Positions 1 to 64,000 of a DNA stretch of 64,000 bases are shown here, piece after piece. Numbering within the stretch: position 1 is the stretch's first letter; every line of letters begins with the position of its first letter. The notes under the pieces are model-generated. The model did no database searches, was not told the DNA's origin, and was given only the letters and a program-made list of their open reading frames with translations. This DNA is from Eudorina sp. 2006-703-Eu-15. Taxonomy: Eukaryota; Chlorophyta; Chlorophyceae; Chlamydomonadales; Volvocaceae. The position numbers and the translations under genes were made by a program. The stretch spans positions 124,001 to 188,000 of the forward strand of contig BDSI01000172.1 of NCBI GenBank assembly GCA_003117195.1, given 5' to 3'.

Positions 1-1903
1 CACAATGCCATTGGAGAACGTGGTTATACCGTTACAATAACTCCTTGTCTGGTAGGAAACGGACGTGTTGGTGTCGTCTCAGGACAGGTCAGACATACAT
101 CGCTCCCGAAACGTGCTGCTAGTAATGGCAGCCAGATAAAAAAATAATTTAAAAGGGCAAAAGGTACCGAAAATGTGAAACGGACACCTAACCGCCATCA
201 CGCCGCGTCGGCACCGCACGATGATCTGTTCGGGGCACACATGGCGATCGTCCAGTATTGCGTACAAGACGGCCCGAATTTGTCATACCAGCCGAGCCCC
301 TAGGCGCCCTGAAGGTCGACTGTGGCACACCTATCAAACCGCCTCTCCGAACCAATGTTCGAACGTCCCGTCAAGCACCAACCCGGCGTCTCTGCTGGAA
401 TGACCGCAGCCAGCTGCTGGCGGCAACAATCACAGTGGCGTTGCAGAGGCGCAGCAGATGTAGGGACGCGGACCGAATTCGCGACTCCATACACTAGAGT
501 GCATTCGACCCCGTGAATCCGTCCAATAGACACCCAGCGCGCGCTGCCTGCCTTAGAGTGCAGAGCAATTCCATACATATGGACCGGACCTTGAGGTCGC
601 GGAATGTCCGTTTGCCGTTGGTCGGCAAGCAGTTGGAGGGTGGATGATGGGGAGATTGAGAGGGGCTGGTCGGGGTCGCTCGGTCGGGGTCGGTGGGGGT
701 GGATCGGGTCGGTCGAAGTCGGTCGGGTCAACTGACCCGACTGGGTCACGTGCGACGACGCGTTGACCGCCTTCTGACGGACCTGCAGGACCTGATATAT
801 CCTACATTGCCCATGGACCCAGGACCAGTGATTGGAGCGAGCGGGGTTGACTCAGACTCCACAGGGCCCGGAGGCATCGGAATGCAGCCGGGATTGTTCA
901 ACGAGTGCGATTGGATCGTTAAACATGACCAGCCGATGTGGGGCCGGACCCACTTTGTTGTTTTGCCCGAACTCGTGAATGCCGTACGGATGCCGCGATG
1001 TGGATGGGGGATTGGCTCGGAGATGGCGGGCAGTGGAATTCAAGCCGCAGGGTTGTGACATGACATCGCCGATGTAATTGCCTATACCACGCGTGTTACA
1101 GCCCATGTGCATGAGCCGGCGGTAACAAGTACAGAGTGCGCGGTGCGGGCCAATCCCGTCGAAAGCCGACCCCCCGGCCTGTAGGGTCGCACGTGGACGG
1201 TGGATCATCATCGTGGGGAAGCACATGGTGTTTGTTGGCCGACATGTACGCATCTCTTTATTTCCCGTCCATCCGTCCATCCGCAAGGATCCGCATCAGG
1301 GCACGAGTGACGCATGTCCGTACATATTATCGTCTCGTGAAGCCTTGGTTGGTGCGGGGATTACCGACGCGCCTGAAAGGTGGCCTCCTGGCTTCTCAAC
1401 CGCTCCAGCTGCAAGTCGTCGGCGCATGCATGAGCAGGCATGCGGTCAAGCATACGTGGCCCCACGTCTCGGGGTTCCTGCCGAAGGTTGAGTGAGGAGC
1501 GCGCTTTGCCCTGTAACCTGTGCCTGTGAAAGTTTACAGCCGTCGTTAGATCCAAACTCGGCACAGCGAGACTGACCCATGCCGCCCAGGACGCGCTGTT
1601 CTCAAGCCAGTGCTGAGCTCCGGATCTTTAATCCATACCAGTCTCGCCGCGCAGTGTCCCGCCTACCGTACGCATGTCGGCCCTCCTCGCCCTCGCTGTA
1701 CAGGGACAGGGATTCCGCCGGCTGCGAACACATACCAGGGCGTTGACCTGACCCAACTAGCCTAGAGATGGTGATTTCGTACGATACGGTACTGCAGCGG
1801 TACTCCCTTTTTCTCACTCTTCTTTTGCCCGGTAGGGCTAATGAGGGCGCACAACGTCTGGCAACGTTAGAGAGATGGGACGACAGTGAGTATTCAGTAA
1901 GCC

Positions 1904-2115
1904 TTTGGGGGCATTTGGTGACGGTCGTATTTCGACCGAAATAGCATGGAGGGCTGTAGCACGAGGGTTCAGCTGGCGAGCCACAACCTCCCCCAAAATG
2001 CGACCCCGAATTTCGACCCCAAAATGGACATATGGCATTGATATGCAACGAATAAAGCACCTGCCAAGTTTGGGGGCACTTGGTGACTGTCGTATTTCGA
2101 CCAAGATGGCATGGG
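1904..2115. repeat. imperfect ~47-bp direct repeat
   Basis: The segment 1904-1955 and the segment 2069-2115 are near copies. Both begin TTTGGGGGCA and share the core CGTATTTCGACC, and they are about 165 bp apart. A weaker related piece around 2007-2038 lies between them. No function is visible. Confidence 0.6.
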
Positions 2116-2576
2116 TGTCTTGTCAAATACAGAGCGAAGCTCTGTCCCAGCATCTCCAGAAGCCTTCGCCAGAGCTCACCTATTTACTACAAATGGGTTA
2201 GTTCAGATTCGCCGCTTGAACAAAGCAGCACGTTCTTCCCTACAGCACTGCTGCATTATCGCTAACCAGCCCTGCCCTCTCACCGGTCCGCCTGTGACTC
2301 ACCCTCTCGGCTATCCAGGAATGGCCGCCCCCAGATCCGTCTGTACGAAGGAGGAGCTAGCGTTTCATTGTGCCGTACTTCTGCCGTACCTCTACCGTAT
2401 CATTCTACTCAAACGCTCACAAAGTCTCTATTACGGTCACCACTTGCCACTTGTGGCATGCGCGCCGTCGGTTGAGCTACAGCCACAGCTACAGCCGCAC
2501 CTACCAAGTGCCAAGCGCATACACCGGCGGACGCCCTCCCGGCGCGGCCCCACCGTCCATACCGTGGCTGCCAGGT

Positions 2577-2605
2577 CGGTGGTGGTGGTGGTGGTGGTGG
2601 TGGTG
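2577..2605. repeat. GGT trinucleotide microsatellite
   Basis: A run of about nine GGT units. It is not inside a supported coding exon. Confidence 0.8.
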
Positions 2606-2956
2606 AGCTGACGCGAGCTATTCGCAAGAGGATCCTGAACTCAACGCTAACATACCGTACCCAGACATGTACAATCAAGCCATGTACAACCATTGACCGG
2701 CGGCTAAGGATGCTTCCCGACCTGCATCTGGATCCTTCTAGTAAGGCGCCAAGCTCTGCGGCACTTGCGGCGCTAAATCACTTGATGTGTCTTGGACGAA
2801 GGCAAACGCGGTTACCTGAAGAGTAACTACTTGAGTTCACCTGGTGTAAGACTAGACTTCGCCAAAAATTGCGCAAGGTTGCGTACTTCATACAATTTAT
2901 AGGGCAGTTCAACCATTAATCCATCCACAACTTCAACGGCACCCAGCAACCGTAGA

Positions 2957-3255
2957 TCAAACCCTACGGAGCAACGCTGACGGTCGGCGCAGATAGGGTG
3001 AAAAAGGAGTCCATCCCAGGCCGTAGTTACGACTTCGAAACCACTCTGACCTCAGACCGCATCTGCCGCCGACAGCAGAGGCACTGTCAAGCTTGACCCC
3101 GCTGCATCCGCTGACCGCTGCTGCGCCGCTGGCCCGCCTCCCGGAAATCCACCCCTCCGCCCGCCTCCCCTCCCCCTCCCGACCCGACCCCGACGGCCCC
3201 GCCCCCGATGACCCCTGCCCCTGCAGCTGTTGCCACCGCTGCTGCTGCTGCTGCT

Positions 3256-3286
<31 letters not shown>

Positions 3287-6200
3287 ATGTCGCTGCTGTT
3301 GCTCCTGCGCGCGGCTCTCTTCGGCCGCGCGCTCCACCGCCCGCGCGGCAGCGTGGGCTCGGGCGCGGCGCGCACAGGCGGCCACGACCATGCTCACCAG
3401 CATGAAGGCGATGCCCACAACGGCGCCCAGCATGAAGGCCTGGCCCACGCTGACGTCAAAGAAGAGCACGCAGACAATCATAGTGACCCAGGTGGCGCGG
3501 ATGCAGTCGAAGCAGAAGTCCGCGAAGTTGGGCTCGGCGGCAGTGTTGAATGCGGGCTGGTTGCGGCGGCGGGCAGCCTCGCGCGCGGCGAGGACCTCAG
3601 GCGGGATGGCCGGCAGGTTGGCAATGACCTGCTTGCAGATGTCGCACACGACGTCCCCCTTGTGCTGAACGGTGTGGAGAGGAAGAGCGCAAGGGGGCAG
3701 GGAAAGGGGGTGTGCGACCGGAAGGAGAGCCGAGGCGCGAGGCCGCGGGTGGCGACGAGGGGTGTACGCCATGGCTGCTGGAAGACGCACACGTCCCACT
3801 GCCGCACCTAAATGGGGCGATAGGAGCCGCCGCCGCTCCGCAGAATTCAAGGATTGCATCGACATGCAGGAAACCCCAACCCCCCTGGCACACGCAAACC
3901 AGGCCGTGTGTGCGCGCGCATTGACCACAGGACCAGGGGACAGCGGGTACCCGGGAGAAACGCTCTGGGCAAAGACCCTTCCCGACGTCATCACACTCTG
4001 AAACCACCCGCCGCCGTCTGTTGCAACCTCGACTGCACCCCGGCCCACCCAGATAACTAACTTTTCGCCACCTCACCCGCAATCCAGACTCGCAACCTGG
4101 AAATCCCTCCCACTCTTCAGTTGCGTCCGGCGGATAAACGCACACCAGTCCGCACCCCCCCCTGACCCCCTACATGCCCCCCATGTCCCCCGATCTCCTA
4201 TCCCCAACTGGCCCCCGACGGCACTCACGTGGCTCCACTCGATGGCGCACTTGCGGTGCCGCATCGACACCTCTCCCTTGCAGGCGCACTGCAGCGATAT
4301 CGCGTCGCCGCTCTCAAACTCCTCCGGCGTCAGCACCTCCAGACAGATCAGGCAGATGGGCAGCCCACCCGCGGGGCCACTGCCCGCGGCCGCCTGCACA
4401 CCGACGGCGCTCGCAGAGGCGCTCGTGGCGCTGTCGGCGCGGCTGAGACTGCGGCCACCGGCCTGGGGCCCCGAGAAGTAGGCGTTCCCCCCGCGGACGC
4501 TGCTGTTGAAGAACGCGGTGCCGCCGCGGAGGCTGTTGCTGCCCGTGGGGCTGGAAGCCAGCGCCACGCTGCGGGGCAGGCTCCAGGTGCCTGGGGGGAG
4601 GGGGGATAGGGAGTTGCCGGGGCCGGGGGCGCGGGCGGGTCGAGGGCAGGGCATGGGGCGGCGAGCTTGGCAGCCGGGCGGCGCAGAAGGGCATGGCGGC
4701 TCGTGGCGGGAGGAAAGAGGGCATGGCGGGGTGTGCTGACAGCATGACTTCGGGGGGAGGCGCAAGGGCGATGCAGATGTGCAGGTACAGTAGGTATACA
4801 TGTTATGTCATGGTATGTCGAGAAGCCGCCCTCGCCCTCCCCTGGATAAGCATTCATGTGGAGCGTCGCGCTGTCGCCGTGCAGCGCGCCGCCTCCGCCT
4901 CCACCTCCGTAGGTTCCCGCAGGAGCCACTCCTCCGTCCTCTTCCTCCTCCTCCCGCGGGAAACACGCTCACGTGCGGAGACCGAGGCCGCCATCCAGTC
5001 ATCCCTTGGCCAGCGCCATCGGCCCCGACGTATCAGCCGCCCCTGACGTCCACCCATTGGCATCACCCACCCATTGGCATTATTGGCATCACCTACCGTC
5101 CTCCCTCCAAACCCCGCCAAGCAGCCCGAGTGAGCCCCGGCTCGCAACTGCCACTCACCCAAGCTGGCGGGCAAACTGGTCGCCAACACGGCCAGATCCG
5201 CCAGGTCCGGCTCCCCGCCCCGCCTCGCCGCTGGCACCGCCCTCGCAACAGCGCCTTCGCTGTCCGACCCCGCCGCGCCGCCTGGCCCGCCCGCGCCGCC
5301 GCCGCCGCCCCCGCCGCCGCGGCTGCCGCCGCCCACCACCGCCCCAGCGGCGCGCATCCACATCCCCAGCCCACCACCCAGGCTGGCGCTGGTGCTCGTA
5401 CACGCGCCGCTGCTGTCACTCCCGCCATTGACTGACGTCCGGGGCGGCCGCCTCGTACCGACCCGCGGGCCCGCAGCCGAGGAGGACGACGGCAGGTCCG
5501 AGCCCGGCGGCACGGGGGCGGTGGCGGCGCCGCCACCGCCGGCACTGCCCATGAGCGCAGAGCCGGTTTGTTGAAAGCTGGTCGATCGCTTCATTTTGCT
5601 GTTCAGCCCACCGGTGGCTTTGGTGAGGATGGAGCTGGCTGAGGCGTTGGCGCGGGCGCGGAGGAGGGAGGAGGAGGAGGGCAGGCTGCCGAAGGTGGTC
5701 GGCTCCCCGGGGAGGTAGTACCTGCTAGGGAGGGCAGGGAGCGGAAGCGGTCGCGGATAGGCCAACCGCCCAGGGGTGCCAAGCCAGCTGCCTTACACAA
5801 GCTGTCTGTCACCATGACCATCGACTCCACCTCAACAAATGCGCAGTTGGCAGGATACACGCAGCGCAGCCGCCGGGCCATGGTGCGGCGGATGCAGCCC
5901 GGGGTTTGAGGTGGGGGTGGCCTGCACTCTTCTTTTCTGATCAACCGCCGCCCGTCTGTGTCTTGGGTCTGGGTGTGAGTTGTTGTTCCTTCTCCTTCCC
6001 ATCTCACCTGTCGCGCCCGGCGAAGGGCAGCGAGTCGGGTCCGTGGAAGGACACATCGGGACTGGTCAGGAGGGCTCCGCCGCGAGGCAGCGACCCACCC
6101 GCCGGCGCGTTCCGCGACCCGAACAACGAACCCAGCATCGAGCCCTGCAGCAGGCTAGTGCTCAGCACACCACCACCGCCACCGCCGCCGGCGCCGCCGG

Positions 6201-8691
6201 TGAGGACTCCGGCGCCGCCGCTGCTGCTGCCGTACGAGTGGTGGCTTCCGTGCGTCGATCCGCCGGCGGCGACGGCGCGGCCGGCCCTGCCGCCACCGCC
6301 GTCAGCGCCCTCAAGCACAACCGTGACGTCCTCTTGGCTGCCTGCGGGGCGCAGTACGGGACCGGATGCGGCGCGATAGACAGGCAGGATGTGTCAGCCG
6401 GGTCGCTGAGGCCGCGGGACCGGGAGCTTACAACGGCCGAGACCCGGCGGCCCTACTGCACAGGAATGTGCTCGCTGTAGCTGAGCTGGAACGTGCGTGT
6501 GATGGCTGTGGCTGCTGCACTGCACTGCGCGCGGCCAGGGCACTCGCGGCCGCGATGCTCGCTCGGGTCCGCAGCGCAGCCCGGTCCCCCAGACAGCCCT
6601 GTACGGACCCCGACCCAGACCGATGGCACGATGGGCCACACCTCGAACGAGCGGCCCCCGGGCCCGGACACGGGAGACCGCGGCTTGTCGACACCCCGTG
6701 AACCCCGGTGCGACTTCGTGACCCCAAAGTATCCCGCATTTTGGCTATCCTCCTCCCACCCACCCACCCGCCCAGCCAGCCAGCCACCCACCCACCCAGC
6801 CATCCTACCGCCCACCCACCCACCCACCCGCCCACCCAGCCATCCTACCGCCCACCCACCCGCCCACCCAGCCATCCTACCGCCCACCCACCCGCCCACC
6901 CAGCCATCCTACCGCCCACCCACCCACCTTGGCTCTTGGCCAGCGCCACTCTGTAGGTCCGGGGCCGGTCCCCACCCTGGGCGTTGGGGATGGAGATGGC
7001 CCGGGTCAGCAGGCTGCTGCCTCCTGGCCTGCGGGGCTGGTCGGACTGCGGCCAGGCGGCGGCACGGCGGGGTGCACGCAGATGAGGCGCAGATGGGGGC
7101 CGGGCATGGGACGGGAAGGAACACGTGGCAACACCGCGGAGACGAGCGCATGGATGCGTTTGGGGGGGCTTCAGTATTTGTTTATGGCAGTTGGAAGTGG
7201 GATTCGACGGAGCGGTCAACGGGTCGACCAAAGCGACTCGGGGCTCAACAGGGATGCGCCTGGAGCGCGCACCGATTGTAACCCCCCACACATACCAGAG
7301 GTATGACACAGCCATAGATCCGCAGATCTGCAACAACGGCCGCCTCGGATGCAAGACCCAGATCGGGCATCATCTAGATAGCAGCCTAAATCGAGTCGTG
7401 AGAGGCTCGCGGGGAGTCACATGGAGTTCAGAGCAAAGGCCAAAGAGCGGATGCCCAAGAGTGTGATGCCCCCCAGACCCCAAGCCCCGCATGAACCCCC
7501 CCCTCGCCGTTTCTTCCGAACCCTGCTGCGACCGCCTGCCCCGAAACCACCTGCCCCAGGGGGCCGCCCCACCTCCAGGACCGGCTCAATCTCGCTGATG
7601 CTCGCCACGCGAGGTATGCCGCTGCGGCCCAGGGCTGCCGGGCTGCGGCCCGCTCCATCCCCGACCGACACACCCGCGTGCTCGGCTGACCCCAGGGCAT
7701 GCGACAACTGCCCCGGTGTAAACCCGGCGCCCTGGCCGCTCAGGTGCCCAGGCGCCGCGGGGCCCTGGGGTGCGGTCCACAGCCCGGCCGGGAACGCCCC
7801 CCCCGCCGCCCCTGGCGCCGCTGCACCCACGGCCGTGGGAAGGGAGTGGGCCAGAGAGAGCTGGCTGCCGGCGTCGGCGGCGGCCGGGAGGGCAGCGGGG
7901 TGCGCACTCCGGTACGCTTGCGGCAAGGGCAGGAAGGGAGATCGCTTGGGTGTCAGCTGCTGCGGCTGCGGCTGCGGCGGCGGCGGCGTCTGCAGCTGTG
8001 CCAGCGGCCCTGCTCGGTCGGGGCCTGGGGCATGCCCTGAGGGTAAGTGCTGGGGGAAGTGCTGTGGCAGCTGCGGCGGCGGCTGGCGCTGCTGTTCCTC
8101 CAGCCAGGAAGGCAATCCCTGCCGGAAGCCCTGAGAGAGAGACGACGACAGCGGAGTTACTGCCGGGGGTTCTGTCAGGATTGCCGCGCCACCGCCGCCG
8201 CTGCCATACCCACGGGCAACTGGCAGGGGGACGCCGACCGCGGCAGCTCCAGGGGTCGCAGCGACGGCAGCGCCAGTCACTGGCCGGCCTGACGTGGATG
8301 GGCTGCCGGTGGTCGTTCCGGCGGCGAACGTGACTGCAACCGCTTTGGCGAGTGAGCCGCGCAGCGGGACGAGACCAGCTGGCGAGCCGGTTTCACCCGG
8401 GTTAGAGCTCTCGGGCACGTCTTCTGGCGCGCGGAGCTGCTGGTGCTCTTGCTGAGGCAGGTTGGAGCCTACCGGAGAAAGAACGGGAATCCCGAGGGGG
8501 AGCTGCTGCTGGTAGTGCAGGGGCAGCGCGCGCTGCGTCGGTACCGATATTGGTCCAGGGAAGGTGCCCATGTTGCCGGCCTGTCCGCTGATTTGCGTGG
8601 CGGGGCCCTGACTGGCTGACCACGATGCATGGGTGGGATCGGGGGACGTTTCCAGGATGATGGGGAGGGCCGCTTCGGAGGCCTGTCCCAT
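2957..8691 (-). CDS. RING-CH (MARCH-type) membrane E3 ubiquitin ligase
   Basis: Six exons joined with matching phase: 8691-7551, 7023-6928, 6341-6008, 5721-5159, 4590-4229, 3664-2957, giving about 1067 residues. Seen: a C4HC3 RING-variant finger near residues 791-842. Its ligands are CLIC, CAC, HRKC and, after an intron, CDIC. It is followed by two hydrophobic segments around 888-902 and 908-929, then an Arg/Ala helix and a long Gln run near 955-985. Known: RING-CH proteins are membrane-anchored ubiquitin ligases that recruit an E2 through this finger and act on membrane proteins. The first ~700 residues are Ser/Gly/Ala/Pro-rich and disordered. The start at 8691 is the first in-frame ATG after a possible acceptor near 8730, so an upstream exon is possible. 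The phase and the finger make the last two junctions very secure; the first junction is less so. Confidence 0.85.
3236..3291 (-). repeat. CAG repeat coding poly-Gln
   Basis: Interrupted CTG/TTG run on the + strand, read on the - strand as CAG/CAA. It encodes the Gln tract in the C-terminal cytosolic tail of the RING-CH protein. Confidence 0.85.
6755..6927. repeat. intronic minisatellite, 32-40 bp unit
   Basis: Tandem CCCACCCACCCGCCCACC blocks separated by CATCCTACCG, which recurs at 6801, 6841, 6873 and 6905. The array lies in the second intron of the RING-CH gene and runs right up to its donor site. On the coding strand it is a series of GTGGGTGGGC motifs that each look like a donor. Confidence 0.85.
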
Positions 8692-9476
8692 GGGGGTGGG
8701 CAACTGCGGCTGCGCCGTAGGAACCCATGGCGACCTGCGGGCAGATGCGTATTGTGTGCAAAAGTGACAAGAGAAACCCCGCCGTCCTAACAAGAACAAC
8801 CTTTGGGTATACACATTTTCGCGGTAGCTTCAACAAGTGTCAGCCCGAAGTTGGTGATTTAGCAAAAATGAACGAAAATATTTTGCGCTTTTGCACCAGA
8901 CCAACCTTGATCGGCCAAGCGCCTGCTGGAGGCCACCAACGGTTGGATTCCGTTTCCCTGCGACACAAAAAGCCACAGCCATGTCATTGAGTTTGGCAGA
9001 GATACAAAAAGGCACCTCGAAAAAGCAACCACCGGAACTGCGCACGGGGCAACGCACCCTTGCCTCGCTCGTTGATCTCCATTCGTTTCTAAGAGGAAAT
9101 ATTAAGAAATAACGTCTTGATGCCCCTTCAATTATAAATTACGGCATTCAAGGTAAGTGTATGCACACGGCACGCTACCTTGCTGTGTGATCTAGGTGAC
9201 GAGATAAAAGCGGAAGTTGCCGCAGTTCCCTAATTGCTAAAGAAATGATAACAACCTTGCGATGTGCGTGCGCGATGTGGAACTTGGGCGTACGGCATGT
9301 CAACGAACAACCTCGTCAACTGCTGCCACCTGGTCTCTACGGAGCCTACCTGCCTAGACGCTCTAGCCTATTGCCCAAACACCAGAGACTCTTCCTGAAC
9401 GCGATCACGTATGATGTCAAAGGTGCACTTGTGACACGTGCTATGACTTCTGTTTGGGGATACAACCGATCCAATA
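8692..9476. promoter_or_regulatory. divergent intergenic region
   Basis: About 785 bp between the start of the RING-CH gene (-) and the start of the ankyrin-like gene (+). It is visibly richer in A/T than the flanking exons, as expected for promoters and leaders of both genes. No specific motif is claimed. The - strand frame at 8830-9057 is not supported as coding. Confidence 0.4.
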
Positions 9477-11735
9477 ATGTCCGAAGAAAGATCGAGTCGT
9501 AGCTTCTTAGACGTGATCACGGTCCTTGGGTTGGCAGATCACGTTGTCGGTTTCCTTCACGCTGCGGAGGCAGCCTGCACCTTCCCGCTTATCAACAAGG
9601 CCTGTCGAGATGCCTACACCGGCACCAGAACGGTCTTGCTGTCGCAGCCCGTGCCGCACCACGCCTTCGTCTGGCGCTGGGGCCGCCCGGAGGCCACACG
9701 GGACCTTACCCGCGCACAGCGCCTGACCCTGCTCAGCCTGACGGCCCAGAGCGGCAGCCTGGAGAACCTCGAGGTGGCCGCCGCCGCGGCAGGTTGCATC
9801 CTAGAGCAGCGCACGGTGATGGACGCCGCCGCGTCCGGAGGCCACCTGCACGTGTGCCGGATGCTGTCCGCGCGTTTCTGCCCGGTCAGCTTCTCGACCG
9901 CGTTCGCGGCCGCGGCAGCCGGTCAGCTGGACGCCGTGCGCTGGGTACTATGCGAGAACAAGGTGCTTCACAGCGCAACCAGGGGACTGTGGGGCGCCGC
10001 GGCCCGCGGCGGCCACCGCCACGTGTGCGAGTGGCTGCTGGCGGAGGGTTTTCTCTGCTCCCACGTCGCCGAAGTGATGTGCACTGCCGCAGGGCTCGGC
10101 CACGTCGACCTCTTGGACTGGCTTTTAGACACCCTGCCCGCGAATCTTGACGATGACGGACTAATCCACGTTGTCAGAGGGGCGCTGGAGGGCTGCAGTC
10201 TCGAGACGGTGAGGAGGCTGTCCGACCGGTTGGGGGTGCCGGACTGCTGCGTCATGGCCGTTCGGCAGAGGCTGCCGGACCTGGTCGCGGCGGCCGTCAG
10301 CAGCCGCCTGTCCGACTGGCGGGACAAGCTGCAGTGGGTGGAGACGAGGTTCGGGACGTGCCCGCTGAGCCAACTGGCTCCGGTGGAGGAGATCCTGAAG
10401 CGTCACGACCACATGGACCGGCTGCAGGCGCTGCAGCAGCGGGGTCCCCTGGGGCAGTTGAGGCACCTCATTAAAACCGTGATGGAGGCGGCGCGTCTCG
10501 GTCAGCTCCCCGTGCTGCGGCTGCTGCTGCTGCAGCCCTCGGATGACGGCCGCGGCGGAGAGAGCTCCCTTACCTCGGATGCCAAACATGCAGTTGTGGG
10601 CTTGGCAGCCAACAAGGGCCACCTGGAGGTGTTGGAGGAGCTGGCGGCGCGCGGCTGGCCGGTGCGGACCGACACCGTGCTGGACGCGGCGGTATGTGGG
10701 TGCTTGACGACGCTGAAGTGGGCGGCAGCGGCGCCGGCGGCGCCGGCGGTGTGGAGGGACGCGCTTCAGGGGGCGCTGCAGCTGCGAGATGGTGCCGAGC
10801 TGGTGGAGCACGCGGCATGTTCCGGCAGCCTGGAGCTGGTGATGTGGCTGCGGCAGCAGCAGGAGTGCGCGTGGGACGAGCGGGCGTTTTGGGCGGCTGT
10901 TCAATTCGGCGACGTGGCGCTTCTGCAGTGGATGGTGGAGCAGGGCTGCCCCATGGGGGTGAGCTGGGTCCGCGTCGGATGGGGGATTGGCAGCCCGGCC
11001 CTGCGTTCGGCGACTGTGAGGCTGGCTGGGAGCCCTCACATCATTAGTCATAAGGCAGCCTGCCGAATGTCGTACTGGAGACTGGGCACCCCCGGCAAGT
11101 TTGGGGATGCACGGAAAGAGCACTTGTTTTGACGCATCAAAAGTCTCCTCGCATGTGTACCACGCTGTGCGGCTGCGTGGTAGCTCTACGGCAGCTAACA
11201 CGCAGCCGAATAGATACCTCCAAAATGCTTAGAACGACGTCGATGTCCCTTCATCCTTGACTCTAACCACACCTGCTCGGTGCAGGAGATCTGCGCCGTA
11301 GCCGCAAATCCGCTGACCGTCAATCCTCGGATCGCAACTCCGTGACTTACCCAAGCCCGTTCCCTCCGCCCCTGCAACCTACCCACCCCGGCCCCGAGCT
11401 CCCCCCACGTCCAGGACCCCGTCGAGCTGTTAGCGCACGCCGCCATCACCGGCGACCTGGCCACCCTGCGCTGCCTGCGGCGGCTGGGATGCCCCTGGGG
11501 CCCGCGGACTGACGGCACCGGCGTGTTCGCTCGGGCGCTGGCGGACAGAGCTCGCTTTGCTGTGCTGCGTTGGCTGGTCGCGGAGGGCTGCCCGGTGGAC
11601 TGGGGCCTGGCGGCGGAGGCGGTGGTGGCGCGGAACGACCCGGAGGGTGTCGCGATCCGGGAGTGGGTAGGGGGTCACCTGCCGGTGGGAGGTCACGTGG
11701 GGGAGGCGTCCCGGGGAGCGCAGCCACAGCCGTGA
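9477..11735 (+). CDS. ankyrin-repeat-like protein
   Basis: Two exons, 9477-10958 and 11415-11735, joined in phase 0 by a GTGAGC donor and a CCACGTCCAG acceptor, giving 600 residues. Seen: from about residue 80 onwards, helical repeats of the type AAASGGHLHVCRML, AAARGGHRHVCEWLL, AANKGHLEVLEEL and AACSGSLELVMWL. They often end in the Chlamydomonas-style turn GCPMG, GCPWG or GCPVDW. Known: this loose ankyrin family is expanded in volvocine algae and acts as a protein-binding scaffold. The first ~60 residues (LADHVVGFL... INKACRDAY) resemble a degenerate F-box-like segment, which is inference only. The ATG at 9477 opens the frame with A at -3. No partner or substrate can be named. Confidence 0.82.
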
Positions 11736-13002
11736 CTCCTGCACATGATGATTCTATTACTTCAGCATCATAACATGATGACATTATGCAACATGTGTCA
11801 TATGTAGCGATCGCCCACTGCGACCAGTTGAGGCGCGGCCGATGGCCGCGGCGCCGTGTTGTGCTTGGGGACCGTACCGACACCGGTGATGTCGGTGACC
11901 CATGGGTCAGTGAGCGGTGGGACGGTGGACCGCGGCCTCAGGTCATCCTCTCGACTCACCGCTGCCCACCAGAAATTTCACCTGCCGTACCCATCTACCG
12001 TTGTACGGCATCCATATATGGTTTTACGCACCAGACTGCGGCCGACTGGTCCACGGCTGGTCACTTTACAACACGTCAACGGGACATGGGGGATTGGATG
12101 CGGAACGGTCCTGGTTACATTCGGGTGTTTTGCCCAGGTCCGGAGGTGTACGCGCGACCCCCCGGCGACCAGCAGCGGGAAACGGGGGCCGTGTGCGTGT
12201 GGTTGGAATATGTCTCTGGAGCGCTCCAGGCGATTTCCCTCCCGAGTAATTGTAGCCATACATCTTGTGTGCGTGGCACGAACCTACCTCTCCGCCTACG
12301 AATGCCAGAGCTGTTGCAAAGTGCCGTACCTGTCGTGCATTCCATTACGCACGTCCAACAACAGCTAGAGCTGCACCGTAAGGCGCGGGCCCGGCCTAGA
12401 TGCGGGGAATGGCCCTACACACACCCGACACATGCATACGACCTTACGACGCTGCTGCTGAAGAGCGTCTGGAAGGGTCGGACGATTATGCAACACACAG
12501 CAGTACCGCGTGACGATGATCGTCAGTGCGCGATTGACACTTCGTGACATTTGAAAGTCATGTCAGTGCGCGATTTTGAGTCACCCGGACATCCATGCGG
12601 TCTTGGGAGCTTCCCCCGTCCAGTTGTCGGCTGTGCCAGATTGCTGGGACGGGGCCTACTGCGGCCTCGAAGGTTCAAGACGCGTCAGAGCTCAGAGGCT
12701 TCAGCCTGGACGTCAGTCAAGGCCGTGTAGCGCCGATCAACTCCCCGGCACACGTATGTGCTGTAGGGTACAGACCTGGTCTTCCATACGCGACAGCCCG
12801 CCCCTAGGGGCTTTCAACTCACAGCTGCAACTGACCAGCCCGTCCGACGGCAGCCAACCCAAATACGCGGGCAGCGCACAGCGCCCCACACCCCGGGCGA
12901 ACGACATCACCTCCCCAGCGCATCAGCCCCCCCCCTACTGCTGCGGGCTCCTACTGCTGCTGCGCCGCGCTGTAGGAGACCCCTCCCGATGGGGCGCTGC
13001 AG
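11736..13002. other. convergent intergenic region, no supported gene
   Basis: Lies between the ends of the ankyrin-like gene (+) and the NmrA-like gene (-). It contains one long open frame (11786-12547, +) with no domain, no codon-usage resemblance to the neighbours and no homologous motif; I treat it as chance. Both 3' untranslated regions presumably end here. Confidence 0.5.
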
Positions 13003-16000
13003 CTACTGCTTCCGAGGTGCCGATGCCGGTGCCGGTGTCGACACAGGCGTCGAAGCCGGCGGAGGCTGTGTTCCACTGGCGGTAGGCACGAAGGCGATGC
13101 CGTCCTCGTATGTCCTTGCCGGGTCAGCCCAGCCGGTGGTCCGCAGGAACTCCGAGAAGGACAGCATGCCGGGGAACTGGGGGACGTGGGCGGGGAGGGA
13201 GGGGTTGTTCGTCGAGTCACGTCACGTGGGGACATGCGGGCATCTGGCGGGTGTGCGAACACGCCAACACCGTATTGTTATTGTTATGCTGGGTAGAGCC
13301 AGGCGGGTGCGAGAGGCATGGGGGGCACCCGGATCCCGGGTACGACATCCACAGCACGTCCCTGTGGCGCACAGACCATTAGCACCGTACCGGCAGTACG
13401 GGACCAGGATTGCGAGCACCTGCGGCTCCGGGAGAGAAGAGAGGGCGGGAGCGGACGGGAGTTGTGCAGACAAAGACGAAGGAGAAGCAGCAGCCGCAAC
13501 CCCGTTCAGTCTGCACCCGTCCGGGCCCCGAACCCTCGAACCCTCGAAGGCAGCCCCTCACCAGTTTGCGGCAGGTTGCCACGTTGCCGTCGAAGCCCCG
13601 CTGCGTCAGGAAACTGCGATGGAAGTCGCGGCGGCGGGGTGTGTGCGAACATGTCCATCCAACCGTACGGAATGTACGGAGCAGGTGCATGACGCGCATG
13701 TGACCGCCAACCGCATGTGACCAGCAACGGCCGAGGCGGTGGGCCATGGATTACCGCCCTTTTTAATCTCCCTGGTAAGTGAGGTGGTGTTGGGAAGGGC
13801 CTCCGCGGCGCAGAAACATTTGGCACCCGGGCACCACCGACCCAACCGACCCAACCGACATACCGTGAGATGCGGAACACATCTCGGGCCAGGAACCAGA
13901 AGGGCCAGGCGGGGGCCCGGTTGTGGCGCACCGGGGCGCCCTGGACCTGAGGGGCGGCGCGGACCGAGCGGCGCGTGGGGGGATGGGAGCAAGGAGGGGT
14001 ATGGGAAGTTGGGGAGAAGGAGGGGGCAGTGGCACGAAACTTCACACACACGCTGATTTCGCTATCACTGATGACTCAAATGCGTCCATTCTCTGCTATC
14101 GGATCACATAGGGCCCACATGCTCCCCCACGGGCACCCAGACGCCCTCCCGGCTCTGGTCTGATCGCCCAGCCGCCACATCCCCCTACTTAACCGTTAAA
14201 CCGCACCCCCCCTACGAAGCCCCTCCGTCACCACACCGCCCACCCACCGCTGCGAACACCTCGCACATCTCCGCGGGGCTCAGCGCGTCCCCGCAAAGCT
14301 CGTAGGGCCGCAGCCGCAGCCGCTGCCGGGGTCCCTTGCGGCCGGGGGCGCCCGAGTCCAGGGGCACCGCCATCTTAGCTCCGGAACCCGGCTGGGGCCC
14401 CGGCTGCCACGGTCCTGCACCCGCCAGCAGGTAGCCCGCGACAAGCCCCAGGTCACGCGCCGCCACCAGTTGAATCGGCCTGAGGACGACGGGCAAGAGG
14501 GCCCGATTACCGTATCTGGTGAGCGCAGGGGTGCTGCGTTGACAGTGTGTGGAGTGTGGTGCATGTGGGTTCGAGCTGGGCCAGGCGGGGAGGACTTTCC
14601 AGACAGTTTGGAGACGCCTGCAGGAGAGACGGAGGGAGGGAGCGGGGCGGCGCCCGGGGTACCGTAGCCGACGCCTACGCTTTTAAACAAGAGGTACTGT
14701 CGTATGTAGTACGGTGTCGTACAGGTACAGGTCACTCACTTATCCGTGGGTGTGCTCCATGTGAAGGTGCCCTTGAGGATGCCCGGCCGCGTGTAGCGCT
14801 TCCACAGCTCCTCCATGAACATGCTCGCCTGCCCGGGGCCGGGGACGCGCAGGTCAACGGTTGAAGGCATGCATCAATGGATGAAGTCTTACCGTTACAA
14901 AGAAGAACAAAATAACACAAGGGATGAGGTTTCGTGCAACACCTGCCGTCCGCGTAGGACGTTCGAGGGTGGCTGCTGGAAGGCCAGTGGCAGCCGGCAG
15001 TGGTTGGTGTCCCCACCAAAGTGGGGGAGAGATAGACCGTACACCTGCCGACCTTCCTTGGCCTCCAAAACACGTGCATGGTCCCGAGACTACCTATCTA
15101 CCTTGCTTGGTACCAGCGCCTAGCAACACACCGCAACACGCACACTTGTCGATTGCGCTAACATGCGCGAGGGCACCTTCCGGGACCCCATTCCCAGGAC
15201 CACAGCACCCCTGCCCGCTCCACGCAACCCCCATATTTCCGCCCTCGCCCGCCCCTGGATCAGCGCCGCCGCCGGATCCCAGACGCTGAGCAACAGTCCC
15301 CGTCCCAGGTCCCACCCACCCACCCACCCAGCCACCTACCCTCAGCGCCACTGTGGGGACCTGCTCCGCCAGCACGTCCTCCACCTGGTGCTTCTGCTCC
15401 ATCTGGGTGATGCCGTACCCGCACCCCCGCCCGCCGCTGCTGTTGTACAAGATGAGGCGCACACCTGCACACGTGTCCAAAAATCGGTTGGTCGGGGAAA
15501 CAGCTGGTCAGAGGTTGGCGCGGAGCTGGAGCTCGCAGCCAACAAACCCAGCCCACCATGACCAGGTCTGCCCTGTCGCCCAACCATGATGCCGTGGTTG
15601 TTGCGACGGAAGCCTCAATGCCGCATGAAGATGCCCTAACCTCGAGTGAGTGTGATGCAGTGAGGGTGTGGCCATGTATGCGGGGCCAACATGCGGGGTG
15701 TGGCGGAGCAGGGGTGCAGGGTAGGCGGTAAGATATGTTCCAGCGTCCCCTGGCGCACGGATGGACAGGTACGGTGTCGGCTGCGCGTCCGGTAGCCAGC
15801 ACCCGGGCACATGACCAGATTCCGTGGTGTCCTGAATGCGGTGGTTGCCTCCCTTGGTTGTCCCCCGGGCCCCCAACCCAGCGATCACATACGGCCCTGC
15901 GATCACATACAGCCCGGACCCACCGGCCCTCTGACCTGCCGCTTTGGCAGCTGCCGCCAGGTTCCTTGCCCGGACGAGCTCCTGCGGGTCCGCTGTGCGG

Positions 16001-18052
16001 CCGTCCCTGGAGTGACCAAAGAGTACGACAGCGCGACGTGCGGACGTGGAGACAGGATGTGGTACGGACAGATACATCCGGTGATCGATCAGACGAAAGT
16101 GCGCCGTGTGAAAGCAGGCCAGTCGGTGGCCGTGGTACGGTGCCGTACACTCACGTGGCCAGCGCGTGGCAGTAGACGGCGGTGACCCCGTGCAGTGCGT
16201 CCCCCAAGCCCGCGGGGTCATCCAGATCCCCCGTGACGACCTGCAGTACAGTACGACGTCAGGTCTGATGCTGTACCGGCTGCTTCCGCTGTAAATCCCA
16301 ACGAGTCGATCCCAAGTTGAAAACCGACCGAGATCCAGCAACGGGGGAGACCGCCGCGAGCGCTACCGGGACGCTTCAACCAGGGTGGCTATCTTAAGAT
16401 ATCAATATATATTCGGCCGAAAACCTTGCGTTTTGATAGATACTTTCCCTCGGTGGGAAAATGGGGTTTTAGATACTCATGGCCTCTCGCACGGGGAAAA
16501 GCCCCCTTTGAGTAGATAAAATGCCGGCAAAAGCTCCCTCCGACAGATACTTTCAGCACGATTGGGCAAGGAGTATCTCCGGCCGTAGATACTCCGCAAA
16601 ATAAGATAGCCACCCTGGCTTCAACATCCCCGTCGTCGCCCACCACCGATACCTACCTACCCCCCTGCCCTTCTACCCCCTAAACCCCCCCTTACCCGGA
16701 CAGCAGGTATGTCAACCCAACCTCAGGGACGGCGTGATCGCAAATGCTGCAGCCGCCGCCGCCTGCCCGCCAAACGGCCAACGAACCCTGGCGACAGTTA
16801 CTTTGATGTTTTTTCTGTTGGTCTCCACCTCTCACGTCCGCCGCAAACTCGCCCTAGGCTGTCCCACACCCGGCAGAATTGCTCTCAACGGGTGTGGAAG
16901 CTGTTGCGACACGCTCCCTCGAGCGGCAGCCCCACATGGCCCACCTGCACACCCGCCGGTAGCGACCTGGCCGCTGCGCCCCTGGGGTTGCGGGTCATTG
17001 CCAGCAGCCGGTGGGAGGTCCGACCGGGGCCCATGATTGTGAGGAGGCCCTGCGGGGGGACGGACGAACGGACCAGCGGGAGGGGTCAGCGAGTGCGTGG
17101 AGGTCGTTCGGGGACTTCAGCAAACCAGCCCCTGTAAGCCACCCCATGAATCCCTATCGAGCCGCATTGCGGGGCTGATTACCGGTACCGTGAAACAATA
17201 TACAGCAACGTCACAGGGCCTAAACCCAACGGGACGCATACGCACCTGCAGTGCACTCCTGACGAGGCCAAGAGTCGCAGTACCCGGCAGCAAGACCGGG
17301 GGGAATGGGAGGGCGGCGGTTACTCAAAGGCAGCAAGCGCATCGGCAGCAGCAGGTAACAGACGCGGTGCGGACGGATCCGCGCGCCGAATGGTTGACAG
17401 AGTGATTCGTTCAGCGCGGGGGCAGGCCCTGAAGCGGCAGTTGGGTGCCGTTTCCGTACGGCAGACACGTGAAGCTCACGTGATTACGACGAGGAAACGC
17501 CTGCGACGGCTCACGAGCCGCACATGCCGACCCGTGGTTCCTTCCGATTGGGGCATTCGTTTGCACTGCAGTAGACGCCCCAGCCATCAAGCTAAAGCCC
17601 AAGGCGATCGATCGATCGTACGTACGTCGTACAGGCGAACCTAAACAAGCAGTAACATCACCGCACCTGCCCGTGACGCCGGTGATGCCGATCAACAAGA
17701 TGCGAGCGTCCGGGGGAATGTCCACAATGTCACTTTCGGCGGCGGTCGCAGGGAACGTGGAGGGCGTCGCCGCCGCCGCTGGCTGCGGGCCACGCCCGCC
17801 GCTGCCGCCACGGCTGCTGGCGCTGCCGTACATCGAGGGCGGTGCTGACCGGCAGCTGGAGACTGAGGCCGATGGGGTCGGGCGCGGATGCCGACTGACG
17901 GGGGCGGAAGTCGAAGCGACGGGACTTGGACGGAGGGCGCGAAGCCGGGGGCGCGCCGTCGCGAGCGCGGGGGCGGGCGCCGCGAGTTGGGAGCGGTGGC
18001 GAGGCGACGCGATGCCCGCGACAGAGCCACGGATTCCTCTGAGGGTTGTCAT
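13003..18052 (-). CDS. NmrA-like NAD(P)-binding protein, plastid-targeted
   Basis: Eleven exons fit in phase: 18052-17667, 17258-17246 (13 bp), 17049-16945, 16240-16155, 16006-15936, 15464-15341, 14823-14740, 14479-14248, 13946-13864, 13613-13562, 13176-13003; 469 residues. Seen: an Arg/Ser/Ala-rich N-terminus of ~100 residues typical of an algal chloroplast transit peptide, then the Rossmann start ILLIGITGVTGR, LLAMTRNP, a VVTGDLDDP motif, VRLILYNSSGG, the MFMEELW segment and QLVAARDLG. This is the NmrA order. Known: NmrA-like proteins are atypical short-chain dehydrogenases that bind NAD(P) and act as redox sensors or reductases. The usual catalytic YxxxK is not evident. Substrate unknown. 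A Gly/Pro-rich insertion of ~25 residues follows AGYLL. Only the ATG choice and the transit peptide are inference. Confidence 0.92.
16381..16617. mobile_element. hAT-type MITE, copy 1
   Basis: A 237-bp element bounded by inverted repeats starting CAGGGTGGCTATCTTA and flanked by the perfect 8-bp duplication GCTTCAAC (16373-16380 and 16618-16625). Eight-base duplications and a CAGGG terminus are hallmarks of the hAT superfamily. It is AT-richer than its surroundings, has no coding capacity, and lies within the third intron of the NmrA-like gene. It is in the opposite orientation to copy 2. Confidence 0.9.
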
Positions 18053-18598
18053 GCTCAGCGCCAAAGGGGAACCGGAGAGCGTTGGATGGCTGCAATCCGG
18101 CTTGCAGTCTGAGCTTCTGAGGACTGAGGAGGATCAAGCGTTCCTGAGCCTCAAGGACGAACAAGGCCCGTGGGTATGAGGAAGTCGAGCTGCGATCTTA
18201 GTTGCCTTGTTCAGATTTTACAGTGGGGATGGATTTGTACACATTTCAGGAGGTTTTTACTGGCCAAGGGTTTGCGTAACACGTTGGCGTTCTGACGGAA
18301 ACGATCCGACGGTGAACCTCCCGAGCGGGATCCGGGATAACGGTCGAGATGCGCGATCATTTCAAAATGGGCAAGACATAGTAAGGTATTGTTTCAGCTG
18401 AACAATAAAATTTTCCGAGGTCGAGTTTTCTTCTCGGGGCAACGAGGGAGTCGGAATCGGCAACCCTAGCTTTCGACGCCGGGCCTATGACTTGGCGTTC
18501 GAGGACCATGAAATGCCAATTTGAACTAAAGATCGTGCATTGGTATACAAACTTGAAACGTTCATGGTCGGATCAGGGTTCGCCCTCCCACATCTAGC
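18053..18598. promoter_or_regulatory. upstream region of the NmrA-like gene
   Basis: About 545 bp of lower-GC sequence between the NmrA-like start codon and the first palindrome. No coding frame is supported. It probably carries the promoter and leader of the NmrA-like gene. Confidence 0.4.
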
Positions 18599-19142
18599 CG
18601 CCGGCACCTCTCTCAAGAGTTGATAGCGCCTGACGGCGCCCATCCACAAAAGGGCCTTGTGGGCTCCCCTTGGCCTGTCACGAGGGAACTATGCCGTGCA
18701 CAGGGTCACAGGCTTTCAGCCCACATCGTTACGAGAGCGGGTTGTTTGGATTCCTGGCCCGCTTGTTGGAGGACTGCAAGGCTGGGGCTGGGCAGGGGTA
18801 CCTGCGTTGTCGTGCCCTTTATGCCCCCGCGACTGGGCTCACCTCCGACGTGGGTCGGCTGATCGATTTCGGCGCTGGGGCAGAGTGGACGGAGGTGAGC
18901 CCAGTCGCGGGGGCATAAAGGGCACGACATTGCAGGTACCCCTGCCCGGCCAGCCCCAGCCTTGCAGTCCTCCAACAAGCGGGCCAGGAATCCAAACAAC
19001 CCGCTCTCGTAACGATATGGGCTGAAAGCCTGTGACCCTGTGCACGGCATAGTTCCCTCGTGACAGGCCAAGGGGAGCCCACAAGGCCCTTTTGTGGATG
19101 GGCGCCGTCAGGCGCTATCAACTCTTGAGAGAGGTGCCGGCG
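18599..19142. repeat. long palindrome 1 (arms ~250 bp)
   Basis: Left arm 18599-18847 is the reverse complement of right arm 18890-19142, with only a few differences (for example CGTTGT against CGACAT near the inner end, and a short indel in the GGCTGGGGC stretch). The spacer is 18848-18889. The arms include CGCCTGACGGCGCCC near the ends. It abuts palindrome 2 directly. Confidence 0.93.
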
Positions 19143-19966
19143 GTGGTGTTCCTCCGGCAGCACCCACTGTTGGTTGTGTGGCGGGTTCAAATCCCGGGAA
19201 CGCAATGTATCGGTTGGCATGGTTTAATTTGGGTTTGGGCGTGTGGGCTGAAGACGACAGCAAGAGCGAGCCTTCTGTGGAGCGACACGGTCTTCTGTCG
19301 TACGGCGGAGCGTCTTCTGTCGTACGGCGGAGCGAGTACCCACCCGCCGAGTACATGGGTACAAGGACACGATATGAGGACACGATTTCTCTTAGCGGCC
19401 GGTGGCACGGTTCAGCTCCGCCACCTGTCAGTCAGCCACGCGAGGAAGGCTGCAAGCGGGCCCGAAGCAAACTGCTCCTCCCCGCTGGGTGAGGCTGTCA
19501 GCCGCAACCGCGCGGTGAGGCTCAGCACTACGACGTGGGCCGGCTGATCGATTTCGGCGCTGGGGCAGAGTGGTCGTAGTGCTGAGCCTCACCGCGCAGT
19601 CGCGGCTGATCGCCTCACCCAGTGGGGAGGAGCAGTTTGCTTCGGGGCCCGCTTGCAGCCTTCCTCGCGTGGCTGACTGACAGGCGGCGGAGCTGAAGCG
19701 TGCCACCGGCCGCTAAGAGAAATCGTGTCCTCATATCGTGTCCTTGTACCCATGTACTCGGCGGGTGGGTACTCGCTCCGCCGTACGACAGAAGACGCTC
19801 CGCCGTACGACAGAAGACCATGTCGCTCCACAGAAGGCTCTTGCTGTCGTCTTCAGCCCACACGCCCAAACCCAAATTAAACCATGCCAACCGATACATT
19901 GCGTTCCCGGGATTTGAACCCGCCACCCAACCAATGGTGGGTGCTGCCGGAGGAACACCACCGCAC
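19140..19966. repeat. long palindrome 2 (arms ~390 bp)
   Basis: Left arm 19140-19533 is the reverse complement of right arm 19574-19966 with scattered mismatches and small indels. The spacer 19534-19573 is the same ~40-bp sequence as in palindrome 1 apart from one T/C change. Each arm holds a doubled ~23-bp unit (CTTCTGTCGTACGGCGGAGC) and a tRNA T-arm-like segment. Short apparent ORFs on both strands of this region are mirror images of the same sequence and are not genes. Confidence 0.93.
19181..19198 (+). other. tRNA T-arm / B-box-like motif
   Basis: GCGGGTTCAAATCCCGGG matches a T-arm stem-loop and the RNA polymerase III B-box. The mirror copy lies at about 19909-19926 on the - strand. No acceptor stem, D-arm or anticodon arm could be found, so this is not a complete tRNA. 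It may be a remnant of a tRNA-derived SINE within the palindrome arm. Confidence 0.45.
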
Positions 19967-20905
19967 GTCATCCTAACAATTTGCCTCACTCCTGGACAAC
20001 ACAGCCCCACCGTTTCAGCCCCAGACGTGACCAGACCCGCAGAGTGCCACCAACAGGCGGGCCAGCGTGGGGTTCACGTCCTGCACGTCCCTGCCTTACA
20101 CCCGCGGCCGCCTTGGGAGCGTGGCCGCCCCCAGCCCCCAGCAGACCCAACAGCATTTGAAATATAGCCCAGCGTCTTCATCCGCTTTTGCTCCGAGCCT
20201 GCTTCCCCCGCCAGGGCCTCCCCAACGCTTGGCCAGTCCGCTAAGTTCTGCCGCCCGATTTATCCGATGACATCGCAAACCACGCTCGCAACACACATAC
20301 GAGGGATTACAGTGTGGGCAATATGCCGTACACATGCCGTATACTTGACTGCCGGGGGCCCCTAGACGCGCAGAACCCACCTGCTGCTATTACACCAACC
20401 TGCCCGCCTCGGAAGAAGCGAACCATCCTCAGTCCGAATGGCTCGTCCTGCAGGTCCTTTGCGGGCCCCACCGGCCAACTGCGGACAGTGTTTACCGACC
20501 CAGTTCCCGGAGGCTGGGTCAACTGTAGCGCGTGAAGTCCAACATGATACACGAAAGAAATTGCCCCACGTTGCAAATGTCGGAGGTTAGGGTTGCGGTC
20601 CAGAACAACCCACTGGCCAAGACCGCCGCTTCCCAGGGTCGCCCTTGTGGCCTTCAATCAGTCGTGGCCCTCAAGGCGCCAACACGCATGACAAATTCCG
20701 GTCACTGGCAACAGGCGGATGTGCTCCGGGTACGCTGCAGGGGGGCCCTTGTGCGTCCACACACCGCCAGTTCTCTTCCAGCTGCCAGCTATTCCGTGCA
20801 TCCGTACACTTACTTGGTGATGAGCTGCTCGCCGCCGCCTCCCGTCCGCGCCCCAGTGGCCGTGCCCCGGTCCTCCGCTCCCTCCTTCTTGTCCCGTGAG
20901 CCCGG

Positions 20906-21307
20906 CAGGGTGGCTATCTTATTTTTGGGAGTATCTACGGCCAGAGATACACCTGGCTTCGAAACGCTGAAAGTATCTGTCTATGGGGAGATATTTCCAA
21001 CTGGAAACGGCCCGAAGTATCTACAGAGGGCATCGGACAGGGCGCAACATTGATGGAGAACTTCCACGAACCGAACCCATAAGTGCAACACCTAGCCATA
21101 GATGACTGCAGACGGCGAGAACCGACCCCGGGTGGGAGATATCGGGGACCCCATCACTCGTCCGAGTATATGTCAACGGGAAGATATCATGTCCCACACG
21201 AGGGGTCAAAGTATCTTAAACTCCATGTTTTGGCAGGCCAAAAGTATCTAAAATTTCAGAAGTTTTTCGGCCGAATAGATATTTATATCTTAAGATAGCC
21301 ACCCTGG
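20906..21307. mobile_element. hAT-type MITE, copy 2
   Basis: A 402-bp element with the same terminal inverted repeat CAGGGTGGCTATCTTA, flanked by the perfect 8-bp duplication GAGCCCGG (20898-20905 and 21308-21315). Its left end matches the reverse complement of the right end of copy 1, and its right end (TTAAGATA and then CGGCCGAA on the opposite strand) matches the left end of copy 1. It has no transposase frame, so it depends on an autonomous hAT elsewhere. Confidence 0.9.
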
Positions 21308-21651
21308 AGCCCGGCACGCTGGAGCCGCAGCGCCCGCCTGTGGCACCTCCTGTTGCTGCGGCCCCGCCTCCAGCGGGGGCCCCTCCGTTGCAACCTGACA
21401 CGGTCTCTGCGCCGACTGAGACGCCTCGCCGGGGACTGGGCGACGTCCCTGTGACAGCAGTAGGTGACAGCGGTAGACCACATATAAGGAAGACAACGCG
21501 TGTTGTTGTTTTACCCTGTTGTTGTTTTGCCCTCTGTTGCAGATGGTAAGTACATCGCAGGTCCTTTGGTAAGCATGGGGGCCTAGGCGGTTTGGGGCGT
21601 GTTTGCCGTTAAACACACCGACTGTTCCTTGCCGCTTGCTTTTCCGCCGCG

Positions 21652-21759
21652 GTCTCTGCAAAGTATAGTGCAGGTTGCCTAGTGGGCTGAGCAAATGTAT
21701 GTCTCTGTAAAGTATAGTGCAGGTTGCCTAGTAAGTATCATGGGCTGAGCAAATGTATG
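21652..21759. repeat. tandem duplication, ~49-bp unit
   Basis: Unit 1 at 21652-21700 and unit 2 at 21701-21759 share AAAGTATAGTGCAGGTTGCC and GGGCTGAGCAAATGTATG. Unit 2 carries a ~10-bp insertion (AAGTATCAT) between the two halves. Confidence 0.85.
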
Positions 21760-22399
21760 GTTTCCGTACATCCATGGTTGGTATTTGCTATTTGCTGTGA
21801 GGCCCCAGTCATGTTCGAGCAGGGTCTCTTTCTCTCTTGTCCAAACCCCGGACCTCCCCTGGTGCATCCACCCCCATTTCAATCCCCGCGCCGCCCACGG
21901 CATCTGGGGGGGTCTCCCCCGAACTTCACCCAGCGCCTCTACCCTTCCGCCGCCCTGGCCAGCCGCACGCCCCACTGACCCCTGGGTCGGTCGCCGAGAT
22001 TGTCGTCTACGTCGTCCTCCTTCATTCCGTCAGCACGGCAGCTCCAGTACCGCTCACGGCCACAGTTCTCTGACCTCTTCTCGCGATCGCGGCCCTGGTC
22101 CGGTCCGCCGGCACCACGGGCCCGCGGCCCTCCACACACACACACCCCGCTTCGCTGTGGCGCTGCCGCGCGCTGTGAACCCCGCGATGCTGTGATGGCC
22201 GTCGATGTCGCCTGCGGCCGGACCGGCAGAGGGGGCAATGCAGTTCGATCGGGAACGCGGGAGGAGGGGCCCCACGGGCGTTTCACCCGCTGCTAGTATG
22301 AATGGCTGCTGTATGACTGAGTATTACCGAGAAGCGCAGGACGGGGTCGTCGGCGCCCATTAGGAGTGGCCCCAGCAAGCACACACGACGCCACCCATC

Positions 22400-23720
22400 A
22401 GCCGCGACGGCCCCCTATGACCGGAAGCTGCACAGCGGCGAGCTGTAACTCGTGTCGACGCAACCCAGGTTGCTCTTTGCAGCGGCAGCGAACACCGTGG
22501 CGGCCATGAGCACACCGCAGCTCATCTACCCGCACCCAAGGGTGCGAGGAGGAGGAGGAGGAGGACGACGAGGAGGAGGGGGGCCTGGGGTCGTCGGGCA
22601 GGGCCCAGCTCAGCTGCGCGGCGGCGGCGGCGAAGAGGCGGCGCTGGAGGGCCGCAAAGAAGGCACCCTGCCAGGCCGCGCAGAGCCGATGGTGCAGCGT
22701 GGACATGGCCTGGGCGCGCAGGAGGGAGGGACGGATGCGAGTGGCGAAGATGAGTGGCTTCCAGCGTGCTGGCAGATGCCCCTGACGCAGATGTCCCCGA
22801 CCCAGATGCCCCCCCAACCCAGGTGTCTCCCAACAAAGTGCTCCCAATCTACATGACCCTCCAACCCAAATGGCCCCCTGACCCAGATTCCTTGACCACC
22901 ACGAGCTGCCGAGGTCTGCTGCGCTCCGGATACCGAATCATCTCAATTACGTTCTCGCACAATAGCCCATACTACGTGGATCAATCGGGTGGTGGCGGGA
23001 GCCCTCCTGGAGTCATCCGTGGCAGCCGGAATCCGTCTCACGGCTTGTTCCACCCTCGCTCCCAACGAACTGTGCGAAGTCCCCTGCAGCCCTGCTACGG
23101 TAATTACCAGCACCGCAGCCTCGCCACACCCAGGAAGCAACGTCGTCTTCCGGCGAATCCTCACAGGCCCCTTACATGCATGTGAGGGCCCTATGGGGCC
23201 CTGCCACGGCCCGCACCTTGAGCACCACCGTCAGCATGTTGGGACCCAGCTCCCGCAGCCGCGACATGGACGCGTACTCCCAATGCTACAGCCACGACGC
23301 CGACGGCTCCGAAGCCGCGCACGAAACGGCCCACAGCATGTTCGCCAGCTGCGTGCCATCCAGCTGCTCGCCCAGGCATCGCTCCGAGACCGCGAAAGCT
23401 CCCTGACCCATGGGTCGGGCAGGTGCCGCCCCAGACTGGCGGACGCAACCAGCAGCGAGCAGCGCTGCTGCGACGTCACGAGACCAAGCCGGCGGCGGCG
23501 GCTGGCTGCGCAGAAAGCCGCCTGCGATGCAATGTTGGGCTTGTACGACAGCCGTATAGGCGACAGGAGATCAGGCCAGCGACGTCAGCAGGGCGTCCAG
23601 CGACGCGGGCGGCAGCGGCAACCCAGCGGTCGCGAGTGACGGGAACACGGACGCCACGTTGGACGTGGACATCTGGCCGCGGTACACGGTAAGCCTGCGA
23701 ACCGCACGCGTCCCGGTGCG
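22400..23720 (-). pseudogene. decayed OPR/LWALA-repeat-like gene
   Basis: Fragments on the - strand resemble the helical repeats of Chlamydomonas octotricopeptide/RAP-type organelle RNA proteins: AGLPLPPASLDALLTSLA (about 23590-23660), SLLVASASLGRHLPDPWV (about 23420-23480), LDGTQLANMLWAV and MSRLRELGPNMLTVVLK (about 23218-23380), and WQGAFFAALQRRLFAAAA (about 22600-22715). They do not form one open frame. A frame change separates the second and third pieces, and an in-frame TAG at about 23286-23288 interrupts the third. Introns might explain part of this, but the TAG within the WL-to-M repeat spacing cannot easily be spliced out. Known family members bind organelle transcripts. I judge this a pseudogene or a badly decayed paralogue. 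Confidence 0.5.
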
Positions 23721-23799
23721 GCACGTCAACTATCACGACGACCATCAGTTAGGGGGGAATCTACTCCTACCTGAAACCCATCTGAAACCTTATTACTTG

Positions 23800-24550
23800 A
23801 AGGTTGCCGTTGACTCTGTCCGGCATTGTCATGCCGTCGCGTTCTGGGTATGGGCAGATGTCGGACAACGCCACCTCGATGCCGGAGGGCCGAAGGGGCA
23901 AAGGGGGGAGGGAAAGAGGGGGGGAGAAGTCAATAAACAGCTTGGTAGCGCATGCATGGGGCAACGAATACCACACACACACATACACACCCCGATACGC
24001 GCCTTGAGATGTCAGTTCTTTAGCTGTAGCTGCTCTTTTGGGTTTTCTGTACTTGAGCTGTAGCTGTTGCTGCTGTCGGTTTGTCGTTTCACTCGGGGGT
24101 GTGAACGCGAATGCACTTGCACAGACTGTGGAGGACGTAACGTGTCTTGCATCACCCACCGGTCAGGCCGCCTTGAGACCCGTGACGCGCGTTGTGCGAC
24201 CCAACTAAAGCGCATCATGGGCAAGCTGATCCAAGGTAGATAGACCTGCAGGGCGGCGACGCGGTAGGAGGAGGGAGGGAGGGAGGCGTAAGGGACGTAA
24301 GGGACGTAAAAAATATGGGGGCGTTATCGGGACACGGAAGAAGGATCGGCAGGACTGCACCAGACTGAACGGAACCCAGATGGTCGAAGCGCACAAGATC
24401 CTTGACAACCCATGGATGGAACGGCGAGAAGACAGGCAAGACAATCTAGGCTATCCACCCACGGAGCCGCTGGCCCATGCCGCGGACCTGCTAACACTAC
24501 CCTTACTACACCCTTAAGGTTGCCGTTGACTCTGTCCGGCATTGTCATGC
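23800..24550. repeat. identical 35-bp direct repeats
   Basis: 23800-23834 and 24516-24550 are identical over 35 bp (core TTGCCGTTGACTCTGTCCGG), about 680 bp apart in the same orientation. The flanks are only loosely similar. Confidence 0.85.
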
Positions 24551-25997
24551 TCTGAGCTGGACGGCTGTACTTACACATGCCGACCGTGCGAATGACATAT
24601 CCCCGAGCCCAACCCACGGTAGTTACTTGTTGGCACATGACCCCTCCCTGGGCCCGACCCAACGACCCGGCACATGATCCCGCCGAGCCCAGCCCAATCG
24701 TCACCTACCGGATTTGGGGTCGCGTCACGGCCACGGCGCACTCGAAGGTGACACACCCTGAGGTCTTGGCGATGCTGGGGGATTCGTTAGGCGGTGAGTG
24801 GACGTGTTGGCAAACCCGACGAAGCACCCCTTCCGATGAGCGATTCTGCAAGCAACGACACAAGGGCGGGGTCAGCGCGTATCGTGGAAAGCTGGCTTAC
24901 TTGCGGAGCAAAACTTACCTAAAAATAAACTTACCAACACCTGGCCTACTACCGCGCCTGTAAGCAAATAATAAGTAAAGACCAACGGAGCCAGCTCGTG
25001 CCCATCAGGGTCAGATCCGTATCATCGGTACAGCAGGCGATGAGCGGTCCTTCAAGCAAGTTCGGACGGACGCACGGAGTCAGCTCGTGCTGTAATTCAC
25101 GGCAGCAGCACTTCCATGTAGATGCGGACAGACATACCTTCGAGGCGACACACCGCTGGCAATGCGATGCACCGATGCGATGAACCAATGCGATGCACGT
25201 GCCTGCAAGCAAGTATGCAGGCACAAAGCCAACCCGTGTCGCTTGCTTGTGCTGTAAGCGGCCGCCTTGAGTGCTGTGCGGTGCTTTGGTCCAAACTTGA
25301 GCGCATCGTGGACTTTCAGGTCCATCATCTGCATCTCAGGGTGGCAGCAAGGGCGGAGGAGGGAGGGAGAGGCGTGCGGGACGTTGATGTGGCGGAAGCA
25401 GGCAGGAAGGGCAGTAGGCAGGATCGCGCGAGAAGCAACCGACCGGTTGGGCTTGCTGGTCACCGTGTTAATAAAACAAGATTACCAGATAACAAAGCTC
25501 GCAATAGAATTGAACAAACATTATGTTGTCAACAACAGGTCGGCATTGTTGCACTGCAGCCTTTGGCAACCAGGTGACGTAAACCGCGGACGGCTCAAAA
25601 CCGGGAAACCGGAAGCTTACTTTAATGTCGCTGTTTAGCCACGGCCAGAGAGAAGTCCTTCGACTGGGCCCAACCCAAGACTTCCGAAGAGTATGAGCTG
25701 AACCAGAGCTGAACGTTTCCAATATGAAAAGCACATACCAGGCTACATTTCAATTGAAATAGTGCATCAGTGTATCGTGTAAGAAGTAAGAATGTGTAGG
25801 GAGGCATTGCTTCGGGACAATCAAAGAACTCAGCTTGAGCAAGAGCGCAATAAGAAAACTGTATGAGAGCTGGTATTACAGAGACTAATTAATCCTGCAA
25901 CTTTGTGGTGAAAAAGGTGGCCAGACGCAGGTTGATAAATGTACGAAAGCAGCGGCGAGGCTCTCGGCCGTGCAGATGCCCAGCTTCTCTGTCAGAC

Positions 25998-26040
25998 GAT
26001 CCTGTCTTACGAGATCCTGTCTTACGAGATCCTGTCTTAC
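25998..26040. repeat. 15-bp tandem repeat, three units
   Basis: GATCCTGTCTTACGA occurs at 25998 and 26013, with a shortened third unit at 26028-26040. Confidence 0.9.
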
Positions 26041-28654
26041 TGCTGGTTCGTAATCACTACTGGCAATCGCACATGTCTGACGATGACAAGGTCGGTACTG
26101 CTCTGGTTTTCAGGTGAAAACCGTGGGTTGCGTTGTGGGGCCCTAGTGGCCCTAGCACCTTACCACGCAGCTTGCGGATCAGCGCGAAGATCGGCTCACC
26201 TATTCTTTGCTGGATAACACTGGATAACACTGACAACCGGGCGAAAGGTCACTGGCCGTCCGGTTTTCAGCGTCATTCCGCATCATCCTGTAAACACTAG
26301 GTGAGCTGGTCTTATCGCTTATGCGCAACCTGCGTGGTGAGAGTGCGCGTGCGTCGAAACTCTACCCATGGTTTTGGCATAAACCTAACCAAAGCAGTAC
26401 TGACCTTGTCAGTTTGTCAGGCATGTGCCCAGCCTGTGGGCTGCGCCTCGGGCCTCCAGGCGCAGCCAACTGCTGTGGTATTCGTCACGGCGAATCTGCT
26501 TGTGTCTTGCGCCGTCTGCGCTAGAGATACGCTGTGTTCGCTTCGCCCCACTGCACAACAGAAGTGGCAAGCCGGGCGAACCTCTGATAGCCTGCCTAAC
26601 TGCAACCTCTGATAGCCTGCCTACCAGTTCTGCAGCCCGCCTATTTCGGCTCTGTAGATGCGGGCTTCCCTGCAACATGTGCTGCGGGGGCTCCTTGACG
26701 CGCTCCCGAGGTCCGACTGTTGGGCGGGTGGCGACAGGCAAGCCGCAATTATAGTTACATGGACTACGGCTGCTCAGAGAAGATTGTTTAAGGCGTATAC
26801 CAAAGAGTCTGGAAGTTATGGCGACTTCGCTGGATCGATGCCTGCTATGGTTCTGTTGGCCACCGAATTCCAGAGGATGTTATCCAGAATAACATGGACA
26901 CAAGATGTAATTGGTGAGGCCACCAATTTGTGAAAGGTCGCTATACAAAACATAAGCAAAAGATGCTACGGTTGTGTCCACATTCTAATAGAGGTTGCCG
27001 TCCAAACAAGACAAGCAAAGAAAATGGATTACATCAAGATAAGAAGCTGCGGCTTGCGGGGCTTGGCCTTCTTTATCGCAGATACGGAATCATCCGGTCA
27101 TACGTATCTGACGTATTTGGTCCTGATATTCAAAAATGTTGTGCGGCGGGGTTCAAGAAAGCCGAGCCGGACGCGCACTTGAAATCGACAAAACCGCCGC
27201 ACGACCGGACGCCGAGCTCATACCGACTGGGGTGACCAGTTCTTCGTTGATCGGTGTTATATGGGTCAGCTGCACTCTCCTGCACTTCGGCATGGGGCAG
27301 TTCCATGGAGGCTGGCCCAACCTAACGACCGGCACGACCGCTGGGGCTCTATCAACGGGTTCAGACCCAAAGCCAGCACTCGTGAGCAGCACTCGTGAGC
27401 AACCCATCCGGTTATGTGGCATCCCCATTATCATGCTCATTCGTGAAGCACCTGAGCGCGTCCTGGAGGAGGTCAGCCGCTGGCGGCCAAGGCCCCAGGC
27501 GCGCGTCGTCAGAGAGGGTCATAGTTAAGCACGAAAGTCCCTGAATCCAGATTGCGAGAGGGCATCGGCCTCAGCTGCGGGGCCAGGGGTCCGTGCAATG
27601 GTGCAATGCCTGAAACACAAACACGTCCCGCACGAGAGGCCATGGACCAAGCAAGGAGGGGGCACGCACGCCGTCGACGCGCTCACATAGGCCGCACAAC
27701 TGTGGAGCTGCACCTGCGCGCCCGCAGCGGTTGGATCTCCACGTCCCCGTCTCACACCATTCACACGGTCCTGCTGGCCAAGGCGTGTCTGCAACCCTTC
27801 CGACAGGGCCTGACTGCAGGTACGGCCAGTGTGGCGAGGCCTGACCTCTTGCATGGGGGCGACCGACGGGGTCAAAAGTGGGTTTGAGAAAGGGCTGTGC
27901 AAAAGTGCACGGCGATGACAGGGCGGGTCCCCGACAAACGCCGTGCCGACACCAGCTAGCGTCGTGGCCACACCCTTGCAGCTCTGCTCACCGATAGCGC
28001 CGAGCGCTTTGGAATCCGGCCTTGCAACCTCAGACCGTATCACCAAGACCACAAACGCAAAAAACTCTTTATGATGACGAACATCAAACCTACGGAAACA
28101 GCCGCAGGACAGGAATCATACGATCTACGAGTTTAAGCAAGCACCCCAACCTCGTTTCCAGGTACCCGAGCAATGCATCCACCCTGGAGACTCCAGTCAT
28201 GGGTGCCGTACATGCACAGCTTCACCCCCAAGCCCATACATCCCCAGCCCCATGCACGGCTTCCACAGTTCACAACCGGCTTCATTGGCCTGTCCACACG
28301 CCAAAGCCCCCGGGCCCGAACCCCGCACGCACGGGATCTGTCCGGCTGCTTCTCCCATCGCCACCCGCACGTTTGGCATGAGGCGTGCGCGACCCGCCCG
28401 CTCAGCTCGCGGTTGGCCCCACCGCGCAGCAGCTGTGCAGCTCAAATATCCACCACCTCCGCCTCAATGCCGCCGCCGCTGCTGCCTGCGAGGTGCGAGC
28501 GCGATGCGCTCCTGCATCGCCGCCGCCTGGCCCCCTTGACCCCGCCCGGCGCGCAGCTGTGCCCCTCTCCACGTCTTTACCTCCTCCGCCTCCTCCGTGT
28601 CCTCCACCACCGCGATCGCCTCACGTGTTCCTTCCGCCGCCGCCGCCGCCTCGG

Positions 28655-31600
28655 TCACCCCGGGAGCCGCCGCCGTCTCGGCTTCGTTGCAGGAGATGAC
28701 GCCGCCGCTTCGGCCCCGTGCGCCGCCGCCTCACCCATCTCCCTCAGTACCTCCTCTGCCTCCTCCCTCACCGCCGCCGCGACCTCCGCCACCAACCCAG
28801 CAGCGGCTTTCCCAGATGTCCGGGAGCTCGTCCGGGCAAGCTTCTCCTTCTTATTGCGCCCACCATCGGACGACACCGGCGCCACCTCGGTGGCTGCCCT
28901 CCCTGCAGCCCCCTCATCTATTTCCTCGCCGTCCACCGCAGCAGCCCCCGAGCCGTCGTGCCCCGATGCCCCTTTCCCGGCCCGGTCGCCACTCCGCCGC
29001 TTCCGTCGCCCCTGGGCACTGCTGCCCCTCGCCCCGTCATGCTCGCCTTCACAATGCCTCCCAGCAGCCAGGGGTTCCGCCCTCAGGGGTCGCGTCCCCG
29101 GCGCTACTTCGGCGGCTTCAACGGCCGCGGCCTTCTTGCGCCGGCCCTTGCGCACCCCCGCGACCGCTTCCCCCTCGCTTGCCCTGCCCGACTCCGCTTC
29201 CGAACGCGACACCGCCTCCGTCTTCGCCTCCCGATCCTGCCCCGCGGCCAGGCCGGCAGCGGATGTGCCCCGGGGTTTGCGGGCCCTCGCTGCCTGCTTC
29301 GTCGTCGTCATCTTAACTCGCTTGCTCTTTCGGGCGGCGCGCTCGTCCTCCTGCCGGTCCAGACGGGTCTCAGCCGCCTCGATCTGGGGAGGGCAGGTGG
29401 TGGCGGAGGTCAGATGATGGGGGTGACGGTGGCAGTGGCGGTGGTACAAGTGGGTGGTGAGCAGCAGTGGGCACGACAGGTGTACGTGTGCCGGTCGCCG
29501 GCGTCTCAGATGTACGGGCGAGCAGGCAGGCGCTGCCCTGCCGGGGACAGATTTGGGCAGCACGCGCAGGCTGCAGTGCAAGTGTACGGCAGTGCAGCGG
29601 AACGGCGGCAACGCCGCCGAGGTCGAGGGGTCTCCAAGGACGCGGGCCCCCAAAGCAGAGCGCACGGACTCCTATTATGTCAAGGTAGCTCTGCCACAGT
29701 ACTGCTGCGTAGGATGACCACCATGCGCAGCAGCGGCGGCCGCGGCGACAACGGCGGGGGAAATGGCGGGGCCACCGGCGGCGGCGGCGCCACCGACGTG
29801 AAGCACACCGACCGATGGCCTCCTTCGGCCTCCCGCCCATTGGGGTTCCGATGGCCCTTGTGGGCCTTATCACAGTCCTCTAAAACCTACAGCTGCCCTC
29901 ACCTACCTCATCCCACATGTCCCGCTCCGGCGTCAGCAGATTGCCGTACGCGTCCGTGGGCGTCGGCGGCCTCGGCGGCCCCCACGCCAGCGCCACAGCC
30001 GGCTGATCCACCAGCAGCATGTCCACCGTCATGCCGTTGCGGCGCAACGTGCCCGCCAGCCGGGGGGGCAGAGACGCGCCCAGCGCCCAGGCGGCGATCA
30101 GCAGCGAGTCGGCGCGGCCGTGGTCCTTCTTGTGTCTGGGGGCCGGAGGGCAGGTGTCGGAGGGTGGGTGTCGGAGGGTGGGTGCCGGAGGGCGGGTGCC
30201 GGAGGGCGGGTGCCGGAGGGTGGGTGCCGGAGGGCGGGTGCCGGAGGGTGGGTGCCGGAGGGTGGGTGTCGGAGGGTGGGTGCCGGAGGGCGGGTGCCGG
30301 AGGGTGGGTGCCGGAGGGTGGGTGTCGGAGGGTGGGTGTCGGAGGGACGGGTGCCGGAGGGCGGGTGCCGGAGGGTGGGTGCCGTAGGGCGGGTGCCGTA
30401 GGGTGGGTGCCGTAGGGTGGGTGTCGGAGGGACGGGTGCCGTAGGGTTGGTGCCGTAGGGTGCGTTCTCATCCGGAGACCCGCGTCGGTGTGTGTTTGGA
30501 GGAGACCCATCTGCCCGCCCCGTCTTGGCCGGCCATCGATGTCTTTTAGGATGAGCATCAATCCTCGATCCAGATGAGCTCGTCCATCTAACCAACCAAT
30601 CAACCAACCAACTAAACAACCAACCCGCCCAGCCGCGAACCCACTTGAGGATACGACCCTGGTCCGGGAAGAGCACCCGGGCCAGCGCCAACCCGGCGTC
30701 CTTGCTGGCGGCGCCGTACAGCCCCAAGTCCTGCTTCCACCGCCGTACCGGTGCCGTACCCACCTGCACACGGCGCGTGTCGACATCAAACCGGCACAGG
30801 ATACATCTTTCGGCATCGTGATCTTCGACGGGAAGTAGATGGGGGCCCGGGAAACAGACTTCTCCCGCCCAGAACCCCAGCCGCGGTCTCGTAACGGTCT
30901 GCGGCGCAGCCGAGTCCGGCCCCGTCCGTCCCATGGGTCACTTCTTCGACAGTGGAGTGGCGCGAGGCCGAGTGGCGCCGAGCCGAGCGGGATGCGCCCG
31001 CCGGCCGAGCGCACGCGGGCACGACCAACAACTGGGCGAGATGGGGTCGTCAACGCTGCAGCACGCGGCCGTGCGGACTTCATCGCTGGGTGTGTGCGCG
31101 TGTGGTGAGTGAAGAAACCCGCCCGACCCAAACCAGCTACCAAGGTTCGTGCGTGTGTGTGAGTGACGCCAAGTCAGCCATGCACCCAGCGAGCCAGACA
31201 CCCAGCAGCCGGCGCAGGCCCCTACCGTGAAGCCCAAGCCAGTCAGGAGGCCAAGCCACGCGCCCGTGCTCCACACTGCGGGTCGGAGGGGTGGAGAGCG
31301 GTTGAACCAGGGGGAGAGGGAGGAGAGAGGGAGGGCGCGTGGCGAATGACGAGGGGGTCATTGGCCCTGGTGTCCGTCCGGCCGTGTCTAATGGATAGAG
31401 GGGGAGAGCGGCGGCGGCGCTGGTCCAGGATGCCCCTTGACTGCTGTCCTCCTCTGGCACACAGGCGCGGGAGGTTTTCCCAACGACCCACGTGGTTTGC
31501 CCAGTCTCCCAGTCTCCCTCCGCCCCAGGAACCCCTTCCCTCGCGGCCCTCCCCCGCGGCCCTCCCTAGGCGGGCTCACAGCTTGTGTACGCGGCGATGT

Positions 31601-33152
31601 TTCCATCCCCCGGCAGGATGGGCGGCACCTCCACGTAGCCGTACAGGGCCACGCGGCGGCGGTCCCCCGGGGGTGGCAGTGCGGCGGCGAGGGCACTGGC
31701 CAGCACCGCACGCGCCCCCGCCACGTGGAGCAGCCTGCGGCCACATTCCGCATGGCAGAGGAGGGAAGGAGACAGACGGGTGGGTGGGTATGCCACGGAC
31801 GCAAGCGTGGGCAGCGAGCCGCGCTGTGGGGTGGCCAGCAAACCGCACCAACCAACCAACTGCCCTCACCTCCTTCTGGATGTCCCCCCGGAGGCTGTGG
31901 CCTTCTGCCGCTCCGCATAGCTGACCGGCATGTCCCAAACCCGGACAGTCCACCGAGACGAGTCGGCCGGCGGCGCCGGAGGCGACGGCAGCCAGAGCTC
32001 CGCAGCCCTCCCGGCCGCCGTCTGCCCTTCAGCGCCTTCAACATCAAACCCATCAGTGCCATCCGCATCCGAATCTCCGGTCGCGAGTCCCCTAGCGGCC
32101 CCTCCGCGGGACTGCATATGCGGACCCGACAGCGTCAGCCGCCAGGCGCCAAACTCGCCTTCCCAGGCCGACGGTGGCGACGGCGCCGCCGCCGGCGGTT
32201 GTGGCGGGTCTGCGGCACCGACGACGCTGCTGCCGCTTGCTGTCGCAGCATCCGTCCAGGCCGCCGACTCGGCACCGGCGGGCGCGTCTTCGTCCCAGAA
32301 GATCACCGCGAGGGCTCCGCTCAGATCGGGATCCACGGCCGCCACAATGTGACGGGTCGGCAGCGGCACGGCGCCCGGGTCGCCGGCGGCGGCTGCGGTG
32401 GCGGAGCTCGAGGCCTGGGAGGAGGAAGGGGCTGCAGCGGCGGCCGTGGCGGTGGCGGCGGTGGTGCGCTGCCGGGGCACTGCGGCGGTTGTGGCGAAGG
32501 TCACTCGCCTGACCGCCTCCGCGGAGGGAGGGGGCGCCCGGAGGACCGCCCGGCCCCAGGTGGGCGGGGCATGTCGGGTTGCAAATCCAGATATGAAACG
32601 CAAATCTGGGTCTGAACCAGCGAAGGACCTTCGGCTCGGCGCGGGCGCGTGCTGGCAGCTGCGCGCGTCGTGGCCGCTCTGGGCGGGAAGGATCGAGGGG
32701 TTCGACGGCGGGCGGGTGCCCGACGGCGGCCGATGTGCGTCGGTGCGCGGGGAGGTTTCCAGGATGCTTGCTGCCGCCGGCGGGTGCCATGCGTCGCCGT
32801 CCACGACCTCGGATCCCCATGCTGGCCTGTTGTTGACTACGACGGCGACGGCAGATGCGGAGAGGGCGCGTCCTGAGGTAGTGGCGGCGGGCCGACTTGC
32901 AAGGGCAGGCCTTCGGCCGGGTACTGGGCAGCCATCAACGACGCTGTGGCCCGAGAATCCCTCCCAAGGTCCGCGTGCAGGAACAAGGGTCGCAGGACAT
33001 GTTGCCCCGAACAAAGGTGGCGCTGCCGCAGTGGTACAAAATTGGATTTCCCGTGACAAGGGCCATCGCCGTGTCAGCATGCGGCGCGCCGTTGCTTGCA
33101 TGCTGCAGCTGTAGGAGGTGATTTGCGGCGACCTTCCATAGGACAAATCCAT
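28655..33152 (-). CDS. MOC1: chloroplast Holliday-junction resolvase MOC1
   Basis: Six exons fit in phase: 33152-31870, 31734-31580, 31275-31226, 30763-30645, 30135-29907, 29383-28655; ~854 residues. Seen: HIVAAVDPDLSGALAVI at ~268-284 (first catalytic Asp of the RuvC fold), YGYVEVPP (catalytic Glu ~463), WSTGAWLGLLTGLGFTVG, PVRRWKQDLGL and KKDHGRADSLLIAAW (last catalytic Asp pair, ~540-545). Their order and spacing match plant and algal MOC1. Known: MOC1 cleaves four-way junctions and is needed to segregate chloroplast nucleoids. The long Arg/Ser/Ala-rich N-terminus fits a transit peptide; the start could be 33152 or the ATG at 33101. Odd: a ~140-residue disordered insertion after the first strand, and a ~240-residue Lys/Arg/Glu/Ala tail. 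An overlapping acidic frame (28464-28690) hints at one more unresolved exon at the 3' end. Confidence 0.9.
30151..30462. repeat. 14-bp G-rich minisatellite in MOC1 intron
   Basis: About 22 tandem copies of a 14-bp unit, GTGCCGGAGGGTGG and variants (GTGTCGG, GTGCCGTAGG). The array fills most of MOC1 intron 4 and ends about 15 bp from its acceptor. The chance ORFs that read through it on both strands are repeats, not genes. Confidence 0.93.
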
Positions 33153-35126
33153 ATTATCACAATTTGAATTTTATGCCCGCTACCATATTTGACATTATAG
33201 AGCTGACAAAATTTTGATAAGTCGGTTGGCTGGCACGCAACCCTTCCACTGTGATTTGGTGCGCCCTCCAAAAACCAAAAGACATCACAGCAATTCGGCT
33301 AGTTGTAGACAGCGTGTCTGCTATAATACCCTGGTACCGTGTTTCAAGATCATACCTGCGCAGTTGGGCGTTGTGACAGTTAGGCAACGGCAATTCTTCA
33401 CAACCTGCGTATTCTCATCATGATGCCGCGTTGAAAGCACATGGTCCGACGTGCTGGGCTTCGGGGTACCCCTGGCGCATCGATGCCGCTTAGGGTTGCG
33501 GATTTGGCTCAGGGGGGGACAACGCGCCGTCACAACGCGGACGCGACAGCACGGCGCGCGCATACCGTATCGTGCAGTGGTGTACACGGTCGGCCACACG
33601 TGTGCTACTTGTGAATGGAGGTAAGAAGCGATGTAGAAAAGCCGATGCGCTGGCCCTCCTTTAGCGTCGTGTTCTGGCCCCCCCTTTACTTCGCTGCTTT
33701 GCAGGCCTGCGATGACCAAGAACGCTCCAGCCCCATGACCTTTACGGCGTTACTTCATTACTGGGTTCCAAGGAGCACCGGACGCCTTGCCGAGCGCCCG
33801 AGCGACGTGCCTTGCTGGCCGGGCTTGAAAACCGGTTGGGGTCCCCCTGCGCCCCCACCGTATTTGTCCCTACATGATGTGCCTTAGGCCAGCTGAGCTG
33901 CCAGGCCCCCTGCTGCGTTCCTGCACTTGCCTTCCTTCGGTTTGTTTGGGGTGGTACCCCAGGAGGATACCCTGTCAACAACACCCACATTGCTTTGGTC
34001 CCTCGACCGCCCTTTGCCTCGCTGCTTTGCAGGCTTGCGATGACATTGTCATGAGCACTGTGGGCATGCAAGACCCCGAACATGGGCGGCGCGAGGGTGG
34101 TGCTGTGGAGGTGCTGCGAAGCTCTGTCGGCGGGATGCCACTGTAATTCCCTCTGGCAGCAGGCACGCCGACCTCTGTAACATTCATTCATTCGCTTTGC
34201 CGAAAAGAGATTTCACCCAACGCCAGCTATTCCAAATCCTTTGGGATGCGCTGCAATTCTCTTGTCGTTGGCAATCCGATTCCCGCCTCCCTTGAAATAC
34301 AATTTACAAGGCAGGCAGAGACTACACAGGTCCAGACAGTACGATGCCCGAGCAAACGGACCAGCCAGCCGATCCCTGCAGCTCATCATCAGCGGTGACA
34401 CGCACACACAGGGGCACATACAGGGGCACACACACAGGGGCAAACAGCTTCCCCAAATTCAGCCAGGCGCGGGCAGACTGGTGGCTGACTACGGACGGAC
34501 TACGAACGGCGCCACGTTGGCGCGGCGCCATGTACCCATCTTCCACATCGCAGTACACTGCAGTACAGCACAGCACGAGTCGTCTCGATGTACTTGACCC
34601 ATGCCGGCAGCAAACGAAAGACGCCGTGCCTTGAAAAGCGTCCCAGACGTCGTACGCTAGCCACAGCAGCCAGGACGGCGCCCCGTCCCACAGAACTGTT
34701 CCCCACCCACGCAATTCCCGAGCCGCGTGCGGTAAAGAACGTGCTTTAAACGCACGCAGGCTGCAACCCGGTGCAGGCCTGACACGCAGACACCCCAGGA
34801 GGCTGCGCAGCTGCCTCCTCATAGTTGATGCGAGTTCGCGTCAAGCGCAGTAGGCGCACACAACGGGCGGGTCTCATCGCTATATACACACACGGCCTCT
34901 GACGCCCCTCTCCGGGAGAGAGCGTTTCGGCGGTCTCATTCGGGTTTAGGGATCGGTCAGCAGCCCCCTGCCAGCGTCAAGCCCGGATCGATATGTGACG
35001 ATTCACACCCACACAGACACACCCACACGCGCACACCGCAAGTCGTCGAAGTTGGTATTTGGCACTCAGGCATCGAGATTCCGCGGACGAGTCAGCATCC
35101 CTCGAGGACGCGCCGCGGGTTGGCCC
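33153..35126. other. intergenic region upstream of MOC1, repeats only
   Basis: The first ~250 bp are AT-rich and probably hold the MOC1 promoter. Two diverged ~35-bp copies at 33682-33716 and 34010-34044 (core CGCTGCTTTGCAGG) sit in larger, more diverged similarity. The - strand frame at 34322-34822 is open for 166 codons but has no recognisable feature. Confidence 0.4.
33682..34044. repeat. diverged direct repeat
   Basis: CCCTTTACTTCGCTGC... at 33682-33716 and CCCTTTGCCTCGCTGC... at 34010-34044 match at about 31 of 35 positions. On the - strand both encode LQSSE(A/V)KGG, so they may be remains of a duplicated element. Confidence 0.55.
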
Positions 35127-35347
35127 TCACATCAGCGCACCCCAGCCGCCCAACGCACAGGCCCTGAGGATCGCCATCAGGATCGCCCCAGCACCGGAAA
35201 CCACGGAGGCGCGGGCGGTCAGGAAGCCACCGCCGACCGCCGCCACTGCCGCAGCCACCATACATAGTATAAAAGCCGTATGTGCCTTCAACAGAAAACC
35301 AATAATCCTACGAGTCCACGACAGCCCTAACGACGGCCTCAAATACG
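35127..35347 (-). CDS. possible terminal exon of a membrane protein
   Basis: A - strand frame of ~70 residues ending at a TGA (35127-35129) holds two hydrophobic stretches, TAFILCMVAAAVAAVGGGFL and an Ala/Ile/Leu-rich second one. A possible acceptor (GTTAG or CGTAG) precedes it near 35325-35350. Upstream - strand frames at 35433-35700 could supply an earlier exon but no junction is convincing. No family is recognised. It may belong with other orphan exons at 36431-36720 and 38532-38630. Confidence 0.25.
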
Positions 35348-36009
35348 CGCGTCAGCCAGCGCCTGCACAACCGTACAGCAGCTGCATGCTGTACGCGGCA
35401 GTGCTCCAAACTGTCCAAACCGTCCAGACGTATCAGCCAGGTGCCCCCCACATGCCACATGGCATTACCAACACGCACGGCGAGATACGTAAACGCGGCA
35501 GGCAGGGCGGCGCGGCGCACAAGACATTCACCGACCGCGACGTGGCCACATCGCCGCCCACTGCCCGGCCGTTGCGGTGCTGCCCGCCCCTCCCGACACG
35601 ATGCACATACGGCATTCTGAGGTTCTGACGGCAGCCATGACGCGATGCCCCTTACATATGTATGTATGTACCGTACAGCTGGTTGTGGGTGGGGTGGGTG
35701 GCATCGTGTCTCTGACAGCTGTGATAGCTCACCAGTTGCAACAAGTTGGAGGATGCCTCCAGGGCGCGAGGACAACGTCGCGCGTCAATGCCGCGCCCGG
35801 GCGAGCTGCTGGCGCAGTCCGACACCTCGGATGTTGACCCCTACGTCAACTCCGATCCAGCGAGACGTAAGGAAGCGCAGCCGATGTGGAACCTTTTGAA
35901 GCCACAGCTGCGGCACAGACAGACTCTCACACACGCACACGCAAACGCACATGCGCAAGCATACAGAGATATATACCCGTGGGTTGGGTCGGTTGGGTTA
36001 TCTTCCCAA

Positions 36010-36114
<105 letters not shown>

Positions 36115-38937
36115 CCCGCATACCACGCTGCAACGGCAGTCACGTCGTCGGCATCCGACACACTCTAATGACACCATAACACAGGGCAACAAAGGCGAAA
36201 AATCTTCTGCGCTTCTCTGCATACATACATATATTAGCAGCTTTAGGCCTTTCATGGCATTTAAGCGCACTGCGACTGACCCTGGGTTCAAGAGGCCCGC
36301 AGGGGGCCTCTCGGGGCCGCAGTTGTGTTAGGTTCACGAACTGAGGGGGATTGTGTTCACGGGGCCCGCCCGCCCGCCCGTCCGCCGCCGCGACCCGGGT
36401 GCCGCGACCGCCGCCGCCAGGAAAACCCCCTTAGACGACAGGCGCGGAGGGCCCGCGACGCCGTAGCTGGCGCACCAAATACACCGCAACATACAATATT
36501 GACATGTCTACAACCAACCGATACAAAAACGTGTTGCCTGCTACTGCCGCGGCAATGTAGCATCGCGGCAATGTAGCATCGTGCGACACCAGCTTTCGGG
36601 CCTCAATGACGCTTTCTGGCAGCACGACACCGCGCCGTTGAGCACCGTCTACCCATATCCCCCAGCCACCGGCGATATGTACATCCGCGTAAATACCAAC
36701 CCCGCCGAGCATATGTCCGGCACACGCACATGCGCACATCCGCGGTGGTCCCCCGGATTAAGGGGTCGGGTGCCGCCGCGTACTGTCACACACAGACATA
36801 CACGCGAGTGTCATCATTCGCACATCCACTTTGCTGTACCGGGCCTTGGCCGGGGCCGTCCTCTTCCAGACGGCCTCCCTGTACGGCCCACACGCGCCGT
36901 CCTGACTGCACTCACAGCGAGCTACACCGTAGCCATCGCCGGCCCCGTGCAGCTCCCCGGGACGCCTACCCACCCACGTCAATCGGCGTCCCTCGACAGC
37001 ATCGCAAACCCGCATCAGCGGTGCCAGTAGCGGGAGCTTGAGCCTCATGTGTTAAGTCGGAAACGGCAGGCGTGACCTGCGGACAGCTCAGCAGGCCGCA
37101 TCGGGCGCAGCGCACACGGCCGGCCAACACCCCCAGCACCCAAGCGACGCCCCCACAGCGCTCGGGTTGCGTCTGCGACAGCTCGAGGCCGCGCCGACGT
37201 CCGCGTGCCATTCCTTCCCCCGCCCAGCCTGCGCGCTGTACTTCCCAAGGCAGCTCACTCCAAACGCGCAAAAAAAATCCGAATACCCGTTTTCTCGTCA
37301 AAAGACAACGACACGCCACGCACGACCGGTGACCCGGGTTTCCCGGACGGCAACGACTCGCGGCTCATTCCAACCAGCCACCGCATCTTGACCTGGCCGG
37401 TTACGACCGGGATACACGGGGTGCGGCCGTCGCATTTCGTCCGGCTGTACGGCGGGCACGCACTGGTTCCTCTCCACCCATCAACTCGCCCCGCGCACTT
37501 TGCGGTACCCATGACGGTAATGGGTTTTGTCATCGCCAGCGGCCGCGACCGCATCCAGCCGCAGAACGTCAGCAGAATACCCTGATCTGATTCACAACCG
37601 ATCAACTTCGCGGGCCCAACAAACACACAGCAAGGGGGCCCGCAAACAGCGGGCGTCAACTGGCCACGCGCCCCAGTGTTTTGGCAAAGGCCGCACGTTA
37701 TGTACAGCGACACATATGTACAGCAGCTATGTGAGCATCGAAGGGTGAACCAACGAACCAACGCGGTGGCATGTGCGCCCTGGCACACAAGATGTCAACG
37801 CCGGGTGCCCGCATCTGATGACGCCACTCGGCGGGCGGCGCCGCCACCCTGGAGCCCTGCCTCGAGGCGCTGAAAGGACATCGCAACTGAACCAAGACGG
37901 TCTCCCACGCACCTCGCTAAGCCGCACTAAGCCTTATGTATAACTTATTCTTGATGGCCTGAAACATGGCAAGTAAGCAACGCAACGCGGGACGCGCAAC
38001 GCGGACAGCATCCCGAGGCCGAATCGCCTGCGGGACCACCGCAGCCCAGCCAAGGCTCACAACCGTCACAGCCGCCGAACGTTACTACCGTACATATCTG
38101 TACGGAAGCTGTACGGTGATACAAAACATTGGAAACCCCCCGTCTCTCACCTGTCTACTTAACGACCAGGTAGACTCTTGAGCGGTTCAATGCAGGCAAC
38201 GCGCCAACGCGGAGAGCTGTGTCCAAGCTAAGCTGTGGTCCAACGACCACGAAACGATCCAACGGCCAACGATCCATCGACTGAGGAAAATTCCAAACCT
38301 CGTGCTTGGTCTTACGCGGCCGCGACTGAGTGGGGTTGCTATCCCATGCGACCTAATACATGTTAAAACCCGCAACTGCTGAGAGCCGAGTAGGTGCAGG
38401 ACCTAAGCGACAATAGGTTCAAGAAGTGTTCGGAGGCAAAGCTCTCGTGTTGCAACACAAAAGCGGCACAAAAGCGGCACACAGCATCGACAACACTTGC
38501 GGAGACACCAACCTGCGAAGACGAAGAGGGGACTGGGTGACGAAAGCTGCGCTTCGTCCCCTTGCCGTCGCATGAAGGCAGCCGCCCGGCACGCCGCGCA
38601 AGCCGCACCCGCCACGGCCTGCCGACTCTTGCCCACCGCGCGTGCCACCAAGTGAATCCCAGCCAACCCCGCGAAATGCATGCAGTGCTTCCCGTTACTA
38701 GTGCACAGAACAATACCTCCCATACCCGCTTTGTTGCCTCGTCGTATGTACAGCCCTCCAGCCAGCCGCTGCCCCAAAACGCATCCGCCGACGCGTCAGC
38801 TGCCCTTGCAGTGCATGCATGCACAAGCAGCAGCCAGCGGTGCCGGTGGGGCCGTAGCCCTCCCTGACTTAGGCGCCTGCAGACCGCACGAGCAGCACAG
38901 GACCCGGAGCCAAGCCCCAAGCCCCGGATATATATGT

Positions 38938-38942
38938 TTACA
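38938..38942 (-). terminator. possible TGTAA poly(A) signal of the RWP-RK gene
   Basis: TGTAA on the - strand about 615 bp past the stop at 39557. The distance is acceptable for an algal 3' untranslated region, but it is a 5-base match. Confidence 0.3.
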
Positions 38943-39556
38943 CCCCACATGCATTCATACCTCACATGCATTTATCGACCGCTCATGGCCAATGCCCCAG
39001 CCGAGGAGCAGACCTGGCACGACATCGCGAGCTGACGACTCCCTGCCAGCCACCCAGGTTTGCGAAAGCAAGGAAGGCGTGGAAGCAACCGTACCGCTTG
39101 CAGCAGACGCAGGCGGAAGATCAGCCGTCGCTGACCAGCCCTTACTCAGGTATCAGCCGACAACCGGCTGCGGAGCAGGCGCCGGGAGCCACCCGCGGAC
39201 AAACCCAGCCGGCCGTTCATATGCCATAGCAGCACCATTCTGTGCTGCTGCCGTCGCCGTCGCAGTGCATTGCCAGTGGCTACTGAATACTCCATGTGTG
39301 GGCCTCTGCCGAGACCCAAATCGGCATATGTCGGGACCCATCCCACCCCGCCCTACCCGAGGAGCAAAAGGGCTGCAATACCCGAATATCAACCCCTCTG
39401 ATCCGACAGCGCATCCGTAAGCCGATCAGCGGTATGATCTCGCCTCGGCACGTTTGCCGCCCTGGTGTGCAGCAGCGTCGTACGATGTGCGCTGACGGGC
39501 CGTGGTGCGCGGTAAGGAGCTAAGTGGCTCGCCCGGCGAAGGTGGCGGAGAGCGTT

Positions 39557-42500
39557 TCATTCCAGCAGCCAGTCCAGGCTGGCCAGGATGGCACCTGATG
39601 TGCCGCCGCCACCATCAGCACCGACGCCGCCGCCGGCCTGATTGCCGCCATTGATTTCAGCACCCGCGGCGGCGCCGCTGCCGCAGCCGGCAGCTTGGTT
39701 GGCAGCGGCAACTGCAGCGCCGGCGGCAGTAGCCGCAGTGGGGCTGCTGGCATCAAACGAAAAGGATGAGAAGGCGGAGAACGAAGCCCAAGTTTCCAGC
39801 ACCCTGCCGGAGTTGATTGGCGGCAGATGCGGCAGCGGCTGCTGCGGATGCTGCTGTTGGGTCTGATGCGGCGGCAGCGGCGGCAATGGCGGCAGCGGCC
39901 CGAAAGGCTGCTGCCGCGCGCCCGCCAACGACGGGACGCCCTCAGCTTTCTCCCGGGTGCCATTGAACATGGCCCACTGGTTGAGCCAGGCGTCGCCGCC
40001 GCCGTCGCGGCCGGGCCAGCTGCCACTGCCGACAGTGCCAGAGGCGGTGCTGCCCGAGACATAGGCCGTCGCATCGGCTGAGTATCCTGGTGGAGGAAAC
40101 GGACCTTGCGCCCAGCCATTCAGGGCCGGAGACGCAGTACGGTACGGCACGCCGGTCGTGACGGCGCGGCCGGCCATTGACGGACCCGCTGTTCGGCCCG
40201 TAGGCAGGGACATGGCGGGACCGGCAGGATGCGCAGGCGCGGTGGCAGCGGCGGCGATACCGCCGCCGCCGCCACCCTCGCTGCCGCCGGCGCTGCTCTG
40301 TTTCTCGCCGCCGGCACCGCCGCTGGCGTCGGCGCCGCCACCGCCGCCGCCGCCGCCACCGCTGCTGGCTCCGACACCAGGGCTGCTGTCCTCCCTAGCA
40401 TCGCCGACGGCGCCGCCGCTGCTACAGCTCACGCGATTGTCGACGCCGAGCGACGTCTCCGTCGCAGCCGCGGCCGCCGAGGCAGCGCCGGCCACGACGA
40501 TACCCAGCTCCCCGGGGGCGCTGTGCCGCGTCGCCGGGGCGGCGGGACCCGGGCCGTCCATGCCGAACTGCATGCTGCTGTGTGCGATGCCCACGTCGTG
40601 CACCCCCAGCGGCGGCGACATTGCCGGGGACGACCCCCGGGTGCCTCCTCCCTGGACCCCCGCCAGCATGTACGACTGCTGTTGCTGCTGCTGGTGGTGG
40701 TGTGGCAGCAAGGCCATTGGGTCCAAGCTCTCCGATCTGTCCTGCTTGAGCACCCGCGAAGGTGATGCGTCGGAGGGCAGCCGCGGCAGCGGCGGCATCT
40801 GGCCGCCAGCAGCTGCAGCGGCAGCGGCAGCGGCGCCGCCACCCAAGTGCGCCCGGGGCATGTGGTCCCCTTGCTGCTGCTGCTGCTGTTGCTGCTGCTG
40901 GCCGCTGTGGCCAGTGGGCCGCTGCGGCGGTTGCTGATGGTGCTGCTGCTGCTGCTGCTGCTGCTGCATCACCATGTTCATGCACGCCTGGCGCTGCTGC
41001 GCTTGCGCCTGCTGCTGGGACTGCCGCTGCTGCATTTGCATTTGCATCTGCTGCTGCAGCATCCTTGCGCCCGAATCCTGACCCCGCGGGGCCTCCTGCC
41101 GCAGCTCTGACTCCACCGGCATCGCCATCGGGCGAGCAGCCGACCGCGCGGTGGCACCGCCCAGCTCCGCCGCCAAGCCAAACCACGTCGGCGCCAGCGG
41201 TGTCGGACCGACGGATCCCACATCCAGGCGTGCCTCGAAGCGGAACGTCGCGTGGGCGCCCTCGCCGGGGCCACCAACCGCCAGGGAGGGACCCCCCGTG
41301 GAGCTGTGACGCGGGGGGACGACGCCAGCCAGCGATTGCGACTGCGACTGCATGAGCTGCGAGCCGTCGGCGGAGTGGAACCGCCCACGGACGCCCTCAG
41401 CGGGGGTGCCCGGCGTCGCCGAGCTGGCGCCGTACATGCCGCCAATGCCGCCGCTACAGCTGCTGCTGCCGCCGCCGCCGGCACCTCCCAGACCGGTAGC
41501 TCCGCCGGTGTACGGGTAGACTGGCGGCGGCGCGGAGGCCTGGGGGGAACGGGACAGTCGCGCGGCGGCGCTTGAGGTCAAAACCCAAGAAAACAACACT
41601 CGAGAAGCGAGCAACCTGGCAAGGGTGCACCCGAATACCGTCACCTCAAGTCATACGACGGAGACGGGGCAACTTCCAACGCCGGTCCGGCGGTCTGGCG
41701 GTACGACGGGCGCTCGTACCGCGCCTGAGACCTCACCTGACGTGGCAGTTGCCCCCCTGCGGCCAGAGTCTGCGGGTCACTAGTTGAAGAGCAGCGGGGC
41801 GGCGGGCAGCTCGTGTTGACGACGCCGTGCGACAACGGCATGCTGCCGGGCTTCATGGCTGCCGCCGCCGCCGCCGCGGCGGCGGCGCCATCGGGCACTG
41901 GTCCGACGGCGGCGCCGGCAAATGGCGCGAAGCTGCTGACCACACCGAGTGCGCCCTGGGGCATTTGAGGGGCGGGATACTGCGCCTGTGGCGGTAGCGG
42001 TGGTACTGCAGGCCCCATAAGGAAGCCGTCGCTGACGCCGCCGCCGCTGACGCTGCCCGCGGAGTTGGGGCCCAGCATGGCTGCCGCTGACGCGTCGGCG
42101 GCAGCACCGTCGACGCCGCGATTAGACGGCGGGGAGGCGCTCTGCGGCTGTGCGGCTCGCGGCATGTCGTACATCCCTGCGGTGGCCTGCGGTGGCGGCG
42201 GCGCAGACTGCAGTGACGCCGCCGACGCCGCCGGCGGCGGCGCCGGCCACATGCATCCCGTGGAGCTCGAGTGCCGCATGCCGGCGTTGCCAGCGTTGGG
42301 GCCGCCGCCGCCGCCGCCGTCAGCGAGGGCAAAAACGCCGTCCATTGAAACAGCCTGCTGGCGGCTCCAGCCGGCCGCCATGCCGGGCATCGGCTGTACG
42401 GCACCATTCGTCTCGTCCGTGATGCCGTAGCTCGGCCGGCGCGCCGCCGCCAGCTGCAGCTGTTCCCACAGCATCATCTGCTGCTGCTGGGCCTGGAGCT

Positions 42501-44600
42501 GCTGCTGCGTCGGCATGTGCGTGTGAGCCGCCTGATGGCCATGGCTGTGTGGCACATGAAAGGAGTTCTGCGGGGCCCCGCCGCCGGCAGCTCCGGGCGC
42601 TGGCCCCGGCTGCATCGAGGCAGCCGGCCCCGCCGCGGCTGCAACGGTGGGCGCGAAGGACACCGCGGTGGCGCCTGGCGCCGGCGGCCTCTCCGACGGC
42701 AGCATCGGTAGCGCCGCCGCTCCCGATAGCGACACCGCCCGGCTAGCCAGCCCAACGCTGCCGCTGTAGCTGCTACCGCCGCCGCCGCTGCCAATGCCAG
42801 GCGCCACAGCCGGACCGCTGTCGCCGTAGGGGAGCAGGTCGTTGCTGGACGCCCCGAAGGCGAAGCTGCCGCCAACACCGCCGCCGAACGTCATCCGATC
42901 GTTGGACAGCCGATGTGAGGTACCGCTGCCGCCGCCCACAGAGCCCCCGGCCGCCCAGGAGAACGCCATCCGCGCGTCGCCGCCGCCGCCGCCGCCAAGC
43001 GCGGCAGCACCGCCACTCGAGACATGCGCCGTTGTGAAGAGGGACGACGAGGGCGCCGCGGGCCCTGACAGGGTAAAATGGGGGCCGGAGCCAGCGGACG
43101 GGCCCATAAGGGGCAGCCCCAGACGCTGCGGTGCGTCTCCGCCGGCGCCGGGGCCTGCATAGCCGCCGTGGTTCTGTTCCGCAAACCCGGCCATCTGGCG
43201 GCGTTTGCGGGCGGCCGCCGAGGCGGAGGCGTGGATGTGCTTGGTCTTGTGGTAGTACTGCGGGGCGCGGGGCGCAAGGCGCGGGGGCGTGACCCGACGT
43301 CAAGCGGACAAGTATTGCTCTCATCGCAGGCACTTCACCCTAGGTTTCCTCCTAGGGGCGCGTCGCGTCGGCCCCCACAGCGTCTGGACAGCCGAGGAGT
43401 CAGAGCACTCGGGGACGCAACATGCGGCAGACCAGGCCGGCGTCCCTCGTTCCCTCTTCCCAGCTTCACACCGCATCCAAAGTCTCTTCTGCCGTGCGAG
43501 ATGGCTACAGGGCCGGCGAGCTCGCTCTTTTCCCGGACATGTGGACGAGGCACAGCCGGTCCGCCCTGCCCTGCGGATACTCGTCCCACACCGCCGCCGC
43601 ACCACCTGCCTTGAGTTTGTACTTGGCCTGGCGGATCTCATCCAGTCGGGGATCGATGGTGTGATCTGGGTTGGAGCGTACGGCAGAGATCTCGCTCACG
43701 ATCTGCTGCAGGATCCTCTGCGGGTCGTCGGCGGCGAGGGGACAGATGATGAATACTGGTAAGGAGATGATGAATATTGGTAAGCTACGCAACGCGGCGT
43801 AGGTGAGAGCAGAAGAAAGGGCCACAACATGCGTCGTCATGAGTTCAAGTGCGGTGGCCCCGGCACTCGCGCTATAACGCCACAATGGAACCCCGACTCT
43901 GGCACCAGCCCTCGGCGTCACAAGCTTGCTTGCCGCCCACTCGGCTAAGCTAGGACATGGAATTACGAGCTGATGGTCAGACCGTTACAAGTGCTCAAGC
44001 CCGTGTGGGTGCCGTACGCAGTCGTGTTCAGCGGTTGACGCGTCGACGCTTGCCGCTGGTACGCGAAGTCCTGAGCCCTTGTCTATGCCCGCAACGCTCC
44101 CACCTCCCAACGGGCCCAGGGTCTTCATTCCCGCACCTGCTTATCTGCAAACTTCATATTCTTGTCGTTGCGGATGGTCTCCTGCCAACGGCAGCGCAGC
44201 GCAAGGCAGCGCGTGGGGCGGGGAACAGAGTTGGCTCGTATACATAATAAAATGTATTGTATGCACGAGCTGCTATCTTGAATCTCTGCACACATCTGCG
44301 CATTTCTATGCCCCTTGCCAAGCAGTCCCACCGCCCGACAGCTCAGCACTTCGCGATTACCAGCGCCGAAAGCCGACCAGCAACGCCAGCCAGCCCCAAA
44401 ACCCGAACGCAAACCCGCCCTGCTCCACTCCGTCGGACCTCCCCGTGTCTCCCCCGCAGCAGTCGCACCTGCAGGTTGCTGAGGCTGGACAGCTTGCGGT
44501 GCGGCCAGCGGAGCACGTTGTGGGCGCGGCAGCTTCGCTTCAGCCGAGAGAGGCTAACGTTGAGGCTGCGAGCCGCCTCCTTGCTGGGCAAGTGGTACAC
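39557..44600 (-). CDS. RWP-RK domain transcription factor (5' end missing)
   Basis: Seen exons: 44600-44469, 43717-43592, 43257-41737 and 41539-39557. The first encodes VYHLPSKEAARSLNV, then LKRSCRAHNVLRWPHRKL, a clear RWP-RK DNA-binding domain. It joins in phase 0 to RILQQIVSEI and a charged helix. The third exon opens with YYHKTKHIHASASAAARKRR, then runs into ~1150 residues of Gly/Ala/Ser/Gln-rich sequence with several CAG-coded Gln and His/Gln runs, ending LASLDWLLE. Known: RWP-RK factors control nitrogen responses and sexual differentiation in green algae. The 43717 to 43257 junction is inferred: a GTGTGG donor in phase 0, with no poly(A) signal between. If wrong, the frame stops at 43505 and the low-complexity protein is a separate gene. 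Exons before 44600 were not found; the in-frame stop upstream shows they must exist. No claim is made as to which RWP-RK paralogue this is. Confidence 0.75.
40678..41075 (-). repeat. CAG-rich poly-Gln coding tracts
   Basis: Clusters of CTG on the + strand (near 40678-40700, 40871-40905, 40937-40968 and 41000-41065) are read as CAG on the - strand and encode Gln and Gln/Met/His runs of the RWP-RK protein. Confidence 0.85.
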
Positions 44601-45279
44601 CTGGGGACGGGTGGTCGGGACCAAACAGAGACGATCGCGATGGTTGTCGCGACAAACATCCAAAACTGTCAGCAGGGATGGCGGAGGGCGATGTCGTGTG
44701 ATGTGGCGATGTTTGCGGACGTTGTGTCGAAGAGGGTCAGGCAGATCTAGAGGAGGGTATCATAGGATTGCACGACGGTCGCATGCAAAAGCTTCCGGGG
44801 CAAATAACCCGGAATAACGCGCCGTCAAGCTGAACATGTGAGTTGTACCGAAACTGTCGTAGACACAGGCCAGGCGGGTTTCGGAGGTCGGCTGGCTCGG
44901 TTTGGAGGTGGAAACGGCATCCGGGACTAAGACAAGCCAACAACGACCAGTGTATCATGCGCACCGGCTACCCCGGCACACATACTGGGCAAATTAGCCC
45001 GTTCCACACAACCACAAACACAGCTCTTGGGTCAAGTCCAGTGCCAACCAACATGGGCTTAACCGGAAGGCACGCCTCCCAATGGAGCCCTCAAGCCCAG
45101 CAGAAAAGCACACCGCATCCAACTGGCTCAGCGACGGACACGTGTACCCCGTCCGGAACCCGCAAACGCAGTACTCCTATAAACGCTGCAATCTGTACCT
45201 TACCATGCACGTTTTGATTTATTGTACAATTGTACAAATATTACAGCGATGACTTGAGTTGTACTTTACCCAGACCAGT
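44601..45279. other. probable intron or leader of the RWP-RK gene
   Basis: No exon could be joined to the RWP-RK exon at 44600 in the right phase. The CCCGTCCCCAG before 44600 is a good acceptor, so this stretch is most likely intronic, perhaps with a short unrecognised exon. Confidence 0.4.
45241..45245 (-). terminator. TGTAA poly(A)-like signal
   Basis: TGTAA on the - strand 35 bp beyond the stop codon of the small frame ending at 45280. This argues for a separate short gene rather than an early exon of the RWP-RK gene. Confidence 0.3.
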
Positions 45280-45633
45280 TTAGGTTGCGGGGGCTACCAA
45301 GGTATGTTGAACAAAAGAAGAATACCCAAAACGGTTCACCCGACTTACAGATTGCAGCTCTGGAAGACTAAGTGCGTCGTCCAGGTTCTCATTGCCAGGC
45401 TCCGCATCATCGTCATCGCTGTGTGACTGGTCCCGAACATCGTTGAGGAGGTGCAGGCCTGCGCTGCCAACTGACGGTCCCCGGCTGGCTTTTAGAGGTG
45501 CTTGTCTGACAGGAATATCGCACAAAGCAGAGGCCGCGGTGGTTGACCCCCCGAGGCTGTGTCGTCGGCCGTCGACAGCTGCCGCGGAGCAAGCGAATGT
45601 TTGCTCCCTGCTCGGCATCCCCCATCCCTCCAT
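45280..45633 (-). CDS. small uncharacterised ORF
   Basis: An ATG at 45631-45633 opens 117 codons with Ser/Ala/Asp content unlike random frames (SHSDDDDAEPGNENLDD, LSLPELQS), and TGTAA follows the stop by 35 bp. Alternatively, the GTAAGT at 45347 is a donor and this is a 5' exon of the RWP-RK gene, but the phase then does not fit the exon at 44600 without another exon between. No family is recognised. Confidence 0.3.
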   Translation of the reverse strand: MEGWGMPSREQTFACSAAAVDGRRHSLGGSTTAASALCDIPVRQAPLKASRGPSVGSAGLHLLNDVRDQSHSDDDDAEPGNENLDDALSLPELQSVSRVNRFGYSSFVQHTLVAPAT

Positions 45634-46396
45634 TGAAAAAATCCAGATTTATCTGTACAAATGCAGGGCAATGGTGTACGTTTAATGCTCTTGTTGGCCT
45701 GCCGCGGCCCAGTTAGACACCTGATAGAGTCGTTGGGCAGGCGACAAGTCACACCTGAGCAGTCAGAGCATACGCTGCTGCCCAGCTGTGTGTAGGAACT
45801 AAGAAGTAGTCGTGCTTTTGTCAGAGGTTGTATTTCTCGACTGCGTGCCGTGACGGCAAGCGTTGCAAAGCAGCGCTGGCCCACTTGAAATGCAGGTGTT
45901 CTAGAGCAAAAGAGCGCAGCGTTGGGTTGAAGCACACCCGAGTTCCGAAAATGCTATGAAAGAAGCTGCGGCTCAACCGTTACACGGGAAGCTTAAGCAG
46001 ATGTTGGTGATGCAGGACTCTGTGCGCAATGGTCTAGTTACGCAGATTGTATGTACACATCCGAGTATACGCCCGAAGTTCAATTTCGCAGCCAGCAAAA
46101 TGCGTAGCGTGCGCCGCCGTACACATTGGGAAGTTCCCAATCAACTGATTAAGAGCCTGTACTGCTTAAAGCACAGCAGCCAGCCTGATGTATGGCAGCG
46201 CATGCATGCAATCACGGTGATCGGTAGAACGCGTGCATGTGCATTCATGGCCCTGCGCTATCGAACGCGACAACTGCGTTTGTCAGAGAGCAGGCTTCGT
46301 AACTCGTCTCATCTTACAATAGGACTCTTGTTTGGATCTAATAGTGCATCTGTTACTTCGCTGCGTCCACACTCGTCCGTCGCCGCATCGGCACCT
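45634..46396. other. intergenic region, no supported gene
   Basis: Open frames here include the in-frame upstream extension of the DUF3228 first exon (from 45956), which lacks any conserved feature and is probably leader. The promoter of the DUF3228 gene should lie here. Confidence 0.4.
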
Positions 46397-47596
46397 ATGT
46401 CAGCACCTATGAGCAGCCTTACCACGAAGACCTTCTTTCTGGATAATTTCGCGCAACGACAATGGGATGATCCTAACTACGGTGGCACCCGAATCTCACA
46501 CGACAAGGCGGCCTTCGTGAAGCGCATCCAGGACGAGTTTGACAAAGTAAGATCTTGTGGTAGGCCCATGCATCTGGTTATTGACGACGTGTATCGAGCA
46601 ATACCAAACGTCAGAAATCAGAGGGAATGAATCTTCTGATCTCCAGTTCCGCCGGGGTTGACCTCGGTGGTGCGGGGGGTACTCGGTGATGGGGTGGCAG
46701 ACGCGTGAAGGGGTGAATGAACTCACCAAGTTCCCGTCAACCATCACAATTCAGTAACCAGGCTGTGGAGAGTGCAGTATTCCATTAGCACGGCCCTTGC
46801 CTGCCCAACCCTCAGGGTGCTCCGCTGCATGACGGCTACGCGCCGTTCTGCAAACACATATTTGTGCCGAACTTTGTGGGCTCTAAGCTGGGGGCGTTGG
46901 AAATTACTGCTGCTAACCGGAGCAAGCTGCAATCGGGCTACACGAAGCGGCGACCGGAGGAGCTTGCGGTGCTGACTCGGTGCGACACGAGGCAAACCGC
47001 GTCGTCACGCAAACAAATGACCTGCGTTGTACCACCGCGCCATCGACTCTCCAGCATCCCGCCTGCATCCTCTCCCTGAATCATCGCCAATGCCATTGTC
47101 ATCATCGCCGTATTGACAGAAGCAGGAGCAGCGTCATCTTGCCCATGGCAATCACATACAGACACAGACACGTGCAATCTAGATCGCAATCTGTGTCTCT
47201 GAACTTCTCGCTTGCATTCACATGGCCCAAACCCTCCTTCGTCCCTTCCACTTCCATTCCAGATGGTTCTCCGCCTCCGATGTAGAGGTACCGGATGCCA
47301 AGTTCTTGGACATCATCTTGTACTCGCGAGAGCAGCTGGTCAAGGAGTACGCAGCCATGCCCACCAAGGGCAGCGAGGGCGACCTGCCGGACGCTCCCTG
47401 GGGCATCATCAGCATCAAGGCGCAGGATGAGCCGTACGAGACACCCATGCAACCCATAACCATGCTACGGAACGCGCTTGGGCGGGAAGAGGGGGGCAGC
47501 GGCGTGCCGCTAGACAGGGCCGCGTACGAGAAGTCGGTGGCGTACTGGGAAACCCACGCGACGATCGTGGAGGGCGCCCGACCCAACGGCGAGTGA
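46397..47596 (+). CDS. DUF3228 family protein
   Basis: Three exons, 46397-46546, 46816-46979 and 47263-47596, join in perfect phase (GTAAGA and GTGCGA donors; CCCTCAG and TTCCAG acceptors) to give 215 residues, the usual length of the family. Seen: FFLDNFAQRQWDDPNYGGTR, DGYAPFCKHIFVPNFVG, GALEIT, LQSGY, PEELAVLTRWF, LDIILYSREQLVKEY, WGIISIKAQD and MLRNALGREEGGSGVPL. Known: DUF3228 is conserved from bacteria to plants and has no established function. The start is one of two close ATGs (46397 or 46409); the longer is given. No targeting signal is evident. TGTAA follows the stop at 47763. All conserved blocks are present, so the gene looks intact. Confidence 0.93.
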
Positions 47597-49660
47597 TGTG
47601 ATGCACGGCCGGGCGACCCATATGCACCGAGGAGCGATGTGGGTCGACCTCCTTCCAAAGATTCAAACACCAGACGGGGCCCACGAAACAGCAATGTGGG
47701 CACAGTGGGCAGAGGAGCCGAAGCAGGCACACACGAAGGCATCCACGCAATCCAGGAGCATATGTAATCGCTTTCTAGTTCCCAAACAAATGGTCAAATG
47801 TGAATGGCATATGTACAAAGCAGTCGGTGTTCCGTACGTGAACATACGTGCATTCCTTGCACGATGAGATCCGGGCTCTTTGATATCTAGCCAGCAACTG
47901 AAGGCGCTGGCCCCGGGGTGTCCCGTGGGACCCCTTTCCACTGCAGCCGGTCTCGTCCTTTTCTGTCATGGCCGAACACAACTCCTTGGGACTGCAATCA
48001 CTTATAAGGTACGTGCTGGGTGTTGACAGCACAGAGACTGATTGCCAAAACAGCCGCGGACAGGAGGGGTCATAATAATCATTGAAACCAATTATGGTTC
48101 GGTGAGCTGGAGCATGCGGCGCGTGCGACTAAAAGGACCTCGCCAAGCGGTTCCCGGGCTCCGTAGTGACGATGCAAGCCATTACGGGGCTACCAGGAAT
48201 GCTTGTTCTGGCCTGGCGTCTTTTGACGCCGTTGTGAAACGGACGAAATGAAAGATAGGTCGCTGCCCGAACGAAACGTGTCATGAGGTACTTCGTGATC
48301 CGCATGTGTACGGTCGCTGTTACTTCCCCCAGGCTCAAACGGCGACCCTGTCAGCGCGTTATGGAAAGCCGTCAACTCGATGGCTTCCCCCAATGCTCAC
48401 TACATTGTCAGCGTTAACCCATGTACAGCGTTAACCCGTCACTCACCAGTATGTGGGTGCTGTCGACGGAGCCAACCCAATCCGTCGGCAATAGATACGG
48501 TCAGGCGGTTTGGCGGATTGGTGAGCCCTTTGTAAAAGCAGGGGAAGGTTGGGAGAAAGATTATTACGGTCGAATCCAAAACACGGTAACACAGAAGAAA
48601 AATTTCCAGGTTAACCTGGCAGAGAGCGGCGGAGGTATATGCGGCGACTGCTTCAGTCAGCGTGACAGTTGCCAACAGCTCAACAGGGGCTGTCATCGGC
48701 CTTGGCTAGCTGGAAGGCCGCGATGTGAGTACGGTCAGGGCGACTGGTTTGGGAAGCACAGCCGCCGCTGGTAGCTCATCAAACCTCCACCGCCCGGATT
48801 CACTGGGCACTTGTTTTTCGCCATAAACGCCTACCATCCCCAAGCCCATCACTGCCAAGCCCGCTGTCGCCACGCCAGGTGGCGTGCGAGCTATAATGGG
48901 TGTTGACAGCACGACCCGGAACTGGGTGTTGCCAGAACTCGAACCCCGACAAGAGGGGCCCCGCGAAGAGCACTGCTGTGTTTGGCAACGGACTTTTAAG
49001 GGCCCTCGAAAGCTCGGCGCAACAATCCTTGCAAGGGCCCATCGATGCTATAACCATACACAACCTATTCAAGCTGATGGGGCGTTTCTTTAATGGACGA
49101 CATGACGGTGGGGTTCACTTGCCAACCGCTACACGGTACCGCTTCCATGGTGCACACCGACACACTGACCGCGAAGCGCTTAAGAAGCGTTAGCACCAAC
49201 ACTGGGAAGGGATCAGTTCAAGCTGAATTTTCACCAAACGCTTCTACGTTCGAAAAGTTGAAAGACAACGTAGTCAATTGCGCAGCGCGTGCGATGAACT
49301 GTTCGTAAGGTAAGGAGATCCTTACGAAGTAGAGCTTGCAGCGTCACCTACCTCTTCGGCTGAATGCTACGAACGCCCACGCTTTACTTCAATCCAGGAT
49401 TGTTGCCCATCTGCTAAGGGTTATCTGTGAGACTTATTTGCTTGGTTATTCTGTTACGCTACACAATGTAGAAGCCCCAGCTGTTATGCTTTTCGGCTGT
49501 TTCCTGTTTGACACAAAAGGTACGACATGCGACATTGTTCGGAATAAACGGAAAGTGCAGAAGTGAACTGCTGCTGGAACTGTTAGTTGTATGCGAAGCT
49601 TCCGTTGATAGCTTAGCCAGCGCCATACGGGTCGTTAGCCCAGACCCGGACCTTACGGAT
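47597..49660. other. 3' region and intergenic sequence, no supported gene
   Basis: Begins with the DUF3228 3' untranslated region, which ends after the TGTAA at 47763. From there to the PP2C start no frame shows a domain. The - strand frame at 48800-49072 and the + strand frame at 48421-48774 are open but unsupported. The last few hundred bases probably contain the PP2C promoter. Confidence 0.4.
47763..47767 (+). terminator. TGTAA poly(A) signal of the DUF3228 gene
   Basis: TGTAA 167 bp after the stop codon, the canonical volvocine poly(A) signal at a typical distance. Confidence 0.7.
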
Positions 49661-51909
49661 ATGGCGCTGTCACCGTCGCTGTGCGGAGCCGTAAGTCATA
49701 GCGAGCCCCGCCGAAGCTTGGGAACTTTGTTTGGAAGTCCTGATTCGTGCCCTGGTCCGGCCCTGCAGCGCTGGAGGAAGGCCCCTGGCACCATCACGCT
49801 CTGTCAGGGTGCATCTCCGCGATGCTCGACGTGGGCGCTACCAGTTATTGACGCTTCCTACCATCATCAACTTTCTGCCCGAAATGCTCTCGGTCGCGCG
49901 GCAGTGCGACAAGTTGTTGCAGCGTCGTCAAGCAGCCCTGCACCTAGCACTGTTGTTGTTACAGCGTCAGAGCTGGATGTTGGATATAGCAGCGTTCAGG
50001 GCGTGAGGGATACGATGGTGAGGAGTAAGGGACGCGCACGTGTGAAGCCCATGGGCATGGCGTTGCCGAGCGATCAGGTAGCAATGCATAATCTATCGAC
50101 GAACATGTACTTAAAGGCTGACATTCGCGACGTGGGGAGCGTGCGACGGGTCAAGTTCGGGGCGGTGGCTTGGGGCCACTGCGCTCCGAGGGCACGGCGA
50201 AGCCATGCCCACGGTACCTTGCGGCTATCGCATGTCGTTTCTCCTACAGTGGGAGCAACTAACACTGCAAGCCCCAGCCACGAAACTGCCAGCCCAAGTC
50301 TCGCAGTCAAACCTTCGGGAAACGTGTCATAGCGTGCGGTAGGGTGGCGTGCGAACTGAAAGCCTTCTCCGTCATCCCTGTGGTTTGCGTGGTGCCAATC
50401 TGCGCTGTCTCAGAAAAGCCGTTGCCGCCACGCCCATACGGCAATTGTTTGGCGTAGCGCCTTTTTGAGTTGTCAACGGACATCCGTCCGCGGGTTTCGC
50501 TGCATAACCACCCCGCGCCACCCGGTCCTGTCCCCAAACCTTGATCCATCTCAGGAGGACGAGGTGCAGGTCCACTACAACACTCTGGGTCATTACCTCT
50601 ACGCCGCCGTGTTCGACGGCCACGGCGGCGACCAGGCCGCACGCTGGCTGGCCAAGCAACTTCATGTGCAAGTTGAGAACTGTTTGGTGGGCCGGACGGT
50701 GAATGGCAAGAACGGCGCGGGGCCGTCCTCCTCTAACGGCAGCAGCAATGGCAACGGCAGTGGTGCCGTTGCCTCGGGCACTGCCAGCAGCAAGGGCATC
50801 AACAGTCGCGATATCTGCGCCAAGCAGCTGATTGACTCGTTTCACATGGCGGATAAGGCACTGCTGGAGCACCTGGCGGCAGAGGGTGCCGAGGACGCGG
50901 CGCAGGCGGGCTCCACCGCCACGGTGGCGGTCATCAAAGATGACAAGCTGGTGGTGGCGAACGTAGGCGATAGCCAGGTGGGTGGGTGGGCGGGCGAACC
51001 ACTAGGTTTGTTGCTGTTGGTTCATTGGCATCGTTGCGGCCATGGCGCTAGGGCAAGAAGTGTGTAGCCGCGCATTCGGATTACCGGTGGCTTTGTTTTG
51101 GGCAGCATCACGCATTGTGCAGTCGAACCCGATGCAGTGTTCAAGTATATAGAGGTTGAAGGGCGCTGCCATCTAAACGCCAGGTCACGCGCGCCGTGCA
51201 TCCGCGTGCCTTATGTAAACGACGGTGATCTCTCCGCCTTCACGCGTGAGAGCTTGCAATGCCAACGGCCAACGGCTGATCCTGTGACGGATCGTCCCTA
51301 CCGGCCTTCACACAGGCAATCCTGAGCCGCAAGGGAAATGCCGTGACCCTGGCGCACTACCACCGTGTGTACGGCAGCGGCACGGATGTGACCATGGAGA
51401 TCGAGCGCGTGAAATCGGTGGGCGGCTGGGTGGACGACGGCCGGGTGTGCGGCGTGCTGGCGGTCTCTCGCGCCTTTGGTGACTGGGAGTTTAAGGGTAC
51501 GGGGCTGCCGAGGCTTCTGGAGACGGGTGTCGAGCGCGGCTACTGGGACACCGAATTCGCCGCGCAGCAGCGCTTCAACGCCGACCCCGTGGTCTCGACG
51601 CCGGACGTGACGGAGACACTGCTTACGGAGGAGGACGAGTTCCTCATCGTGGCCAGCGACGGGCTGTGGGACGTGCTGCCGCCGCGCGAGGCGGTGGCAT
51701 GGGCGCGGAAGGAGTTCCGCGCCAAGAAGGACGCAAGCCAGGTGGCGGCGAGCCTGGCGGGCCTGGCGCTCAAGCGCTACAGCACGGACAACGTCGCTGT
51801 CGTGGTGGTGGACCTGCAGGGGGCAGACTTCTGGAGTGCGAAGCCAAAGGCAAAGAAGCAGGAGGGCCGCAAGGGCGGCATCTTTGGGGGCCTTTTCCGG
51901 TCGCAGTGA
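49661..51909 (+). CDS. PP2C-type protein phosphatase
   Basis: Three exons, 49661-50017, 50555-50977 and 51316-51909, all phase 0; 457 residues. Seen: VGYSSVQGVRDTM joined to EDEVQVHYN, FDGHGGDQAA (metal-binding Asp ~140), GSTATVAVI, ANVGDSQAILSRKGNAV, AVSRAFGDWEFK, IVASDGLWDVL (Asp ~375) and TDNVAVVVV (Asp ~418). These are the PP2C metal and phosphate motifs in order. Known: such enzymes are Mn/Mg-dependent Ser/Thr phosphatases. A low-complexity Ser/Asn/Gly loop of ~25 residues splits the region after the DGHGG motif, and the common DHKP motif reads HYHR. The first ~95 residues are Ser/Arg/Ala-rich and could be a plastid or mitochondrial presequence (inference). The start is the first in-frame ATG. 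The tail is Lys/Gly-rich. Confidence 0.93.
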
Positions 51910-53444
51910 AGGCGCTGCTGTGAGGCGCGCTGTGGGACGCGTAGCCTTGCTGCGCCCAACGTCGGCACGGTGTGCCCCGTCATTGTACAGTAGGTACGGG
52001 CTGGGTCCTGGAAGGCCCTGCTATGCGGGACTGGGCCCTTATTGGGTTTTTTGGGGTTGCTTGACGGCCCGACGCAAGCTTGAGTGCACCCGGCGATGTA
52101 GGCCGTCCCGTGAGAACTGGAAACCGAAGGGGGATAAGTTTCACAGGATAAGGAGAGTCGGGGAAAGGGAACTCGAACGGGACATCTCGAGTGAAGGGCA
52201 TGGCATGGCTCGATTGTTCGGGTATGCAGACGGCAAGTGGCAAGTCCGTGTGTGTCGAGTCTAGGAGCCCTATCGTCAGTCAGCGCATATGGAATGCGTT
52301 GTTGCAACAAGTCCGCCGATGAGCATGTGGAACGGGGTTTGAGCCCCGAACACATCGAAGGGGCGCATAGAGAGAAGATAATGCAAAGATGATGTGATGA
52401 GTTATCGTTATCGTTGGTTACACTTCGGCAGAAGACGAGATCATGTGGCGCATGCTTGTGGGCGGCGTGTGTTGTCATAATCAGTGCCAAAGGGGGCTTT
52501 GATTGGGCGGTGTTTATTGTGCAGAAATGGTCACGTTGGGAGTCATCAGGTTGAGTCGTGTGGCCGAGCGGATTCTGTTGTGCCTGTCGTTCGTTCAAGG
52601 TTGTCGTCGGACGTGAGCGGGAGCGTGTCGGCGAGGCTCACATCATGCTGGTAAACGCCCAGATGCGCTTGTTTTTTGTTGTTTGGCCAGCACCCTCAAG
52701 TGAGCAACGGTCTGTGTTGACGCCTGTACCAGTGATTGTCGCAGAGCGCTGACAGGCTACGCAAGACGCTCCGAGATTTCATTGGCCCCGAGCGCTGCAG
52801 GTCTCGTGCTGCTCATTTTGGCGTTCACAGAGCGACACGTTCAATAACTCAAATAAATATTTATACACGGGTGGCAACTGTGTCTGAGCTTTTGCGGTTT
52901 CCCATTGGTACGAGTGCGTGTACTTCACCGAGGAAACCCTCTCGTGTACGATGGTCGTCAGGGTTACTCGACGCGGCCCATGGCATCGGGCTGCTTTGGT
53001 AGAGTGAGTTTCGTGTGTCTATTGTATGGTGTGCGACGGAGTAATATGGAGTAATGCGAACGGAAAATGTTTACATGTACTCTTCTGACTTCAAAGCAGT
53101 CAATGGTGTGCACCGTGGCATGCTGTACTGGTAGTGTGGTACTCAATGATTGTGCTATTGCATCGACGTCTCTGGGCCCACATGCAGCGTGAGCGGGCGT
53201 GAGCAGCCACATGCACATATCTCCAGTCACCTAAACGAACCTAGGAGTCATGGCAACAATCGTTGCCCTCATAATGACGCCACAATGTTAAAGAGCTTCC
53301 TATCCACGCCAGCGTCCATGCCCACCACCAAGCCAACCATGTACCCCGTACCAGCTGCGGTACGATTATGAACGCCTGCCCTTGACCCTAGTCCAGGCGC
53401 GCGCTGTCCAGCACAGAATGGCCTCCCCGTCACCCAACCGCAGC
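51910..53444. other. convergent 3' regions of PP2C and ARL3
   Basis: No coding frame is supported in this 1.5 kb. It should contain the 3' untranslated regions of the PP2C gene (+) and ARL3 (-). I found no TGTAA for PP2C; one candidate for ARL3 is at 53071-53075. Confidence 0.5.
53071..53075 (-). terminator. possible TGTAA poly(A) signal of ARL3
   Basis: TGTAA on the - strand, 370 bp beyond the ARL3 stop codon. Position is plausible. Confidence 0.4.
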
Positions 53445-54411
53445 TCACTTGACCTGCTTAATAACCCACTCCATCCCTTCCCTGAGTCCTGTGTTCTTCG
53501 TGGCGGAGCACGCCTGAATTTGCCATGGCCGGTCCCGAATGCTCAACAGGTTCAGTAGGTCTGCAATCTCGTCCGCCGCGGCGGCGCCCATTAGGTCCTG
53601 CTTGTTCGCAAAGACGAGCACCGGCACACCGGCCATCTTCTCGTCCTATCGGGGTGCAAATAATTCGAAAAGGGGGACGGGTCAGGCGCAGGTTAGGCCA
53701 TATGTTACCCCCAGGGCGGGTATCGGGGGTGCACTCCACGTGAGCGGTTGGGTTGCCTGCCACCTTGCGTGCGGACATATTCCCACCTGCAGCAGCTGCT
53801 TGAGCTCACTGTGCGCCTCATCCAGACGCTTCTTGTCTGACGAGTCGATAACGTAGATCAGCGCATCTGTCTGATCGAAGTAGTTCCGCCTGCGCACGGA
53901 AAAGTGTGTATTTACAGACGGAACCACACTGTAGGGCTCCCGGTATGGCAAATGAAAGGACTTGCCAGTAAGGGCGAATAGTCTTTTGGCCGCCAATGTC
54001 CCAGATTTTGAGGTTGAACCCGTCGCGGGACAGCGACTTGATGTTGAAACCCTGAAATGCAACAATTTGCTTAAGTAACGGCGAGCTCAGCAGCAGCACG
54101 ACAAACCTTATGCCCTAGTTACCTGCGTGGGTGTAATGGTGGTGATGTCCTCTTCACTGAGCGCCCTCAGGATGGTGGTTTTACCGGCATTATCCAGTCC
54201 CAGGACCAGGAGACGTGCCTGCAGCGAACCAAGCACTGCTGTTCACCAGTACTGGCCTACAAGAAGGAGTGCGCCAAAAAGTTCTGACCTCGCCGTCCTT
54301 CTTCTTAAGCCCACGAATAAGCGACAAAAGTCCCTACAGTCAGCGAACACAGAGCTGAATGAGCAGCCGCACTGCACTTGGAAACTCGCGGAAGTTCTTC
54401 GTGCGCACCAT
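53445..54411 (-). CDS. ARL3: ARL3 small GTPase
   Basis: Six coding exons: 54411-54409 (the ATG alone), 54333-54289, 54218-54123, 54051-53966, 53889-53787 and 53645-53445; 177 residues. Seen: [16 protein letters not shown]-terminus, P-loop GLDNAGKTT (23-31), the switch I run TTITPTQGFN, WDIGGQ (65-70), [24 protein letters not shown] (123-128), [12 protein letters not shown] and the C-terminal MEWVIKQVK. This is ARL3 throughout, not ARF1 or ARL2, judged by the N-terminus and the switch sequences. Known: ARL3-GTP releases lipidated cargo from carrier proteins inside cilia, and its GEF is ARL13B. Fits a flagellate alga. Odd: the third intron boundary (after 53966) is a GC-AG intron, the only reading that restores the RPYWRNYF junction. 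The gene is divergent from UTP25. Confidence 0.95.
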
Positions 54412-54770
54412 GATGTAACCTTTTCAGTCAACGTGAGATCGATCAGGCCCGTCTGCGCGATGTAATTGTCACCGAGTTGGTTCGACAAGATGCAACACAG
54501 TCTCCTCCTCTGTACAGCCGACGTTGTCGTACAAAACAACAAATTGAGCCTTCTTCCATATGCTTCCTCCACGTGAAGCTAGTTACAATTCAGTAGTCGC
54601 ATTTGTTCAATTCTTGTGTAGCTTAACATTCATGTTTCAGAGGTGTTAACGGTGCTTCACCATACATACAAATTTTACTAGACGGCCGAACGTCGGGAAT
54701 CAAACTGATGCTTGCAACACATTCAAAGTGAGATTGACCGCGGTGCTTGCTTGTACGTTGCTGCCGGGAA
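54412..54770. promoter_or_regulatory. shared ARL3/UTP25 divergent promoter interval
   Basis: The two start codons lie 360 bp apart on opposite strands. The interval is AT-richer than the flanking exons, and must hold both leaders and probably a bidirectional promoter. No individual motif is claimed. Confidence 0.5.
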
Positions 54771-57700
54771 ATGCCCAGGCTTGCCGGGCTACTGCGGGCT
54801 GTCGGCGGCGGGCCACGGGACGAGCGCCCACGGCAGACCTCCGCAAATCCTGCGCGCTCCCAGCACGCGGACGCCACTGCAAAAAGACAAAATGCCGTTC
54901 ATCGAAATGGCAGCACTCTTCCACGCGGGACAACCCAACCCGCTCACGGCGACGTCCCAGCCAAGCGCGGCCAAAAGCGCCGCCGGGCCAAGCCAGCCCA
55001 AGCGCAGCAGAAGCGGAGTCGTCGGGAGGCGGGCCCGGCATCCAAGACGTCAGTGGAACCGCGCGCTGGCAGCGCCGCCGCAGCAGCCCAAGCCCTGGCT
55101 GAGGACATACAGCTGTCAGCGGCGGAGCGGCAGAAGCTTCTTGCCGGCAGGTGAGGCAGTACACCCCGAGGAAAGGAAGGGCACCCCTCGGCTCACAGAT
55201 TTCGAACCCAAGGTGTGTTTTCCCTTCCCCATGTTCTTCCCCGCCTACCAATCTGTCAACTTGGTACCCCCTTCGCTTTTCTTCGTTCCTCCCCCCCCAC
55301 CGTGACAGCTTCATCTGGCCGTTGGCTTGTCGCCCTCACATCCAGTCCACCACCCCCTCGCCCCCGCCTCGCGAATCCCATCCTGTATCTCGTCGCGCAT
55401 TCGCCTGTGTTCGTACATCCTCCGTACAGGTCAGCCTATGAGGCGTTGATGGACGAACTGGCGCGATCTGCACGGCGCAGTGGCGGGGGCGGCGGCGCCG
55501 CCAGCGGTCACGCAAGACTCCGGGCGCAGCTGCAGCTGCTGCGCAGTGAGCAGCTGGGTGAGGTCAGCAGCGAGGGCGAGGAGACCGATGACGATGGGGA
55601 GGATGAGGGCCTTGACGGTGGGGCTGGGAGCAGCGAGGGCGAGGAGGAGGAGGAGGAGGAGGAGGAGGCACATGCAGGGGCAGCGGCGGGCACCTTCGAA
55701 CGGGCAGCTGCGGCCGCAAATGGGAAACTCCAGGGGCCCCGTGAGGAGGATGACGAGGACGATGGTGGGGACGACGAAGACGGGAGCGACGGAAGCGAGG
55801 AGGAGGAGGAGCAGACAGATGGTGATGAGGACGGCAACACCGGCGGCGATGGGGCCGTTGCCGATGGCCGCGCGGGTGGGCGGGAAGGGAAGCGGAGGGG
55901 TTCAGCGCGTAGCAGCGGGCACGGCGGCCGGGGCGGGTCTGCTGGTGGCAGCGACGACGACGGCGACGATGACGGCGACGGTGGCGAAGGTGTTGATGGC
56001 GAAGGGCCATCGCCGGGTGACGTAGAGGCCGTCGACGGGACGTCGGGGCCGGGCCGCAGGGCAGCGGCTGCCGACCCGTGGGTCCGCCATGTGGGTCGGG
56101 AGCTGAGCGACGCGGAGGTGGCAGCCCTGACGGGTGCCGGCAAGGTGAGGCTGGGGCCGGAACCGGGATGGGTGCGCGAAGGGGCGCAGCAGCGAGATGG
56201 CTGACCCGCGGGTCGGTATTCCTGGACCCCATCCAACCGTCCATCGTCCCCACCTCAGAGAAGCTGCTTGACGTCCGTCAGTACATACCTCCCTAGGGTT
56301 TTTATGTTCTTCATTTTCTTTTTATTTACATCCTGGCGGCAGCGCTGCTGCACCTGTGGGCGCGTGGCGCCACACCTCTCCAAATCCTTTAGTGTAGTGT
56401 ATCCCAATGCGCCCCAATGAATCCCAATGTATCCCAATGACGCACCCGCCCGCGTACCTCGGCCCACATCCGTTCATCCTTCAGAGCGCCTTCCTAGAGG
56501 CGCCAACTGCCGATGAGGTCCACGTCACCGCCTGGGGCGCTAACGCAAGGTGGCAGACGAGGCTGTTCGGCGTGGGCGTAAAACCGGGGAAGGCTGGCAA
56601 GTCCTGCGATGCGGTCGCTCCCGCCACCGCCGCCCCCGGTGGCGGTTCCGGCGGCAGCACCGCGGTGGGTCTCACTGAGCTGCCGCCCGCGCCCGCCAGC
56701 CTGCCCGAGTACGGCGTCAAGGAGCGGTTGGTGTCTCGTTGGCGCGAAGTACGGCAGGTGGGCCGCTGGGGACCGTCGGCCCCATTCCCCAGATCGCCCG
56801 GATGCCCCCCTGACCTTCTAACCGCGGAGGATTGCCCTGTCACCTACCTAGCGGTTGGGGTCGCCATTAAGGGAGGTCCGGTGTGTGCAAAACGAAAAAC
56901 TCTCTCGCGGAAATCTGGGGGGGGGCCAGGAGCCGCCCGGCAGGGCCGTGCAAGATGCCTACCACCCATTTGATGTAGCGTTCAGCACGTTTGGCACGGT
57001 CGGCTGAACTCTTAAGCGACGAGGCGCACGGGCAAACTGGGCGTGTTTAGAGGGCGGCGGGAAGAATTGGGTCAGCGAGACAGGACGAAACCCGCTGTAA
57101 GGAACCGGACGCGCATGTGTTTCTAGCGTGGAAACCCGCTGGATGTGCACGCGGGTTTGCGTGTGTGGCGGGTGCCTTCGCTTTCCCACGCACTCATAAT
57201 GCGACTCCCCGGCGCCGTTGGGTAGTAAGGGTCCGCTAGCCTTCCCCCCCGCTCTGGCAGCAGTGCAGTGTCAATATGTCTGCCGCATTCCAATACCTCC
57301 CCGCCCCCAGCGCAGTTTGAAATGTCTACCAACTTCCTATATCCCGCCCCCCTCTCCCAAATGTATTTCCTAACCCCCCCCCTCAAAATGTATCCCCATG
57401 TGCCTGCTGGGGTCTTAGGAGGATGACGCGCGGGCGGCAGCGGCCACCCAGCAGGGCGCGGATGACCCGGCAGCTGCTGCCGCCTCCACCAGCGGCAGCG
57501 GCAGGCCGGCGGACTTCAGAGATCTGCAGCAGCGGTCGCTTTTCGCGCTCTTGAACTCGTACGCGGACGTGCATCTGCCGTACAGGCCGTATCCCACGGA
57601 CGCGTCCTTGGACGCGGCCGATCCGCTTCTGGATGCCGTACTGCTGCACTGCCTCAATCACGTGGCGAAGACCGCTGATCGAATCAAGAAGAACAATCAC

Positions 57701-58148
57701 GTGTTGCAGCAGCGGCAACAACAGCTGCAGCAACAGAAACTGCTGCAGCAGCTACAGCAGCAGCAGCAGCCACAGCGGTCGAGGAAGAAGGCGCGGAAGA
57801 ATCTGCCGCAGCAGCCGCAGCCGCGGTCAGAGCAGGACAAGGAGCAAGAGGGACAGGAAGGGGGATCGGGGGAGGAAGAGGAAGGCCAGCGGGAAGCGAC
57901 GGAGGCCCGCGGGGCGGAAGCCAACGGCGGCGCGGAGGCGAATGGAGAGGTGCCAGAGGCACGGCGGCACGGGCTGGCGGCGGGTGTTGATCCGGCGGGG
58001 GCGGAGGGCACCCCTCGCGACCAGGGCTTCACGCGGCCCAAGGTGCTGCTGCTGCTGCCGCAGCGCAACTTTGCGTTCCGGGCGGTCCGGCGACTGGTGG
58101 CCCTGGCCATCCGGGAGACCAGGTCGGACAGTGTCCAGGTGGGTGGGC

Positions 58149-58185
<37 letters not shown>

Positions 58186-61100
58186 GGTGGCTGGCTGGCT
58201 GGCTGGCTGGCAGGGTGGCTGGCTGGCTGGCTGGCTGGCAGGGTGGCTGGCTGGCTGGCTGACTGGCTGGCTGGCTGGCTGGGTGGCAGGGTGATTGGGT
58301 GGATGGTTGGGTGGGCGGGGGCAAGGGGGTTGGTGGGTCAGAATCCAACCGGGCAGTGTCGGAACTGAGCGGGGAGACACGGGCCGGGAAGGGGCCCTGG
58401 CGCCTGAGAGGGAGGGAGGGAGTGTGCGCGTTTCGGCTCTTGTCTCGCCAGCATCCCGCGCGCGGCGTCATGTCCGCCCCGCCGCTGACGGCCCCCCGGT
58501 CCCCCGTGTGCGTGTGCTGCACTCCAGGGCAAGGAGCGGTTCGTGGAGCAGTTCACGGATCCCGAGGAGGGCGAGCAGGCTGAGGAGGACATGGGTGCGT
58601 GCGCCTCAGTCCCGTCCGGTCCGGTCCGGTCCGTGTGTTTAATGACAAGCCCACCCATAACCACCCAGGCCCGGCCCGTGTGTGTTTCGGCGCATGTCAG
58701 CGGCGCATCAAGGCGTGCTCACGTCCTACGGGTTTGGGCGGCAGTTGGGGCTGCACTGCAGCACGTGTGTGCGGTACAGGAAAGAGCCACACACGTAGCC
58801 ACACGAGTGCGGCTGGTTGCCGTGCGACCCGGGTTCCCCGATGTCGTCCCCAGCTACCAGCGCGTTCCCATGGAAGTGGGTCGTCGCCCCCGGGTCCCTC
58901 CGCACCTCCATGTGAGTGCACCCACCCGCCCGCCCGGGCCCCGCCGCGCCCCGCTGCTCCCCCCCGGCTGCCCCCCAGACGCCGCCGCTCGTGCCCGCCT
59001 GGCCGCCCGACCCGCGGAGCACCGGGCGCTGTTCGCCGGGAACGTGGACGACCATTTCAGGTCCGGCAGGGGGTTGCCGTACGGAGGGTGCCGTAGTAAC
59101 GGGGCAGCCGGGCGCCCGTGTGCGGGTCGCCGGGGGGACCACCGTCCTTCGTTTGAATAAAGCGAAACGCGCACTCGGGCGTCAGCCGCCAGAGCCCACT
59201 CGCCCGCATGAACCCGCTGGGGGGCCTGCCGCCGCCTCACCTCACCCGTCGCCCCCTCTCCGAAGGTCCTGCTACCGCCTTGCCCTGGCAGTCGGCGCAG
59301 TTGGTCTCTTTGCTGACACTTTCGTTGAACCCAACCTGCCGCGCCCGTCCCGCCCGCCGCTGCTCTCCGCCCGTCAGACTGGGCATCAAGGTGACCAAGG
59401 GCGCCATCCGGCTGTTTGCGGACATGTACAACAGTGACATCATAGTGGCGTCGCCCGTCGCGCTGGTGGGCGGGTAGCGGGGCGGGGGTGACGGAGGGAC
59501 GGGTTGGAAGGCGGCGGTGGCGGTGGGGAGTTGCGGTGGCGTGGGAGTCGGGGTAGGGGCCGCTTGATGGTGTCCCCTGTCGTGAAGCGGGGCGGGTGGT
59601 GCATCATAGTGGTGTGGAGTCCGAGTGGCCGGGGAAGCAGACCCGCAGACCGACTCCCGCGGGCACCCGTCAGGACTTCAGTCCAGCCCCAGAACGCCGA
59701 TCGACACAGTCCGACGGCGGCTCATCGCTCAACAGCTGTTCGTTATCACTATTTGGGTTTGGACTGGGCTGTTATGAAGCATACCGTGAGGGCATTCGTA
59801 GGGCGCAGCCACGCCCCTTGCATGGCACGTACGCAGCCTGTCGACGGAACGATCACTCGAGCACGGCTTGTGCACAGCGTTTTGTGGCGCAGCCAACCTT
59901 CAGTACACCCGCGCACAACTACACACACAACCACAACCACGCACGCGCGGGTGGGCTTCGCATTAAACACACACACGCGCGCGCGTCCCCCCTGCCTCCC
60001 CGCCCCTTCCCCCCAGGCCACCAAGCTCGCGGAGGACAAGGCGGCCGACCCACACGCCCGCCCCGACTTCCTGTCCTCCATCGAGCTGCTGGTGCTTGAC
60101 CGGGCGGACGTGATGGGGATGCAGGTGGGCCTCGGAGGGGCACCGCGGGGGAGGCTGGCTAGGGCTGCACGGGGGTTGGGCGGCGGGAGGGGGTTTGAGG
60201 GTTCTGCCGGGGGAGGGCGGGATCTGTCCGGTCGACCACCGGCGACTGACGGTCGGTTCTGGCAGCTCAGCTCAGCGGGCGGTAGCGCATTCGCAGGCTG
60301 TCGAACCGCGCGCGGGAAAGCACGACCGGTGTCGCCCTCCTTATCCACGCCGCAGCAGTGCCCGGAGCACCCCGCCTTGCGCCCCACCAAGCAGCCACAG
60401 GCCTCTACCTCCACGAACGAATCTAAGCCACCCGCCAACACCTCAAAACATGATGTACTGCTGCACCTCCCTCTCCTCTCGAACGCTCACAACCCCTCTC
60501 ACGTCCTCTTAACACCCTCAGAACTGGGCGCACGTGGAGACGGTGGTGACGGCGCTGAACCAGCTGCCCCGCGAGCAGCACGGCACCGACATCATGCGCG
60601 TGCGCGACTGGTACCTGTCGGGCCAGGCGGCGCACTACCGACAGACGGTCGTGATGGCGGCCTTCGCCACTCCCCACACCAACGCGCTGGCCCGGGCGGC
60701 AGCCAACCACGCGGGGGCGCTGCGGCTCGCGGTGGAGCACAGCGGGGTGCTTGGCCGGGTGGTGCCGCAGGTGGGGCGGGCGGGAAGGAGGGTGGGTCTC
60801 ATGGTTGGGAGATCGGGCGTGGGGTTGGGAAGGACGGCGAGGCGCGCGCCGACCTGGAGGACGCGCCCGCACTCTTCAGCTGCCGGGCTGCCGGGGCCGC
60901 CCCTAACTCTGCCGCGCAATCTGTCATTGCCGTTTTGGCTGTCGAACCCCATACCGCGTACTGTACTGCACTGTGCTGAATGTAGGTCAAGCAGCTGTTC
61001 GAACGCTTCCCAGCAGCCTCACCCGCAGCAGCGGGCGATGCGCGTTTCGAGTTCTTCATGCGGGCGGTGTGGCCGCGGGTCAAGGAATCGGTGTCGCGAG

Positions 61101-62637
61101 GTGCGGAGGACTGAGGGCTGACGGACGCGTACGTATGGGTGTGAGCTCGAGGGGACACCGCCTGCCGTCCGCTGACCCATGTGATGTACGTCCTTACATT
61201 GTGTACTGAATTACCGTGTGTATTTCATTTCAGGAGCTATACCTTGCGGGGTCACGATGTCCGTGTCTCCACGTGCCTCCCTGGCCATCCATCGGAGGTC
61301 GCCCGGGGGCCTTATGGGCCCGGGGTGACGTGTGAACAGCGTGACGGCTTGCAATTGCATGGCAGTGTGACCCCGCGGCGCCTGTGCCCTCCTCCTCATA
61401 TCCCACCCCGACAGGCCTGCTGGTGTTCGTGCCCAGCTATTTTGACTTTGTGCGGCTGCGCAACGCGCTCAAGGCGGACGACAGCGTTGATTTCGCGACG
61501 ATAAGCGAGTACAGCAGCAATGCTGAGGTGAGGCGGGAAGTAGGTATGGGTGAGAAAGGGAGGCGGCCGGACAGGATTCTACCTCAAGGGGAGGGGGGGC
61601 GTGACGCAGTTTGAGGGAGCCCCTTCCGGGCATATGGGATGGTGCAGCTCAACACGACCGATTGCGGGAGGGGCGGCGCTGTTGAGGAAAGGGGATCGGG
61701 CAGCTGCCTGGGACGCAACGAGATCGGTGGAACCTCCGTGTTATGATTAAGACGGTGCGGTGCGTGGAAGAAAGGCGCTCGCGCACACGGTGTGATTGGG
61801 CTTTCTGTTGCCACGTCCTAGGAATCCAACAGCAAGCCCTGCCTGAATACATGGACCTAGCGCCCCAGCGCAGGGCCTCGCACCCGGTTCTCTCTCCGGG
61901 TGTGCGCGGGCGGGGTCACCGCGTCCCCGCCTCTGCCCACCGTCCGCCCAACACGGTGCTGCCTACCCTCCTGCCATCCCTCCTCCCATCGCCCGTGCCG
62001 CAGGTGACCCGCTGCCGTGCGCGCTTCTTCCACGGCCAGCGCCGCATGCTGCTCTACACGGAGCGGGCGCACTTCTACCACCGATATCGCATCCGGGGCA
62101 TCAAGGTGGGGCTGTCCAGGAGGGGCGGGAGGCGCGCGTCCCGGATGGCAGGCGACACGGCTCCAGGGACGGGGTTTACCAGGGGAAGTGAGGGACACAG
62201 AGTGGGCGACGCCCACTCGTTCGACAATATGCCTGGGGCCCACAGCGCGATCTGTTACACTTAACTGGGAATCCCCTGTCCGGAATATGTTGCGTTCGTA
62301 GCGCACTATGTTTGCTCTGACTGTCGTCACTTGTACAGTGTTTGACCTGGCACGTACTGCCTGCTTATTGCCACCTATCCAAACACGTGCACTGCAGGAC
62401 CTGCTGTTCTACGGGCTGCCCGACCACGCCGAGTACTACTCGGAGCTGGTGAACCTGCTCGAGGAAGGCGGAGGGGGAGGCGGCCCGGGGGGAGGCGCGC
62501 ACCTGGCGTCGCATCATCACGCCACGGTGACGGCTCTGTTCTGCCCCTGGGACGTGCTGCAGCTGGAGCGGGTGGTGGGCAGCGGGCGGGCTCGCAGGAT
62601 GTTGAAGGGAGAGAGCGGCACATACGTATTCTGCTGA
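54771..62637 (+). CDS. UTP25: UTP25, small-subunit processome component
   Basis: Thirteen exons, all in phase: 54771-55150, 55430-56144, 56485-56757, 57419-58138, 58528-58594, 58979-59060, 59378-59465, 60017-60124, 60522-60770, 60986-61100, 61415-61527, 62004-62105, 62398-62637; 1083 residues. Seen: a basic N-terminus, a very acidic tract (~165-310), a Gln-rich stretch (~540-570), then the conserved half: KVLLLLPQRNFAFRAVRRLV, FAGNVDDHFRLGIKVTKG, SDIIVASPVAL, LLVLDRADVMGMQNW, LLVFVPSYFDFVRLRNALK, YTERAHFYHRYRIRGIK and LLFYGLPDHAEYYSEL. Known: UTP25/DEF is a nucleolar U3 snoRNP protein with a DEAD-helicase fold lacking a working ATPase site; here DRAD (803-806) replaces DEAD, as expected. TGTAA lies 200 bp after the stop. 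The start is the first in-frame ATG; the extreme N-terminus is least certain. Confidence 0.94.
58146..58290. repeat. CTGG tetranucleotide repeat in UTP25 intron 4
   Basis: About 140 bp of CTGG units with CAGGGTGG interruptions begins within 10 bp of the intron 4 donor. Open frames through it are repeat artefacts. Confidence 0.95.
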
Positions 62638-64000
62638 GGAGTGGGGGCAGGAGAAGAGAGGGGGGACCGAGGATGGACGGGACCTGGGACGGCCTGGGCT
62701 GGTGGCGAAGGGTTTGGGGGATGCTCTTGCAGGGCACGGCCGGCGCCTGTGCACGTAACGGCGTTTACAAGGGATTGAGGGCATGGCATGATGTGCTTTC
62801 CGACCAGCGGAACCCCCTAGAGGCCGGATGAGGCTGATGTAAGATGGGAGCAGCAGGCGGTGGTCGGGTATGGTGCGCTGAGAGGAAGGGAGCGAGCAGG
62901 AGCGAGCGGATCCAATGCGTCTTTGTGTAGGGTGTATTTTCGCACTTAAGCCTGGCAAACCGATCTCTTATGGCAGCTGATATCACCGCCGGTGAGCTGA
63001 AGGTGTCAGCAATTGGTCTTCACCGAGGAGCACTTCAACACCTGCAGCACTGGGCATGCGGCGCACCACCGGATGCTCGCGGCTGTATTGATCACTGACA
63101 TGACATGGTAGGCGGGTTCAGTCGTTCGACAGTTCCAGGCGACCTGCTGAACGAGCTGGAATGGGCCCTTCACATCGCTCGTTCGACATACGAACGACGC
63201 ACCTGGACAGGCCCTCGCGCGCCGCAAGCGGGGCGTATGTGGGCCTCCACGCACTCCCAATAAAAATACCTCTTAAGCCCAGCTTTCATGAGCAGTCCTC
63301 TCGGATTGCAGAATAAATTGGAAGTGCCTGCAACTACCGTATCCCGTCCGAGTAGTTTGGTCCGACAACGCCCAAGCTTCCCCCCTTTCTCCAGCTCGCT
63401 ATCTGTGGACCGCTTCGCAAAACACATTTCCCACCCGAAGCTGTCCCCTCACTAAATCGTGCCTGGAGTGCCCCGGAAGTCTCCGAACAGATCACAACTC
63501 CGCACGCTTCTACGGAAAAATCAAACATATTCCCAAGGATAGGGAAGCCATACGCCGTTTTCGGGTGACAGTGGAATAAGGATCACGTCAGAAAAGCATT
63601 TTCGGTTTATGCACCCCTAATGCACTTCATCCATCGTAGGGTGCGCGGTGTCCGCAGGGAACACGGTCCCGCTGCCATGGAGGGCCCGTTGCGGTTTCAG
63701 CCGTCGGAGTGCAATGGGTCGTGCATGCATAAATACGCCTAGCCCGGTGCATCCATCACTGGTATACCTGCTTGCTAATAATTGTCGTGCCCGGCATCAC
63801 TCCCCTGTCCATGTCTCCTCACTCACCCCAAATACACATCAGGGCCATGCTTTTCAGCAGGATTCTCTTCATTATTCGCTCAGGTCCAGGCTGGTGAGCA
63901 CTGCCCTACTTAAACGCCCGACACGCCATCCGCTGGACCCTCTGGAACGGGCGGCTAGGTGGCCCCGTCCTCGGCGTCCGATCCTCTCTGGGCTGATGGC
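62638..64000. other. right end: UTP25 3' region, then no supported gene
   Basis: The first ~205 bp are the UTP25 3' untranslated region. Beyond that I see no exon with matching splice sites and no domain on either strand up to the window edge. A gene starting further right is possible. Confidence 0.45.
62838..62842 (+). terminator. TGTAA poly(A) signal of UTP25
   Basis: TGTAA 201 bp after the UTP25 stop codon, with no closer candidate. Confidence 0.7.

Follow-up and report, generated by a model that had tools for sequence, protein, structure and literature searches.

The window analysed here, a stretch of 64,000 nucleotides from Eudorina sp. 2006-703-Eu-15, carries two adjoining long palindromes at 18598-19964. 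With the prime denoting a reverse complement, the plus strand of this segment reads X-S-X'-Y'-S-Y, and a common 38-bp core, S, lies at the centre of both palindrome 1 (18598-19143) and palindrome 2 (19140-19964). The outer, left arm of palindrome 1, X (18598-18849, 252 bp), is joined to an undisturbed left flank. It is followed by the first copy of S (18850-18887, plus strand), set within CGAC...GACG, and by the inner arm X' (18888-19143, 256 bp). Palindrome 2 begins with its inner arm Y' (19140-19534, plus strand, 395 bp), continues with the second copy of S (19535-19572, plus strand), set within CGAC...GTCG, and ends with the outer, right arm Y (19573-19964, minus strand, 392 bp). There are two copies each of X, S and Y. 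The first-pass annotation had described the palindromes as abutting. They do adjoin, but they also overlap by the four bases GCGG (19140-19143), a microhomology at the X'/Y' duplication joint that is present in both of the parents reconstructed below.

The two copies of S have the same orientation and differ by a single T/C, which bears out the near-identical common spacer noticed at first. With its flanks, the common centre measures about 46 bp and holds one further difference, an A at 18889 against a T at 19574; the word around both copies extends to CGAC...GWCG. In a repeat search of the window, complementarity was 98% in three blocks and 95% and 92% in two inner ones. The only direct repeat that it listed between the two palindromes is a 52-nt centre, in agreement with the initial view that the arms are otherwise unrelated. 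The left arm of palindrome 2 contains a 22-bp unit, GTCTTCTGTCGTACGGCGGAGC, twice in tandem (19290-19333), and this is mirrored in the right arm.

None of the 10 window ORFs submitted to Pfam overlaps the palindrome locus, and the nearest of them ends at 16150, 2.4 kb to its left. Pfam assigned ankyrin to one of these ORFs (9447-11129), gave a sub-cutoff match for one and no match for eight. The ankyrin ORF has 46 protein relatives among the best 7994 candidates scored; 41 carry the name of a volvocine or related green alga (Gonium, Volvox, Tetrabaena, Pleodorina, Astrephomene, Edaphochlamys and Chlamydomonas are represented) and one that of Phytophthora.

The right side of the locus lies in a dispersed non-coding repeat with a tRNA T-arm-like motif, to which the outer ca. 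170 bp of Y' belong. The unduplicated 5' part of this repeat follows directly on the minus strand (19965-20374), and a match on contig C31 covers 20374-19803 in a single alignment. A search with the right flank together with Y listed 43 non-self matches. Of these, 32 span the edge at 19964 and extend 20 bases or more to either side of it; 12 of the 32 are array copies on contigs C425 and C195. Since Y, judged from these matches across its outer edge, continues into the right flank in members of the repeat family, it is the original arm of palindrome 2, and the left arm Y' is the copy. At the left edge of X, no relative runs through into the flank. The outer part of Y is represented by at least 81 matches (self and mirrored ones included), and by at least 45 with the combined query, in both cases among the best 40 candidates scored. 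Relatives of the part at 19965-20374 are found on C31, C76, C110, C258, C800 and other contigs, and by manual reading the most conserved part of the repeat is the T-arm-like motif, GGGTTCAAATCCCGGGAACGC. With ARAGORN, neither the window nor any of 11 loci yielded a tRNA. Rfam gave only sub-threshold matches for the window (tRNA-Sec with 18.7 bits at a cutoff of 47, mir-1954 with 44.4 at a cutoff of 99) and, for five loci, only miRNA families, all of them below cutoff. The label of a tRNA-derived element or SINE was dropped after these results; the sequence may be a tRNA-related repeat of volvocine algae that has not been described before.

A different repeat adjoins the 5' end of the element at 20375-20450 (76 bp), where C20, C25, C3, C81 and C12 match at 87-93%. 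In loci L021 (C425) and L022 (C195), the motif occurs in arrays with alternating spacings of about 1.31 and 2.05 kb and, once, of 3.6 kb. Near another family member, in locus L030, there are short palindromes at 4471-4503 (33 bp, 97%) and 4868-4922 (55 bp, 84%).

An outgroup copy of the locus is available from the same genome. This segment, L029 (C52:108500-114500), is the sole outgroup, with about 73% identity over the X' match, and an inverted-repeat search found none in it. On its plus strand, it carries a Y'-like part (2458-2541, corresponding to the outer end of Y'), an S-like part with flanks (2966-2984) and an X'-like part (3034-3179), each once and in that order. The inner arms at the palindrome locus agree with this order, S being followed by X' and Y' by S. 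The match of S in L029 spans only about 35 bp, and its orientation was evaluated with controls. S has a local score of 17.0 against L029 in the plus sense and of 9.0 as reverse complement; shuffled L029 segments gave a mean of 9.8 and a maximum of 16.5 in 1000. Only one of 946 other segments reached 17.0, and it came from a locus fetched for its resemblance to S. For the reconstructed locus as a whole, the score against L029 is 91 with S in the plus sense and 71 with S reversed. L029 2542-3036, with S in the other sense, scored 19.0, which is not above shuffles (mean 16.5, maximum 28 of 300), and the sequence beyond the X'-like part scored 13.0, again not above shuffles (mean 14.5). Because L029 carries the three parts once each and in this order, the unrearranged locus was most likely Y'-S-X', which on the plus strand is X-S'-Y. 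By comparison with this one outgroup, from which the ancestral orientation of S is taken, the spacer at the palindrome locus has been flipped.

Compared with such a parent, the locus is a mosaic of four pieces with three joints: X from the plus strand, S-X' from the minus strand, Y'-S from the minus strand and Y from the plus strand. Joints 1 and 3 lie at the short inverted repeat CGAC/GWCG that flanks S, and joint 2, between X' and Y', has the overlap GCGG. If the A at 18889 is ancestral, joint 1 overlaps by CG and joint 3 by G, and the inverted repeat is imperfect; if the A is a later change, both overlaps are of 4 bp. The pieces are thus joined at microhomologies of 1-4 bp. On visual inspection, GTGGACGG at the joint of S and X' looks similar to GTGGAAGG in L029, and this favours an ancestral A, but aligners place the bases differently and the likeness counts little.

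We consider the locus to be, quite probably, a frozen replicative template-switch rearrangement, which arose either by three switches at once or by tandem duplication followed by inversion. This reading builds on features that are established: the structure itself, the lack of other close copies of S (see below), the parental right edge and the arrangement Y'-S-X', in order as well as orientation, in one relative. The plus strand of the parent would have been X-CGWC-S'-GTCG-Y, within a minus-strand copy of the dispersed non-coding repeat. Synthesis of a strand on X would have stalled at the short inverted repeat next to S', continued on the opposite template from the matching sequence across S', and run backwards through S and X'. 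A jump at GCGG would then have led to the beginning of Y'; after copying of Y' and S, the strand would have returned to Y through the inverted repeat used before, leaving X-S-X'-Y'-S-Y. A two-step route would lead to the same product, with a tandem duplication (joint Y/X at GCGG) and a subsequent inversion of S'-Y-X-S' between the inverted repeats. We infer the number of steps, the path of the polymerase, and replication rather than break repair. The centre would be common to both palindromes because entry and exit both went through one and the same inverted repeat. An apparently impossible coincidence, one centre in two unrelated palindromes, would thereby be explained by a mutational path with readable joints. 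It had been argued from the start that two independent inverted duplications would not give the same centre; this holds, and the centre would mark the site of the event, namely that of the strand switch.

The main weakness of the template-switch reading is its single outgroup copy, and the shortness of the inverted repeat beside S also counts against it. A stable hairpin in the parent was considered but is not supported, 221, 218 and 248 of 300 shuffles being at least as stable. The duplex of the inverted-repeat arms itself is only moderately unusual: for arm lengths of 45, 25 and 16, respectively, 59, 29 and 53 of 1000 random places are as stable or more so.

It is tempting to speculate that everything happened in one event, a "spacer-sharing twin palindrome" in which the polymerase enters and leaves the opposite strand via the same inverted repeat, with one tandem back-jump between. 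This narrower version is a tentative proposal, somewhat less likely to be right than wrong. If it is true, what is left, two unrelated palindromes about one flipped centre, is a fossil in which the orientation of the spacer by itself distinguishes interstrand switching from fold-back.

The strongest competitor is a bilateral fold-back at a staggered break. Here, the parent would be X-S-Y, both break ends would carry S, and their 3' tails would fold back at CGAC/GTCG and copy their own arms before being joined at GCGG, as in Pol theta-like end joining with templated insertion. It has the same number of joints, a short stem at each S and the 4-bp GCGG joint, it accounts equally well for the common centre and the adjoining palindromes, and fold-back at breaks is documented in yeast in the available parts of two reports (PMC11724301, PMC10622511). 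It requires, however, that S in the parent was opposite to its orientation in L029, and hence an extra, earlier flip; the likeness between GTGGACGG and GTGGAAGG also speaks against it, with the small weight already given. Fold-back, the model considered first, was demoted to a rival on the other orientation of S in L029; we regard it as unlikely. Interstrand switching is preferred over intrastrand fold-back because S is flipped relative to both of its flanks. An outgroup comparison of spacer orientation can thus tell strand-to-strand switching from self-priming.

Replicative template switching, the reading that we prefer, has several described counterparts, which are compared here as far as the accessible portions of the cited papers go. 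Junctions attributed to ODIRA have inverted repeats of 2-14 bp, which together with the spacer mostly span 40-80 bp (PMC10766183). The locus has palindromic junctions (here CGAC/GWCG around 38 bp) and a short spacer in common with ODIRA and, in our reading, also a switch between strands at a short, interrupted inverted repeat. The product of ODIRA, however, is an inverted triplication with an inverted repeat of its own at either boundary (PMC10766183), whereas here there are two copies of everything instead of three with an inverted middle one, and one spacer sequence is used twice with two different arms. In a small inverted triplication (SIT), the DUP/IN/DUP segments measure about 148/160/148 bp, with a spacer of 30 bp and a junction of 6 bp (PMC13334657). 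The 38-bp spacer, the short junctions and the arms of 250-390 bp found here fall within the sizes reported for SIT and ODIRA junctions (PMC13334657, PMC10766183), which supports the template-switch reading. Unlike in SIT (PMC13334657), no segment is triplicated, and what lies inverted in the middle is a copy in circular permutation, S-X'-Y'-S.

Inversion of a spacer between inverted repeats has been attributed to intermolecular template switching (PMC8604942), and the flipped spacer would mark such a switch here, too. In the described part of that dataset, spacers are of a few bp and arms of more than 9 bp, in contrast to 38 bp and 250-390 bp of copied arm at the present locus. Serial switches with microhomology are also a feature of MMBIR/FoSTeS and of the four-point model (PMC2621351, PMC7954356), and the latter excludes an intrastrand switch when re-entry is ahead of the exit point (PMC7954356). 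The gold-standard events in great apes have one inverted fragment of up to 128 bp, whereas about 730 bp in two pieces are inverted here (PMC7954356). Fold-back switching with palindrome extension has been reported for rad27 mutants (PMC5677150). From these comparisons, the rearrangement is best read as a relative of ODIRA, of small inverted triplications and of MMBIR. In the literature covered, no pair of adjoining palindromes with unrelated arms around one common, flipped spacer was found described, which is weak evidence of absence.

The arms had initially been called close to perfect. They differ by 15 substitutions over 643 aligned bases and by indels of 4, 4 and 1 bp. Four of the substitutions are in palindrome 1 (one of them being the A/T at its centre) and 11 in palindrome 2. 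CpG-type transitions account for 8 of the 15, with about 17% of the arm positions being in CpG (binomial P ca. 0.001), and because of this the arms appear to have aged in vivo. At positions 29 and 30 of palindrome 2, CG is the sequence in 11 of 13 relatives, TG that of one arm and CA that of the other, a pattern that reads as two separate decays after duplication. In palindrome 1, all three difference events that can be polarised with L029 fall in the inner arm, the outer arm X being L029-like at these three. An excess of changes in the inner copies was considered, but with 5 inner against 2 outer polarised events, these are too few for such a claim.

Palindromes are a known class of artefact, and the evidence here is assembled sequence rather than reads, so that an assembly or library chimera has to be weighed. 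The pattern of arm differences is not as expected from a chimera and argues against it: there are 15 substitutions, 8 of CpG type, and three indels, and relatives assign changes to both arms of palindrome 2. Moreover, there are two palindromes with matching joints, and both flanks are continuous in one contig. We consider an artefact very improbable.

A search of the whole genome (181,203,499 bp in 3,033 contigs, with the window in C172) detected no copy of a 43-base spacer pattern beyond the two described here at up to three mismatches. The inner 27 bases of the spacer have two matches in the window, and none of 100 shuffles had any. A looser S pattern (19 positions, 17 fixed bases) has three exact matches in the 181 Mb, the two spacers and C52:111465-111483, which is in L029; at up to two mismatches, it occurs in 43 places versus 9 for a reversed control. 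For arm X, a genome search with 18890-19143 gave no match elsewhere, and longer queries gave one diverged match only, on C52. As this match is lost with the shorter query, the genome search can miss diverged copies. No other palindromes (symmetric match of at least 100 bp, or arms of at least 50 bp within 600 bp) occur in 236 kb, comprising the window and fetched loci, which are non-random and in part overlapping.

S is not a dispersed mobile unit, because the 43-base pattern has no other copy at up to three mismatches. The near-identical centre between unrelated arms had suggested such a unit, a target for a recombinase, or the loop of a family of fold-back transposons able to duplicate the DNA around them, but this is largely refuted and hardly credible: palindromic copies at several sites, as expected for a fold-back or TIR transposon, were not found in these searches, arm X matches nothing but C52, no second such palindrome lies in the non-random 236 kb, and the sole outside exact match of the looser pattern, the diverged relative on C52, sits in a copy that is collinear and non-palindromic.

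Computed RNA folding gives minimum free energies of -588 kcal/mol for palindrome 1 and -876 kcal/mol for palindrome 2. An RNA of either palindrome would be predicted to fold into a very stable hairpin, and formation of a hairpin RNA or of a cruciform is physically plausible. The rearrangement proposed here would thus be a route by which a non-coding repeat of a volvocine green alga gives rise to a long hairpin sequence that is nearly perfect and might serve as a source of small RNAs.
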